From Slackia sp. (GTDB lineage: Bacteria; Actinomycetota; Coriobacteriia; Coriobacteriales; Eggerthellaceae): a stretch of 64,000 nt of DNA. A program made the position numbers and the translations under genes. Below are positions 1-64,000 of this stretch, in pieces (position 1 is the first letter of the stretch; every line of letters begins with the position of its first letter). The notes below the pieces were generated by a model that made no database searches, had not been told where the DNA came from, and saw nothing but the letters and a program-made list of their open reading frames with translations. The stretch spans positions 62,001 to 126,000 of the forward strand of contig JARIED010000008.1 of NCBI GenBank assembly GCA_029266945.1. Direction: 5' to 3'.

Positions 1-2
1 CG

Positions 3-1277
3 ATGGAAGACCTCGCCAAGCTCAAGGTCGTCGAGCTGCGTGAAAAGGCGGCCGAGCTCGAGCTGGACGTCACGGGCTTGAAAAAGGCCGAGCTGGTCGA
101 AAAGGTCTTCGAGGCATCCGTGCGCGCCGAAGGCTTCATCGAGGTCGAAGGCGTGCTCGATATCATGCCCGACGGCTACGGCTTCCTGCGTACGAAGGGT
201 TATCTGCCCAGCGAAAACGACGTGTACGTGGGCCTTTCCGCCATCCGTCGCAACGGCCTTCGCAAGGGCGACTACGTCAAGGGTCAGACGCGCCCGGCGC
301 GCCCGAACGAGAAGTACGCCGCGCTGCAGCAGGTGAACCTCGTCAACGGCGATTCGGCCGATGCTCGGGCGCCGCGTGTCAAGTTCGGCGATCTGACCCC
401 GGTGTTCCCGGACGAATGTCTGACTATGGAGCATGGCAAATCGACCATCACGGCCCGCGTCATCGACTTGGTCTCGCCGATCGGCAAGGGCCAGCGCGGC
501 CTGATCGTGAGTCCGCCGAAGGCAGGCAAGACCACGGTGCTCAAAGACATCGCGGCTGCGATCACGGCGAACAACCCCGAAGTGTACCTGATGTGCTTGC
601 TGGTCGACGAGCGACCCGAAGAGGTCACCGATATGCAGCGCTCCATCAAGGGCGAGGTGATCGCTTCGACCTTCGATATGCCCACCGAGAATCACATCGC
701 GGTGTCCGAGCTGGTCATCGAGCGTGCAAAGCGCCTGGTGGAGCGCGGCGAAGACGTCGTGGTGCTGCTCGACAGCCTGACGCGCCTCGCGCGCGCCTAC
801 AACCTCGCGCAGCCTGCCAGCGGACGAATCCTGTCGGGCGGCGTCGACTCCACGGCCCTCTATCCGCCGAAGCGCTTCCTGGGCGCCGCGCGCAACATCG
901 AGGGCGGCGGCAGCCTCACCATCCTGGCCTCGGCTCTGATCGAGACGGGCTCGAAGATGGACGAGGTCATCTTCGAGGAGTTCAAAGGCACGGGCAATAT
1001 GGAGCTCAAGCTCGACCGCTCCCTCGCTGACCGTCGCGTTTTCCCCGCCATCGATCCGGTGGCGTCGGGCACGCGCCGCGAAGACCTGCTGCTCGATCCG
1101 CAGGAGGCCCCGCTCATCTGGGCGGTGCGTCGCATCCTGTCGAACATGAACAGCACCGAACGCGCGATGGACATGCTGATCAAGTCGTTGAAGCAGACTA
1201 ACGACAACAATGAGTTCCTCCTGCGCACCGCGAAGAAGGCGCAGGGCAACCGCGATGCGGAAAACATCGAGTTCTAG
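3..1277 (+). CDS. rho: Transcription termination factor Rho (5' end may lie upstream of window)
   Basis: Rho N-terminal domain, GFLR RNA-binding motif, PPKAGKTT Walker A, DERPEEVTDMQR, LDSLTRLARAYN; start is at the window edge. Confidence 0.97.
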   Translation: MEDLAKLKVVELREKAAELELDVTGLKKAELVEKVFEASVRAEGFIEVEGVLDIMPDGYGFLRTKGYLPSENDVYVGLSAIRRNGLRKGDYVKGQTRPARPNEKYAALQQVNLVNGDSADARAPRVKFGDLTPVFPDECLTMEHGKSTITARVIDLVSPIGKGQRGLIVSPPKAGKTTVLKDIAAAITANNPEVYLMCLLVDERPEEVTDMQRSIKGEVIASTFDMPTENHIAVSELVIERAKRLVERGEDVVVLLDSLTRLARAYNLAQPASGRILSGGVDSTALYPPKRFLGAARNIEGGGSLTILASALIETGSKMDEVIFEEFKGTGNMELKLDRSLADRRVFPAIDPVASGTRREDLLLDPQEAPLIWAVRRILSNMNSTERAMDMLIKSLKQTNDNNEFLLRTAKKAQGNRDAENIEF

Positions 1278-1328
1278 CATCGTATGAGGCGCCGAGGCGC
1301 TTTGCTTTTCGCGACATCGTCCGTACGG

Positions 1329-1358
1329 GCCGCCCGGGTTTTTTTCGGGCGGCTTTTT
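1329..1358 (+). terminator. Intrinsic terminator downstream of rho
   Basis: gccgcccg-N9-cgggcggc followed by ttttt. Confidence 0.85.
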
Positions 1359-1555
1359 CGTTTCTCGGCGTCATCTGCCGCACGAGCCCGCTGCTCGCGG
1401 CTTCGAGGCTGCGGCGTGTGCGCTCGCATCCGACCTGCGCACTCGTACGTCGTGCGTTCTCTCCGGTATGCTCTGCGAGACGGCGCGGAAGCGTGCCTGC
1501 GCCGTCTCGTTTCGGTCGAGGCCGTCGGGCCGCCAAGGGTGTAAAGGAGAACGCT

Positions 1556-1981
1556 GTGATCAAGGAGTTCAAGGAATTCATCATGCGCGGAAACGTGCTC
1601 GACCTTGCCGTCGGCGTCGTGATCGGCGGCGCGTTCACGGCCATCGTCACGGGCATGGTCGACGGCTTGATCACGCCGCTCATCGGCATGGTGGTCGGCC
1701 TTCTATCGGGCGGGGGAGACCTTGCGGGTATGCTGTCGGTCCTCGATGTGACGATCGCGGGTTCGACGTTCAAGTTCGGCACCGTGATCAGTTCCGTCAT
1801 CACATTCCTGATCACGGGATTCGTGCTGTTCATCGTGGTGAAGGCCGCCAATGGGGCCCGCGCTCGCGCCGAGGCGCTGTCCAAGAAGGAAGCCGAAGAA
1901 GAAGCTGCCGAGCCCGAGCCGACCGCGGAGGACTACCTGCGCGAGATCCGCGATCTGCTGGCCGCGAAGCAGCGGGTTTAG
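1556..1981 (+). CDS. mscL: Large-conductance mechanosensitive channel MscL
   Basis: IKEFKEFIMRGNVLDLAVGVVIGGAFTAIV; GTG start after aaaggag RBS. Confidence 0.95.
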   Translation: MIKEFKEFIMRGNVLDLAVGVVIGGAFTAIVTGMVDGLITPLIGMVVGLLSGGGDLAGMLSVLDVTIAGSTFKFGTVISSVITFLITGFVLFIVVKAANGARARAEALSKKEAEEEAAEPEPTAEDYLREIRDLLAAKQRV

Positions 1982-2075
1982 GGGCCGTACGCATCGCCGA
2001 CATCCGTATATACGAAGACGCCCGCTCGAGCATCGACACGAGCGGGCGTTTCTCATGTGTGCGGTCGCGTTCGCG

Positions 2076-3248
<1,173 letters not shown>

Positions 3249-3419
3249 GTCGTGCCTTTCTCGCATGGGGCGCCGCCCGCATGCGCGGTCGTTCGTCGGC
3301 CGGCGCGGCGGCTGGTCCGCGGCCGCGAGCCGTGCTTGTCTCGTGTTCGCCCGCGCGCATGGACGCCTGGGCATACGAAACGCCCGCAGATCGGCGGGCG
3401 TTTCGGCGGTTCGGTCGGT

Positions 3420-3638
3420 CTAGAGGCTGTCGACGTAGGCGACGAGCTCGTCGATGGTGGCAAGGCCCTCGGGCTCGCCGAAGTCGATGTCGCAGCGGTC
3501 CTCGAGCTCGCAGACCAGCTCGACCATGTCGAGGGAGTCGACGTTGAGGGACTCGAAGGTGGACTCGCCCGTCACGTCGGCGGGGTCGATTTCGAGCTTT
3601 TCGTTCAGGATGTCTTTGATGGTATCGATGGTGGCCAT
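3420..3638 (-). CDS. Acyl carrier protein (copy 1)
   Basis: 72 aa, phosphopantetheine site motif VDSLDMVEL. Confidence 0.95.
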   Translation of the reverse strand: MATIDTIKDILNEKLEIDPADVTGESTFESLNVDSLDMVELVCELEDRCDIDFGEPEGLATIDELVAYVDSL

Positions 3639-3913
3639 GGCCGTCCTTTCGTCGGTCGCGCGAAGCGCGTTTCGCCCGCATGCGGATGGGGCGCCTGCGA
3701 TACGAGCGCCCGCTTCGGCGCAGGCCCTCGTCGATATCGGTATTCTAGTCCATTTGGGCGACGGCGTGCGCTGCGCCGCGCCGCCTGCATGAATGCTGCG
3801 CGATCGGCGAATCTCCATAAACGATCCTTCCATAGGCGCGATCTTGTGTGATAAGATGCCAAGGCTGTCTAGTCTTGGTCGGAAACCAAGGCGCCTGAAA
3901 AGGAGAAACCAAC

Positions 3914-4357
3914 ATGAAGCAGGGTATCCATCCCGAATACATGGACTGCACCGTCAAGTGCACCTGCGGTAACGCTTTCGTTACTCGCTCCACCAAGCCC
4001 GAGCTGAAGATCGACATCTGCAACGCGTGCCATCCGTTCTTCACCGGTACCCAGAAGCTGATCGACACCGGCGGACGCGTCCAGCGCTTCGCTGACAAGT
4101 TCGGTTCCGCTTCCGCCGCCGTCGCCGAGCGCGAGGCCGCCAAGAAGGCTGCCAAGGCTGCCGCTGCTGCCGAGCTCGAGGCCAAGAAGAAGGCCGAACG
4201 CGAGGCCAAGGCCGCCGAGAAGGCCGCCCGTGCCGCCGAGTACGCCAAGAAGGCCGAGGCTGCTGCCGCTAAGGCCGCTGCCGAAGAGGCTTCTGCTCCT
4301 GCTGAGGAGGCCGTCGAGGTCGCCGAGGCTTCCGCGGAGGAGAATGCTGCCGAGTAA
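3914..4357 (+). CDS. rpmE: 50S ribosomal protein L31 with long Ala/Lys/Glu-rich C-terminal extension
   Basis: [22 protein letters not shown]...[25 protein letters not shown] core with four Cys, then about 75 aa low-complexity tail. Confidence 0.95.
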
Positions 4358-4380
4358 CGGCGCATACATCGCGTGAATGC

Positions 4381-4411
4381 AAAGCCCGTCTCGTAAGAGG
4401 CGGGCTTTTTT
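4381..4411 (+). terminator. Intrinsic terminator after rpmE
   Basis: aaagcccgtctcgtaagaggcgggctttttt. Confidence 0.85.
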
Positions 4412-4449
4412 GCTTTTCAAGGCGGACCGCGGCGCTCGGGGGCGTCGGC

Positions 4450-5049
4450 CTACGCGCCGCGCCGTGCGGCGGCCACCTTGGCGACGATCTTGCGATAGAT
4501 GCGGTCGCGGACCCACGGCTCGGTCGAGCGAGTCAGGGCTTCGTCCATCGGCATCCAGGCCACGGCGCTGTTTTCTCCCGGCGCGCAGCGCAGCGGCTCG
4601 GCCGGGTCGGCGACGGCCAGATAGGTCACGTTGAGGTGCAGGTGCGATCCCACGTAGGCGCCGCGTTTCTCGTGGCCGTCCACGGTGAGCGCTTCCAGCG
4701 AAAGGATGTCGCTTCCGCAGCATGGCACGAGCCGCGCGCCTGCGACGCCCGTTTCTTCCTCGAGTTCGCGCAGGGCCACAGAGGCGAGGTCGTGTTCGCC
4801 GTCGGCATGGCCGCCGATCCACGACCAGGAATCGTAGATGTCGTGGTAGACGAAAAGCGTCTGCTCCATGGCCGCATCGACGGTCCAGACCGAGCAGGTC
4901 ATATGCGCCTGCGCGCTGCGATCGAAGCAGTGCGGGTCGCACTCAAGGGCGTGCAGGATGACTTCCTTGTCCGCCTCTTCCTGTTCATTGAAGGGCTTGT
5001 ATGCCGCTATATCTTCGTAGAGGCCCATATGGCGGAGGACTCCTTTCAA
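4450..5049 (-). CDS. NUDIX hydrolase
   Basis: GGHADGEHDLASVALRELEEETG Nudix box-like motif. Confidence 0.88.
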   Translation of the reverse strand: MKGVLRHMGLYEDIAAYKPFNEQEEADKEVILHALECDPHCFDRSAQAHMTCSVWTVDAAMEQTLFVYHDIYDSWSWIGGHADGEHDLASVALRELEEETGVAGARLVPCCGSDILSLEALTVDGHEKRGAYVGSHLHLNVTYLAVADPAEPLRCAPGENSAVAWMPMDEALTRSTEPWVRDRIYRKIVAKVAAARRGA

Positions 5050-5094
5050 CGGACGTTCGCCCCGGACGTCGTGTGCGCTACGAGATGCGGTGCC

Positions 5095-5568
5095 TTATCG
5101 GTCTTTCTTGGAGATGAGCAGAAGAATTCCTGCAACCAAGGAGAGGAAGATGAGTGTGCAGACGCCGAAGGCGACGGTGTTCGGTTTCGTTCCTTTGTAG
5201 ATGCCCCACGACCTGACGCACATAGGAATCATCCATGCAAGGGGGATGATCGCCCAGCACGTTGCGATAAGCGAGACGAGGTTCAGGATGAAGGCGATAA
5301 GGCGCAGGGTCTTGTCGGTTTCGCTCATTGGGTAGACGGCCGTGCCGTAAGGTTGCGTATATGCGTACGCTTGCTGCTGATAGCATTGCGGGTTTTGTTG
5401 ATAGGGACTGTGTTGGCCGAAGTTTTGGGCTTGATATTGCTGAGGCTGTGCAGGCTGCGGCACCTGCCAGGTTTGGTCTGGCTGCTCGGGAGGCATGACT
5501 GGTTGCGTCGGCGCTTGTTGGGGTTGTGCGGGTTGTGGCATTTGCTGCGGTTCCTGAGATTGTTGCAT
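5095..5568 (-). CDS. Hypothetical membrane protein with Gln/Pro-rich N-terminus
   Basis: QPxQ-rich N-terminal half followed by two predicted TM segments; start MQQSQEP. Confidence 0.65.
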   Translation of the reverse strand: MQQSQEPQQMPQPAQPQQAPTQPVMPPEQPDQTWQVPQPAQPQQYQAQNFGQHSPYQQNPQCYQQQAYAYTQPYGTAVYPMSETDKTLRLIAFILNLVSLIATCWAIIPLAWMIPMCVRSWGIYKGTKPNTVAFGVCTLIFLSLVAGILLLISKKDR

Positions 5569-5754
5569 GAAAGGCCTCCTGAGGCGATGGAATTGCAATT
5601 CGTTTTGTGGTCGTTTCATCATACATGCTTTTGCATCGACGGTTTACGAAACCGGGAGGCGCGCTGCGATCGGGGCTTGTGTGCTAAAGCAGTCGTTGCG
5701 CTTTATCGTGCGCGAGCAGTTGCGTTATAATTCGAACCGTATCGCGATCTCGAT

Positions 5755-6118
5755 ACGAAATGCGTCGACGAAGACAGCGGTGCGCAGGCGAAGCCGAAAG
5801 AGAAGGGCCCCTAGGCTGGAAGGGCCTGGCGAAGCGCTCACCGATTCCCTTCCGAGCAGCAGGATTGAACGCGGGGTGTATGCGGTTGTCGCATGCGCGG
5901 ATGTCCAGTAGGTTTTGCCGGGTGCTCCCGTCATAGAGCGAATGAGTGGGCGGTGGCTCGTATGCGGTTCCTTCTGAATGCGATTTCGCTTTTGCGTATC
6001 GGTGGGCAAATGGAACCCTGCAACGCGCGGCCGTCAACCAAGGTGGTACCGCGAAGGCCTTCTTTCGTCCTTGGATGCGCATCGTCGATGCGCCGGGATG
6101 AAAGAAGGCCTTTTTTCG
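5755..6118 (+). promoter_or_regulatory. T-box leader of pheST
   Basis: T-box sequence aaggtggtaccgcgaagg at 6040-6057, followed by terminator hairpin aaggccttctttc...gaaagaaggcctttttt (6054-6118), directly upstream of pheS. Confidence 0.9.
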
Positions 6119-6195
6119 TTGTCGGACCCTATGCGCCGGCGACGATGCATGTGAACCCCGGGCAAAGGCCCGTTCGAAGGAAAGGCGAAGGTGAC

Positions 6196-7278
6196 ATGGC
6201 GATAATCGACGAACTTATCGATTTGAAGGCCGCGACGCTCGAGCAGATCGCGCAGGCCGGCGACACGGCTGCGCTCGAGAGCGTGCGCGTCGGCGTGCTG
6301 GGCAAGAAGGGCACGCTGACGGGCTATCTGCGCGGCATGGGACAGCTCGCTCCCGAGGATCGCGCCACGGTGGGCAAGACCGCCAACGAGGTGCGCAATG
6401 CCGTCGAGACGGCGCTCGAAGCCCGCAAGGCCGAGCTCTCGCAGGCCGAGCTTCTGGCCAAGATGGACGCCGAGGCCGTGGACATCACGCTTCCCGGCCG
6501 CGTGCAGCAGATGGGCACGCGCCATCTGATCAGCGGCATCATCGATGAAATCTCCGACATCTTCCTGGGCATGGGCTATTCGGTCGCCCAGGGTCCTGAA
6601 GTAGAGACCGATTACTACAATTTCCAGGCGCTCAACGCCCCCGAAGACCACCCGTCCCGCGGCATGCAGGACACCTTCTACATGGTCGACCGCTCGGGCG
6701 ACCATGCGGCCGTCCGCGGCGAGTCGAAGGTCCTGCTGCGCACCCAGACGTCCGGCGTTCAGGTGCATACTATGGAAGAGCAGAAGCCGCCGATCTACAT
6801 CATCGCGCCCGGCAAGGTGTATCGCCGCGACGTGGCCGACCCCAGCCACCTTCCCCAGTTCCACCAGGTGGAGGGCCTGGTCGTCGACGAGGGCATCACC
6901 TTCGGCGACCTGAAGGGCACGCTCGAGTACTTCTGCAAGCAGATGTTCGGCGAGGACCGCAAGACGCGTTTCCGCGCGCATTACTTCCCGTTCACCGAGC
7001 CTTCCGCCGAAGCCGACGTCAGCTGCGGCGTATGCGGCGGCACGGGCCATCTGCACAACGGCGAGCGCTGCCGCATGTGCAAAGGCACCGGCTGGCTCGA
7101 GATCTTGGGCTGCGGCATGGTCGACCCCAACGTCTACGGTTTCGTGGGCATCGATCCCGAAAAGTATTCCGGCTTCGCGTTCGGCATGGGCGTTGAGCGC
7201 ATCGCCTGCCTGAAATACAACGTGCCTGACTTGCGCATGCTCCTCGAAGGCGATATGCGCTTCCTGCGTCAGTTCTAG
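6196..7278 (+). CDS. pheS: Phenylalanine--tRNA ligase subunit alpha
   Basis: HPSRGMQDTFY, FHQVEGLVVDEGITFGDLKG, GFAFGMGVERIACLKY; ATG at 6196. Confidence 0.97.
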   Translation: MAIIDELIDLKAATLEQIAQAGDTAALESVRVGVLGKKGTLTGYLRGMGQLAPEDRATVGKTANEVRNAVETALEARKAELSQAELLAKMDAEAVDITLPGRVQQMGTRHLISGIIDEISDIFLGMGYSVAQGPEVETDYYNFQALNAPEDHPSRGMQDTFYMVDRSGDHAAVRGESKVLLRTQTSGVQVHTMEEQKPPIYIIAPGKVYRRDVADPSHLPQFHQVEGLVVDEGITFGDLKGTLEYFCKQMFGEDRKTRFRAHYFPFTEPSAEADVSCGVCGGTGHLHNGERCRMCKGTGWLEILGCGMVDPNVYGFVGIDPEKYSGFAFGMGVERIACLKYNVPDLRMLLEGDMRFLRQF

Positions 7279-7301
7279 GTTTCGAAGGGAAAGATCACGA
7301 T

Positions 7302-9734
7302 ATGAAGGTTTCTCTGAAGTGGCTGTCCGACTACGTGGATGTGCCCGGTGACATCAAGGAATTCTGCGACCGCCTGGATCTGACGGGCACGGGCGTCGAG
7401 GGCGTCGAAACGCTCGGCGCCGCGTTCGACGGCGTGGTCGTGGGCCATGTCGAGACGTGCGAGGAGCATCCCGACAGCGACCATATGCATGTGGTCACGG
7501 TGAACGTGGGCGGCGAAGAGCCCATCCGGATCGTGTGCGGCGCTCCCAACATTGCCCAGGGCATCAAGGTTCCCGTGGCCACCGTGGGCGCGGTGCTGCC
7601 GGGCGATTTCAAAATCAAGAAATCCAAGCTGCGCGGCGTGGTGAGCTGCGGCATGTGCTGCTCCAAGCGCGAGCTCGGCCTGGGCACCGAGCACGAAGGC
7701 ATCTGGGTTCTGCCCGAGGATGCCGTCGTGGGCACGCCGATTGCCGACTACCTGGGTCTCACCGACACGGTGCTCGACCTGGAAATCACGCCCAACCGTC
7801 CGGACTGCCTGTCCATGGTGGGCTTCGCGCGCGAGGTGGGCGCCATGTACGGCCGCGATTGGTGCGAGCCGACCGCCGAGCTGGAAGAGACGGGCGATAA
7901 GACGGCCGACGCGGTGAGCGTCGAAATCGTCGAAGCCGAGCGCTGCCCGCGCTACACCGCGCGTCTGATCAAGGACGTCAAGGTGGGCCCGAGCCCCGAG
8001 TGGCTCGTCGAGCGCTTGACCGCCATCGGCCAGCGTTCCGTGAACAATATCGTCGACGTGACCAACTACGTGCTCTTCGAGCTGGGCCAACCGCTGCACA
8101 CGTTCGACTTCGACACGCTCGACCTGGAAGACGGCAAGGCCCGCATCCTGGTGCGCGCCGCGCAGGACGGCGAGAAGCTCGTCACGCTCGACGGCGAAGA
8201 GCGCGAGCTCACGTCCGACATGACCGTCATCGCCACGCCGAAGCGCGCGGTGGCGCTCGCGGGCGTCATGGGCGGCCTCGATTCCGAGGTTACCGACGCT
8301 ACGGTGAACGTCCTGCTCGAGACGGCCGCGTTCGAGTCCGGCCGCACGAGCCGCACGAGCCGCAATCTTGGCCTGATCAGCGAGTCTTCACTGCGCTACG
8401 AGCGCCGCGTCGACGACAACGGCATCGATGCGCGCGCCGATTACGCGGCGAGCCTGATCGCCGAGGTCGCGGGCGGCACGGTGTGCGAGGGTCTCGTGGA
8501 CGTGTGGCCTGGCGAAAGCGACGATTCGCACGCGTTGACGTTCCGTATCGACCGCTTTCAGAAGATGATGGGCGCCGACATCCCGGCCGACTTCATCGTC
8601 GACTGCCTGACGCGCCTGGGCTGCGGCGTCTCCGAGCACGCCGAGGGCGTGCTCGCGATCGAGGTCCCGACGTTCCGCCCCGACCTCGAGCGCGAGATCG
8701 ATTTGTACGAAGAGGTGCTGCGCCTGTACGGCATGGACCGCATTCCCTCGACGCTTCCCGCCGGCCGCGGCCGTCTGGGAGTGCGCACGCAGCGCCAGGT
8801 CGTCGACGCCAAACTGCATGCCGCCCTGTCCGCGTGCGGCATGAACGAGACCATGACCTATTCGTTCGCCGCCGCCGACGACGTCGCGAAGCTGCGCATG
8901 GGCGAAGAGGGCCTGGGCGAGGCCGCCGAGCTGATCAACCCGATGAACGCCGACCAGTCCTGCATGCGCCGCACGATCGTTCCCGGCCTGCTGCGCAGCG
9001 TGGCTTACAACCAGAGCCGCGGCGTGTCCAACATCCAGCTCTATGAGATGGGTACGGTGTTTTCCGCGCATGAGGGATCCCGGAAGCCCAAGGAGCGCCG
9101 CAAGCTTGCTGGCGTCCTCGCCGGCGCCATGGGCGATACGGCGTGGAACAACGCTCCTGCCGCCTTCGACTTCTTCGACGGCAAGGGCGTGCTCGAGTCC
9201 ATCGCGCGCGAGCTCGCGCTGCCTAAGGTGCGCTTCAAGGCCCTTTCCTCCGACGAGGCTCCGCATCTGCAGCCCGGCCGTGCCGCTCAGATGCTTTCCG
9301 GCGGCGACGTGATCGGCTGGGTCGGCGAAATCCACCCGCTCGCCGCGGCCGCCTTCGATGCGGCGGCGCGGGTCGTCGCCTTCGAGCTTGACATGGCCGC
9401 CCTCGAGCGCACGTGCCGTCCTGCCCGCGACTACGTCGACGTGCCGCAGTTCCCTGCGGTCGAGCGCGATGCCGCGTTCGTAGTGGACGAGTCCGTGACG
9501 CATGAGAAGCTGATGCAGTGCATGAGCTTCGCCGGCGGCAAGCTGCTCGAGGACGTGCGTCTGTTCGACGTCTACCGCGACGAAGAGCGCGTGGGCGCCG
9601 GCAAGAAGTCCATGGCCTATTCGCTGACGTATCGCGCGGCCGACCGCACGTTGACCAGCGACGAGGTCGACAAGGCCCATGAGCGTCTGATCAAGAAGAC
9701 CTGCGCGGCCACGGGCGCCGAGGTGCGCGGCTAG
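7302..9734 (+). CDS. pheT: Phenylalanine--tRNA ligase subunit beta
   Basis: MKVSLKWLSDYVD, tRNA-binding domain, ITPNRPDCLSMVG, FDX-ACB domain; adjacent to pheS. Confidence 0.97.
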   Translation: MKVSLKWLSDYVDVPGDIKEFCDRLDLTGTGVEGVETLGAAFDGVVVGHVETCEEHPDSDHMHVVTVNVGGEEPIRIVCGAPNIAQGIKVPVATVGAVLPGDFKIKKSKLRGVVSCGMCCSKRELGLGTEHEGIWVLPEDAVVGTPIADYLGLTDTVLDLEITPNRPDCLSMVGFAREVGAMYGRDWCEPTAELEETGDKTADAVSVEIVEAERCPRYTARLIKDVKVGPSPEWLVERLTAIGQRSVNNIVDVTNYVLFELGQPLHTFDFDTLDLEDGKARILVRAAQDGEKLVTLDGEERELTSDMTVIATPKRAVALAGVMGGLDSEVTDATVNVLLETAAFESGRTSRTSRNLGLISESSLRYERRVDDNGIDARADYAASLIAEVAGGTVCEGLVDVWPGESDDSHALTFRIDRFQKMMGADIPADFIVDCLTRLGCGVSEHAEGVLAIEVPTFRPDLEREIDLYEEVLRLYGMDRIPSTLPAGRGRLGVRTQRQVVDAKLHAALSACGMNETMTYSFAAADDVAKLRMGEEGLGEAAELINPMNADQSCMRRTIVPGLLRSVAYNQSRGVSNIQLYEMGTVFSAHEGSRKPKERRKLAGVLAGAMGDTAWNNAPAAFDFFDGKGVLESIARELALPKVRFKALSSDEAPHLQPGRAAQMLSGGDVIGWVGEIHPLAAAAFDAAARVVAFELDMAALERTCRPARDYVDVPQFPAVERDAAFVVDESVTHEKLMQCMSFAGGKLLEDVRLFDVYRDEERVGAGKKSMAYSLTYRAADRTLTSDEVDKAHERLIKKTCAATGAEVRG

Positions 9735-9817
9735 CGCCTCGTCCGAACGCGGGGCGGGAAGCGGCCCGTCCCGCATGCCGCGAGCGGGCGGTCCGTCGAA
9801 GCGGGCCGCCCTTTATG

Positions 9818-9856
9818 AAAAGAGCCTCCGGCGCCCAGTGCGCCGGAGGCTCTTTC
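9818..9856. terminator. Bidirectional terminator between convergent pheT and GCS2-family gene
   Basis: aaaagagcctccggcgcccagtgcgccggaggctcttt. Confidence 0.85.
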
Positions 9857-9903
9857 TCGTGTATGGGATGGCGCGCGTCTTGCGGCCGCGCCGTGCGTCG
9901 CGG

Positions 9904-11187
9904 CTACGACAGGTCGGCCAGCGTGGTGCGCGTGGCGACGAGCGACGCGAGCGGCTCGAGCAGGTCTTTCTCGTGCGGCGCGATGGCGGCGAGGCCCTTG
10001 CGCGCCATATCGAGCAGCTCGTCGGCGAGAGGTCCCGCCTCGCGGCCGTAGACGCGCGGGCGATAGCCGCCGCGCATGACCGCCTCTTTGGCGCGCCACA
10101 CGTCCTCGATGCGGATCATCGCACAGGCGTCCTTGAGCGACTCGAGGTTTTCGTCCCAGTAGAACAGGCCTTTGATCAGCGCGGCATACGCGATGGCATA
10201 GGGCACGGGCATGGAGTCGGCGGGGCGGATCTCCACGTAGGATTTCAGGCGCACGTCGGGAAACACCATGGACAGGGCGTGCTCCACATCGGCGCGCGTC
10301 ATGGGCGTGTCGGCGTAGATTTCGCCGAAGGGCCTGGGGTCGTAGTGCGCCTCGCCGTGCCCGTCCATGCGCACGATGGCGGGCGTGTCCAGGATGTAGT
10401 CGGCGTAGTCCGCGTAGCCGAAATCGTCGTTCAAAAGCCCCGGCACCGTGTTGCAGCGGTCGGGGTCGCAGTACTTCCACACTTCGGTGCGCATGCAGGC
10501 ATGCGGGCGCGGGCCGCCTTCGAATACGGCGGCGTTGTCGCAGATCAGCGCGAATATGGGCGAGAGCACCGACGCCACGCGCATCTTCGCCATGCAATCG
10601 GCCTCGTCGCGGTAGTCGATCGACACCTGCGTGGAGGCGCTGCCGCGCATCATGCGCGGGCCCCAGGGCGATATGGCCGAGAGGTATTCGTTCATGTAGG
10701 CGTAGCGAGCCTTGGGGATGAGCTCCTTGTCGGCGGCGCGGCCCGAGGGGTCGTAGCCGATGGCGAGGGCGCGGCCGCAGACGGGGCGCAGCGCCTCGGT
10801 CACGTCCTCTTCGAATTCGTCGAAGACGCGGCGTGCGGTGTCGAGCGATCCGAAGGGGCCGGCGGACAGCTCGAGCTGGGCGGCGGGTTCGATGGTCACG
10901 TTCATCGAAGGCTTGGCTACGCCCAGAAGGTCGCCGTCGTGCACGGTGACGTCGGGGTAGCGCGTGGAAAGGGCGGCCAGCACGTCGCGCACGCCGTGCG
11001 GCTGGCTGTAGGACAAGGACTCGCCCGTGCCGTCGACGAGGAAGTGCTCGAGCTCGATTCCCACCTCGCGCGGGTCGGCGACCGAGCCTTCTTCGAAATA
11101 AGCCACGAGGGCCGCTTTGTTATGGGCGCGGGCAGGCTGGTCGCCGTGCGGCGCCTGCGAGGCCGAAAAGATGTCGGATGCGTTCAT
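9904..11187 (-). CDS. Glutamate-cysteine ligase (GCS2) family protein
   Basis: VGIELEHFLVD, GSASTQVSIDY, SYVEIRPADSMPVPYAIAYAALIKGLFY. Confidence 0.85.
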   Translation of the reverse strand: MNASDIFSASQAPHGDQPARAHNKAALVAYFEEGSVADPREVGIELEHFLVDGTGESLSYSQPHGVRDVLAALSTRYPDVTVHDGDLLGVAKPSMNVTIEPAAQLELSAGPFGSLDTARRVFDEFEEDVTEALRPVCGRALAIGYDPSGRAADKELIPKARYAYMNEYLSAISPWGPRMMRGSASTQVSIDYRDEADCMAKMRVASVLSPIFALICDNAAVFEGGPRPHACMRTEVWKYCDPDRCNTVPGLLNDDFGYADYADYILDTPAIVRMDGHGEAHYDPRPFGEIYADTPMTRADVEHALSMVFPDVRLKSYVEIRPADSMPVPYAIAYAALIKGLFYWDENLESLKDACAMIRIEDVWRAKEAVMRGGYRPRVYGREAGPLADELLDMARKGLAAIAPHEKDLLEPLASLVATRTTLADLS

Positions 11188-11477
11188 AGTTGCTCCTCGA
11201 TCGGGGTTTTGGATCATGGTAGCGCACGCGCGCCCCGTGTGCGACGCGGGAGCGCAACGCATCACAGACCTGCCATCGAGTTGTTGCCGGCCGATGGCGC
11301 CCGCGCGGCGGCGGCTGCTTCGATGAATATTCATATATGCTACGATTCGATGACATAAAGCTCGCCTGTGTGAATACTGCTTGAAAATTGATGCATCGTC
11401 CTGTATTTTTTCGTTGATGAAGCGTATTGGATTCGTACCGCATTCCAATGCTTTGCATAAAAATCGAGGGGAGAATT

Positions 11478-11909
11478 ATGACGAAGCGAGCAGTGCGCCA
11501 CGATGTGATCAGAGAAATCATCCGTCGCGGCAACATCAAGACGCAGCGCGACCTTGTGGAGCAGCTGCGCTCCGAGGGCTACGATTGCACGCAGGCCACC
11601 GTGTCGCGCGATATCGCAGGCATGGGGCTGGCGAAGTCCCGCGACGGCTACTACGTGCTTCCTGAAGACTTGCGCCTGCAGCGCATGGTCGGCGAGCTGG
11701 TCGAAGGCATCGAAATCGTGAACAACTTCCTGGTCGTGCGCACGCCTTCGGGCATCGCGAGCGGCGTGGCCGTCGCGCTCGACGCGGCCCAGCTCAAGGG
11801 CGTGGCGGGAACCCTGGCGGGCGACGACACCATCTTCGTGATGTGTCGCAGCTCGATCGAGGCCCAGGGCGTGGCGGAGGTCATCCGTCATCTGCAGGAC
11901 CACCAGTAG
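11478..11909 (+). CDS. argR: Arginine repressor ArgR
   Basis: N-terminal wHTH (QRDLVEQLRSEGYDCTQATVSRDI) plus C-terminal GTLAGDDTIFV oligomerisation domain. Confidence 0.95.
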   Translation: MTKRAVRHDVIREIIRRGNIKTQRDLVEQLRSEGYDCTQATVSRDIAGMGLAKSRDGYYVLPEDLRLQRMVGELVEGIEIVNNFLVVRTPSGIASGVAVALDAAQLKGVAGTLAGDDTIFVMCRSSIEAQGVAEVIRHLQDHQ

Positions 11910-11985
11910 GCCATGCGTCCGCCCGGGGAAGGGCGCGCCGTCCGTTTCGTGACGTAACGGCTCGTCAACCTCGTATGGAGATACC

Positions 11986-12016
11986 GGCGGCGCCTCGGGG
12001 CGCCGCCTTCTTTTTG
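11986..12016 (+). terminator. Intrinsic terminator after argR
   Basis: ggcggcgcctcggggcgccgcc + T-rich tail. Confidence 0.75.
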
Positions 12017-12053
12017 GTATAGTGCGGTTTCACGGCACTATGAAAGGGTTCCG

Positions 12054-12686
12054 ATGAACATGTCTATGAAACGAATTTCCCGCGTCGTGGCTTGCACGGC
12101 CGCGGCTGCCCTGCTGAGCTTCGCGCTCGTGTCCTGCGGCGGCGACGGCCAGCAGAAGTCGCCCGCCCAGCTCAACCGCGAATACATGGCCAGCGTCAAC
12201 ACCATCAGCGCCGAAGCGGCCGATTCGCTGTCGTCGTTCAACGCGGCCGTTTCCGAGGGCGACCTTGCCGCCATGCGCCTGTCCGCGTCCGACGCCGCCA
12301 AGAAGCTCGAGAAGATTTCCGATATGACCGCACCTGAGCCGCTGGCCCAGGTGCATGAGGAATACAAGGCGGGCGTGAACGACCTGACCGCCGCCTTGTC
12401 CGAGTACGTGGAAGCATATGCGGCGCTTCAGAGCTCTGCCGACGCCGCCGCGAGCAAGTCCGTCACGCAGACGTCCGGCAAGAATCAGGCGCCCGCGCCG
12501 AGCATCGACACAGAGACCTTCGCGTCCCAGGTCGCCAATATCCAGGCCCGCTACGATAGCGGCATGGCGCATCTGTCCAAGGCCGACTCCATGGTGGCCG
12601 AGCTCGCCGGCGGCGAGGCTCCCGCCGAAGACGACGCCGCCGCTCAGGCCGACGCCTCCTGGGAAGAGCAGCCTGCCCAGGAGTAA
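12054..12686 (+). CDS. Putative lipoprotein
   Basis: Signal peptide with lipobox-like FALVSCGG; no family recognised. Confidence 0.7.
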   Translation: MNMSMKRISRVVACTAAAALLSFALVSCGGDGQQKSPAQLNREYMASVNTISAEAADSLSSFNAAVSEGDLAAMRLSASDAAKKLEKISDMTAPEPLAQVHEEYKAGVNDLTAALSEYVEAYAALQSSADAAASKSVTQTSGKNQAPAPSIDTETFASQVANIQARYDSGMAHLSKADSMVAELAGGEAPAEDDAAAQADASWEEQPAQE

Positions 12687-12964
12687 TCCTGCAACGACGC
12701 TCTTCATCGCATTGGTTGCACAGCCCGGCTCCATGCTGGGCTTTTTCATGCGCTTTTGCCTCGGGCGGGCGGATGCGGCGCCGCCATCGGTTCCGCCTGC
12801 GTTATGATGCATCGACCCTCTGCAGGGGGGGCAGGTACGTTCGCGTACGGCATTCCTGCATGGCGGGAGCCTATTCGACTATACAATGTAAAGATATATG
12901 ATGGCCGTGCGCTGCAGCCGCCTGAGGAGTGCAGGCGCGATGTGCCGCGAGGGAGGATGCCGGT

Positions 12965-13738
12965 ATGCAGATCGATGCGCGTCAGGGCGAAGACAGTGTG
13001 CAGGAAGCGAAAGCGCCCGCGCCGAGCGACGCGCGCACGGAGCGCACCGCCCGCATCGTCGGCGCGCAGGGCGTCGAGCGCCTGGCCGGCGCCACAGTGG
13101 CGGTGTTCGGCCTGGGAGGCGTGGGATCGAGCTGCGCCGAGGCCTTGGCGCGCGCCGGCGTCGGGTCGCTCGTGCTCATCGACCGCGACGAGGTGGATGA
13201 GAGCAACATCAACCGCCAGGCGCTCGCGTTCTACAGCACGATCGGCCGCAGGAAAGCCGAGGTCATGGCGGCCATGGTGCGCGACATCTCGCCGCAGGCC
13301 CGCGTGGTCGCGCACGACGCCTTCGTCACCGAAGACCGCGTCGGTGAATTCATCGGCGATTCGGTGGGCTATATCGTCGACGCGCTCGACACCGTGACCA
13401 CCAAGCTCGCGCTGGCCGCCTACGCGCAGCAGGCGGGAATCGAGTACGTGGGCAGCATGGGCGCGGCGAACAAGCGCCGCCCCGAAGAGCTGCGCTTCGC
13501 CGACATCTACGACACCCGGACCTGTCCGTTATGCCGCGCGGTGCGCAAGCAGGCGCGCAAGCGCGGAATCGAGCGTATGCGCGTGCTGTATTCCGCCGAG
13601 CAGCCGGTGCCCGTGGCTGCGGCGGAAGGCGCGCTGCGCAGGGAGCGTACCGAGCTCGGCACGTTTTCTTTCATGCCGCCGATCATGGGCCAGATGGTCG
13701 CGGGCGACGTGATCAAATCCATCGTGGGCATCGAGTGA
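12965..13738 (+). CDS. tcdA: tRNA threonylcarbamoyladenosine dehydratase / ThiF-family (TcdA)
   Basis: GLGGVGSSCAEALARAGVGSLVLIDRDEVDESNINRQ, SMGAANKRRPEELRFADIYDTRTCPLCRAVRK. Confidence 0.9.
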   Translation: MQIDARQGEDSVQEAKAPAPSDARTERTARIVGAQGVERLAGATVAVFGLGGVGSSCAEALARAGVGSLVLIDRDEVDESNINRQALAFYSTIGRRKAEVMAAMVRDISPQARVVAHDAFVTEDRVGEFIGDSVGYIVDALDTVTTKLALAAYAQQAGIEYVGSMGAANKRRPEELRFADIYDTRTCPLCRAVRKQARKRGIERMRVLYSAEQPVPVAAAEGALRRERTELGTFSFMPPIMGQMVAGDVIKSIVGIE

Positions 13739-13786
13739 CCGAGGCTACACGCTCCCGACTGTTCTCCTTTTACGAAAGGATGTGAA

Positions 13787-15778
13787 ATGAACGCGGAATT
13801 CCTCCCCGTCACTATGGATGAGGCGCGCGAGCGCGGCTGGGACCAGGTCGATTTCGTCTATGTGTCCGGCGACGCCTACGTCGACCATCCTTCGTTCGGC
13901 GCGGCCATCATCACGCGCGTGCTCGAGGCCAACGGCTACAAGGTGGGCGTGATCGCTCAGCCCGACTGGAAAGACCCCGACAGCATCTCGGTGTTCGGCG
14001 AGCCGCGCCTGGGCTTTCTCGTGTCCGCCGGCAATATGGACTCGATGGTCAACCATTACACGTCGTCCAAGAAGCCGCGCCGCTCCGACGCGTATTCGCC
14101 GGGCGGCAAGGCGGGCATGAGGCCCAATCACGCCGCGGCGGTGTATGGCAACCTCATTCGCCGGTCGTATAAGAACACGCCGATCATCGTGGGCGGCATC
14201 GAGGCGAGCCTGCGCCGCCTGGCCCACTACGATTACTGGTCCGATAAGCTCAAGCGCTCGATCCTGCTAGATTCGGGCGCCGATATCGTGTCGTACGGCA
14301 TGGGGGAGCGTTCGATCGTGGAAATCGCCGACGCGCTGGCGAGCGGCCTTTCGATCGAGGACATCACGTTCATCGACGGCACAGTGTACAAGACGCGCTC
14401 GCTCGACTACGTCTACGATGCCGTGACGTTGCCGCCGTTCGAGCGCATGCAGCAGGACAAGCTCGCCTACGCCGAAAGCTTCGGCGTGCAGTACTGCAAT
14501 TCCGACCCATTCACCGGCAAGCGTCTGGTCGAAGAGTACCCCCATGGCGTCTACGTGGTGCAGAATCCGCCTTCCAAGCCGCTTTCGCGCGGCGAGCTTG
14601 ACGCCGTCTACCGCCTGCCGTACGCGCGCACCTACCATCCCATGTACGAGGCCGAAGGCGGCGTGCCCGCCATCTCCGAGGTGAAGTTCAGCCTGGCCAG
14701 CAGCCGCGGCTGTTTCGGCGAATGCTCGTTTTGCGCGCTTACCTTCCATCAGGGCCGCATCGTGCAGTCGCGCAGCAAGGAGTCGCTGGTCGACGAGGCG
14801 AAGCTGTTCGCCGACGACCCCGATTTCAAGGGATATATCCACGACGTAGGCGGCCCGACGGCCAATTTCCGCGCGCCCGCGTGCCGAAAGCAGATGTCGC
14901 ATGGCGCCTGCCCGCATAAGAGCTGCCTGTTCCCCGAGCCCTGCAGGAAGCTCGAGGTCGATCACGAGGACTATCTGGACGTGCTGCGCAGCCTGCGCGC
15001 GCTGCCCGGCGTGAAGAAGGTGTTCATCCGTTCGGGCGTGCGCTTCGACTACGCGCTGGCCGATCCTGATGACACGTTCATCCGCGAGCTGTGCGAGCAC
15101 CACGTGAGCGGTCAGCTCAAAGTGGCGCCCGAACACGTGTCCGACGCCGTGTTGTCGGTGATGGGCAAGCCGCGCAACGAGGTCTACGAGCGCTTCCGCA
15201 AGCGCTATGCGCGCGTGAACGCCGACCTGGGCAAGAAGCAGTACCTGGTGCCGTACCTCATGTCGTCGCACCCGGGCTCCACGCTCAAAGAAGCGGTCGA
15301 GCTGGCGGAATACTGCCGCGATTTGGGATATATGCCCGAACAGGTGCAGGATTTCTATCCCACGCCGTCAACCATTTCGACGTGCATGTACTACACGGGT
15401 GTCGATCCGCGCACGATGAAGCCGGTCTACACGCCGAAGAGCACGCACGAAAAGGCCCTGCAGCGCGCGCTGATTCAGTATCGCGATCCGAAGAATTACG
15501 ACCTGGTGGTCGAGGCGCTTCGCAAGGCGGGCCGCGAAGACCTGATCGGGTTCGACGAGCGTTGCCTGGTGCGCCCGCGCAAAGGCGGCGGCAAGCAGGG
15601 CGCGCCGAAGCGTCAGGGCGGCGGCGAGCGTAAGCAGCGTCCGCAGAAGGACCGGTCCGGCGTTCGCGACGAACGCGGGTCGAAGCAGGGCCGCGGCCAG
15701 GACCGCCGCCGTTCTAAGGGGTCGACGGGCGGGGGTGCGCCGTCTTCTCGCTCGAAGAAGGGCTCGCAGCGTCGCTAG
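13787..15778 (+). CDS. YgiQ family radical SAM protein
   Basis: SSRGCFGECSFCALTFHQGR radical SAM motif; lysine/arginine/glycine-rich C-terminal tail. Confidence 0.93.
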   Translation: MNAEFLPVTMDEARERGWDQVDFVYVSGDAYVDHPSFGAAIITRVLEANGYKVGVIAQPDWKDPDSISVFGEPRLGFLVSAGNMDSMVNHYTSSKKPRRSDAYSPGGKAGMRPNHAAAVYGNLIRRSYKNTPIIVGGIEASLRRLAHYDYWSDKLKRSILLDSGADIVSYGMGERSIVEIADALASGLSIEDITFIDGTVYKTRSLDYVYDAVTLPPFERMQQDKLAYAESFGVQYCNSDPFTGKRLVEEYPHGVYVVQNPPSKPLSRGELDAVYRLPYARTYHPMYEAEGGVPAISEVKFSLASSRGCFGECSFCALTFHQGRIVQSRSKESLVDEAKLFADDPDFKGYIHDVGGPTANFRAPACRKQMSHGACPHKSCLFPEPCRKLEVDHEDYLDVLRSLRALPGVKKVFIRSGVRFDYALADPDDTFIRELCEHHVSGQLKVAPEHVSDAVLSVMGKPRNEVYERFRKRYARVNADLGKKQYLVPYLMSSHPGSTLKEAVELAEYCRDLGYMPEQVQDFYPTPSTISTCMYYTGVDPRTMKPVYTPKSTHEKALQRALIQYRDPKNYDLVVEALRKAGREDLIGFDERCLVRPRKGGGKQGAPKRQGGGERKQRPQKDRSGVRDERGSKQGRGQDRRRSKGSTGGGAPSSRSKKGSQRR

Positions 15779-15889
15779 GCGCGCGGCCCGATGCCGGTTC
15801 GGCAACGCATCGGGGCGTTTCGCCCCGTATGCGCCTATCATGGAGACGAACGGCGTTTCCGCCGTTTTCTACCGAGGGAGGACCGACCT

Positions 15890-16558
15890 ATGAGCACTGA
15901 GGTCATCGTGCAGCCCAATGCCGTGGAGAAAGCCGCGGACGAGCGCGCCGCCGACGTGATGCTTGTGAAGGAGACGCTTCAGAAGTATCAAGCGGCCATG
16001 CGCCAGATGGAGGTCCGCTTCGAGGTCTTGGACAAAGACCTGAGCCTGAAGAAGAATCGCAACCCCATTCACCATATCGAATCGCGCGTGAAAAGCCCGT
16101 CGAGCATCGTCGAGAAGCTGCGCCGGCGCGGTCACGAACCCACGCTGGCCAACATGGAGCGCTGTCTCACCGACGTGGCTGGCGTACGCGTGATCTGCTC
16201 TTACATCGACGACGCCTACGGCCTGCTAGAACTGCTCGAGCGCCAGGACGACCTGGAAATCGTCACGGTGAAAGACTACATCGCCAACCCCAAGCCCAAC
16301 GGCTACCGCAGCCTGCATGCCATCGTGCGCATGCCGGTGTATTTTATGGACAAGAAGGAATTCGTGCCCGTCGAGGTGCAGATCCGCACCATCGCCATGG
16401 ATTTCTGGGCGAGCCTCGAGCACGGCTTGAAGTACAAGGCGGTCGATGCGGTCAAGGGTATCGATTCCTTCGACGAGCTGCGCGACTGCAGCCGCGTGAT
16501 CGAAGACGTCGAGCATCGCATGCAGATTCTCGCGCGCGCGATGGACGACGAATGCTAG
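15890..16558 (+). CDS. RelA/SpoT synthetase-domain protein (small alarmone synthetase-like GTP pyrophosphokinase)
   Basis: RVKSPSSIVEKL, DVAGVRVICSY, KPNGYRSLHAIV, VEVQIRTIAMDFWASLEHGLKYK; no HD domain. Confidence 0.92.
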   Translation: MSTEVIVQPNAVEKAADERAADVMLVKETLQKYQAAMRQMEVRFEVLDKDLSLKKNRNPIHHIESRVKSPSSIVEKLRRRGHEPTLANMERCLTDVAGVRVICSYIDDAYGLLELLERQDDLEIVTVKDYIANPKPNGYRSLHAIVRMPVYFMDKKEFVPVEVQIRTIAMDFWASLEHGLKYKAVDAVKGIDSFDELRDCSRVIEDVEHRMQILARAMDDEC

Positions 16559-16703
16559 GCGCCGCGCCGTCGGCCGAGCATGGAGCGAATGCGCATATCC
16601 TGTAACGCGGCGGTGACGTTTGCGTGAAAGCGGCATTCGTCGCTTTCGCCGCGTCTTCGCGGCGCGTATCGTCGTGATGCAGACGATGTCGAAGGGAGGA
16701 TGC

Positions 16704-17750
16704 GTGGCAGAAGAAACGAAACCGGCCAAGAAGGCCGAAGCGTCGTTTTGGCGGAGCCTGTTCGACGATATATCCATCGCCCAGCTGCTCGCGGGCGCGT
16801 TGGCGGCGGTCACGTCGATGCTGCTGGCCTCGCGGATCGGCATCGCGGGTTCGGTGATCGGCGTGGCGGTCGGCTCGATCGTGTCGGCGGTCGCCTCGCA
16901 GGTGTATAAGAAATTCCTGTCGGCTTCGGCCGAGAAACTCAAAGACATGGCGCCTGACCATGGACCGTTCGCGCCGCCCTCGCGTCGCGCCGCGCAGGCC
17001 GACGACGCCGCAAGCAGCGCGCAGACCACGGTGCTTGCGGGCGTTTCTGCGGCCGAGACGGTCGCGATGCCTGCTTCCGCCGCCCAGGCCGGCGACGGTC
17101 TTGCGTCCGCGCGTACGACGAAAACCGACGCCTATGCCGAAGCGGCTCGCGCCCGTTCGCGCTCGGCCCGCGCGCGCAAGGCTAAGGTCCAGCGCAACGC
17201 CGTGATCGTGGCCGTCTTGTCGGCGCTCGTCGCGATCGCGTTGAGCGCCGTGGCGATCGAAGTGGTGACGGCGGGTCAAGGCGTCGGCGCCAAGCCCGAG
17301 CCGCTTATGCCGACCGCGCCGTGGAGCGCGCCTGCGAAGGAGGCCGCCGAGCCCGCCAAGGGCGATGAGGCGAGCCGGATTGCGCCGACGACCGGGCAAT
17401 CCGGCGATGCCGCGCAGAATCCCGCGCCCAATGGCTCGTCCTTGCAAGGCGATACCGCCGGCGCGCAAGGCGCTCAGCCCGATCCTTCCGACGGCCAGCA
17501 AAGCGGCCAGGCGCCTTCCGAGGGCGGCGGTGCGGCCGCGACGCCCGACCAGGGCGCTTCGGGCTCGTCCGGCTCGCAGGGATCCGCATCCTCGGGGCAG
17601 GGGTCGTCTTCGGGCTCCGGCTCTTCGTCGGGTGGCGACACGACCGATTCGGGGTCGGTGCCGTCGGGGCATACGGGTGCTTCGGCCGGCTCTTCGGGCC
17701 AGGTCGACTCGTCATCGGGCGCGTCTGCTGCAAGCGTCGTCTTCTTCTAG
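16704..17750 (+). CDS. Hypothetical membrane protein with Ser/Gly-rich C-terminus
   Basis: Hydrophobic segments LLAGALAAVTSMLLASRIGIAGSVIGVAVGSIVSAVAS and AVIVAVLSALVAIALSAVAIEVV; GSSGSQGSASSGQGSS tail; GTG start. Confidence 0.6.
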   Translation: MAEETKPAKKAEASFWRSLFDDISIAQLLAGALAAVTSMLLASRIGIAGSVIGVAVGSIVSAVASQVYKKFLSASAEKLKDMAPDHGPFAPPSRRAAQADDAASSAQTTVLAGVSAAETVAMPASAAQAGDGLASARTTKTDAYAEAARARSRSARARKAKVQRNAVIVAVLSALVAIALSAVAIEVVTAGQGVGAKPEPLMPTAPWSAPAKEAAEPAKGDEASRIAPTTGQSGDAAQNPAPNGSSLQGDTAGAQGAQPDPSDGQQSGQAPSEGGGAAATPDQGASGSSGSQGSASSGQGSSSGSGSSSGGDTTDSGSVPSGHTGASAGSSGQVDSSSGASAASVVFF

Positions 17751-17774
17751 CGCATTCCGGCGAAAAGGACTTCC

Positions 17775-18575
17775 ATGCTCTACGATATGCATTGCCACCT
17801 GGACTTTTCCGATGAAGGCCCCGCCATCGCGCGTTCGATGGCGGGGATTGTCGCGGCGTTTTCCGCGACGGTCGACCCCGACCGCTTCGACCGCGCGACG
17901 GATCGTCTGGCCTGCGCGCCGCAGGTGCGCGTGGGGTTGGGTCTGCATCCGTGGCAGGCCTCATCGCCGCATTTCGGCGATCAGGCGGAGCGGTTCGTCG
18001 CCTGCGCGGCGGCGTGTCCGTTCGTCGGGGAAGTGGGGCTCGACTTCTCGCCGCGCCGTCTGCAGACGCGCGAGGCGCAGATGCGCGCGTTCGACCGCGT
18101 CGTGTGCGCCCTCGTCTCGCATGACGCGCCGTTTCCGCATGGCATCGTGTCGATTCATGCGGTGCGCGCGGTCGACGAGGTCGTCGATGCGTTCGAACGT
18201 CGCGGCGCGACGGCGCGTTCCCGGTTCGCTCCACCCGCGAGCGCGGGAGGGCGCGTGCTCGTGCTTCATTCGTTCGCGGGCTCGTCCGACCAGCTGCATC
18301 GCGCGGTCGAGGCGGGCTTTTACTTCTCGGTCGGCTCGCGCATGCTGGCGACGAAGCGCGGTCGCGCTTACGTGCGCGCCATTCCCGTCGAAAGAATATT
18401 GATCGAAACCGACATGCCTTCGCACGAGGGAGACCCGTTTTCCGCAGATGCGTGGCGCGAGGCCTTGGAAGGTTCGCTTGCGACGATCGCCAACGCTCGT
18501 GGAGACGACGCCTGGGCGCTGTGGGATGCGGTGGCGGCTACGAGCGCGCGCATTCTGGGCATGCAAGACGCGTAG
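17775..18575 (+). CDS. TatD family hydrolase
   Basis: YDMHCHLDF, VGEVGLDFS, RILIETDMP. Confidence 0.85.
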   Translation: MLYDMHCHLDFSDEGPAIARSMAGIVAAFSATVDPDRFDRATDRLACAPQVRVGLGLHPWQASSPHFGDQAERFVACAAACPFVGEVGLDFSPRRLQTREAQMRAFDRVVCALVSHDAPFPHGIVSIHAVRAVDEVVDAFERRGATARSRFAPPASAGGRVLVLHSFAGSSDQLHRAVEAGFYFSVGSRMLATKRGRAYVRAIPVERILIETDMPSHEGDPFSADAWREALEGSLATIANARGDDAWALWDAVAATSARILGMQDA

Positions 18576-18705
18576 CGCCGCGTCGGTTTCGAAAGCTCGG
18601 CTCGTCCGCGCATTCGTGGTCGTATCGTGGCCGGTGTGCTGCTAGGATAGGCGCATGCAAGATACCGGGGCGACGGATGCCCCGCGACGGCCGAAAGAGG
18701 GCTTT

Positions 18706-19620
18706 ATGTTCAAAGAAAACCTTGATTCCATCGTCGACGGCTTCGCGAGCAACTACGCGTCGCCTGAAATCTTTTTCACCGATCCCGATCGTCATTTCCC
18801 CAATCGCGATGCGGTCATCGGCATTCTCGCCGACCTGCGCCATCTGATGTTTCCCCGCTACTTCGGCGACGAGACCCCGACGGGCTCCGATCCGCGCTAT
18901 TTCATCGGCGAGACTCTGATTCGCATCGAGGATTCGCTGCGCCGCGAACTGCATGAGGCGCTGCTGTTCCGCGACGGCGGCGCCATGGACGACGCCGCGA
19001 TCGACGCGCGCGTCGAAGAGGTGTGCTCGACGTTTCTCTCAAGGCTTCCCGAGCTGCACAGGCTCCTGCTCAAGGACGTCCAGGCCGCCTTCGACGGCGA
19101 CCCTGCCGCCCAGAGCAAGGAAGAGATCATCTTCTCGTACCCGGGATTCTTCGCGGTGTTCGTCTACCGCATCGCCCATGAGCTCTACGTGCAGAAGGTG
19201 CCGCTGATTCCGCGCATTATGACCGAGTACGCCCACGGCCGCACGGGCGTCGACATCAATTCCGGCGCCACGATCGGCGAGTACTTCTTCATCGACCATG
19301 CTACCGGTGTCGTCATCGGCGAGACCACCACGATCGGCGATCACGTGAAGATCTACCAGGGCGTCACGCTGGGCGCTCTGTCCACACGCGCCGGCCAACA
19401 GCTCTCCGGCGTCAAGCGCCATCCCACCATCGAGGACAACGTTACGATCTACTCCAATGCGAGCGTCCTTGGCGGCGAGACGGTGGTCGGCGAGGGCACG
19501 GTGATCGCGGGCGGCGCGTTCGTCACCGAATCCATTCCCGCCAACTCGCGCGTCAGCGTGAAGGGCGTCGAAATCAATGTGCGCCAGCCGCGCAAGAGCC
19601 CCGCAAGCTGGGAGTTGTAG
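18706..19620 (+). CDS. Serine O-acetyltransferase
   Basis: [44 protein letters not shown] left-handed beta-helix. Confidence 0.93.
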
Positions 19621-19654
19621 AAGCACGCATCGCGAAAGGCAGCGAATGAAAAAG

Positions 19655-19683
19655 AGCTCGGACGTCGTGTCCGAGCTCTTTTC
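19655..19683. terminator. Bidirectional terminator
   Basis: aaagagctcggacgtcgtgtccgagctctttt. Confidence 0.85.
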
Positions 19684-19707
19684 GTATTGGGAGGGGGCGC
19701 GCCTCGT

Positions 19708-20955
19708 CTAGGAACGCGTCGCTTCCGCGCGCAGGCGACGCATGCGCTTGGCCGCAGCGGCGGTGGCCGCCAGAAACGCGACGCCTACGCAGGTCAGCGC
19801 GCCTGCAGCGGGGAAGGCGGCCAGATAGCTGCCTGTGGCTGCCAAAACGCCCGCGCCGAGCATGGGCCCGATGACCGACGCGCAGGTGTAGCCTGAGAAC
19901 ATGAACGCGTAGTTCTGCCCGAAATGCTCGATGCCGAACAGGTCGGCGGTCAGGGCCGGCATGACCGACATGATGCCGCCGAAAGCTGCGCCGATGACGC
20001 AGAACGCCACGGTGATCGAGACGAAATCGTCGGCTTTGCCGAGGAAGAGCGCCATGGTGATGGCGGTGCCGACCATGCACAGCGTCAGCACGGCGTAGCG
20101 GCCCAGGCGGTCGGAGAGCATGCCGAACACGAGGCGTCCGCCGAAGTTGGCCAGGGCCAGGATGCCTACCTGCGCGGCGCTTTGCGCGGCGGTCAGCCCT
20201 GCTAGCTCGGCGCCGATGCCTGCGGCGTGCCCCGTGACCATCATGCCGGCGCTGGCGCACACGGCGAACAGAAGCCACATGAACCAGGCGCCCGGCTGGC
20301 GCAGCATTTGCGCCATGGTTAGGCTGTTAGAGGGTTTGGTCGCGGCGGCTTGCGTCTGCGCGGTTCGTTCGGGCGCCTTGCGTACGAAGCTCGCTGCCGT
20401 CACGGCGGCCACGGCGAATCCCGCGCCGAGGATATGAAACGTCATGCCCGGACCGAACGAGCCGATCAGGAAGGTGCCCAGCGGGGCGAACAGGATGGGG
20501 GACAGCCCCAGGCACCCGACGCATACGCCGTTGGCCAGGCCTCGTTTGTCAGGGAACCATGCGGTGGCGGTGGCCACCGACACGTTATAGATGAAGCCGC
20601 TGCCGATGCCGCCGAGCAGGCTGAACGTCAGATACAGAAGGAACACCTGGTCGGCGAAGCCTGCCAAAAACCAGCCGGCTGCAAGGCAGAGGCCGCCGCC
20701 CATCATGAGCAGGCGAGGGTTGGCCCGCGTCTGCAGATAGCCTGCGAAAAAGCCCGCGAAGCACTCGCATACGATGTAGAAAGAATAGGCGAATGCGGCT
20801 TCGGGGGCGGCCCATCCGTGCTCGGAGGTCAGCGCGACGCTGATGATGCTCCAGACGTAGATCGAACCGACCAGCGCGTTGAGCGTTCCCGCTGCCGCGA
20901 GCACGACCCATCGGTTGACGCCGCGACTTTCTTTCACTATGCGATCGGCAGACAT
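19708..20955 (-). CDS. OFA (oxalate/formate antiporter-like) MFS transporter
   Basis: 12-TM; YVWSIISVALTSEHGW..., SGFIYNVSVATATAWFPDKRGLANGV. Confidence 0.85.
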   Translation of the reverse strand: MSADRIVKESRGVNRWVVLAAAGTLNALVGSIYVWSIISVALTSEHGWAAPEAAFAYSFYIVCECFAGFFAGYLQTRANPRLLMMGGGLCLAAGWFLAGFADQVFLLYLTFSLLGGIGSGFIYNVSVATATAWFPDKRGLANGVCVGCLGLSPILFAPLGTFLIGSFGPGMTFHILGAGFAVAAVTAASFVRKAPERTAQTQAAATKPSNSLTMAQMLRQPGAWFMWLLFAVCASAGMMVTGHAAGIGAELAGLTAAQSAAQVGILALANFGGRLVFGMLSDRLGRYAVLTLCMVGTAITMALFLGKADDFVSITVAFCVIGAAFGGIMSVMPALTADLFGIEHFGQNYAFMFSGYTCASVIGPMLGAGVLAATGSYLAAFPAAGALTCVGVAFLAATAAAAKRMRRLRAEATRS

Positions 20956-21171
20956 CGCACACCCCTTTCATCGCCCGTCGCCGGCCCGTTCTCTCGGCTC
21001 GGCGCGATCTTCTCCATTATCGGCAGATGACCATGGGTTTTGTCAAGAGAGGGCGCCGCGCCGCACCGTTGCGGCGCCGTTCGCCCGCATGACGCGTCGT
21101 TCGCCTTGAGGCGCGCCTGCCCCGCCGCGATGGGCGAGGGATCCGTCTGCGACCGTCTTGTTCGTGCCGCG

Positions 21172-22260
21172 CTACAGGCCGAGGCCCTTGGCGACGTTGG
21201 CGATGAAGTCTTGCACGTTCGTTACGATGCCGCGCGACGAAAGCGACCCGCGGTCGGTGAGCTTGTTCACGGCGAATTCGGCGATATCCACGCAGTAGAA
21301 ATACACCTGACGCACCGTGCCGTCGGGAAGCGCGCGATACGACGGCGTCATGTTGCCGGTGGCGATGGTGTGCAGCATGGTTGCCATGCAGATCACCGTG
21401 GTGGCCTTGCGGATGTGGTCGCGCATGGCGTTTTGCGCTTCATAGGCGTTGCCGATGACGGGCGGCAGCGGGCCGTCATCGCGAATCGATCCCGCCAGCA
21501 CGTAGGGCACGTGGTTTTTCTCGAGGCTGTACATGATGCCGTCATGCACGTTTTCTTCCTCGATGAACTTCGCGATCGAGCCGTGGTATTTCACGCGATT
21601 GATGGTGTCGAGGTGGTGGTAGTGGCCACCTGGGCTGTTTTCCTGGGTATCGATATCCTGGCCGAGCGCGGTATGCAGATAGGCGCCTTCTAGGTCATGC
21701 GTAGCCAGCGCGTTGCCGGCGAACACCGCGTCGACGTAACCCGCTTCGATAATCTTCGAGAACGCCGTGCGTGAGAAGCCGTTGAACGAAAACGCCGGTC
21801 CCATGACCCACACCACGTAGCCGTGGTCGCGTTCGTATTTCAACAGCTCATAGAGTTCGTCGTAATCGCGCGAAAAGGCCGTTTCGCGGCTGCGGCCCAA
21901 ACGGAAGGCGAAGCTCTCTTTTGCGCGGTCGGGTTCGTCGAAGCCGTCGGTATGCACGTAAATGCCCTCTTCGGCGTTTTCCGTGCGTCCGCACACGATG
22001 GCGTCGCCCTGCTTGATGAAGCGGAACTCGCGCACGAAGATGCATCCGTCTTCATAGACCGCCACGCAATCCATGCGGCTGTCTTCGGCCAGAAGCCAAC
22101 GGCCGTCGATTTTGAAATACTCGGGATAGATGCTCAAAGCGTGGTAGCCCTCGGGCGCCACGGAGTCTTTGGGCGCGGGCGCCAGAGTGGCGTTCGGCGC
22201 ATCGACGAAGCGCGCCTGGTCGAAATCGGGCGGAGTGTAGGGTTTCAGCGTGAAGCTCAT
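21172..22260 (-). CDS. LOR/SDH (TIGR00300-like) domain protein, possible archaeal-type ornithine cyclodeaminase relative
   Basis: GPAFSFNGFSRTAFSKIIEAGYVDAVFAGNALATHDLEGAYLHTALGQDID resembles the LOR/SDH C-terminal domain. Confidence 0.65.
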   Translation of the reverse strand: MSFTLKPYTPPDFDQARFVDAPNATLAPAPKDSVAPEGYHALSIYPEYFKIDGRWLLAEDSRMDCVAVYEDGCIFVREFRFIKQGDAIVCGRTENAEEGIYVHTDGFDEPDRAKESFAFRLGRSRETAFSRDYDELYELLKYERDHGYVVWVMGPAFSFNGFSRTAFSKIIEAGYVDAVFAGNALATHDLEGAYLHTALGQDIDTQENSPGGHYHHLDTINRVKYHGSIAKFIEEENVHDGIMYSLEKNHVPYVLAGSIRDDGPLPPVIGNAYEAQNAMRDHIRKATTVICMATMLHTIATGNMTPSYRALPDGTVRQVYFYCVDIAEFAVNKLTDRGSLSSRGIVTNVQDFIANVAKGLGL

Positions 22261-22476
22261 GGGCGTTCGCCTCCAGGTGTGCGGCGCGGCGACCGCGCTT
22301 CGGCGCACGCATCGCATCGTCGTTCGGTCGCCGCCGCGCGGCGATGTTTCGCTGCTGATTCTAGCAGAAGCGCCGTGCGGCGTTTTGCATGAGGAAAGGG
22401 TTGTTGCGCCGTCGTGCCGCAGAAAAGACCGACCCCCGAAGGAGCCGGTCTTGAAGCGCTATTCCGATGTTTCGGG

Positions 22477-23895
22477 CTATTCCGCATCGGCGGATTCGGC
22501 CTTTTTGTCGGCGAACTCCATCTTCTGGCCGCGCGTCTTGGCGCACATGCTCACGGCGCTGCCGAGCGCGATGAGTGCGATGGCGTTGGGAAGCACCATA
22601 AGCTGGTTGAACATGTCGGCGAGCTCCCAGACCAAATCGTTGGCGAGTAGCGAGCCGATGAAGATGAACACGAGCGCGATGCAGGAGAACACCGGCACGG
22701 CCTTTTTGCCGAAGAGGTACTCGATGTTGATCTTCGCGAACAGGTTCCAGCTGATGATCGTGGAGAAGGCGAAGAACAGCAGGCAGACGGCGACGAAGAT
22801 GTTGCCGCCCGTGGTGCCGAACAGGCTGCCGAAGGCGATTTGGGCCATGTTGGTCTTATCGACGCTGTCATAGAGGCCTTGGGCAAGCAGGCCGTCGCCC
22901 ACGTACAGGGTGACGATGCAGGTCAGAGCGGTGATGGTAACCACGACGAAGGTATCGACGAACACGGCCACGATGGCAACGACGCCCTGCTCGTGCGGGT
23001 TCTTCACGTTGGCCATGGCGTGCGCGTGCGGGGTGGATCCCATGCCGGCCTCGTTGGAGAACAGACCGCGCTTGGCGCCCTGGGAGAGGGCTGCAATCAG
23101 GCCGAAGGTGACGCCGCCGACGGATGCCTGCGGGTTGAAGGCGCATTCGAAGATCAGGGCGAAGGCTGCGGGAACTTCGGATGCGTTCACGATGAGCACG
23201 CCGATGCCGCCGATCAGATAGATGACCGCCATGATCGGGACCATCTTCTCGGTGACGGAGGCGATGCGGCTTACGCCGCCCAGGAAGATGAAGCCGCCGG
23301 CGACCACGATGATCAGGCCCATGACCCAGGTGGGAATGCCGAAGGCGGTGTTGCAGGTGGATGCGATCGAATTGGACTGCACCATGCAGCCCATGATGCC
23401 GAGCGCGAGCACGATGGCGATGGCGAAAAATCCTGCGAGGAATCTGCCGAACTTGCCTTTGAATGCGGTTCTGATGTAATAGACCGAGCCGCCGTGGACA
23501 GTGCCGTCGGCATCGACGCGGCGGGTTTTCTGGGCAAGGACGGCCTCGGCGTAGTTGGTGGCCATGCCAAGGAACGCGATGACCCACATCCAGAAGATGG
23601 CGCCCGGGCCGCCGATCAGGATGGCGCCGCATGCGCCCACGATGTTGCCGGTGCCGACCTGCGCGGCGATCGCGGTGGCGAGCGCCTGGAACGAGCTCAT
23701 GCCGCTTTTATGCTTGCCGCCGTTGAGAGAGAAATTGCCGAAGACGCCCTTCAGGCCTTCGCCGAAACAGCGAACTTGTACGAATCGGGTTTTGATGGTG
23801 AAGAAGAGACCCGTGCCGATAAGCAGAATGATCAGCACGTAATTCGAAAGATACGAATTGACGGTTTGGACGAATGTGAGCAGTGCGGCTTCCAC
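22477..23895 (-). CDS. Alanine/glycine:cation symporter (AGCS) family
   Basis: QVGTGNIVGACGAILIGGPGAIFWMWVIAFLGMATNYAE, FSNEAGMGSTPHAHA; downstream of a glycine riboswitch. Confidence 0.93.
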   Translation of the reverse strand: MEAALLTFVQTVNSYLSNYVLIILLIGTGLFFTIKTRFVQVRCFGEGLKGVFGNFSLNGGKHKSGMSSFQALATAIAAQVGTGNIVGACGAILIGGPGAIFWMWVIAFLGMATNYAEAVLAQKTRRVDADGTVHGGSVYYIRTAFKGKFGRFLAGFFAIAIVLALGIMGCMVQSNSIASTCNTAFGIPTWVMGLIIVVAGGFIFLGGVSRIASVTEKMVPIMAVIYLIGGIGVLIVNASEVPAAFALIFECAFNPQASVGGVTFGLIAALSQGAKRGLFSNEAGMGSTPHAHAMANVKNPHEQGVVAIVAVFVDTFVVVTITALTCIVTLYVGDGLLAQGLYDSVDKTNMAQIAFGSLFGTTGGNIFVAVCLLFFAFSTIISWNLFAKINIEYLFGKKAVPVFSCIALVFIFIGSLLANDLVWELADMFNQLMVLPNAIALIALGSAVSMCAKTRGQKMEFADKKAESADAE

Positions 23896-23944
23896 GTTAC
23901 CTCCTCAGGGCACATCGAGAAGCCTCTGGGGAGCGAATGAATCC

Positions 23945-24115
23945 GCCGACTGTCGTCGGAAGAACCGTTCTCTGTCCTTTTGCCTGAGAGATTCGGCTTC
24001 GTAAGAGGGCACATGGGAATGCGCGCTGCCCGAAAGCCTTGCACCGTCGGCACTCATTTAAGAGTTCTCCAGAGGTTTCTCCACTTCCGGTCTCGACCGA
24101 TCCCGAAAGCTTCAA
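23945..24115 (-). promoter_or_regulatory. Glycine riboswitch (apparently single aptamer)
   Basis: Reverse complement reads ggagaaacctctggagaac...gccgacggtgcaaggctttcgggc...cgaatctctcaggcaaaaggacagag, the gcvT-type aptamer core. Confidence 0.92.
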
Positions 24116-24479
24116 CGAAATGGTATGGCGGCATTATCGTACGAAAGCATGCGAATATGCAAGAAAAAGTTGTCGCGTCGACGAAGAAAGGGGTTTCATC
24201 GCATGAATCGCCGCAGACGGCACGGTGCGGAGCGCGAACGGCGAAGCGTGTCGGCCAGGACGGAGGAAGCGCCGTGCTCGTCGACGCTCGCGCCGTTCGC
24301 CGACGAACTGCCGTTCGCGAAATTGCGCCGGTTTCGCGTCTTTCGCCCGCGCATCGGCGCTATCATGCTTTAGCATGCAAGAGCAATGAGGCCTCCGCCC
24401 GTCGCAGCGGGCACTGCGTCCGCGCGGCATATACGGCCGAGGCGTTTCGCGTTCGACGATTCACGAAGAAGGGTGGACC

Positions 24480-25682
24480 ATGGCGAAGATTCAGATGACC
24501 ACGCCGCTGGTTGAGATGGACGGCGACGAGATGACCCGTATTATCTGGCAGATGATCAAAGACGATCTGATCTGCCCGTTCGTCGACTTGAAGACCGAGT
24601 ATTACGACCTGGGCTTGGAACATCGCAACGAGACCGACGACGCCGTGACGGCGGAGTCGGCCGAGGCCACCAAGCGCTTGGGCGTCGCCGTGAAGTGCGC
24701 GACGATCACTGCCAATGCCGCCCGTGTGGAGGAATACGGCCTCAAGCAGATGTGGAAGAGCCCCAACGGCACCATTCGCGCCATGCTCGACGGCACGGTG
24801 TTTCGCGCCCCCATCGTGGTGCGCGGCATCGAGCCGTGCGTGAGCAATTGGAAGGCGCCGATCACGCTGGCCCGCCATGCATACGGAGACGTGTACAAGA
24901 ACGCCGAGATGCGCATTCCCGGAGCCGGAAAGGTGGAGCTGGTCTATACGGCGGCCGACGGCACCGAAGAGCGCGAGCTGGTGCACGAATTCGACGGTCC
25001 GGGCGTCGTGCAGGGCATGCACAATCTGGACGCTTCGATCGAAAGCTTCGCGCGCAGCTGCTTCAACTATGCGCTCGACACGCGCCAGGACGTGTGGTTC
25101 TCCACCAAAGACACCATCTCCAAGAAGTACGACCATCGCTTCAAGGACATTTTCCAGGAAATCTTCGATGCCGAATACAAGGAGCGTTTCGACGAGGAGG
25201 GCATCGAGTATTTCTATACGCTGATCGACGACGCCGTGGCGCGCGTGATGAAGTCCAAGGGCGGTTTCATCTGGGCCTGTAAGAACTATGACGGCGACGT
25301 GATGAGCGATATGGTGTCGTCCGCGTTCGGTTCGCTCGCCATGATGACTTCCGTTCTGGTCTCGCCCGACGGCGTGTTCGAGTACGAGGCGGCCCACGGC
25401 ACGGTGCAGCGCCACTACTACAAGCACCTCAAGGGCGAAGAGACGTCTACCAATTCGGTGGCCACCATCTTCGCGTGGTCGGGCGCGCTGCGCAAGCGCG
25501 GCGAGTTGGACGGCCTGCCTGAACTCACGGCCTTCGCCGACCGTTTGGAGAAGGCGACGATCGATACGATCGAGGCGGGCGAGATGACGGGCGACCTGGC
25601 TTTGATCGCCACGATCGAAAACCCCGTGAAGCTTTCGACGCGCGGGTTCATTCAGGCGATCGCGAAGCGCCTGGCCGCATAG
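24480..25682 (+). CDS. icd: Isocitrate dehydrogenase (NADP-dependent, dimeric eukaryote-like type)
   Basis: [74 protein letters not shown]. Confidence 0.95.
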
Positions 25683-25713
25683 GGCTTTCGCGAAGATTCT
25701 GACAGATGTGAAA

Positions 25714-25748
25714 GCCTGGGGCGCATTCGGCGCTCCAGGCTTTTTTCG
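25714..25748 (+). terminator. Intrinsic terminator after icd
   Basis: aaagcctggggcgcattcggcgctccaggcttttttcg. Confidence 0.85.
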
Positions 25749-25892
25749 TAGGGGCGGCGCGCTTGTATATGCGGCTGCTCGTCGATAGGCGCGCATTCCG
25801 TGCATGAGCGCGAGACCGCCGTTCGCCGACAGAGCGTATGTCGTGCCGCATCCGCGTTTATCGCGGTCTTTGATTTGCGGCTCGCCGCGTGC

Positions 25893-26831
25893 CTAGAACC
25901 ACTTCAGACGCTTGAGGATGGCGAGCATGATCGCAAGCACGCCGCCGGTGATGCCCGTGACGATCGCGAATCCGTAGGGCGAGTCGGCCAGCGGGATGCC
26001 TTCGAGGTTCATGCCGAATACGCCGCCGATCACCGTTGGAACGCACAGCACAAGCGTGATCGTGGCCACCAGTTGCATGGTGTGGTTGAGGTCGTAATCC
26101 ATCATCAGGCCGAAATGGTTGATCGTGGAGTCTAGGATCTCGGAATAGATCTTCGTGGTTTCGAGAGCCTGCTTGTTCTCGATGATCGCGTCGTCTAGAA
26201 CTTCCAACGCTTCCGGGTCGTAGGACGATGCCGCATAGCGCCGGTAGCGCTCGAAGATGTTGTCGTTGGCGGTCAGCGAGGTTTTGATATAGACGAGCGA
26301 CGCATCGAGGGCGTAGAGCTCTTCGAGGTCTTTACGCTCGGGTTTGTCGGCGGCGTCGGACAGGCCGATGCGACGCCTGTTGATCGCGTGCAGCGACGAG
26401 AAATACGCCTCGGACGAGGCGATGAGGATGTCGCTCGCGAACGCCTTGATGTCGGAGGTGTCATGCACGTTGCGCCATGATTTCAAGATGGCGATCAGGG
26501 GAACGCGATAGGCCGAGCACACGGAGATGACGTGCTCCGACGTTTCGAAAATGCCGATAGGAATGGTGGTGTAACGCTTCCTTTCGGCATTTTTGACGTG
26601 CATGGGCGTGTCGATGATGAACATGGTGTAGTCGGCGTTACGTTCGATGCGCGAAACCTCTTCGAGGTCGAGCGGCGCGCGGATGTCGTCTTCATCGATG
26701 CCGAAACGGCGCGCGATGGAGAGCAGCTCGTCGCTCGTCGGCTCGAACAGCGCGATCCAGCAGCCCGGGCGCTCTTCGTCGATTTTGGTCAGAATGCGGG
26801 ATTGTTCGTCGGTGTGGAAGTATTCGATCAC
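25893..26831 (-). CDS. CorA family Mg2+/Co2+ transport protein
   Basis: C-terminal GVFGMNLEGIP GMN motif between two TM helices. Confidence 0.92.
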   Translation of the reverse strand: MIEYFHTDEQSRILTKIDEERPGCWIALFEPTSDELLSIARRFGIDEDDIRAPLDLEEVSRIERNADYTMFIIDTPMHVKNAERKRYTTIPIGIFETSEHVISVCSAYRVPLIAILKSWRNVHDTSDIKAFASDILIASSEAYFSSLHAINRRRIGLSDAADKPERKDLEELYALDASLVYIKTSLTANDNIFERYRRYAASSYDPEALEVLDDAIIENKQALETTKIYSEILDSTINHFGLMMDYDLNHTMQLVATITLVLCVPTVIGGVFGMNLEGIPLADSPYGFAIVTGITGGVLAIMLAILKRLKWF

Positions 26832-27005
26832 GACGGCTCCCTTCTATCGGATTCGAGACGCTTGCGGTTCGCGCCATCATAGTCGAACATGCGAGAAAAT
26901 GACGTCGATCTGACATGATGCGCAGACAATTGCCGCCAGGACGGGCCGCGCAACGAAAGAAGCCTCCCGAAGGGGAGGCTTCTTCGAAGATTGCGGAACG
27001 GATCC

Positions 27006-28430
27006 TTATTCTTTGCCGGTCCAGCAGTAGGTGCAGATCTTCGAGGGATCGATGCCGATGCCCTCGAGCATGCCGTCGAGCGACTGGTAGCCCAGCGAAT
27101 CGAAGCCGAGCTTCTCACAGATGGTGCGCAACAAGCACTTGCCGCGCTCGGTGGAGGCGTCGGCGTACTCGTCGAGATGCTTCTGGCCCTCGTCGCCTTC
27201 GAGTTCCTGGATCGTGCGGCGCGAGATGAGGTCCATCTCGGATTTGCTGCTCGAGAAGCTCAGGTACTTGCAGCTGAACATGATCGGCGGGCAGGCGGAG
27301 CGCATGTGCACTTCCTTGGCACCTGCGCCGTAGAGGAAGTCGACCGTCTCGCGCAGTTGGGTGCCGCGCACGATGGAGTCGTCAACCAGCAGCAGCTTCT
27401 TGTCGGCGATCAGCTCGGGGACGGGAACCTGCTTCATCTTGGCGACGCGGTTGCGCACCTCCTGGTTGGAGGGCATGAACGAACGCGCCCAGGTGGGGGT
27501 GTATTTGATGAAGGGGCGGGTGAAGGGCGTCTTGCTCTCGGTGGAGTAGCCGATCGCGTGCGGCACGCCGGAGTCGGGCACGCCGGCGACGTAGTCGACC
27601 TCGGGAAGCCTGCCCTGGGCCGCCTCGTCGCGGGCCATGATGGCGCCGTTACGGTAGCGCACCACTTCGACGTTCTGGCCTTCATAGTTGGAGTTCGGGT
27701 ATCCGTAGTAGGTCCACAGGAACGCGCAGATCTTCATATCGTCGCCTGCGGGCGCGATGGTCTCGTAGGAATCGGCGTTCACGCGCACGATTTCGCCCGG
27801 TCCCAGCTCGTATTCGTCGTCGTAGCCCAGCTTATGGTAGGGGAACGACTCGAACGAGATGCAGTGGCCGTCTTCGTTTTTGCCAACGAGTACCGGCAGG
27901 CGGCCCATCTTGTCGCGCGCGGCGAGGATTTCGCCTTCATCGGTTATGATGAGCAGGGTCAGCGAGCCGTCGATGGCCTCTTGTGCGAACTTGATGCCGT
28001 CGACGAAATTGTCCTTCTGGTTGATCAGGGCAGCCACCAGTTCGGTGTTGTTCACGTTGCCCGAACTCATCGCCATGAACTGCTTGCCGCCTGCCGAGAA
28101 GCATTCCTCGATCAGCTGTTCCGCGTTGTTGATGATGCCCACCGTCGTGATGCCGAAGGTGCCCAGATGGGAGCGGACGAGCAAGGGCTGCGGGTCGGTG
28201 TCGCTGATGCATCCGATGCCGCTGCCTCCATGGAAGCCCTGAAGGTCGGCCTCGAACTTCGTTCGAAACGGCGTGTTCTCGATCGAATGGATTTCCTTTT
28301 GGAATCCGGTCTCGGAATCGAAGAAGATCATGCCTGCGCGACGCGTTCCCAAGTGGGAGTGGTAGTCGACGCCGAAGAACACGTCGAGAACCACGTCATG
28401 ATGGGACGCGGCTCCGAAAAATCCGCCCAT
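27006..28430 (-). CDS. Amidophosphoribosyltransferase (PurF) family protein lacking N-terminal catalytic Cys
   Basis: Class-II GATase-like N-domain beginning MGGFFG (not MCG), PRTase motif LLLVDDSIVRGTQLRETV, C-terminal ICTYCWTGKE. Confidence 0.88.
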   Translation of the reverse strand: MGGFFGAASHHDVVLDVFFGVDYHSHLGTRRAGMIFFDSETGFQKEIHSIENTPFRTKFEADLQGFHGGSGIGCISDTDPQPLLVRSHLGTFGITTVGIINNAEQLIEECFSAGGKQFMAMSSGNVNNTELVAALINQKDNFVDGIKFAQEAIDGSLTLLIITDEGEILAARDKMGRLPVLVGKNEDGHCISFESFPYHKLGYDDEYELGPGEIVRVNADSYETIAPAGDDMKICAFLWTYYGYPNSNYEGQNVEVVRYRNGAIMARDEAAQGRLPEVDYVAGVPDSGVPHAIGYSTESKTPFTRPFIKYTPTWARSFMPSNQEVRNRVAKMKQVPVPELIADKKLLLVDDSIVRGTQLRETVDFLYGAGAKEVHMRSACPPIMFSCKYLSFSSSKSEMDLISRRTIQELEGDEGQKHLDEYADASTERGKCLLRTICEKLGFDSLGYQSLDGMLEGIGIDPSKICTYCWTGKE

Positions 28431-28596
28431 TGCGTACCTTTCATCGTCGGTTGTGTGTTGAAACAGAAAGTATAAACCCCGAAGCCCGCCTGGGTGGGGC
28501 GAGCTTCGTGTTGCAGCGATTATTCAAATTATCGGAACAAATACGCCGTGCTTGCACGCCTGCGTTGCGTACGGCACGTATTTTCCGCTTTTTCCC

Positions 28597-30783
28597 TTAG
28601 CCGAGCAAGGGCGTCAGGGCGCCGGGCGCTAGGATGACGATGCGTCCCGTGGCGCGCGAGATGCTCGTGTACAGGCGATTGCGCGCCACGCGTCCGTCGC
28701 CGAACACCTCGGCGCGGGCGTCGGGGATGATCACCTGGTCGAACTCGAGGCCCTTGGCGAACTCGAGCGTCATGAGCACGACGCCGCTCGCGGGAAGCGT
28801 GGCGTCGTCGGAAATCACGGCGGGCGCGTTTTCGCCCAGGATGGACCGGACGCGCTTGAGCGATGCGCGGCTGTCGGCGATCACGGCGGTCAGGCCGGCC
28901 ATGCCGCGCGCTTGCTCGACGGCGTCGCGCAGGGCGTCTTCGTAGGCGCCCTTGTCGTCGAAGGCGGCGATGCGCGGTTCTGCACGCTCGTGCTGTACCG
29001 AGGAGACGCGCATGCGGTCTTCTTTCGGCATGAGCTTCGTGAACAACTCCGTGATCTGCGGAGACGAGCGGTAGCTCGTCAGGAGGCGGCATTCCTGCAC
29101 TTTCGACCCTGCGTGCTCGAACACCGATTCGATTTCGGCGAACGAGGCCGTGTGGTCCTTGATCGCCTGGTTCTCGTCGCCCAGAAGCAGGAAGCGGGCG
29201 CGGCGGAAATAGCGACGCAACACCATGAGCTGGGCGCAGGTGTAGTCCTGCACCTCGTCGACCATGACGTATTTGACGCTTGCGTCGCCCATGCCGCTTA
29301 CGGCCATCTTCAGATAGACCCATTCGACCGGCAGCAGGCCTTCGGCGCCCAGGATGCGCATGCCGATGCGGTCGATGCGCAGCCATTCGTCGCGCTCGAC
29401 GATGCCGAAGGCGGCGGCGTAGCGGTCGTGGAGGTAGGTCAGCGTGCATTCGCGCAGCTCGGCGTCGGTCTGCGGTGCGATGGTCTCGTGGAAGATGCGC
29501 ACCTGCTCCTGGACCGAAAGCGACGTGACCTCGTTTTGCGCGCGCTCGGTGGCCGCCATCTGCTTCAGGCGGCTTTCCAGGCGCTTGTGCAGTTCCTCGC
29601 GCATGAGCGTGACCAGGTGCGGACCTGCGGGAATGCGGCGGAATCTGTCAGCCGCCTGACGGATCTGGCCGGCGGAGATGAGCTGCGTGCCGTCGCAGAC
29701 GATGTCTTTGAAGTCGTCGGGGTCGAACACGAGTCCGCGCACGGCCTCGTCGATGCGCGCCAGGGCTTCCGGGGAGATGTCGGCGCGGCCGCGGCTGCGA
29801 TCGGCCGGCATGACGCTTGCCATGAACTGGTCGAACGTCATGGTCTCGGGGTTGCTTTCGCCCAGGTCGGGCAGCACCTGCTCGATGTAGCGACTGAACA
29901 CCGGGTTCGGCGTGATCAGGCACACTTCCTCGGGCTTGAGCGTTTCGCGATGCTGATAGAACAGGTAGGCGATGCGCTGCATGAGCACGGAGGTCTTGCC
30001 GGAGCCCGCGATGCCGTTGACCAGCAGGACGTCGACGTCTTCGTGACGGATGACCTCGTTCTGCTCTTTCTGGATGGTGGCGGTGATCGCCTTCATGTGC
30101 GAGGAGCGCTCCTGCGAAAGCGAGGCCAGAAGCATGGCGTCCTGGATGGCCACGGCGGTGTCGAAATAGGCGTTCAGGCGGTCGGCCTCGATGTCGAATT
30201 GGCGGCGCAGCTTGAGGTCCACGTTGATGGTGCGGCCGTTGGCCTTATACGACGTGGGGCCGTTCTCCTGGTTGTAGTACACCTCGGCCACGGGCGAGCG
30301 CCAGTCAACCACGAGGCGTTTGTAGTTGTCGTCGGAGATGCCGGCGTTGCCGATGTAGAGCTCCTTGGGCGCATCGCCCGGCTTGAACTGCAGCGCCACT
30401 TTGGCGAAGTAGGGCTGGTGCATGAGCAGGCGCACCTTCTGCAGATTCTGGAAGTTGAGCTCCTGGGCCGCGTTGTACAGGTCGATCGTCTTGTTGGCCG
30501 AGGCGAATTCGGCGTAGGTCTCGAAGGCTTCGCCCATGCTGGCGAAGTTGCCGGTGAGCTCGTCGGCGAGCATCTCCTTATCGGCCGCCACGTCGTCGTC
30601 GAGTTTCTGAATCTTGGCGACAAGGGCCTGCTCCATGGCCGCGAGCTTCGCGTAGGTCTCGCTCAGGTGCCGACGCTCTTCGACCAGGATAGGGTCGTCG
30701 GTTCGTTCGTCCTGGTCGCAGGCGGGCGACGCCTGGTCGCTCGCGGTGCGGGGCAGGTTCGGTTGTGCTGGGTCGGTGAACAC
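28597..30783 (-). CDS. HelD-like UvrD/Rep superfamily ATPase (RNA polymerase-associated helicase-like)
   Basis: VVDWRSPVAEVYY, VNGIAGSGKTSVLMQRIAYL, VMVDEVQDYTCAQLMVLRRYF, YTSISRATGRIVIL. Confidence 0.88.
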   Translation of the reverse strand: MFTDPAQPNLPRTASDQASPACDQDERTDDPILVEERRHLSETYAKLAAMEQALVAKIQKLDDDVAADKEMLADELTGNFASMGEAFETYAEFASANKTIDLYNAAQELNFQNLQKVRLLMHQPYFAKVALQFKPGDAPKELYIGNAGISDDNYKRLVVDWRSPVAEVYYNQENGPTSYKANGRTINVDLKLRRQFDIEADRLNAYFDTAVAIQDAMLLASLSQERSSHMKAITATIQKEQNEVIRHEDVDVLLVNGIAGSGKTSVLMQRIAYLFYQHRETLKPEEVCLITPNPVFSRYIEQVLPDLGESNPETMTFDQFMASVMPADRSRGRADISPEALARIDEAVRGLVFDPDDFKDIVCDGTQLISAGQIRQAADRFRRIPAGPHLVTLMREELHKRLESRLKQMAATERAQNEVTSLSVQEQVRIFHETIAPQTDAELRECTLTYLHDRYAAAFGIVERDEWLRIDRIGMRILGAEGLLPVEWVYLKMAVSGMGDASVKYVMVDEVQDYTCAQLMVLRRYFRRARFLLLGDENQAIKDHTASFAEIESVFEHAGSKVQECRLLTSYRSSPQITELFTKLMPKEDRMRVSSVQHERAEPRIAAFDDKGAYEDALRDAVEQARGMAGLTAVIADSRASLKRVRSILGENAPAVISDDATLPASGVVLMTLEFAKGLEFDQVIIPDARAEVFGDGRVARNRLYTSISRATGRIVILAPGALTPLLG

Positions 30784-30997
30784 GATGTCTCCTTGGGATT
30801 CGTCGGTTGTGCATCGGCGGGCGGCCTGTGCGAAACGCCGCCGCCCTGAAAAGGTATTCCGGGTACAATGGCACATGCGCGCACGCTCGGGGAGGTGGCG
30901 CGTCATTTTGCACGATAACTACGGCTTGCGGCGTCCGCGTCCGCACGCTTTCGCCGTCCGCGCACGGACGGATTCTCGATGACGGATAGAGGTTCTT

Positions 30998-33739
30998 ATG
31001 GCAGACGAACAGGAAACCGTCGGCGGCGGCGCCGACGCTTACGGATCGCTCGGCGCGCTGGTGCCCCAGGCGGTCTGGGATAAATACTGGGACTATTCTC
31101 AGGATGGAGAACTCGACGAGGCCGAGGGCTTTGCGCCGGTCGATATCGATCCCGAGGGAGAGGGGGCGTTTCGCGCGCAGTTCCGCACGAGCCAAACGCC
31201 CCAGTGGGGCGATTGTGCGAGCTCAGGACTGTCGGAGCACGAGATGCCTCCTCTCCCCGTCTCCGAGGAAGCGCTCGAGATGTTTCTGGAATGGGTCGAC
31301 GAGCGCGGCATCGAGCCGTGGCCGCACCAGGAAGAGGCGCTCATGGGCCTCATGATGGGCGACCATGTGATCTTGGGCACGCCGACCGGATCGGGCAAGT
31401 CGCTCGTAGCGCTGGGCATGCACTTCATGGCTATCATGACGGGCAAGGTGTCGTACTACACGGCTCCGATCAAGGCGCTCGTCAGCGAGAAGTTCTTCTC
31501 GCTCGTCGATGTGCTCGGCCGCGAGAACGTGGGCATGATCACGGGCGACGTGTCGATCAACCCCTACGCCCCCGTGGTGTGCTGCACGGCCGAGATCTTG
31601 GCCAATCAGGCGCTGCGCGAAGGCGAGGGGGCCGATGTGGGCTGCGTCGCCATGGACGAGTTCCATTTCTACGGCGACCCGCAGCGCGGCTGGGCGTGGC
31701 AGGTGCCGTTGCTCACGCTTCCACAGACGCAGTTTCTGCTGATGAGCGCCACGCTCGGCGACGTCACGCAGATCGTCGACACGCTCAAGCGCCATACCGA
31801 CGCCGAGGTCGACGTCATCGCCGATGCGCCCCGTCCCGTGCCGCTGAGCTACGAATACGTGAAGACGCCGCTCGAGGCGACGGTGGAGCTGGCCATCCGC
31901 GCGAAGGAGACGCCGCTCTACATCGTCCACTTCTCGCAGGACGCCGCGCTCGACACCGCGCAGTCGCTGGCGAGCTACGGCGTTGCCACCAGGGAACAGC
32001 GCGAGGCGATCAAGCAGGCCATCAAAGGCGCTCGCTTCACCACGGCGTTCGGCAAGACGCTCCAGCGCCTGCTGGGCTGCGGCGTGGGCGTGCATCACGC
32101 GGGTATGCTGCCGCGCTACCGTCTGCTTATGGAAAAGCTCGCCCAGCAGGGCCTTCTTCCCGTGATCTGCGGCACCGACACGCTGGGCGTGGGCATCAAC
32201 GTGCCGATCCACACCGTGATCTTGACCGCGCTCACGAAGTTCGACGGTTTCAAGATGCGCAGGCTGCGCGCCCGTGAGTTCCATCAGATCGCCGGCCGCG
32301 CGGGCCGTTCGGGCTTCGACACCGAAGGCATGGTGATCGCCGAGGCGCCCGAGCATGAAATCGAGAACGCCAAGGCGCTGCAGAAGGCGGGCGACGACCT
32401 CAAGAAGCTGCGCAAGCTGAAGAAGAAAAAGCCGCCCGAGGGCTTCGTGAACTGGAACGAGGATACGTTCACGAAGCTGACCGACGCGGCCCCCGAAACG
32501 CTTAAGCCGCGCATGCGTATCACGCATTCCATGGTGCTCGCCGTGGTGTCGCGCGGCGGCGACGCCTTCACGCGCGTGCGCAAGCTCGTCGACGACTCGG
32601 CCCAGCCTCTCGAGGAGAAAGAACAGCTCTACGTACGCGCCGACGAGGTGTTCGCCACGTTGATCGATGCGGGCGTCGTGGAGAAGGTGGGGGCCGAGGA
32701 CGGCGGCGTCGAGTATCGCGCCACGGTTGATATGCCACAGGATTTCGCGCTCGACCAGCCGCTTTCGCCGTTCTTGCTGGCGGCGCTCGAGCTGCTCGAC
32801 CCCGAGAGCGAGACCTACGCGCTCGACGTGATCTCTATGGTGGAGGCCACGCTGGAGAACCCGCGTCAGGTGCTGCGCGCTCAGGAGCGCAAGGCGCGCG
32901 AGAAGGCGGTGGCCGAGATGAAGGCCGACGGCGTCGATTACGAGGAGCGTCTCGACCGCATCGCCGACATCACGTATCCCAAGCCGCTCGAGGAGCTGCT
33001 CGACCAGGCGTTCGCCCAGTATTGCGAGGCGGTGCCGTGGGCGCGCGATTACGAGCTCGCGCCCAAATCGGTGCTGCGCGACATGTTGGAGACGGTGTCG
33101 GGCTTCAAGGAATACGTGGCGCGCTACGGCATCGCCCGCAGCGAGGGCACGTTCTTGCGCTACCTGTCCGACGCCTATCGCGTGCTCGACCGCACGGTGC
33201 CGCAGGACAAGCGCGACGACCGCTTGAAAGACATCATCGCGTGGCTGGGCCTCGTGGTGCGTTCGGTCGACTCGAGCCTCGTGGACGAATGGGAGTCGGC
33301 GGGTTCGATGGAAGACGTCGCGGCGCCGACGGATGCCGACGCGGTGGTGCGCGACCGTCGCGGCCTGACTTTGCTGGTGAGGAATTCGCTGTTCAGGCGT
33401 GTGAGCCTGGCCGCGCGCGGCGATGTCGAGCAGCTCGGCGATATGGATATGGAATGGGGCTTCGGCGCTCGTCGCTGGCAGGAGGCGCTCGATGCGTTCT
33501 ACGAGGCGCATGAAGAGCTGCTGCTCGATGCCGACGCTCGCTCGAACGCGTACTTCGTCCTGGACGAATCCGACGAGCGTTTGCAGCGCGTGTGGCATGT
33601 GCATCAGATCTTCCACGATGCCGACGGCGACAGCGATTTCGGCATCATGGCCGACGTCGACCTTGACGCCACGCAGGAGGCAGGCGAGGCGGTTATGGCG
33701 AACTACCGCGTGGGCTTCGCCGAAGACATTTTGGATTAA
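30998..33739 (+). CDS. DEAD/DEAH-box helicase, Ski2-like with DUF3516-type C-terminus
   Basis: LGTPTGSGKSLVAL, VAMDEFHFYGD, LMSATLGD, HQIAGRAGRSG. Confidence 0.92.
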   Translation: MADEQETVGGGADAYGSLGALVPQAVWDKYWDYSQDGELDEAEGFAPVDIDPEGEGAFRAQFRTSQTPQWGDCASSGLSEHEMPPLPVSEEALEMFLEWVDERGIEPWPHQEEALMGLMMGDHVILGTPTGSGKSLVALGMHFMAIMTGKVSYYTAPIKALVSEKFFSLVDVLGRENVGMITGDVSINPYAPVVCCTAEILANQALREGEGADVGCVAMDEFHFYGDPQRGWAWQVPLLTLPQTQFLLMSATLGDVTQIVDTLKRHTDAEVDVIADAPRPVPLSYEYVKTPLEATVELAIRAKETPLYIVHFSQDAALDTAQSLASYGVATREQREAIKQAIKGARFTTAFGKTLQRLLGCGVGVHHAGMLPRYRLLMEKLAQQGLLPVICGTDTLGVGINVPIHTVILTALTKFDGFKMRRLRAREFHQIAGRAGRSGFDTEGMVIAEAPEHEIENAKALQKAGDDLKKLRKLKKKKPPEGFVNWNEDTFTKLTDAAPETLKPRMRITHSMVLAVVSRGGDAFTRVRKLVDDSAQPLEEKEQLYVRADEVFATLIDAGVVEKVGAEDGGVEYRATVDMPQDFALDQPLSPFLLAALELLDPESETYALDVISMVEATLENPRQVLRAQERKAREKAVAEMKADGVDYEERLDRIADITYPKPLEELLDQAFAQYCEAVPWARDYELAPKSVLRDMLETVSGFKEYVARYGIARSEGTFLRYLSDAYRVLDRTVPQDKRDDRLKDIIAWLGLVVRSVDSSLVDEWESAGSMEDVAAPTDADAVVRDRRGLTLLVRNSLFRRVSLAARGDVEQLGDMDMEWGFGARRWQEALDAFYEAHEELLLDADARSNAYFVLDESDERLQRVWHVHQIFHDADGDSDFGIMADVDLDATQEAGEAVMANYRVGFAEDILD

Positions 33740-33763
33740 AGGCCCCTTGAAGGCCGAAGAACG

Positions 33764-33800
33764 GAAGAAGCCGCAGAACAACGGTCTGCGGCTTCTTTTG
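33764..33800. terminator. Bidirectional terminator
   Basis: gaagaagccgcagaacaacggtctgcggcttctttt. Confidence 0.85.
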
Positions 33801-33819
33801 CGTTCCAGGGTCGTTCGCG

Positions 33820-34614
33820 CTAGGAAAGCGTCGTCAGGCGGCCCTGGTAGCCGCAGGCGACGCGGGCGGGATGCCCCTCGCGCGCCACGACGGCGTCGAA
33901 TCCTCGCTTCGCCAGGTCGTATTCGTTGTTGTTCTCGGATACGTGCATGGCCGCCGCCGCTTCGAGGCGCGTGCTTAGAAGCGCTGCGAGTTCGTCTGCC
34001 GCCTGTTCGTTGGAAAGATGTCCTTCGTCGGATGCGATGCGTCGCTTGACCACGTAGGGGTAGGGGCCTTCGCGCAGCATGCGCGGGTCGTGGTTGCTTT
34101 CGATCGCGAGCAGGCGCACGTCTTGCAGGTGCGCGTGCGCGGCGTCGGTCACGATGCCCGAGTCGGTCATGAACCCTGCCGCGTCGCCGTCGGCCTCGAA
34201 GCGAAAGCCGAACGATGCGGCGGCGTCGTGCGAGGTGGCGAAGGGAAAGATGCTCATGCCCGCCGCCGAGACGAGCGCCTCGGGCGCGAGCGCGCGAATC
34301 TCGCAGGCCCCTTTCATCTCTTGGAGGGGCCTGCTGGCCCGCAGCGTGGCGGGAGCAGCATAGATCGCGGGGCGGCGGCCCAGCTTCGCCAGGCCGCGCA
34401 TGGTCACGCCGATGCCCTTGGTGTGGTCGCCGTGCTCGTGCGTGATCAGCACGGCATCGAGTTTGGCGGGATTGAAGTCCGCCTCGTCGCAGCGGGCGAA
34501 GAAGTCGCGCTTGCAGATGCCGCAGTCGATCAGCACGCCGCGTCCGGTGGCGGCGTTTTCGACAACGGTCGCGTTGCCGCGGCTTCCGCTGGCAAGGATA
34601 TGAAGCTTAAGCAT
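33820..34614 (-). CDS. MBL-fold metallo-hydrolase (WalJ/YycJ-like)
   Basis: LHILASGSRGNATVVE, DAVLITHEHGDHTKGIGV. Confidence 0.9.
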   Translation of the reverse strand: MLKLHILASGSRGNATVVENAATGRGVLIDCGICKRDFFARCDEADFNPAKLDAVLITHEHGDHTKGIGVTMRGLAKLGRRPAIYAAPATLRASRPLQEMKGACEIRALAPEALVSAAGMSIFPFATSHDAAASFGFRFEADGDAAGFMTDSGIVTDAAHAHLQDVRLLAIESNHDPRMLREGPYPYVVKRRIASDEGHLSNEQAADELAALLSTRLEAAAAMHVSENNNEYDLAKRGFDAVVAREGHPARVACGYQGRLTTLS

Positions 34615-34640
34615 GAAGACGTTCCTGACCGCGTCGCGGG

Positions 34641-35024
34641 CTAGTCGCCCATCGAGAACACGAGGACGCCCGTCTGGCCCAGGCCGATGACGCACATGGC
34701 CACGCCGACGATGCCCAGGATGAGACCCGCGGTGGATGCGTTGTTGCCGTTGGTGCCGGCGATCGATTTATGCGCGCGCGAGGCGGCGATGGCGGCGAGG
34801 CCCATGATGAGGGCGAACGGGATGCCCGCCAGGCCGAAAAGCGTTCCTTCGATGGCGGCGATGATGCCCATGACCAGCGACGCGATGCCGCAGCTTTCCT
34901 TGTTCGCGCCCGTCTCGGCGCGCTTCCACAGCACGATGCCTGCGATTGCGCCGCCGACGAACAGGGCGATGGCCGGCGTTGCGGCGACGAGGATTTCGGA
35001 CAGGTCGAGGCCGAAGATTTGCAT
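34641..35024 (-). CDS. Small membrane protein (DUF4190-like)
   Basis: About three TM segments with ASTAGLILGIVGVAMCVIGL-type repeats. Confidence 0.6.
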   Translation of the reverse strand: MQIFGLDLSEILVAATPAIALFVGGAIAGIVLWKRAETGANKESCGIASLVMGIIAAIEGTLFGLAGIPFALIMGLAAIAASRAHKSIAGTNGNNASTAGLILGIVGVAMCVIGLGQTGVLVFSMGD

Positions 35025-35097
35025 GAGGGTCCTTTCAAGAGGCGTTCGTATTCCGTCCAGTATAGGCCATCGCGGCGTGCGGGCGGGCCGCTGCAGG

Positions 35098-35478
35098 TTA
35101 CAGCAGCATGACGGCGACGATGACGATGACCGAGAACAGGGCGGAGACCAGCCCGAACAGTCCCAGGGCGAATCCCGTGCGGTAGACGTTGCTGCGCGCG
35201 GCGGTACGTTTGCGGTAGGCGCTCGATTTCATCAGGGCGCCTATGCCGAGGGCCGCCGCGAAAGGCGCGCCTGCGACGCCGAAGACGACCATCTCGGCCA
35301 CGGCGGCGACGCCCATGGTCACGGACGCCTTCGCAAGGCGCCGCTCTCCTCCTCGGCGCCGCGAATCCCTGCATACGATGCTCGCGGCAAGGAAGGCGAC
35401 GAGCATCGCGATCGTCGCGACGAGCGCGGCGATGACGACGCGGAGGAATTCGGGTATGTCGGGGAAGAGGAAATCCAT
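35098..35478 (-). CDS. Hypothetical small membrane protein
   Basis: Several hydrophobic segments; start MDFLFPDIPEF. Confidence 0.6.
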   Translation of the reverse strand: MDFLFPDIPEFLRVVIAALVATIAMLVAFLAASIVCRDSRRRGGERRLAKASVTMGVAAVAEMVVFGVAGAPFAAALGIGALMKSSAYRKRTAARSNVYRTGFALGLFGLVSALFSVIVIVAVMLL

Positions 35479-35611
35479 GGGCATCCTTTCGCGGTCGGCG
35501 GTCCTTCTAGTATAAGCGCACGGCGCGGCGCGTGCGGACATGCGAAGGGCCCCCGCGTTCGTCATGCGAAGCGAAGGCCCTTCGAGGGAAACGTGCGCAG
35601 GCGCGTCGGCG

Positions 35612-37321
35612 TTATGCCAGCGGCACGCCGCAGGGGTGCGTCGGACGCGCGTCGAACGCGGCGTCTTCGGCGACGGTCGAATACAGGCGCCAGCCGCCCG
35701 CCAGGTTCGAGCAGTCGAAGCCGTGGCCGGCGAGCATGCGGCATGCCACGTAGCTGCGCAGGCCGCTGTGGCAGTTCACGAACACGGGACGGCTCGCGTC
35801 GAGCTCGCCGATCCTGCCGCGCAGCTCGTCGAGCGGGATGTTGACGGAGCCCTCGATGGCGCCGCGGGCGTATTCGCCTTCCGTGCGCACGTCGAGCAGC
35901 TGGGCTCCCTGCCTGGAAAGTTCGTCCACGTCGTGCCACTGGTGCTGCTTCACCAGGCCGGCGCGCACGTTCTCGATCACGAAGCCCGCCATGTTCACGG
36001 GGTCTTTCGCCGAGGAATACGGCGGCGCGTAGGCCAGGTCGAGCTCTTCCAGGTCGGCGGCGGTCATGTTCGCGCGGATGGCGGTGGCGATCACGTCGAT
36101 ACGCTTATCGGCGCCTTCGAAGCCGACGATCTGCGCGCCCAGGATGCGACCGGTTTCGGGTTCGAAAAGCGTCTTGATCGACATGTTGCGCGCGCCGGGG
36201 TAGTAGGTGGCGTGCGAGGGGGACGAGGTGAATACCTTGTCGTAGGAAAGCCCCGCACGCTGCGCCGCTTCTTCGCTCAGGCCCGTGGTCGCGATGGCCA
36301 TGTCGAAGATCTTCAGCACCGAGGATCCTTGCGGCGCGGCGAAGGAGCGCGCGCGGCCGCAGATGACGTCGGCCGCCACGCGGCCCTGCTTGTTGGCCGG
36401 GCCCGCCAGCGAGATGAGCGCATCGTCGCCGCTGACGAAGTGCTTCACCTGCACGGCGTCGCCCACGGCGAAGATCGAGGGGTCGGACGTGCGCATCTGC
36501 TCGTCGACCGCGATCGACTTGCGGATGCCCAGTTCGAGGCCTGCGTCTTCGGCAAGGTGCGATTCGGGCGCCACGCCGATCGCCATCACGACGATCGACG
36601 CGGGCAGCGACTCGCCGTTTTCGCCCAGCACGCGCACTTCGTCGCGTTCGTCGTCGGCCTCGAAGCCGACCGCGTTGAAGCCGAGCCTCAGGTCGATGCC
36701 GTTCGCACGCAGGTAGGCGTGCACTTCGCAGGCCATGTCGTAGTCGAGCGTGGGCATGACGTGGTCGCCGCGCTGCAGCAGCGTGACGGAGAAGCCGCGT
36801 TCCTTGAGGTTTTCGGCCATTTCGAGGCCGATGAAGCCGCCGCCGATCACCACGGCGTCGGTCTTGCCGGCCGCCATGAGCGCGTCGGCGCGTTCCTTGA
36901 TGGCGAAGGTGTCTTCGACGGTGCGCAGCGTGTCGATGCGCGGGTCGTCGATGCCGGGCAGGGGCGGCACGACCGCCTTGGCGCCGGGCGAAAGGACCAG
37001 GTAGTCGTAGGACTCTTCGTAGACGACGCCGTCGTCGAGGCGGCGGATCGCCACCTTTTTCGCGTCGCGGTCGATCGAGAGGGCTTCCTGGCGCACACGC
37101 ACGTCGATGCCGAAGCGCGCGCGGAAGCTTTCGGGGGTCTGCAGCGTGAGCTTGCCCTTGTCCTGGATGGTCTCGCCGATGTAGTAGGGAAGGCCGCAGT
37201 TCGCATAGGACACGTAGCCCGTGCGCTCGATCATGATGATTTCGGCCTGCTCGTCCAGGCGGCGCAGGCGTGCGGCCGCCGTGGCTCCGCCTGCGACGCC
37301 TCCGATGATGACGACTTTCAT
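35612..37321 (-). CDS. CoA-disulfide reductase-like FAD/NAD(P) oxidoreductase with C-terminal rhodanese domain
   Basis: IIGGVAGGATAAARLRRLDE, YANCGLPYYIG (active Cys), rhodanese C-domain VFVNCHSGLRSY. Confidence 0.92.
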   Translation of the reverse strand: MKVVIIGGVAGGATAAARLRRLDEQAEIIMIERTGYVSYANCGLPYYIGETIQDKGKLTLQTPESFRARFGIDVRVRQEALSIDRDAKKVAIRRLDDGVVYEESYDYLVLSPGAKAVVPPLPGIDDPRIDTLRTVEDTFAIKERADALMAAGKTDAVVIGGGFIGLEMAENLKERGFSVTLLQRGDHVMPTLDYDMACEVHAYLRANGIDLRLGFNAVGFEADDERDEVRVLGENGESLPASIVVMAIGVAPESHLAEDAGLELGIRKSIAVDEQMRTSDPSIFAVGDAVQVKHFVSGDDALISLAGPANKQGRVAADVICGRARSFAAPQGSSVLKIFDMAIATTGLSEEAAQRAGLSYDKVFTSSPSHATYYPGARNMSIKTLFEPETGRILGAQIVGFEGADKRIDVIATAIRANMTAADLEELDLAYAPPYSSAKDPVNMAGFVIENVRAGLVKQHQWHDVDELSRQGAQLLDVRTEGEYARGAIEGSVNIPLDELRGRIGELDASRPVFVNCHSGLRSYVACRMLAGHGFDCSNLAGGWRLYSTVAEDAAFDARPTHPCGVPLA

Positions 37322-37455
37322 GAGCGCTCCTTACGTCGATGGGGCCCGACCGCCCCATACGGTCGGGCCCGATGGTGGTTTCTTGATTTTACCAGGCATT
37401 TCATGCGTTGTGCCGGCGAAGCTGCCGCCGAGCGCGCATGCCGCGGGGCGGCCGG

Positions 37456-37761
37456 CTATTCGACCGGGCCGCGATAGCTCATGATGCCGCCGAGGTTCGT
37501 GACGTCGACGAATCCGCGGCTTTCGAGCACGCGCGCGGCCTGAGAGCTGCGCGCGCCGCTCTGGCAGTAGACGAACAGGGGCGCCTCGCGCGATGTCTCG
37601 AACGAGTCGATGCGGTCGAGCGGGACGTTCTCGGCGCCGGGAACGTGTCCCGAACGGTATTCCTGCTCGGTGCGGACGTCGATGATGCGGGCGTTCTCGG
37701 CGGCACGGGCCTGTTCGAGTTTCTTATCGAAGCTTCCGCCGAACATGTCGAAGAATCCCAT
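37456..37761 (-). CDS. Rhodanese-like domain protein
   Basis: IIDVRTEQEYRSGHVPGAENVPL, LFVYCQSGARSSQAA. Confidence 0.93.
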   Translation of the reverse strand: MGFFDMFGGSFDKKLEQARAAENARIIDVRTEQEYRSGHVPGAENVPLDRIDSFETSREAPLFVYCQSGARSSQAARVLESRGFVDVTNLGGIMSYRGPVE

Positions 37762-38016
37762 GGCGTTCCTTTCTCGGGGCGCTGCTTCTCACGGCGCGTA
37801 TCGTGTTTGCACCAGCGTAGCAGGATTTATGGTACTTAAAAATTAACAATTAGGCGGAAGCGACGCGGAGTCGGCGCAATGCGATCGTTTTGCTTGCGTG
37901 GTTTCGCGTTTCGGGCCTCAGGGGCGCGTTTAGCGCGCGAGCGAGCGTATATAGTGTGATGGAAAGAAGTCCGCCGCCGGCGCCCGAGGTCGGCGGCATC
38001 GCGAAGAGGAGGATCG

Positions 38017-38868
38017 ATGGCAGGTCGCCTTGTCATATGCCCGACGCCTATCGGCAATCTGGGAGACATGACGCTGCGCACGCTCGAGGAGCTGCGCGCC
38101 GCCGACGCGGTGTGCGCCGAGGACACGCGCGTCACGGGAAAGCTGCTCGCCCATTTCGGCATCGAGAAGCGTCTGGAGCGGTTGGACGAGGCGGCTATCA
38201 CGTATCAGGCGGGCCGCGTGGCCGAGCGCGTCGCGGCGGGCGAGACCGTCGCGTTCTGCAGCGACGCGGGTATGCCGGGCGTGTCCGATCCGGGCGCGCG
38301 TCTGATCGAGGCTGTGCGCGCGGCGGGCGGCGGCGTGGACGTGCTGCCCGGCGCCTCGGCGGCGATCACGGCTTATGTGGCCAGCGGATTCAACAACCCG
38401 CGCTTTTTCTTCGGCGGGTTCTTCCCGCGCAAGGACGCCGAGCGCCGCGAGACGCTGCGCGCCCTTTCGTCGCTCGACGCGGTGCTCATGTTCTACGAGA
38501 GCCCGCGTCGCGTCGCCGCCGCGCTTTCCGTGGTGGCCGACGAGCTGCCCCGCAGGGAGGTGGCGGTCTGCCGCGAGCTCACCAAGGTGCACGAGGAAGT
38601 GGCCCGCGGTTCGGCGGCCGAGGTGCGCGACGAATTCGCCCGCCGCGACGAAGAGGGCGGCGTGAAAGGCGAAATCGTGCTGGTCGTGGGCCCGCCCACG
38701 CAGGCCGAGGAAGAAAGCCGCCGCGACGACGCCGCGGCATCGGCCGCCGAGCGCGCCGCCGAGCTGGTTGAGGCGGGCGAGCTCACGCGCAAGGAAATCG
38801 TCAAGGTCTTGCGCGACGAGTTCGGCATTCCGCGCAACGAGGCATACGATCTGGCCATGCAGGCGTAA
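38017..38868 (+). CDS. rsmI: 16S rRNA (cytidine(1402)-2'-O)-methyltransferase
   Basis: GRLVICPTPIGNLGDMTLRTLEELRAADAVCAEDTR, SDAGMPGVSDPGARLI. Confidence 0.96.
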   Translation: MAGRLVICPTPIGNLGDMTLRTLEELRAADAVCAEDTRVTGKLLAHFGIEKRLERLDEAAITYQAGRVAERVAAGETVAFCSDAGMPGVSDPGARLIEAVRAAGGGVDVLPGASAAITAYVASGFNNPRFFFGGFFPRKDAERRETLRALSSLDAVLMFYESPRRVAAALSVVADELPRREVAVCRELTKVHEEVARGSAAEVRDEFARRDEEGGVKGEIVLVVGPPTQAEEESRRDDAAASAAERAAELVEAGELTRKEIVKVLRDEFGIPRNEAYDLAMQA

Positions 38869-38981
38869 GGCGCCCCGCGCCGCTTGCGGTCCATTCCCCC
38901 TGTTTCGGTTCGCGCTTCTTGGCGTGCGGGCGGCGACGCGCTACGATGCCCGCAAGTCAATGCGCTGAAAGCGAGGAGCAC

Positions 38982-40235
38982 ATGAACGATTTCACTTACT
39001 ATTCGCCGACCGAGTTCGTGTTCGGCCGCGGCGTCGAGGAAGGTGTCGGCGCCAAGGCCGCCGCGCACGGGTTCAAGAAGGCGCTGCTTGTCTACGGCAA
39101 GGGCTCCGTGGTGCGCTCGGGCCTGCTCGATCGCATGAAGGCGTCGCTCGATGCGGCGGGCGTCGAGCATGTCGATTTGGCGGGCGTGCGTCCGAACCCC
39201 GAGGTCGAAAGCGTGCGCGAGGGCATCCGCACGGTGCGCGAGCAGCAGGTCGACTTGATCCTTCCCGTCGGCGGCGGGAGCGCGATCGACTGTGCGAAGG
39301 CGGTCGCGTTCGGTGCGCTCTGCGAAGGCGACGTGTGGGATTTCTTCTGCGGCAAGGCGAAGGTCGAGCGCGCACTGCCTATTTTCTGCGTGCTCACCAT
39401 TCCCGCGGCGGGCTCCGAGGCATCCAGCTCGTGCGTCATCAGCAACGACGAGCTGCACGCCAAGCGCGGCACGAACGGCGATGCGTTCCGCCCGGCGGTC
39501 GCGTTCATGAACCCCGAGATCACGTTCACGCTGCCGCCGTTCCAGACGGCCGCCGGCGTGACCGACATGATCGCGCATATCTGCGAGCGCTGGTTCTCGG
39601 GCGTCGGCTCCGTCCCTGTGACGGACAATATCGCGGCGGGCCTGCTGCGCGCGTTGATCGACGCCGCGCCGCGTGTCCTGGAAGATCCCGAAGACTACGA
39701 CGCCCGCGCCGACATCATGTGGGCGGGCATGCTCGCGCACAACGACATCGCGGGCTGCGGCCGCGCGCTCGTGCAGGGCGGCCGCGCCGGCGGCTGGGAG
39801 AGCCACGGCCTCGAGCACGAGATGTCCGCGTTCGACACGTCGATTACGCACGGCGCGGGCCTTGCGGTCATCATGCCCGCATGGATGCGCTACGTCTGGC
39901 GCGAGGACCCGAGCCGCTTCCTGCAGTTCGCGCTCGACGTGTTCGACATCGAGCCGATCGACGGAAGCGACGAAGCGGTCGAGGACGCCGTGACCGCCGC
40001 GATCGACGAGCTGCAGGCGTTCTTCGTGGACATGGGCATGCCCAAGACCATGGGCGAGCTCGGCCTGCGCGAGCAGGACGTCGACGCGATCGTCGAAACC
40101 CTGCGCGCCACGAAGGGCGACGTGTTCGGCGCCTTCAAGAAGATCTCGATGGAAGACGCCAAGGCGATTTATCTGTCCGCCTTCGTCGACCCCGCGCTGC
40201 CGGCCTTCGACGAAGACGAGGCCGACGAGGCGTAA
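38982..40235 (+). CDS. Iron-containing alcohol dehydrogenase (butanol dehydrogenase-like)
   Basis: PVGGGSAIDCAKAVAFGA, ESHGLEHEMSAFDTSITHGAGLAVIMPAWM. Confidence 0.93.
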   Translation: MNDFTYYSPTEFVFGRGVEEGVGAKAAAHGFKKALLVYGKGSVVRSGLLDRMKASLDAAGVEHVDLAGVRPNPEVESVREGIRTVREQQVDLILPVGGGSAIDCAKAVAFGALCEGDVWDFFCGKAKVERALPIFCVLTIPAAGSEASSSCVISNDELHAKRGTNGDAFRPAVAFMNPEITFTLPPFQTAAGVTDMIAHICERWFSGVGSVPVTDNIAAGLLRALIDAAPRVLEDPEDYDARADIMWAGMLAHNDIAGCGRALVQGGRAGGWESHGLEHEMSAFDTSITHGAGLAVIMPAWMRYVWREDPSRFLQFALDVFDIEPIDGSDEAVEDAVTAAIDELQAFFVDMGMPKTMGELGLREQDVDAIVETLRATKGDVFGAFKKISMEDAKAIYLSAFVDPALPAFDEDEADEA

Positions 40236-40400
40236 CCGCCATCCGATGCGATCGAGCGGCGGGCCTTGCGCGCAGGCCCGCTTCCCGCGCCTGTCGTTTT
40301 TCTCGCCCGAGTTCAGGTCGCGCCAACGTGCGCTGAGGACCGCGCTGTTGTTCGAGGGCGACGCCGGCGTAAGGAATCGGCGATAATGTGCAAGAAAAAT

Positions 40401-40526
40401 GCAGTTGGCGGTCTTTTTAGGAGCTCGAATCCTTCTTGCGTGCGTGAAAACGCGGTTTTCGGTGGCTTTTTTGCCGAAAACGCCCTTTTTGGCGTCGGAA
40501 GCGGCGGTCAAAAGACCGCCAACTGC
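40401..40526. repeat. Perfect 17-bp inverted repeat flanking a hairpin-rich AT-richer segment
   Basis: gcagttggcggtctttt (40401-40417) vs aaaagaccgccaactgc (40510-40526). Confidence 0.85.
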
Positions 40527-40572
40527 AAAAAATGTGCAATTTTTCGTGCTCGACGTGCTGAGCGAAGGAGAT

Positions 40573-41160
40573 ATGGGCGGAACTTCCCGACAGAAGAAGC
40601 GATCGGTGCTGGTCGTCGACGGCATGGACGTGGCGGTGACGCGGCGGGCGGAGCAGAAGCGCGCGTATATCAGGGTGAAAGGGCCCGACGGCCGCGTCGA
40701 GGCGTCGGCGCCGATGCGCATGGCCGATGCCGCTATCGCGCGCTTCGTGCGCGAGCACGCCGACTGGATCGAAGGCCGCCGACGCGACGCAATCGCCCGC
40801 GCGGCGCAGGCCCCGGGCGCCCCGACGCCCGAAGAGCTGGTCGAATGGCGCGCCGTGGTGGCGGCGTTCACGCCTGCGCTGATCGAACGGTGGGCGCCCG
40901 TCATGGGCGTCGTTCCCGGAAAGGTGGCGTATCGCAACATGGTGAGCCGTTGGGGCAGCTGCAACGTGAAGACGGGCCGCATCTGCATCAACGTGCAGCT
41001 GGCCGCGCATTCTCCGGAATGCCTCGAATACGTGGTGGTGCACGAGTTGTGCCACCTGCTGGAGGCGAGCCACGGCCCGCGCTTCAAGGCGCTCATGGAT
41101 TCGTTTCTGCCCGATTGGCGCGCCCGCGAGGCCAAGCTGCGCGGGGGCATCAGGCGCTAG
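40573..41160 (+). CDS. YgjP-like (DUF45) metallopeptidase
   Basis: RWGSCNVKTGRICINVQLAA, YVVVHELCHLLEASHGPRF. Confidence 0.9.
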   Translation: MGGTSRQKKRSVLVVDGMDVAVTRRAEQKRAYIRVKGPDGRVEASAPMRMADAAIARFVREHADWIEGRRRDAIARAAQAPGAPTPEELVEWRAVVAAFTPALIERWAPVMGVVPGKVAYRNMVSRWGSCNVKTGRICINVQLAAHSPECLEYVVVHELCHLLEASHGPRFKALMDSFLPDWRAREAKLRGGIRR

Positions 41161-41370
41161 GGCGTCCCGACCGTACGTTTTTCGCGTAACGCATGGCTTA
41201 AGACGCTCGAGCTTGCCATGCACCGTGCGCCGACTGCGCTACAATGGTCAAGTTTGAACATCCGTTGTCGCGGCGGGCCGTGCGCCGATATCCGGCCTTG
41301 CGCCGGCACCCATCGCGACACAGTACGGCGAAGGCGGCATCATCAGTCGCCCGAGCGCGAGAGGAAACCA

Positions 41371-42948
41371 ATGACCAAGCCAGCCTATTCGATCACCACT
41401 CCCATCTACTATGTGAACGCTGCGCCGCACCTGGGCACCGCCTACACCACCATCGCCGCCGACACCATTGCGCGCTATCAGCGCATGAACGGCTATGACG
41501 TGTCCTTCGTTACCGGCCTCGACGAGCATGGGCAGAAGGTCGCCGAAACGGGCGAGAAGAACGGCATGACGCCGCAGGAGTGGTGCGATTCCATGGTTCC
41601 AGCGTTCAAAGAGGCGTGGGATATGCTCGACATCACTTACACCGATTTCGTGCGCACCACCGAGGATCGCCAGACGCGCAGCGTGCAGAAGTTCTGGACC
41701 GACCTCTATGACAGAGGCTACCTGTACAAGAGCGCCTACGAGGGCTGGTACTGCGTGCACGAGGAGACTTACTACGCCGAAAGCGACCTCGAGAAGAACG
41801 AGGAAGGCGAGCTGGTGTGTCCCGACTGCCATCGTCCTGTGCGCCGCGCTTCGGGCGAGGAGAACTGGTTCTTCAAGCTCTCCGAGTTCCAGGAGCCGCT
41901 GCTGAAGTTCTACGAGGAGCACCCCGATTTCATCCGCCCCGAGACGCGTAAGAACGAAATCGTCACGTTCGTGAAGGGCGGTCTGCAGGACCTCTCCATC
42001 AGCCGTTCCACCTTCGACTGGGGCATCCCGCTGCCCTTCGACGAGGGCCATGTGTGCTATGTCTGGGCCGACGCGCTGCTGGCGTACTTCACGGGCAACG
42101 GCTACGCCGACCCCGAGCGCGAGGGCGAGTTCGAGCGCCGCTGGCCGGTGCAGTACCACTTCGTGGGCAAAGACATCACGCGCTTCCACTGCGTGATTTG
42201 GCCTGCCATGCTGATGGCCGCGGGCCTGCCCGTCGCCAATACGGTGTTCGGCCACGGCTTCTTGCTGGTGGGTGGCGAGAAGATGTCCAAGTCCAAGGGC
42301 AACGGCATCAAGCCGGCCGACCTGGTCGAGGTCTACGGCGTCGACGCGTACCGCTATTATTTCATGTCCGACGTCCGCTTCGGCGCCGACGGCAACATCT
42401 CCATCGAGCGCATGACGCAGGTCTATAACGCCGACCTGGCGAACACCTGGGGCAACCTGTGCAGCCGCGTGTTCAACATGGTGGGCAAGTACTTCGACGG
42501 CAAGGTTCCCGCCGTGCCGGCCGAGTTCGCCGATGCCGCCAACCCGCTCAAAGACATCGCCGACTCCTTGTACGAGAAGTACGACGCCTACATGACCGAG
42601 GTGAACTTCACCGATGCCGCCGCCGCCGTGCAGGAGCTCGCGAGTCGCGTTAACCTCTATGTCGAAGAAAGCGCGCCGTGGAATCTGGCCAAGTCCGAGG
42701 AGACCCAGGGCGAGCTGGCGTTCGTGCTGTACAACGCGCTCGAGGCATGCCGCATCCTGGCGCTGTTCTTCGCGCCGTTCATGCCCAACACCTCCGCGGA
42801 AGTGTTCCGTCGCCTGAGCTTGGGCGCGATCGAAGAGGTCGACGACATCAAAGCTGCAAGCGTCTGGGGCCAGCTGCCCGCGGGCAATGCGGTCGAGAAG
42901 GGCGACTCGCTGTTCCCGCGTCTCGACGTGAAGGAAATCCAGCTGTAA
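41371..42948 (+). CDS. metG: Methionine--tRNA ligase
   Basis: YYVNAAPHLGTAYTTIAAD, TGLDEHGQKV, GEKMSKSKGN. Confidence 0.97.
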   Translation: MTKPAYSITTPIYYVNAAPHLGTAYTTIAADTIARYQRMNGYDVSFVTGLDEHGQKVAETGEKNGMTPQEWCDSMVPAFKEAWDMLDITYTDFVRTTEDRQTRSVQKFWTDLYDRGYLYKSAYEGWYCVHEETYYAESDLEKNEEGELVCPDCHRPVRRASGEENWFFKLSEFQEPLLKFYEEHPDFIRPETRKNEIVTFVKGGLQDLSISRSTFDWGIPLPFDEGHVCYVWADALLAYFTGNGYADPEREGEFERRWPVQYHFVGKDITRFHCVIWPAMLMAAGLPVANTVFGHGFLLVGGEKMSKSKGNGIKPADLVEVYGVDAYRYYFMSDVRFGADGNISIERMTQVYNADLANTWGNLCSRVFNMVGKYFDGKVPAVPAEFADAANPLKDIADSLYEKYDAYMTEVNFTDAAAAVQELASRVNLYVEESAPWNLAKSEETQGELAFVLYNALEACRILALFFAPFMPNTSAEVFRRLSLGAIEEVDDIKAASVWGQLPAGNAVEKGDSLFPRLDVKEIQL

Positions 42949-42999
42949 TCGCGCAGGCGCCGCTTTTCGCGCCTTTCGCATGAGAGTTGTCTAGAAACG

Positions 43000-43033
43000 G
43001 GGCCGTGGGCGCAAGCCTGCGGCCCCGTTTGCG
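43000..43033 (+). terminator. Intrinsic terminator after metG
   Basis: ggggccgtgggcgcaagcctgcggccccgttt. Confidence 0.7.
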
Positions 43034-43085
43034 TTATATATCTGTTCGAAACACAGGGCACGAATCGAACCCGAAGGTGGATGGC

Positions 43086-44216
43086 ATGACTCAGGAAACG
43101 AACGCAGGGCAGGGGGCGGCATCGCAGCAGGCCGCCGGCCCGACCGACTTCGAAGGACCCGCGGGCTACCTCGCGTTTCGCGACGCGTTGTTCCGCAAGA
43201 AGAAAAAGACCGGCTGGCGCTATGTCGAATCGCCCTATCCGCTGACCGAGGCGCCGATCGCCGATACACACGCGCATCTGCAGCTCGTCTCCGACGCGCC
43301 GCTTTCGCTTGCGCGTTGCGCCGTGCACGGCATCGATTTCATCTGCACCATCGTCGACGCCTACGAAGACGGCGATGCGACGTATCGGATGTTGGATGAG
43401 TGGCGCGGCGAGGCGTTTCGCATCCTGCCCGACGTGTTCGAGGCCACGCGCGCCGCGTCGGCTTTCGAGCGCGCCGCCGCTTCTCCGGGTCACGAGGGTA
43501 TGAGCGCCGATGAATGGCGTTCGAATCGTTGCTCCTGCGCCGAGGTGGCCATTCCGCGCGTGCGCGTGGTTGCGGGCGTCCATCCTCACAACGCGTCGCA
43601 TTGGAGCGCCGAAATGGAGGAGTTGCTGAAGTCCATGCTCGCCGACCCGCGCACCTGCGCGCTCGGCGAAGTGGGCCTGGACTACCATTACGATCTTTCT
43701 CCGCGCGATGTCCAGCGCGACGTGTTCCGTCGCCAGGTGCAGATGGCGCATGAATGCGGCCTGCCTTTGGTGCTGCATATGCGCGACGCGCACGACGACG
43801 GCTTCGAAATCCTCGAGCAGGAGGGCTGGCCTAAGGCGGGCGTTCTCTTGCATTGCTGCAGCGTGGGTCCTGACGAGCTGGCCCGCTGGGTCGACCGCGG
43901 ATGCTATGTGGCCTTCGGCGGAGCGGTCACGTTCTCGCGTAGCGACGACCTGCGCGCGTCAGCGCGGATTGTGCCCGAAGGCAGGCTGCTCACCGAGACG
44001 GACGCGCCCTACATGGCGCCGGCGCCGTTTCGCGGTTTGGAGTGCGCGCCCGAGTTCACCGTGTTCACCGCGGCGTATCTGGCCGAAGTGCGCGGCATCG
44101 AGCCAGGCGAGGGGCGTGCGGCGTTTTTGTCCGCCCTGCATGACAACGCGCTGCTCCTGCTCGACCGCGATGTCACGGCATGGCAGTCGTCCTATGGCGA
44201 CGAGGACCTTCTGTGA
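43086..44216 (+). CDS. TatD family hydrolase (second copy, with N-terminal extension and insert)
   Basis: IADTHAHLQL, VVAGVHPHNASHW, LGEVGLDYHYDLSP, LLTETDAPYMAP. Confidence 0.93.
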   Translation: MTQETNAGQGAASQQAAGPTDFEGPAGYLAFRDALFRKKKKTGWRYVESPYPLTEAPIADTHAHLQLVSDAPLSLARCAVHGIDFICTIVDAYEDGDATYRMLDEWRGEAFRILPDVFEATRAASAFERAAASPGHEGMSADEWRSNRCSCAEVAIPRVRVVAGVHPHNASHWSAEMEELLKSMLADPRTCALGEVGLDYHYDLSPRDVQRDVFRRQVQMAHECGLPLVLHMRDAHDDGFEILEQEGWPKAGVLLHCCSVGPDELARWVDRGCYVAFGGAVTFSRSDDLRASARIVPEGRLLTETDAPYMAPAPFRGLECAPEFTVFTAAYLAEVRGIEPGEGRAAFLSALHDNALLLLDRDVTAWQSSYGDEDLL

Positions 44217-44818
44217 TCGCGGCCGTCGCTTCCGATCGCGCGCCCGAGCGTCATGCGCTTTTGATCTGCGGCGCCGCGCGCCTGCGCGGGGTTTCGTCGC
44301 GTTATAGCGACGAGTTGGCACAGAGTCTGCGTGCCGAAGGAGCCCGCGTGACGACGTGGTATGCGGCCGCGCACGACGTGGCCGATTGCGTGGGTTGCGC
44401 GGCCTGCCGCCCGCGTGCCGGCGAGGAGTTCGCCCCCGGCACGCTTCGCAAGGAATGCGTAATCGACGATGATATGCGCGCGCTTTACGGGCTTTTGGAT
44501 GAGGCCGACGAAGCGCACTTGGTGTGTCCCGTGTATTTCGGCGGGCCCACGGGCCGTTTCAAATGCGTGCTCGACCGTCTGCAACCGTATTGGGAATGGC
44601 GGATCGGCCCAGGTGCGCGCCTCGATCGCGCGCGCGAGGTCAAGCGCCCCGCGTACCTGCACGTGATCGGCGCGGGCGGCGACCCGTTCGGCTACGACGC
44701 CCTGACGGCCATCGTACGCTCGGCGTTCGGGTCTTCGGGCTTTTTGGTGGCCGACGTGATAGACCGCATCGGCTGGGGCCAGCCCCGCGAGGAGTCCGAG
44801 AAAACGAGTTTTTCCTGA
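44213..44818 (+). CDS. Flavodoxin-fold NAD(P)H-dependent oxidoreductase
   Basis: LICGAARLRGVSSRYSDELAQSL, CVGCAACR, HLVCPVYFGGPTGRFKCVLDRLQ; GTG start overlapping upstream stop. Confidence 0.8.
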   Translation: MIAAVASDRAPERHALLICGAARLRGVSSRYSDELAQSLRAEGARVTTWYAAAHDVADCVGCAACRPRAGEEFAPGTLRKECVIDDDMRALYGLLDEADEAHLVCPVYFGGPTGRFKCVLDRLQPYWEWRIGPGARLDRAREVKRPAYLHVIGAGGDPFGYDALTAIVRSAFGSSGFLVADVIDRIGWGQPREESEKTSFS

Positions 44819-44860
44819 TGCGTCCGGTATGCTAGGCGCGTCATTCGAGAAAGAGAGCCC

Positions 44861-45766
44861 ATGTCTCACGTTTCATATCTTGCATCGCCCTCGGCCACGC
44901 GCGCCGTCCTCGAGCGCCACGGCCTTGCCACGAAAAAGGCCCTCGGCCAGAACTTCCTGGTCAACGACTCGGTCATCGCGCGCATTTGCGAACTGTCCGA
45001 AGTCTGCGGCGACGACGCCGTGCTCGAGGTCGGTCCCGGCATCGGCACGCTCACGGTGGCCTTGCTCGCGCGCGCGGGCCGCGTGCTTTCCGTCGAGCGC
45101 GACACCGACCTGCCTGCGGTCTTAGCGGAAACCTGCGCCGATTTCGATAATTTCACGCTGCTTTCCAAGGACGCCCTGACGCTTTCCCAGGCCGACCTCG
45201 ACGGGGCCTTCGGCGAGGCGGCGGCGCAAGGCGAGGCTCCGAACAAGTTCATCGCGAACTTGCCCTATGCGGTGGCGGCGACTCTCGTGCTCGATTTCTT
45301 CCAGCGTTTTTCTAGCCTGCAGTGCGCCACGGTCATGGTGCAAAGCGAAGTGGCCGACCGCATGATGGCGAAGATGGGCACGAAAGACTACGGCGCCTAC
45401 ACGGTGAAGCTCAATCTGATTGCGAAGCCCACGGGCCGCTTCCAGGCGGGTCCCGGCAATTTCTTCCCGCCGCCGCGTGTCACGTCGGCCGTGATCAGAC
45501 TCGACCGCCGCGACGACTTGGGCATCGCGGCCGAAGAAGCCGCCGTGGCGTCGCTTATGGCCGACGCCGCCTTCGCCACGAGGCGTAAGACCATTTCCAA
45601 TTCCATGAAGACGTTTTTCTCGGGTCGCAAGGGCTGCGACGGGGTGGTGGAGAAGCTCCCCGCCATTCTTGAGGCCGCAGGTATCGACGCGCGTCGACGC
45701 GGCGAAAGCCTGACGCTTGAGGAGTTCATCGCATTGGGCGCGGCGTACGCGGATGTGATGCGTTAA
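44861..45766 (+). CDS. rsmA: 16S rRNA (adenine(1518)-N6/adenine(1519)-N6)-dimethyltransferase
   Basis: KKALGQNFLVND, EVGPGIGTLTVALL, NLPYAVAATLVL. Confidence 0.96.
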   Translation: MSHVSYLASPSATRAVLERHGLATKKALGQNFLVNDSVIARICELSEVCGDDAVLEVGPGIGTLTVALLARAGRVLSVERDTDLPAVLAETCADFDNFTLLSKDALTLSQADLDGAFGEAAAQGEAPNKFIANLPYAVAATLVLDFFQRFSSLQCATVMVQSEVADRMMAKMGTKDYGAYTVKLNLIAKPTGRFQAGPGNFFPPPRVTSAVIRLDRRDDLGIAAEEAAVASLMADAAFATRRKTISNSMKTFFSGRKGCDGVVEKLPAILEAAGIDARRRGESLTLEEFIALGAAYADVMR

Positions 45767-45952
45767 AGCGGGCATCGCCGTTCACCGCCTGCCGCATGCC
45801 GAAAGCCGAGCCACTTCGGCATGAAAACCGCCTTACAGTGTTGACAGCGGCGGCTAAGTGTGTTTTCAGCTTGCAGAATCGATGATCCCTTGACAAATCG
45901 TGCTAATATGGCGGTTCGCACAGTCGCACACCCGATTGAAGGAACGCTATAT

Positions 45953-46300
45953 ATGGAACTCGAAAAGCAGGCGCGCATCGTCGACGATATCCGCGCAGAG
46001 CTGCAGGAGCGCATCGACACGCGCCTCAAGGTGCGTGCCAATATGGGTCGCTCGAAGGTTATCGAATGCGAAGGCGTCCTCATGCAGGCGCATCCGTCGC
46101 TGTTCATTCTCGAAATCGACCGTAAGCGCGGCCGTAAGGCGAGACAGTCGTACCAGTACGTTGATGTATTGACCGGCATGGTCGAGCTCTACGATGTCGA
46201 AACAGGCAAGCCTGTGTTCGGATCTTTCGTTGACAACGGCGACGCGGATCCGTTGCATTCCGCCGATGAGGATGAAGAAGAGGACGAGGGCATCCTGTAG
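45953..46300 (+). CDS. veg: Veg family protein
   Basis: IRAELQERIDTRLKVRANMGRSKVIECEGVLMQAHPSLFILEI. Confidence 0.88.
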   Translation: MELEKQARIVDDIRAELQERIDTRLKVRANMGRSKVIECEGVLMQAHPSLFILEIDRKRGRKARQSYQYVDVLTGMVELYDVETGKPVFGSFVDNGDADPLHSADEDEEEDEGIL

Positions 46301-46419
46301 CCGCCGGCGGTCGAACCGTGCGGCGCGCTCGGCCTGCGTTGTCGAGCAGGGCAAAAAACTTGGGAATGCGGCTTGACATTTTCAAGGCAGAAGCGCAAAA
46401 TATCTTCTCGTACATTTCT

Positions 46420-46495
46420 GGGGATGTAGCTCAGCTGGGAGAGCACCACGTTCGCAACGTGGGGGTCGTGGGTTCGAATCCCATCATCTCCACCA
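46420..46495 (+). tRNA. tRNA-Ala (anticodon CGC), CCA encoded
   Basis: Cloverleaf ggggatg ta gctc agctggga gagc a ccacg ttCGCaa cgtgg gggtc gtggg ttcgaat cccat catctcc a cca; G3:U70 Ala identity pair. Confidence 0.96.
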
Positions 46496-47707
46496 GTAAT
46501 TACCTGCAGGTCGAGTAATCGGCCTGCATTTTTTGTTTTCAGGATAAAGGGATTCGAACCGATAAGGTTGAATTCCGTTAAGAAAACCGTCCGGTGGACG
46601 GTTTTCAGGAATTCGCTCGAGGGCTTCAGACCGAGAGGAAGGGCGTTCGCGCGGCGGATGCGGGAACCCCATCGTCTCCGCCAGAACTTTCCAGCGCCGT
46701 TCTTACGAACGATGTTTTTTCGTTCGGGGGAACGGCGCTGCTTCTCGCTCGTTTTCGGCGGCCGGCGGCATGACTTTTCGTCCGGAGGCTCTGCGGCCGC
46801 TAGAGGATCGAGGTTCGAATTGGTGAGGCGGGATTCTTCTCGCGCAGCGGACGCGCGCCGTTTTTTTTCGGCGCCCTGTATGACGTCGCCCTCATGGGCG
46901 GCGTTTTCTCGTTTCGAGGCTATGCGGATTTTCGGCCGTCTTCGGGGTACGGAGGCGAAGGGAGTCTTGCGGGCGACGCGGCGGGTCTCTCTTCCGCCGC
47001 AAGGGGCGGCCGCTGCGGACGCTCGTGCCCCTCGTCTTCTTTGCCGACTTCTGCTTCCCAGCCGATCTGCGGCGTCGCCGTTTCGGATGCCGCTCGATCT
47101 TTGGAAGGAGAGGGGATTGTCGTTTCTTGTTCGCTTTCGGAAGAATCGTTCTGCGTTCCTTCGGGCGGGCGGTCGACGCTTTTCGACCGCTGCGTGTTTC
47201 GGCCGGCTTCGAAGCCTATTCCTATGCCATCGCGTCGACGCGTTCCGCGTATCCCCGATGCTCGTTCGCGTCTGGAAAGGGTCGTCTCTCAGGGGCCTTT
47301 GAATCGGCCGGTCGCGACGAATCGTCACGCCCGCCGCCGCGCATAGTCCATTTTGCGGAGTGCTTGCGTGACCGGTCGGCCGGGGCATGCGGTTGGGGTT
47401 CTGCGACGCGCCCAATAAGCCCTTTTGCGCTACGAAACCCATCACGATTACGCTCTCTGGGGCGTTTTTCACGGCAAACGGCTCGAAAAACGCCTGAATA
47501 TACGCTCTTTGGGGTAATTTCCCCCCAAATGGGTGATACGTTTTTGCTATCCCTGTGAAGGATGTGTGTTAAAGTCATTGCTGTATCTCGCCTACGGTTT
47601 ACCCATGGTTGCGTTTTCGGGGCTTTTCTCACGGCTCTTCCGCATCCCCTCCAGATCGTATGCGGGATACGGAGGAAGAAAAGGAAAAACCGAGAAAGGG
47701 GGTATCC

Positions 47708-48454
47708 ATGGCTGAGGAAACCAAGACCGACGTCGCTGCGACCGAGGAACCCGCCAAGGATGCCAAGCAGGCTAAGCAGGGCAAGAAGAAGTGGCCTATT
47801 GTGGTCGGCGTCGTCGCCGTCGTTCTCGTTGCAGCGGGCGCAGGCTTTTTCGTCTGGCACGAGCAGCCCAGCTTCTGTAACGCTATCTGTCACACTCCGA
47901 TGGACGCATACGTCGAAACCTACATCGACGGCTCTCATGACAAGTACGGCAATGAGCTTGCCGACGAGGCCGACAAGATGGCCATGATGGCCTACGCCCA
48001 CGCCAATCCCGAGAATGGCGATACCACTAACTGCCTCGGCTGCCATGTTCCCACCATGGGCGAGCAGATTACCGAGGGCATGCATTGGGTTACCGGCAAT
48101 TACGAGGTTGCCGGCGACAACAAAGTCGGCCAGACCATCCTCGAGAATCGCGAACTTTCCGACCTGGTCGAGGCCCGCGGCATCGCCGAGGACGAGTTCT
48201 GTCTGAATTCCGGCTGCCACCATGTGGCTGAAGACGGCACCGAGATTACCTCTCGAGCCGACCTCGAGGCTGCCACCGCCAGCCTCGATGGCGAGCACAA
48301 CCCGCACAAGGCCCAGCATGGCGAGTATGCCTGCAGCCAGTGCCACAAGGCTCACAGCCAGTCCGTCAACTACTGCACCCAGTGCCACAGCAATGCCGTC
48401 GTTCCCGATGGCTGGCTAAGCACTTCCCAGGCCAAGAAGCTCGCTTCGCTGTAA
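47708..48454 (+). CDS. NapC/NrfH-like multiheme c-type cytochrome (membrane-anchored)
   Basis: Single N-terminal TM; heme motifs CNAICH (CX3CH), CLGCH, CLNSGCH (CX4CH), CSQCH, CTQCH. Confidence 0.9.
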   Translation: MAEETKTDVAATEEPAKDAKQAKQGKKKWPIVVGVVAVVLVAAGAGFFVWHEQPSFCNAICHTPMDAYVETYIDGSHDKYGNELADEADKMAMMAYAHANPENGDTTNCLGCHVPTMGEQITEGMHWVTGNYEVAGDNKVGQTILENRELSDLVEARGIAEDEFCLNSGCHHVAEDGTEITSRADLEAATASLDGEHNPHKAQHGEYACSQCHKAHSQSVNYCTQCHSNAVVPDGWLSTSQAKKLASL

Positions 48455-48562
48455 ATTTTCTAGCTGAGCGGATGAACGACGGTGCATGCTTTTGCATGGT
48501 GAGACACCGTTAAGGGAAACGCATACGTCGGCAGGCGTACTTTTCCCAGGAGATGTGTAACA

Positions 48563-48595
48563 CGAAAGGGCCCGCCCGTTGGACGGGCCCTTTCG
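48563..48595. terminator. Strong inverted repeat, probable terminator/attenuator
   Basis: cgaaagggcccg cccgttgga cgggccctttcg. Confidence 0.7.
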
Positions 48596-48661
48596 TTGAA
48601 TAATCGTACGCTGGGCATAGGTCCCGGGAAATCTCGACCTCGCGTCACAAGGAGCAGGGAA

Positions 48662-49336
48662 ATGAACACGAAAACAAAACGCAGGCTCATCGTGGTGACC
48701 GGCGTGATAGTCGTCGTCCTGGCGATCGTGCTGACGGTCGTCGGCAGCGGCGGCGCCGCGAAGACGGCATCGGTCGCCGAGGCGCTGAGCGGATCGCATG
48801 ATTCCGACCGCATCCAGGTTTCCGGAAACGTGGTCGATAATTCCTTTGCCACCGAAGACAACGTGCTGACCTTCGAAATCTTCGATCCCGAAGGCGACGA
48901 GTCCCAGACGCTGCGCGTCCGCTACGAGGGGGCTGCGTCTTCCACGTTCGGCAACGGCGTCACGGCCATCTGCACGGGTCGCCTGAGCACGTCGAACGGC
49001 GTTGAGTTGGTGGCAAGCGAATTGGTGACGAAGTGCCCTTCCAAGTACGAGAGCGCTACTGACGCGCTGACGGTCTCTCGCATGCTTGAGTACGGCGATA
49101 GCATCGTCGATACCACGGTCAAGCTGACGGGCGTCGTCGAAGGCGCCTTGGCCGCCGCGGGATCGGGCGAGCCCCGCTTCGTAGTGGCGGACGACGCAGA
49201 CGCCTCCGTCCAGGTTCCCATCGAATTCGATGGCGCGATGGCCGACGGCATCGTCGACGGCACCTCGGTCGTCATCACGGGGTCGCTGTCCGGCTCCGGC
49301 TCGTTCGTCGCGACCGATGTCGCGCAGGAAGGATAA
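48662..49336 (+). CDS. ccmE: CcmE-like heme chaperone with CX3Y motif and C-terminal extra domain
   Basis: N-terminal TM, OB-like domain, LVTKCPSKYE (CX3Y), upstream of ccmF. Confidence 0.8.
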   Translation: MNTKTKRRLIVVTGVIVVVLAIVLTVVGSGGAAKTASVAEALSGSHDSDRIQVSGNVVDNSFATEDNVLTFEIFDPEGDESQTLRVRYEGAASSTFGNGVTAICTGRLSTSNGVELVASELVTKCPSKYESATDALTVSRMLEYGDSIVDTTVKLTGVVEGALAAAGSGEPRFVVADDADASVQVPIEFDGAMADGIVDGTSVVITGSLSGSGSFVATDVAQEG

Positions 49337-49342
49337 ACCTCT

Positions 49343-51514
49343 ATGTCGACCTTCGGATTGATAGCCCTCGTCGTCGCCTTCGCAGGCGTCGTGGTTTCCG
49401 TCGTCTGCCTGCTGGCGGGACAGATTCTGCGAAAGACGGGCAAGCAGGGGGCCGTCTCCACCGCTTCGTGGGGCGGATGCATCGCCTCCATTCTGACCGC
49501 CGCTGCCCTTACGGTGTGCTGCGGCATCCTGGTGTATTGCTTCATGACGGGCGATATGTCCATCGAATACGTGCTCATGGAACACTCCGATGCCGATGGC
49601 ATCCTGGGCGTGCTCTACCGCTTCAGCGGCCTGTGGGCCGGACGCGAGGGCTCGCTGCTCTTCTGGGCATGGCTCATTTCGATCTTCAACGCGGTCGTCG
49701 CGGTGCGCGCCATGAAGAAGCTCGAGCCGCTCGATTGCATGGCCCTGTTCGTGTCCGACCTCGTCCTGACGGCGTTCGTCGCGGTCTGCCTGTTCTCCGA
49801 GAGCAACATGCCCTTCACCGCCACCGGAGCTCCCTACATCGACGCCGAAGGCAACCTGACCCCCATGGCGTCGGCCTTCGGCATGAGCCCGTTGCTCGAG
49901 CATTGGGCGCAGGCCATCCATCCGCCCACGCTGTTCATCGGCTATGCCGGCCTGACCATTCCGTTCGCCTACGCGATCGCCGCTCTGATCGTCAACGACC
50001 CCAGTTCTAAGTGGGTCGTGCGCGCTACGCGCTACGCTATGTTTTCGTGGTTGTTCCTCGGCATCGGCATTGGTTTGGGCGCCATCTGGGCCTACGTCGT
50101 GCTGGGCTGGGGCGGCTACTGGGCATGGGACCCGGTCGAGAACGCCAGCCTGCTTTCGTGGATGGTCGCGCTCGCGCTCGTCCATAGCTTTACGGTGTAT
50201 CGTCAGCGTGGCGCGTTCAAGCGCTGGAGCATCATGTGCGCCTCCCTCGCGTTCGCCTTCGTGGTCGTGGGCACGTTCATCACGCGCTCCGGCATCGTGC
50301 AGTCGGTCCATGCCTTCGCGGGCGACCCCGTGTCGCTGACGCTGTTCGGCGGCCTGATTGCAGTGGCCGTGCTCGTGGGCGTGGTGGGTCTGCTCATCCG
50401 CTGGAAGCCGTTCAAGTCCGACGACGCAATCGAGTCCATGATTTCCAAGTCGGCCGCATACTACTTCAACAACGTGATCATGATCGTGTTCACGCTGGTG
50501 CTGGCCTACCTCACGGTGGCAAGCGCGTTGCCCGGCTTCCTTCCGTTCGGCGGCCAGGCCTTGTCCGCCGGCACCTACGACGCGATCGCGCGTCCGCTCG
50601 GCATCGCCTACTGTCTGATCATCGCCGTGTGCCCGATGCTCGCATGGAACAAGACCGATCGAGGCGAATTCCTGCGCCTTGCCAAGGTTCCCGCGATCTG
50701 CGCCGTCGTGCTCTTCGTCGCGCTGATGGCGTATTTCGTCACCACGCTGTATCCGGCCTATGACGCGGTCATCCAGGCCGGCGCCGCCGAAGGCGCATCC
50801 CAGGCCGCTATCGCCGCTGCCGACGATCTGCTCGCGCAGGGTCCCGTGTGGTATTACAACGGCCTTGCCGTGGTCGGCTTCGCCGTGGCCAGCCTGCTGT
50901 TCTTCAACACGCTGTTTATGATCGCTCGCGCCGCGTCCAAGCGCGGCAAGGCCACGGGCAAAAACCCCGTGGTCGCCTTCTTCGGCATGCTCGGCGCCAA
51001 TTCGGCGAAATACGGCGGCTACATCGCCCACTTCGCCATGTCGATCATTCTGATCGGTCTGATCGGTTCGTCGATGTATGTCACCGAGAAGACGGGCTAT
51101 ATCGCTTTCGACGAGGAGAACGACACGGCCGAAAGCTTCGTGATCCAGAATTACGAGCTGCGCTACACCGACAACGGCATCGAGACCATGGCCAACGGCG
51201 ACGACGTGATCTACCAGGTCGAGTTTGACGTCTACGATACCGAAGACGGCTCCTACATCGGCCATGTGTCCCCGTCGGTCCAGCTGGTTTCCTCCACGCA
51301 GCAGACCAAGCTCAACGCATCGGTCATCAGCCTGCCCACCGAGGATCTGTTCGTGGTGTATCGCGGTGTCAACCAGGCGGGCGATCTGTCTATGGACGTG
51401 CGCGTCAACCCGCTGGTAAGCTTTGCCTGGGTCGGCTTCGGCCTGCTGATGGTCGGTACGGCGATCGCGCTGTTCGGCCGTCGCCGCGATCATCGCGACG
51501 AAGAAAACGCGTAG
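49343..51514 (+). CDS. ccmF: Cytochrome c maturation protein CcmF (heme lyase)
   Basis: GREGSLLFWAW, HPPTLFIGYAGLTIPFAYAIAAL, WGGYWAWDPVENASLLSWM, TRSGIVQSVHAF. Confidence 0.95.
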   Translation: MSTFGLIALVVAFAGVVVSVVCLLAGQILRKTGKQGAVSTASWGGCIASILTAAALTVCCGILVYCFMTGDMSIEYVLMEHSDADGILGVLYRFSGLWAGREGSLLFWAWLISIFNAVVAVRAMKKLEPLDCMALFVSDLVLTAFVAVCLFSESNMPFTATGAPYIDAEGNLTPMASAFGMSPLLEHWAQAIHPPTLFIGYAGLTIPFAYAIAALIVNDPSSKWVVRATRYAMFSWLFLGIGIGLGAIWAYVVLGWGGYWAWDPVENASLLSWMVALALVHSFTVYRQRGAFKRWSIMCASLAFAFVVVGTFITRSGIVQSVHAFAGDPVSLTLFGGLIAVAVLVGVVGLLIRWKPFKSDDAIESMISKSAAYYFNNVIMIVFTLVLAYLTVASALPGFLPFGGQALSAGTYDAIARPLGIAYCLIIAVCPMLAWNKTDRGEFLRLAKVPAICAVVLFVALMAYFVTTLYPAYDAVIQAGAAEGASQAAIAAADDLLAQGPVWYYNGLAVVGFAVASLLFFNTLFMIARAASKRGKATGKNPVVAFFGMLGANSAKYGGYIAHFAMSIILIGLIGSSMYVTEKTGYIAFDEENDTAESFVIQNYELRYTDNGIETMANGDDVIYQVEFDVYDTEDGSYIGHVSPSVQLVSSTQQTKLNASVISLPTEDLFVVYRGVNQAGDLSMDVRVNPLVSFAWVGFGLLMVGTAIALFGRRRDHRDEENA

Positions 51515-51564
51515 TACGGCAAGCGCCTGCCTGTCAGGCGCTTCGTTTCCAGAAGAAGGCATGT

Positions 51565-52278
51565 ATGGCAGATGCTCTCGACATACGCAAGCTGACGAAA
51601 GTCTTCGGAGACAGAAAGGCCCTCGACAAGGTGACGTTCACGTTGCCCGAGGGGGCCTTCCTCTCCATCTTCGGCCCGAACGGCGCCGGCAAGACCACGT
51701 TGCTTCGCACGCTTTCCACCCTGGCCCGACCCACGTCGGGCACGATTCGCGTCATGGGCGCCGATGCGAAGGAAGACCCCGACAAGGTGCGCGAGCACAT
51801 CGGGCTGATTTCGCATAACTCGATGCTCTATCCGGACCTCACGGCTGTGGAGAACCTCATGTTCGTCGCGCACCTTTACGGTCTGGCGAACCCCGAGGAG
51901 CGCGTGCGTGAGCTCTTGCGCGCGGTCGAGCTGGACCATCGCCGCTTCGACATGGTGCGCACGTTCTCGCGCGGCATGACGCAGCGCCTTTCGATCGCCC
52001 GCGCCTTGATCAACGACCCCGATGTGGTGTTTCTCGACGAACCGTACGCGGGTCTCGATCCCCATGCGGTGGAAATCTTCGATACGCTGCTTGACAGCCT
52101 GCGCGAAGGCCGCACGTTCGTCATGGTGAGCCACGACCTACAGAAGGGCTTCGAGGCCTGCACGCATGCGCTCGTGTTGGCGCGCGGCCGCGTGGTGGCG
52201 TTCGCCCCGAAAGAAGAGCTCGATTTCGAGGAATTCAAACAGCTCTACCGCGATACCGTCGGAATGGGGGTGGCCTGA
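51565..52278 (+). CDS. ccmA: Heme exporter ABC ATP-binding subunit CcmA
   Basis: FGPNGAGKTTLLRTL, FSRGMTQRLSIARALINDPDVVFLDEPYAGLD; position in ccm cluster. Confidence 0.92.
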   Translation: MADALDIRKLTKVFGDRKALDKVTFTLPEGAFLSIFGPNGAGKTTLLRTLSTLARPTSGTIRVMGADAKEDPDKVREHIGLISHNSMLYPDLTAVENLMFVAHLYGLANPEERVRELLRAVELDHRRFDMVRTFSRGMTQRLSIARALINDPDVVFLDEPYAGLDPHAVEIFDTLLDSLREGRTFVMVSHDLQKGFEACTHALVLARGRVVAFAPKEELDFEEFKQLYRDTVGMGVA

Positions 52279-53003
52279 TGACGCAGACGAAACCGGCTAT
52301 GAAGAGGCCGTCCACCTGGGCGCACTACGTCGCGCTGCTCAAGAAGGACCTTTCCCAGGAGCTGCACACCAAAGACATGCTCACCTCCATGGGCCTGTAC
52401 GCGCTGCTGGTGCTGGTGGTCTACGGCGCCGCGCTGGCGCAGGCGGGAAGCGAGCTGGACGTGCTGCAGATGGCTGGCGGCCTTCTGTGGGCGGTCGTGC
52501 TGTTCACGAGCCTGCTGGGCCTCAACCGCTCCTTTTCTCACGAGAAAGAGCACGGCTGCCTCGAGGGAATCCTGCTGGTCCCCATGGACCGTTCGGTCAT
52601 CTTCTTGGCGAAGGCCACGGCCAATCTGGTGTTTTTGCTCGTGGTGACGGCAGTCACCGTTCCGCTGTTCTTCTTTTTCTTCCTGGGGCAGGTGGGGGCG
52701 GCTTCCTCGTGGCCGCTCATGTTCGTGCCCTTGCTTGCGGGCACGGTGGGCATCGCGGGCGTGGGCACCATGCTTTCCACGATCACGATGAACACGCGCG
52801 GCAAAGACGTGATGCTCGCGGTGCTGTTCATTCCGCTAATGTTCCCGCTTCTGTGGGCGTGCGTGTCGGCCACGACGGTCGTGATGTGCGGCGCGGAAGG
52901 CTATGTGGAGACCTTCGTCACCTCCATGGCGCTCGCGGGCGGATACGACGTGGTGATGATTTTGTTGTCGTGGGTGCTCTATGACTTCGTGGTGACGGCG
53001 TAG
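52278..53003 (+). CDS. ccmB: Heme exporter membrane subunit CcmB
   Basis: About six TM; LLKKDLSQELHTKDMLTSMGLYALLVLVVYG, FSHEKEHGCLEGILLVPMDRSVIFLAK. Confidence 0.9.
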   Translation: MTQTKPAMKRPSTWAHYVALLKKDLSQELHTKDMLTSMGLYALLVLVVYGAALAQAGSELDVLQMAGGLLWAVVLFTSLLGLNRSFSHEKEHGCLEGILLVPMDRSVIFLAKATANLVFLLVVTAVTVPLFFFFFLGQVGAASSWPLMFVPLLAGTVGIAGVGTMLSTITMNTRGKDVMLAVLFIPLMFPLLWACVSATTVVMCGAEGYVETFVTSMALAGGYDVVMILLSWVLYDFVVTA

Positions 53004-53117
53004 TGCCGCACCGAGAGACGTGCTTCGCGGCGGGCGGCGTGCAAGCGCCGCATCGGGCCGCGTTTCGAAAAGGGTCAAAGGCCGTTCGCGAACGGCATGG
53101 ATGAAAGGATTTGTTTG

Positions 53118-53885
53118 ATGGCCAACGAGAAAACGGCCGGCGAACCGCGGGTGGGAGGCCGCCTCGACGCGATCGCGCCGTGGGCGATCGCCATCGGTGC
53201 GATCCTGGCGACGATCGGTTTCGTGGTGAACTTCACCGTGGCCCCGCTCGTCAACGGCGCCGCGGTCAGCGAACCCGCGCTGATCGGCGGCACGCTGGTG
53301 GGTAACAAGCTCCTGCTTTCGCAGAAGATCTTCTACTGGCATATGCCGGTGGCCATGGTCAGCTTCACCGCGCTCGTGTTCACCGCGTATTACAGCGTCC
53401 GCTTCCTGATGACCAAGCGTTACTGCTACGACGTGCGCGCCCGTCTGGCGACCGAGGTGTCGCTGGTCTTCGTGCTGTGCACCATGGTCACGGGCGAGAT
53501 GTGGACCCGCTTCGAGTGGGGCGTATGGTGGACGTGGGAGCCGCGCCTGACGACATACTTCATTCTGATGCTCATGATTTTCGGCTACTTCATCCTGCGC
53601 AACGCCGTCGAAGACACCGAGCGTCGCGCTGTGTATTCGAGCGTCTTCGGCATCCTGACCTTCATCGACGTGCCGATCTGCTTCCTGATCACGCGCCTCG
53701 TTCCTTCGAGCGTGCATCCGGTTATCTTCCGCACCGATTCGGGCCTTTCTCCCGAGATGCTCGTACCGCTGCTGCTTTCGCTGGCCGGCTTCATGCTCAT
53801 TGCCTTCGGCTTGTATCGCCTGCGTCTGCGCACGCAGCTTATGGAAGACACGCTCGTCCGTATCCAGGATAAATTGGAGGATTAA
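53118..53885 (+). CDS. ccmC: Heme exporter/transfer protein CcmC
   Basis: KIFYWHMPVAM, WTRFEWGVWWTWEPRLTTYFILML (tryptophan-rich WWD-type motif). Confidence 0.93.
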   Translation: MANEKTAGEPRVGGRLDAIAPWAIAIGAILATIGFVVNFTVAPLVNGAAVSEPALIGGTLVGNKLLLSQKIFYWHMPVAMVSFTALVFTAYYSVRFLMTKRYCYDVRARLATEVSLVFVLCTMVTGEMWTRFEWGVWWTWEPRLTTYFILMLMIFGYFILRNAVEDTERRAVYSSVFGILTFIDVPICFLITRLVPSSVHPVIFRTDSGLSPEMLVPLLLSLAGFMLIAFGLYRLRLRTQLMEDTLVRIQDKLED

Positions 53886-53887
53886 CC

Positions 53888-54067
53888 ATGGATCCCGTTT
53901 TGGCTGAAATCTATTCCACCGTGCTCGACGCGGCCCCCTTCGTGATTGCCGGCTATGCGCTTTTGTTTCTGGTGCTGTGCGGCTACGTCGTCTTCATCAC
54001 GACGAAGCTCAAGCGCACCGAGAAAAAGCTCGCCGCCCTCGAGGAACATGTCGACGAGCTGAAATAA
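53888..54067 (+). CDS. ccmD: CcmD-like small membrane protein (59 aa, below supplied ORF cutoff)
   Basis: Manual translation MDPVLAEIYSTVLDAAPFVIAGYALLFLVLCGYVVFITTKLKRTEKKLAALEEHVDELK; one TM then basic coil, immediately after ccmC. Confidence 0.8.
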   Translation: MDPVLAEIYSTVLDAAPFVIAGYALLFLVLCGYVVFITTKLKRTEKKLAALEEHVDELK

Positions 54068-54092
54068 CGCCGTTTCGCAATCGCGACGCATT

Positions 54093-54129
54093 CGCCGAAG
54101 GCCGCCTTTCCACAGGCGGCCTTCGGCGT
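54093..54129. terminator. Strong hairpin ending ccm operon
   Basis: cgccgaaggccgcc tttccaca ggcggccttcggcg. Confidence 0.75.
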
Positions 54130-54324
54130 TTCGTGATAACCGGACGAAAACTCGCCGTATGCGGCGGTGCGGCTTGCGGCCTGATAGTAGAATACTGTGC
54201 GTTATACGTTCAGAACATCGTTCGCGCCGCTTCGAACGCCGCGCGGCTCCCCGCGCAGGCGCTCGCAGCCGCCTTGGGGGGCTGAAGCGTGCGAAGGCGC
54301 GCCGACAAGACAGGAGATATTCGC

Positions 54325-55146
54325 ATGAAGGCCTTGATTCCCGCCGCGGGCATGGGCACCCGTTTCCTTCCGGCTACGAAGGCCCAGCCGAAAGAAATGC
54401 TGCTGGTCGTCGACCGTCCCGCCATCCAGTACGTGGTGGAGGAGGGCCTGGCGTCGGGCGCCGACGAGGTGGTCATCATCAACAGCCGCGATAAGAAATC
54501 GATCGAGAAGCACTTCACGCCTGATCCCGAGCTCGAGGCCACGTTGCGCGCCAAGGGCAAGGACGCCTTCGCCGACGCCGTTAAGCATGCGGGCGAGCTC
54601 AATGTGTCCTACGTCTACCAGGACGAGCCGCTGGGCCTGGGCCACGCGATCCACTGCGCGGCCGACGCCTGCGAAGGAGAGCCGTTCTTCGTGTTGCTGG
54701 GCGACGTGCTCGTTCCCGACAACGCCATCTGCCCCAAGATGCTTGAGATTTCCAAGGCCCACGGCGGCGCGTCCGTGATCGCCGTTCTGCCCGTGCCCGA
54801 CGAGCAGGTGAGCCGCTTCGGCATCATCGCCGGCTCCGAGGTCGAAGAGGGTGTGTGGAAGGTGGACGGCCTGGTCGAAAAGCCCAAGCTGAAAGACGCC
54901 CCGTCCAACCTGTCTGTGTTCGGCCGCTACTTGCTGAGCCCGCGCGTCATGGAGCTTCTGGCCGACGTGCAGCCCGGCGTGGGCGGCGAAATCCAGCTCA
55001 CCGACGCGCTGGACGCGGTGCTGCGCGAAGAGGAGATGTACGCGCTCGTCATCTCCGAAGAGGACGGCTTCGACACGGGCACCGTCGAAAGCTGGCTGGC
55101 CGCGAACAACGCGCTGTACGCCCGCAAGCAGGCCGCGCAGGCGTAA
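54325..55146 (+). CDS. galU: UTP--glucose-1-phosphate uridylyltransferase
   Basis: MKALIPAAGMGTRFLPATKAQPKEMLLVVDRPAIQYVVEE. Confidence 0.96.
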   Translation: MKALIPAAGMGTRFLPATKAQPKEMLLVVDRPAIQYVVEEGLASGADEVVIINSRDKKSIEKHFTPDPELEATLRAKGKDAFADAVKHAGELNVSYVYQDEPLGLGHAIHCAADACEGEPFFVLLGDVLVPDNAICPKMLEISKAHGGASVIAVLPVPDEQVSRFGIIAGSEVEEGVWKVDGLVEKPKLKDAPSNLSVFGRYLLSPRVMELLADVQPGVGGEIQLTDALDAVLREEEMYALVISEEDGFDTGTVESWLAANNALYARKQAAQA

Positions 55147-55194
55147 GACGAGGCGCCCACGGCGCATACCGACAAGACGGAAGAAGGGAAGAAC

Positions 55195-56478
55195 GTGACT
55201 TTCAATGCATTTTCGGGAGCGGCAGGACAGGATTTCTCCGACCTGCTGAGAAGCACGGCGCAGCCGGCACGCCCTCGAGGCGGCGTCTCTGCTGCAGCGG
55301 CCGGCTTTTCCGCCGAAGAGCTCGAGAGCGTGACGGGGCCCGACCGCCGCTGGTCCTGGGTGGAAATCGACCTTTCCGCGATCCGTCATAACGTGCAGGT
55401 GGCAAAGCGTCGCCTGTCTCCCGGCTGCCGCCTGATGGCCGTGGTCAAGGCGAACGCCTACGGCCACGGCGCCGTTCAGGTTGCGCGCACGGCCCTTTCC
55501 GCCGGCGCCGCCCAGCTTGCGGTAGCCACGGTGAACGAGGGCATCCAGCTGCGCCGCGCAGGCATCGAGGCGCCTATCCTGGTGCTTTCCGAGCCGCCCG
55601 CGTCGGCGATCCCGCTGCTTTTGCATCATGACCTCATGCCGTCGGTTTACACCACCGAGTTCGCGATCGCCTACGGAGAAGCGGCCGACCGTGCCGGTGT
55701 GCGTGCTCCGTATCATTTGGCGGTGAACACGGGTATGAACCGCATCGGCGTGCGCTTCGACGAGGTGCTCGAATTCATTCGCAGCATCTCGTTCCACCGC
55801 GCGCTCGAGCAGGTGGGCACCTTCACCCACTTCGCCACGGCCGACTGCGCCGAGACGCTCGATTTCAACATGCAGCTGCGTCGATTCAAGGAAACCGTGG
55901 CGGCCATGCGCGCCGCGGGCATCGATCCCGGCCTGGTGCATTGCGCCAATTCGGCGGCCATCCTGCGCTACCTAGAAACCCATATGGACATGGCTCGTCT
56001 GGGCATTTCCATGTATGGCTTCCATCCGTGCCCCGAGACGCGCGGCTACTTCGACCTGCGTCCCGCCATGAGCGTGCACGCGCGCATCACGGCGGTGAAC
56101 ACGCCTCCTATGAGCGAAGGCGTGAGCTACGGCATGAACTACCGCAGCACGGGCAGCGTGAAGATCTGCGCCATTCCCGTGGGCTACGCCGATGGATACC
56201 CGCGCGCGCTTTCCAGCCGCACGTCGGTGGTCTACGCGGGCCATCTGTGCCGTCAGGTGGGCAACATCTGCATGGATCAGTGTATGTTCGAAGTGGATCT
56301 GCGAAGCCATGGCACGCATCGCAGGCTTGACCCGCATGTGGGCGACGAGGTGCTGCTGGTGGGTTCCCAGAACGCCGCCGCCGTGTCGATCGAAGACCTG
56401 TGCGACGTGGTGGGAACCATTCCTCACGAGCTGTGCTGCGCTTTGTCCCTGCGAATGCCGAAGGTGTATCTGCGATGA
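55195..56478 (+). CDS. alr: Alanine racemase (with about 55-aa N-terminal extension)
   Basis: WVEIDLSAIRHNVQVAKRRL, AVVKANAYGHGA PLP-lysine motif. Confidence 0.94.
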   Translation: MTFNAFSGAAGQDFSDLLRSTAQPARPRGGVSAAAAGFSAEELESVTGPDRRWSWVEIDLSAIRHNVQVAKRRLSPGCRLMAVVKANAYGHGAVQVARTALSAGAAQLAVATVNEGIQLRRAGIEAPILVLSEPPASAIPLLLHHDLMPSVYTTEFAIAYGEAADRAGVRAPYHLAVNTGMNRIGVRFDEVLEFIRSISFHRALEQVGTFTHFATADCAETLDFNMQLRRFKETVAAMRAAGIDPGLVHCANSAAILRYLETHMDMARLGISMYGFHPCPETRGYFDLRPAMSVHARITAVNTPPMSEGVSYGMNYRSTGSVKICAIPVGYADGYPRALSSRTSVVYAGHLCRQVGNICMDQCMFEVDLRSHGTHRRLDPHVGDEVLLVGSQNAAAVSIEDLCDVVGTIPHELCCALSLRMPKVYLR

Positions 56479-57098
56479 CCGTGATCAACGAGCATTTCTC
56501 CACGATCGTTCCGCATGAGGGCGAATCGTCCGAGCTGCTGCTGGCCGATATCGCCGCGCAGGCGGCCTCGTGCCGCAAATGCGAGCTATGCGAGGGCCGC
56601 ATCAACGTGGTGCCCGGATTCGGCAACCCCGAGGCGCGCGTCATGCTGATCGGCGAAGCTCCCGGCAAAAACGAGGACAAGCAGGGCCTTCCGTTCGTGG
56701 GGGCCGCCGGAAAATACCTCACCGAGCTTCTGGGCTATGCAGGCTTGGCGCGCGAGGACGTGTTCATCGCGAACGTGCTCAAGTGCCGTCCGCCGTCGAA
56801 CCGCAATCCGCGCCCTGACGAGATAGAGCTGTGCACGCCGTTCTTGCGCGACCAAGTACGTGCCATCGGTCCTGAATATCTGGTCACCATGGGCAACTTC
56901 GCCACGAAATTCATCCTGAAGACCGATCGCGGCATCACGGGCCTGCATGGAAAGTCCGTCATGGCGGGCCGGTTCATTGTGTATCCGGTGTTCCATCCGG
57001 CGGCCGCGATCTACGATCGCAGCAAGCGCGACGCGCTTCAGACCGATTTCGAGGCGTTGGGCGAGCGTCTGAAGACTCCGCGTTCCAACACGCGATAA
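56475..57098 (+). CDS. Uracil-DNA glycosylase, type 4 (Fe-S) family
   Basis: CRKCELCEGR, MLIGEAPGKNEDKQGLPFVGAAGKYL, VFHPAAAIY; ATGA overlap with alr. Confidence 0.92.
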   Translation: MTVINEHFSTIVPHEGESSELLLADIAAQAASCRKCELCEGRINVVPGFGNPEARVMLIGEAPGKNEDKQGLPFVGAAGKYLTELLGYAGLAREDVFIANVLKCRPPSNRNPRPDEIELCTPFLRDQVRAIGPEYLVTMGNFATKFILKTDRGITGLHGKSVMAGRFIVYPVFHPAAAIYDRSKRDALQTDFEALGERLKTPRSNTR

Positions 57099-57184
57099 TC
57101 GCAGTTCAAGCATGCAATTCGACGCACGGTCCGCTTCGGCGGGCAGTGCGTTTTTCGTCGTAAAAACAAGTTAGCCAATAAAAT

Positions 57185-57201
57185 AATTTGATAATCAAAC
57201 T
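57185..57201. promoter_or_regulatory. FabT-like operator palindrome overlapping promoter of degV-marR-fab locus
   Basis: aatttgataatcaaact, reverse complement agtttgattatcaaatt; TTGATA (57188-57193) - 16 nt - TATACT (57210-57215). Confidence 0.7.
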
Positions 57202-57250
57202 AAAACGAGTATACTTTCGCCTCGCTGTCCTTGCGAGAAAGGAACTTGTT

Positions 57251-58111
57251 ATGAAAATCGCCCTTGTCACCGACTCGACGTGCGACTGGCCCTTTGCCGA
57301 TTACGCCGCGCGTGACGTATCTATGGTTCCGCTGAGCATCGGCCTCGGCGATAAATCGCTGCTCGACCAGGTAGAGCTGTCCTCCGACGGCTTTTGCGAC
57401 CTGCTTGGAAACGCGACGACCGAACCTCCTACCACCTCGCAGCCTTCGCCGGGCGCGTTTTCCGCGCTGTTCGATGAGCTGGCCGAGCGCGGCTACGACG
57501 CGGTGCTGTGCATGCATATCGGCTCGAAGCTTTCGGGCACGGTGCAGTCGGCTTCGATCGCGGCCGCCCATGCTCCGATCGACGTGCGCGTGGTCGATAC
57601 GCAGCTGGCGGCCTCGGCGCTGGGTCTTGTGGTCGACCAGGCGTGCCGTCTGCGCGATGCCGGCATCGACGACATCGACGAGTTGGAGCGCCGCGTTTCG
57701 CAAGCGTGCGCGAACACCAAGATTCTGTTGATTCCCGAAACGCTCGATTCGCTCGTACGCGGCGGAAGGCTGCCGAAGGAGACGGCCGACAAGATGGGCA
57801 TGCTCAATGTACGCGCCCTGCTGACGATCGACGAAAGCGGAAGCGTGGTATTCTTCGATAAGGCCCGGGGCTCGAAGGGCGCCGTTGCACGCTGTATCGA
57901 GGTTCTCGAAGAGGCCGCGGCCCAGCACGGTCCGCTCGATGTGCGCTACACCCATGTGCGCAATGCCGCCGCGGCCGAGAAGCTGGCGGCCGCCATCGAG
58001 GCGTCGAACGCCGAGGTTGCAAGCGTGCACGCCGATATTTGCGGCGCCACGATCGCGACTCACCTGGGCCTGGGGGCATGGGGCGTCGCCATGGCGCCGC
58101 GTGCGGTGTAG
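57251..58111 (+). CDS. DegV family protein (FakB-like fatty-acid-binding)
   Basis: IALVTDSTCDWP, TTSQPSPGAFSALFDEL, MHIGSKLSGTVQSA. Confidence 0.92.
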   Translation: MKIALVTDSTCDWPFADYAARDVSMVPLSIGLGDKSLLDQVELSSDGFCDLLGNATTEPPTTSQPSPGAFSALFDELAERGYDAVLCMHIGSKLSGTVQSASIAAAHAPIDVRVVDTQLAASALGLVVDQACRLRDAGIDDIDELERRVSQACANTKILLIPETLDSLVRGGRLPKETADKMGMLNVRALLTIDESGSVVFFDKARGSKGAVARCIEVLEEAAAQHGPLDVRYTHVRNAAAAEKLAAAIEASNAEVASVHADICGATIATHLGLGAWGVAMAPRAV

Positions 58112-58136
58112 GCATCGAAAAAAAAGGGGGGGTTCT

Positions 58137-58589
58137 ATGACGGAGGCAGCGCAGCGTCGCCGCCATGTGAACGATCTGTTGGTGGAGACGTTCAACAGCA
58201 TTTTGCGCGTCGAAGAAAACGTCGTGCGCAACCGTCTGACCGAGGGACTCACCATATCCGAAGTGCACACGATCCATGCGATCGGCCTTCGCGGGTCAAG
58301 TCCGATGAACGCGATCGCGGCGCGGCTCGATGTGACGCTTGCCACGTGCACCACTGCGGTGGGAAAGCTCGTGGCCAAAGGCTTCGCCGAGCGTTCGCGC
58401 AGCGATGCGGATCGACGTCAGGTGCTCGTGTCGTTGACCAAAGAGGGAAGGCAGGCCTATCGTGTGCACGAGCTCTTCCATAAAGAAATGGTCGATGCGG
58501 CTTTCGCCGATCTGACCGAAGAGGAAGAGGCCGTGCTCGTCAGGGCGCTGACCAAGGTCAAGGACTTCTTCGAAGAGCCTGGCGAATAA
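58137..58589 (+). CDS. MarR family transcriptional regulator (FabT-like by context)
   Basis: wHTH ISEVHTIHAIG...MNAIAARLDVTLATCTTAVGKLVAKGFAERSRSDADRRQVLVSLTKEG; precedes fab genes. Confidence 0.85.
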   Translation: MTEAAQRRRHVNDLLVETFNSILRVEENVVRNRLTEGLTISEVHTIHAIGLRGSSPMNAIAARLDVTLATCTTAVGKLVAKGFAERSRSDADRRQVLVSLTKEGRQAYRVHELFHKEMVDAAFADLTEEEEAVLVRALTKVKDFFEEPGE

Positions 58590-58595
58590 CGAGGA

Positions 58596-58625
58596 ATCGA
58601 TGCGGGGGCTGCCCCGCATCTTTTC
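58596..58625 (+). terminator. Putative terminator/attenuator between marR and acpP
   Basis: gatgcgggggctgccccgcatctttt. Confidence 0.65.
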
Positions 58626-58673
58626 GACATAAAAAAGCTAAGACTATCAAATAATCAGAAAGGCGTATTAAAA

Positions 58674-58895
58674 ATGGAGACCATCGAAATCGTGAAGTCC
58701 GTCCTGCAGGACAACCTGGACATCGACCCCGCCGACGTGACCGCCGATTCCACGTTCGAAACGCTCGGCGTCGACTCGCTCGACATGGTCGAGCTTGTGT
58801 GCGACCTGGAAGACCGCTGCGATATCGAGTTCGGCGAGCCCGATGGCTTGACGACGGTCGGCAACCTGGTCGACTACATCGAGTCGCTGCGTTAG
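58674..58895 (+). CDS. acpP: Acyl carrier protein (copy 2, fab cluster)
   Basis: VDSLDMVELVCDLEDR phosphopantetheine site. Confidence 0.96.
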   Translation: METIEIVKSVLQDNLDIDPADVTADSTFETLGVDSLDMVELVCDLEDRCDIEFGEPDGLTTVGNLVDYIESLR

Positions 58896-58903
58896 GAACG
58901 CAC

Positions 58904-59881
58904 ATGGAAACGCGTGTGACCGAGCTATTCGGGATCGAGCATCCGGTAATCCAAGGCGGCATGGCGTGGGTCGCCGACGGCAGGCTTGCGGGCGCGGTAT
59001 CGGCCGCGGGCGGTCTTGGCATCGTGGCCTGCGGCGCGGCGCCCCTCGCCTGGATCGAAGAGCAGATTGCCATCGCCCGTGCTCTGGCGCCGTGCGCGCC
59101 TGTGGGGGCCAACGTCATGATGATGAATCCCGACGTCGAGCGCGCTGCCGACCTTCTGGCGCGTCTGCACGTCGACGTGATCACGACGGGCGCGGGAAGC
59201 CCGTCCCGATTCATCGAACGATGGAAAGAGGCAGGTGCGAAGGTGGTGCCTGTGGTGGCGCAGGTCGCCCAGGCGGTTCGCATGGAGCGCCTGGGGGCCG
59301 ATGCGGTGGTGGCCGAGGGCTGTGAGGCCGGCGGCCACATCGGCGAGACGACCACCATGGCGCTCGTGCCGCAGATCTGCGATGCGGTGAACATTCCGGT
59401 GATCGCGGCGGGCGGCATCGCCGACGCCCGTACGGCCGCGGCCGCACGCGTTCTGGGCGCCGAAGGCGTCCAGGCGGGCACGAGATTTCTCACGGTGGAG
59501 GAGTGCTGCGTGTCCGAAACCTATAAAGACAAGGTGCTGAACGCCAAAGACTCCGACACCATCGTGACGGGGCGCGTGACGGGGCACCCCGTTCGCGGTC
59601 TGAAGAATCCCTGGTCGCGTTCGATGAAGGCGCTTGAGCGCACCGTGACCGACATCGCGGCGCTCGAAGGCATGTATGCGGGTTCCCTGCGCCGCGCCGT
59701 CGAGGGCGACGCCGAGGGCGGTTCGTTCATGGCCGGCCAGGCGGCAGGCATGGTGAAGACGCGCGGCAGCGCGGCCGATGCCGTGCGCGAGCTTTCCGCC
59801 GGTTTCGCGGCGGGCGATGCGACCGCGCGTGCGGCGGCGCCGCTTCGCGACCTGCGCGAAGGAGGCGAGGCTCGTGGGTAA
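58904..59881 (+). CDS. fabK: Enoyl-[ACP] reductase FabK (FMN-dependent, NPD-like)
   Basis: LFGIEHPVIQGGMAWVADGRLAGAVSAAGGLGIVACG, EGCEAGGHIGETTTMALVPQI. Confidence 0.93.
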   Translation: METRVTELFGIEHPVIQGGMAWVADGRLAGAVSAAGGLGIVACGAAPLAWIEEQIAIARALAPCAPVGANVMMMNPDVERAADLLARLHVDVITTGAGSPSRFIERWKEAGAKVVPVVAQVAQAVRMERLGADAVVAEGCEAGGHIGETTTMALVPQICDAVNIPVIAAGGIADARTAAAARVLGAEGVQAGTRFLTVEECCVSETYKDKVLNAKDSDTIVTGRVTGHPVRGLKNPWSRSMKALERTVTDIAALEGMYAGSLRRAVEGDAEGGSFMAGQAAGMVKTRGSAADAVRELSAGFAAGDATARAAAPLRDLREGGEARG

Positions 59882-60818
59882 GCTTGCCATCCTGTGCAGC
59901 GGCCAGGGCTCTCAGAAATCGGGCATGGGCGCGGCGTTTTCGGGCCGGCCCGAGTTCGACGAGGTGTTCGAAGCGGCTTCCGACATGTGCGGATACGACG
60001 TGCGCGCGGCTTGTTCCGACGAAGGTGCGCTGGCCGATGCGCTGAAGGTACAGCCGGCTTTGTGCGCCGCCTCGATCGCCGCCGCCCGCGCTCTCGAGCT
60101 CGAAGGCGTATTCGCCGACGCCGTGGCGGGCTTTTCGCTCGGCCAGGTGGCCGCTCTCAACGTGGCGGACATGCTGTCGCTTGAAGACACGTTCGCCCTG
60201 TGCTCGGCCCGCGCGCATGCTATGGCCGAAGCGGCGGCTGCGACCCCGGGGGCCATGTGCGCGCTCATGGGGGCGGACGACGAATCGGTCGCTGCGCTGA
60301 TCGCGGATGTCGCGCAAGGCGCGGTGCTTGTGGCCGCCAACTACAATGCACCCGGCCAGATCGTGGTTTCGGGCGAGCGCGATGCGGTCGCCCGAGCGGC
60401 CGAAGCGTGGCGCGGATCCGGCCGTCGGGCGAGCATGCTCGCCGTGGCGGGCGCTTTCCACAGCCCGCTTATGCAGAACGCAGCCGACGCGCTGGCGTCG
60501 TTTCTGCGGGGCGTGCGTTTCGCCGAGCCGCGCATCCCGCTGATCTGCAACGTGGACGCTCGTCCGCTTCGCGCCGCCGACGCGGCCGAGCGCATGGTTC
60601 GCCAGGTCACATCGCCCGTGCTGTTCGATCGCAGCGTCGCGTGCTTGCAGGCATCGGGCGTGGACGCCTATGTCGAATGCGGCAGCGGCGTGGTTCTGCG
60701 AGGCCTCGTGCGCAGGACGCATAAAGAGGCGGCCCGTTACGGGGTCGAATCGATGGAGGACGCCCGCGCGCTGGCATCGCAACGCGCCGCGGTCCGTCAG
60801 CGAGAGGATATCCAATGA
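59874..60818 (+). CDS. fabD: Malonyl CoA-ACP transacylase
   Basis: LCSGQGSQKSGMG, AGFSLGQVAAL, GAFHSPLM; GTG start. Confidence 0.94.
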   Translation: MGKLAILCSGQGSQKSGMGAAFSGRPEFDEVFEAASDMCGYDVRAACSDEGALADALKVQPALCAASIAAARALELEGVFADAVAGFSLGQVAALNVADMLSLEDTFALCSARAHAMAEAAAATPGAMCALMGADDESVAALIADVAQGAVLVAANYNAPGQIVVSGERDAVARAAEAWRGSGRRASMLAVAGAFHSPLMQNAADALASFLRGVRFAEPRIPLICNVDARPLRAADAAERMVRQVTSPVLFDRSVACLQASGVDAYVECGSGVVLRGLVRRTHKEAARYGVESMEDARALASQRAAVRQREDIQ

Positions 60819-61576
60819 CACAGACGAAAACCGTCCGCCGCCATGCCGTGGTGACGGGCGCTTCGCGCGGCATCGGCGCCGCCGTGGCGCGCAGCCTCGC
60901 GGCGGCCGGCATGGACGTGGCCGTGAACTACGCGAGCCCTTCCAGCGAGCAGGCCGCCGAAGACCTGGCGTGCGAATTGGCGCGCGAATTCGGCGTGCAG
61001 GCATACGCCGTGCGCGCCGACGTTTCGTCATCCGACCAGGCCGAGGCCTTGATCGCGGGCGCAGCGGAGCGCTTTGGCGGCGTGGACGTGTTGGTGAACA
61101 ACGCGGGCGTCACGAAAGACGGCCTGATGATGCGCATGAAGGAAGAAGATTTCGACCGCGTTCTGGCCGTAAACCTCAAAGGCACGTACAACTGCTGCCG
61201 CGCGGCGGTGGGGCGTATGGCGAAGGCCCGCTTCGGTCGCATCGTCAATATGAGCAGCATCGTGGGCGTGCGCGGCAACGCCGGCCAGGCGAACTACGCC
61301 GCATCGAAGGCGGGCATTATCGGTTTGACGCGCTCGCTGGCCATGGAAGTGGCGTCGCGTAATGTCACGGTGAACGCCGTGGCTCCCGGCCTCGTGGAGA
61401 CCGATATGACCGGCGCCATGAGCGAGCGTGCGAAGGATGCGGCGCTCGAGCGCGTGGCGTCAAAGCGCATGGGAAGGCCCGAGGAAGTGGCCGCTGTGGT
61501 GGCGTTTCTTGCGGGCGATCAGGCAAGTTATGTGACCGGGCAGGTCATCGGCGTGGATGGAGGAATGTCGCTATGA
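60815..61576 (+). CDS. fabG: 3-oxoacyl-[ACP] reductase
   Basis: VVTGASRGIGAAVARSLA, LVNNAGVTKDGLMMRM, YAASKAGIIGLTRSLA. Confidence 0.95.
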   Translation: MTQTKTVRRHAVVTGASRGIGAAVARSLAAAGMDVAVNYASPSSEQAAEDLACELAREFGVQAYAVRADVSSSDQAEALIAGAAERFGGVDVLVNNAGVTKDGLMMRMKEEDFDRVLAVNLKGTYNCCRAAVGRMAKARFGRIVNMSSIVGVRGNAGQANYAASKAGIIGLTRSLAMEVASRNVTVNAVAPGLVETDMTGAMSERAKDAALERVASKRMGRPEEVAAVVAFLAGDQASYVTGQVIGVDGGMSL

Positions 61577-62838
61577 CGGACACTCGAAAGCCCGACGGCA
61601 CGCATCGCGTGGCCATTACCGGAACGGGCGCGCTTTCGCCCGCGGGCGTGGGCGTGGGCTCCCTGATGGACGCGGTGAACGAAGGCCGCAGCTGCATCGC
61701 GCCGATCGCGCGCTTTGACACCGAGGGCTATCCCGCCACGCTGGCGGCCGAGATTCCCTCGTTCGACCCGGTCGCGTGCGGTCTGACGAAAAAGGAATCG
61801 CGCCGCTTCGCCCCGTTCGTCCAATACGCCATCGTGGCTGCGGACGAGGCCATGGCCGAAAGCGGCCTGTCGATGGAGGAGGAAGACCCGACGCGTGTGG
61901 CCTGCGTGTGGGGCAGCGGCATCGGCGGCCTGCTCGAGTTCGAATCGGCTTGCGCCGCTTTGCACGAGCACGGCCCCAAGAAAGTCAGCCCTCTGTTCAT
62001 TCCCACGATGATAGAGAACATGGCCGCGGGCAACCTGTCGATTCGCTATGGCATGAAGGGCGATTGCCTGAGCATCGTCACCGCATGCGCTACCGGTGCC
62101 CATTGCGTGGGCGAGGCTTATCGCCTGATCCGTCATGGCTACGCCGACGCGGCGTTGGCGGGCGGCAGCGAAGAGTCCATTTCGCCGGTATGCCTGGCGG
62201 GCTTCGGCAATCTGGGCGCGCTGTGCACCTCCGACGACCCCGCCGCATCGGCCATGCCGTTCGACGCGAACCGCAGCGGCTTCGTGCCGGGCGAAGGCGC
62301 GGGCGCGCTCGTGCTGGAATCGTTCGAGCACGCCCTCGCGCGCGGCGCGCACATCATCGCCGAGGTGGCGGGCTTCGGTTCGACGGGCGACGCCTATCAC
62401 ATGACCGCTCCCGATCCGAGCGGCGAAGGGGCTGTGCGGGCGATGCGCGCCGCGCTCGCCGAAGGCGGCTTCGAGCCTTCCGACGTCGGGCACCTCAACG
62501 CCCACGGCACGTCTACGAAGGCCAACGACGCCATGGAGGCCGCGGCGCTCGCGGCGCTGGTCGGCGCCGATGCGAATGTGCCGGTGACTTCGGTCAAGGG
62601 AACGGTCGGCCACATGATGGGCGCGGCGGGCGCTATAGAGGCGATCGTATGCGCCTTGTCGGCGGCGAACGGCGCGGTGCCGCCTACCGTTGGCACGCGC
62701 GAGGTCGATCCCGCCTGCCCGGTGAACGTGGTGACGGGTTCGCTTCTGCGCACGGGGCCGCAGACCGTGGCGCTCAGCAATTCGCTCGGTTTCGGCGGAC
62801 ACAACGCTTCGCTCGCCATCGCGCCGTTCGAAGGCTAG
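61573..62838 (+). CDS. fabF: 3-oxoacyl-[ACP] synthase II
   Basis: ITGTGALSPAGVGV, SIVTACATGAHCVGEA, HLNAHGTSTKANDAME. Confidence 0.95.
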   Translation: MTDTRKPDGTHRVAITGTGALSPAGVGVGSLMDAVNEGRSCIAPIARFDTEGYPATLAAEIPSFDPVACGLTKKESRRFAPFVQYAIVAADEAMAESGLSMEEEDPTRVACVWGSGIGGLLEFESACAALHEHGPKKVSPLFIPTMIENMAAGNLSIRYGMKGDCLSIVTACATGAHCVGEAYRLIRHGYADAALAGGSEESISPVCLAGFGNLGALCTSDDPAASAMPFDANRSGFVPGEGAGALVLESFEHALARGAHIIAEVAGFGSTGDAYHMTAPDPSGEGAVRAMRAALAEGGFEPSDVGHLNAHGTSTKANDAMEAAALAALVGADANVPVTSVKGTVGHMMGAAGAIEAIVCALSAANGAVPPTVGTREVDPACPVNVVTGSLLRTGPQTVALSNSLGFGGHNASLAIAPFEG

Positions 62839-62995
62839 CCTGCACGGCCCGCCGCCGCCCGGTGCGCGGCGGCGGACGCTTGCGTTCGATTCCCCCCGAT
62901 ATCGCCGCGCCGCCGCGCGCGGCCGGGACGCATCGCCGCCGAGGTTCGGCCTGCGGCTCCCCGATAGCATCTTCGACCAAGGAAGAAGGTCTTTC

Positions 62996-63433
62996 ATGGA
63001 ACTGACGTATCCCGCCGGCCGCGACGCGGTGCTGGCCATCCTGCCTCATCGCGAACCCTTCGTCTGGGTGAGCCGCATTCTGTCGTGCGAGCCGGGCGTC
63101 CGTATCGAGGCCGAGCTCGACGTCGATTCCGACCTCCCGCTGTTCGCGGGTCATTTCCCCGAGCATCCGGTGCTGCCGGGCGTCATCGTGATGGAGGCGC
63201 TTGCCCAGGCCGCTTCGTGCTGCGTGCTGCTGGCGGGCGATGACTGCGGCAAGGTGGGCTTTCTGACGGGCATCGACAAGGCGAAGTTCCGCCGCCAGGT
63301 GCGCCCGGGCGACACGCTGCGCCTGGAGGCGCGCATCGTGAAGTCGTCGTCGCGCATGTGCGTTGCCGAGGTGGAGGCGCTCGTCGACGGCCGGCTTGCC
63401 GCGTCGGCCGTCCAGAAATACGTCTTGGCCTAA
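62996..63433 (+). CDS. fabZ: 3-hydroxyacyl-[ACP] dehydratase
   Basis: ILPHREPFVWVSRIL, LFAGHFPEHPVLPGVIVMEALAQ. Confidence 0.95.
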   Translation: MELTYPAGRDAVLAILPHREPFVWVSRILSCEPGVRIEAELDVDSDLPLFAGHFPEHPVLPGVIVMEALAQAASCCVLLAGDDCGKVGFLTGIDKAKFRRQVRPGDTLRLEARIVKSSSRMCVAEVEALVDGRLAASAVQKYVLA

Positions 63434-63442
63434 GGAGTTTCG

Positions 63443-64000
63443 ATGCGTCGGAAAAAGCCCGATTACATAGTGATGTCGAACGTCGAGGGCGCCGCCGCAG
63501 GCGAGAGCCTGTTCGACCTTGCGCGCAAGGGGTTCTCGTGCGCGTTGGTGGTGGACGGCCGCCATGCCTTCGACGAAGTTCCCGCAGCGGTCAGGTCGGT
63601 GGGCCTGCGCACGGCGGTCGCCTACACGCAGGACATGGCTGCAAGCCCGCGCTTGTCGCTTGCCGAGCAGTGCGTGAGCATCGGCGAGCGGGCCGACGGC
63701 GGTTCGTTCGACGACGCCTACCTGGTGCTCGCCGCCGCCCAGTCGGCCGGCGCCGATCTTGTGCTGCTGGTGGATTCGCCGCTCGCCGCCGACGTCGACT
63801 TCGTGGGCATGGCCCGAGGCGAAGGACTCGGCGTGTATGCGGTGGACGTCGATCGCGTGGTAGCGGGCGCGTTCGGCGGCATGACGTCAGCGTGGCGTTC
63901 GTGCGCGTGCGCCACCGGCCTGGTGCGCCCTGTCGACGAGGAGTCGTGGCGTCGCTGCCCTTCGTGCGGCGGCATCTTCGCGGCCCATGCGGTGTTCGCG
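63443..64000 (+). CDS. Truncated ORF: biotin-carboxylase-N-domain-like region followed by AccD-like zinc ribbon (runs off window)
   Basis: Manual translation MRRKKPDYIVMSNVEGAAAGESLFDLARKGF...GLRTAVAYTQDMAASPRLSLAEQCVSIGERADGGSFDDAYLVLAAAQSAGADLVLLVDSPLAADVDFVGMARGEGLGVYAVDVDRVVAGAFGGMTSAWRSCACATGLVRPVDEESWRRCPSCGGIFAAHAVFA; no in-frame stop. Confidence 0.6.
   Translation, partial: MRRKKPDYIVMSNVEGAAAGESLFDLARKGFSCALVVDGRHAFDEVPAAVRSVGLRTAVAYTQDMAASPRLSLAEQCVSIGERADGGSFDDAYLVLAAAQSAGADLVLLVDSPLAADVDFVGMARGEGLGVYAVDVDRVVAGAFGGMTSAWRSCACATGLVRPVDEESWRRCPSCGGIFAAHAVFA

Follow-up and report, generated by a model that had tools for sequence, protein, structure and literature searches.

What is a piece of biotin carboxylase (BC) doing at the front of a carboxyltransferase (CT) gene? 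The window analyzed here, a stretch of 64,000 nucleotides from a Slackia sp. contig, ends inside such a gene, immediately downstream of fabZ in a fab cluster (Table 1). The initial annotation, made from the window alone, read its start as a degenerate N-terminal domain of BC (BC-N) joined to AccD, an unusual architecture for an acetyl-CoA carboxylase (ACC). Below we consider what the complete protein is, how widely it is conserved, how it may have arisen and what the BC-derived domain might do.

Architecture of the fused protein

The ATG at 63443 has AAGGAG just upstream, a good ribosome-binding site, and the reading frame stays open to the end of the window. Contig sequence past the window (from a draft genome of 39 contigs) completes a protein of 755 aa, in which the BC-N-like domain (residues ~30-140) is followed by AccD (162-419), a linker and AccA (499-755). 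The AccD part passed TIGR00515 (323.1 bits against a cut-off of 317.45), and the AccA part passed NF041504 (315.6 against 300 bits) and also matched PF03255 (339 bits, 3e-101). Two AccA equivalogs scored below cut-off in the 755-aa protein, namely, NF004344 (332.4 against 357) and TIGR00513 (290.4 against 319.3). The suspicion that AccD, and possibly AccA, would follow past position 64000 was therefore borne out by these three models within one chain, as was the attachment of BC-N to AccD. The gene product is predicted to be the CT half of ACC, with AccD and AccA in a single chain and the BC-N-like domain in front. One detail of the initial annotation was wrong: it paired C154-A-C156 with C172/C175 as the zinc ribbon. 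This register was ruled out because C156 is not conserved and the standard four-cysteine AccD ribbon, read from the full protein sequence, comes after it (C172-x2-C175-x15-C191-x2-C194); by chance, C154/C156 and C172/C175 have the same spacing as the true ribbon.

Table 1. Features of the fab cluster and of the fused gene in the window
Feature	Coordinates	Strand	Remarks
fabK-type enoyl-ACP reductase	58799..59881	+	ORF; order conserved in relatives; named by sequence reading
fabD	59778..60818	+	ORF; order conserved in relatives; named by sequence reading
fabG	60815..61576	+	same cluster
fabF	61573..62838	+	in relatives from the same order that lack the extension, accB is located between fabF and fabZ; absent here
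fabZ	62996..63433	+	immediately upstream of the fusion; separated from accD by accC in unextended relatives from the same order
(BC-N-like)-AccD-AccA predicted carboxyltransferase gene, first 186 of 755 codons	63443..64000	+	remainder past window end (genome G000, contig C11; L002:3444-5711)
Variable short N-terminal segment preceding the domain	63443..63529	+	mostly modeled without structure; longer linker in relatives
BC-N-like domain	63530..63904	+	extension profile positions 1-118
Stretch homologous to AccC residues 3-102	~63536-63844	+	within the BC-N-like domain
AccD zinc ribbon, first CxxC (C172, C175)	63956..63967	+	second CxxC (C191, C194) outside the window

Several lines of evidence identify the extension. 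Searched against the window protein alone, PF00289 (Biotin_carb_N) gave an E value of 5e-4 and 20.9 bits, under its cut-off of 25.5 bits, and it was matched by all 13 homologous extensions examined (best 5e-11). A profile built from these 13 extensions and run against the PDB found 47 distinct matches at E values up to 0.01, every one a BC-containing biotin-dependent carboxylase, with the best at 6.6e-13 over profile positions 3-102. The same profile matched each of the 12 Coriobacteriia AccCs tested, from AccC residue 3 and mostly to ~100 (E values of 3e-11 to 5e-17). An AlphaFold model of the window region, made with ten named relatives, predicts a five-strand alpha/beta fold for the extension, with block-mean pLDDT mostly 69-86 within the domain. 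All 50 Foldseek matches listed for this model were biotin-dependent carboxylases (E values of 3e-7 to 8e-6, with 102-118 columns aligned). The extension thus has both the sequence and the fold of the BC N-terminal domain (PF00289), and the homology first noticed by eye holds: the extension is almost certainly homologous to the N-terminal (pre-ATP-grasp) domain of BC.

The catalytic parts are gone. None of the 31 extensions compared keeps the HPGYG residues (H79, P80, Y82, G83), and in the ANRGE motif N is kept in none and E in one of the 31. A search of the 755-aa protein with PF02785 gave no match, the only one in the genome being to a separate accC. Both the ATP-grasp and the C-terminal BC domains by which a BC enzyme would be recognized are missing from the fused protein. 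Judged by its sequence, the extension cannot act as a working BC, in agreement with the earlier remark that a degenerate GYGFLSEN motif made a functional BC half improbable.

Conservation and origin of the extension

AccD was found in 84 of 140 genomes of the Eggerthellaceae, the family of the window, and in 76 of the 84 it lies within an ORF of 748-996 aa. The remaining eight comprise three genomes that genuinely lack the extension (G103, G073, G112) and five in which the gene is split or truncated at contig ends (G040, G041, G050, G095, G109), four of these still showing the extension. In G101, G010 and G011 the ORF is long (798-827 aa), with an extension that is strongly diverged yet recognizable. 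A related-locus search starting from close alignment returned 11 named loci, all of Eggerthellaceae genera. Sister groups have an AccDA of 577-579 aa or an AccD of ~289-340 aa, both without the extension (577 or 289 aa in relatives resembling Atopobiaceae and Collinsella), and among 397 Actinomycetota genomes sampled at an E value of 1e-14 no other family carried it. A class-wide search added a few Coriobacteriia (G140, G306, G240 and relatives). The source of the window is a 39-contig draft, which might suggest a chimeric contig or a wrongly called start. Dozens of independent genomes share the architecture, however, among them single-contig ones (G052, G053, G054) and the isolates Rubneribacter badeniensis, Eggerthella sinensis and Enteroscipio rubneri, and the chance of an assembly or gene-calling artifact is negligible. 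BC-N-AccD-AccA is a conserved architecture across the Eggerthellaceae and not a local oddity.

Two side observations concern this distribution. In the isolated members of other Coriobacteriia families that carry the extended cluster (G140, G240, G306; loci L071, L069 and L070), the fab genes are ~48-67% identical, and G140 is the sole member of its order with the extension; these isolated occurrences suggest that the whole cluster moved into other Coriobacteriia by horizontal transfer. Separately, AccD was absent at the threshold used from 29 of 94 high-quality Eggerthellaceae genomes, including two of the window's genus (examples are G106, G107, G029, G030 and G035). PycB::AccB, described below, is kept in the two of these that were read (G106, G029), and such species may have lost fatty-acid synthesis.

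Across 15 species pairs, simple Nei-Gojobori estimates over short stretches gave dN/dS of 0.03-0.23 for the BC-N-like domain in 14 pairs and 0.30 in one, compared with 0.03-0.26 for AccD and, in 13 of 14 pairs, 0.17-0.59 for the linker preceding the domain. Because its values are near those of AccD and below those of the linker, the domain looks to be under purifying selection rather than decaying. Together with the wide distribution, this ruled out a local pseudogene or an assembly chimera. A neutral leftover of accC, retained merely because it is in frame, would fit the lost catalytic residues and the position of the domain in the accC slot of the cluster (see below). Such a leftover is very improbable given the low dN/dS and the retention of the domain in nearly all AccD-bearing species.

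Gene order points to a source. All 21 extended loci checked read fabF-fabZ-[BC-N]AccD-AccA, with both accB and accC missing from the cluster, whereas in each of the eight unextended loci accC immediately precedes accD and accB is close by. Four of the latter (L059, L060, L061, L063) have the order accB-fabZ-accC-accD-accA, preceded by fabK-D-G-F where the stretch reaches, and the other four (L062, L064, L065, L076) have accB-accC-accD-accA. The accB-accC pair is missing from the cluster in 21 of 21 extended against 0 of 8 unextended loci, a correlation with the extension among related species. Separate accB and accC genes, which the initial annotation had suggested seeking nearby, are likewise not in the window's cluster; an intact accC is found on a different contig. 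By this comparison the BC-N piece occupies the accC slot after fabZ and matches the 5' end of accC. The enoyl reductase of the cluster is, by sequence reading, of the FabK type instead of FabI. In L063 (genome G103), from the window's own genus, AccD is not preceded by BC-N and the gene order is the complete fabK-D-G-F-accB-fabZ-accC-accD-accA; its FabZ is only 37% identical to that of the window, and the cluster is likely a replaced one or a retained one of ancestral type.

We propose that deletion in an ancestral operon, fabK-D-G-F-accB-fabZ-accC-accD-accA, would have removed accB and roughly three quarters of accC, leaving the 5' end of accC fused to the accD-accA gene. This is the simplest history, and the extension is probably a remnant of the neighboring accC. 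The assignment follows from synteny, as a tree with AccCs was unable to place the extension within AccC: the extensions form a single clade (support 100/100) on a branch ~2.2 long, and the source AccC was not placed. Counting against the proposal, the extension carries extra residues ahead of BC-N, which a simple deletion should not have left behind.

Supply of carboxybiotin in trans and the role of the domain

If the fused CT cannot make carboxybiotin, where would it come from? The window's genome encodes one complete BC (accC, 449 aa, TIGR00514) and one biotinyl domain, the latter at the C terminus of a 624-aa PycB (L037:2137-5364, contig C33). The last ~150 residues of this PycB match AccB at full length (TIGR00531, 150.6 bits against a cut-off of 115.2), and the PycB::AccB gene adjoins the genome's only accC. 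The same PycB::AccB sequence occurs in other family members read (L075, L090, L092-L095). A single biotinyl domain and a single BC were found in 23 AccD-bearing species of at least 95% completeness, while Eggerthella- and Gordonibacter-like species have an additional separate accB-accC pair (L074, L078). We predict that BC and BCCP work in trans with the fused CT as an acetyl-CoA carboxylase. In species whose only BCCP is the AccB part fused to PycB and whose only BC is AccC, ACC and pyruvate carboxylase most likely share both.

A CT of this kind would need carboxybiotin from a BC and BCCP encoded elsewhere, and this reliance makes a BC-derived domain on the CT a plausible docking piece. The noncatalytic BC-N would keep the CT beside AccC, encoded in trans, and its BCCP, aiding docking or assembly; in the window's genome the partner would be AccC plus PycB::AccB. 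For the whole chain of events, in which an accC remnant on AccDA now serves as a predicted docking or assembly domain, we judge the chances to be even. A full-length model from ten close homologues had a pLDDT of 42, too poor to show contacts. Among the BC dimer-interface residues, R16, known from E. coli BC, is kept in 12 of the 31 extensions, R19 in 6 and E23 in 5 (with D in another 10). R19 and E23 of the BC dimer helix have been tested in pyruvate carboxylases (PMC5059739). Since these three residues are not generally kept, simple mimicry of the partner helix of the BC dimer is not supported, and any contact would differ from that of the BC dimer.

Two other roles for a selected domain deserve consideration. 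The domain may only stabilize the CT, covering the AccD zinc-ribbon face or aiding oligomerization, with no outside partner. It directly precedes the zinc ribbon, the junction carries a WxxC motif in which C is invariant and W nearly so (13-member alignment), and AccD and AccA accompany it in the same chain. Sister taxa nevertheless use a 577-aa AccDA without it, and all unextended loci have accB-accC beside accD, pointing to the supply of BC and BCCP as the correlate; we regard a purely stabilizing role as unlikely. Alternatively, the remnant could have turned into a regulatory domain of the CT that binds a ligand or effector. BC-N has a Rossmann-like alpha/beta fold, the extension is under purifying selection, and it bears a signature of its own missing from AccC, Y-T-x-D (T33 and D35 in 30 of 31, E53 in 24 of 31). 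These conserved positions are equally compatible with a structural role, the domain has no known ligand site, and no evidence of a regulator or ligand was found; we give regulation a small chance.

Returning to docking, a more specific and rather doubtful version is that, where a species has one BC and one BCCP (the AccB part of PycB), the pseudo-BC-N docks the CT onto AccC/PycB::AccB, so that a single carboxybiotin pool would serve both pyruvate and acetyl-CoA. Transcarboxylase moves carboxyl groups between oxaloacetate and methylmalonyl-CoA; docked in this way, the assembly could even move them between oxaloacetate and malonyl-CoA.

Relation to known carboxylases

The zinc ribbon, the AccD and AccA domains and the location in a fab cluster are as in the bacterial heteromeric CT (AccD plus AccA), from which the protein differs in being one chain with a BC-N-like domain in front. 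In other Coriobacteriia, the fused AccDA (577-579 aa, e.g., L059-L061) is likewise a single AccD-AccA chain in a fab cluster but lacks the N-terminal extension and has accB and accC in the cluster. With AccC, the extension shares BC-N homology across AccC residues 3-102; unlike AccC, it has no ATP-grasp or BC-C domain, has lost HPGYG and is not an enzyme alone. Multidomain carboxylases (eukaryotic ACC, the single-chain long-chain acyl-CoA carboxylase 4rcn and AccADCB 9kkm) also join BC and CT sequences within a single polypeptide, in their case with a complete BC, whereas here there is BC-N only. As in the two-subunit pyruvate carboxylase PycA/PycB (PMC5059739), a trans-encoded AccC lies beside a PycB with a biotin domain, but the carrier part here matches AccB at full length (TIGR00531) and probably also serves the AccDA CT. 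Three kinds of fusion are already known: BC to CT where the BC is complete, AccD to AccA, and BC to BCCP (PMC11077971). These genera go unmentioned in Lombard and Moreira's survey of the family (PMC3199775). We found no description of a conserved BC-N-only extension of AccDA in the literature searched, a search whose coverage excluded most subscription journals.

ACC is essential for fatty-acid synthesis and is an antibacterial target, and how bacteria assemble its BC, BCCP and CT parts is incompletely understood. For ACC assembly, a conserved, noncatalytic BC fragment joined to the CT amounts to a natural experiment, one that hints at where BC and the CT may come into contact and offers a testable piece. 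It also presents what is probably a gene remnant that has become a domain under selection, and it leads to the probable sharing of one BC/BCCP module by the acetyl-CoA and pyruvate carboxylases of gut Coriobacteriia.
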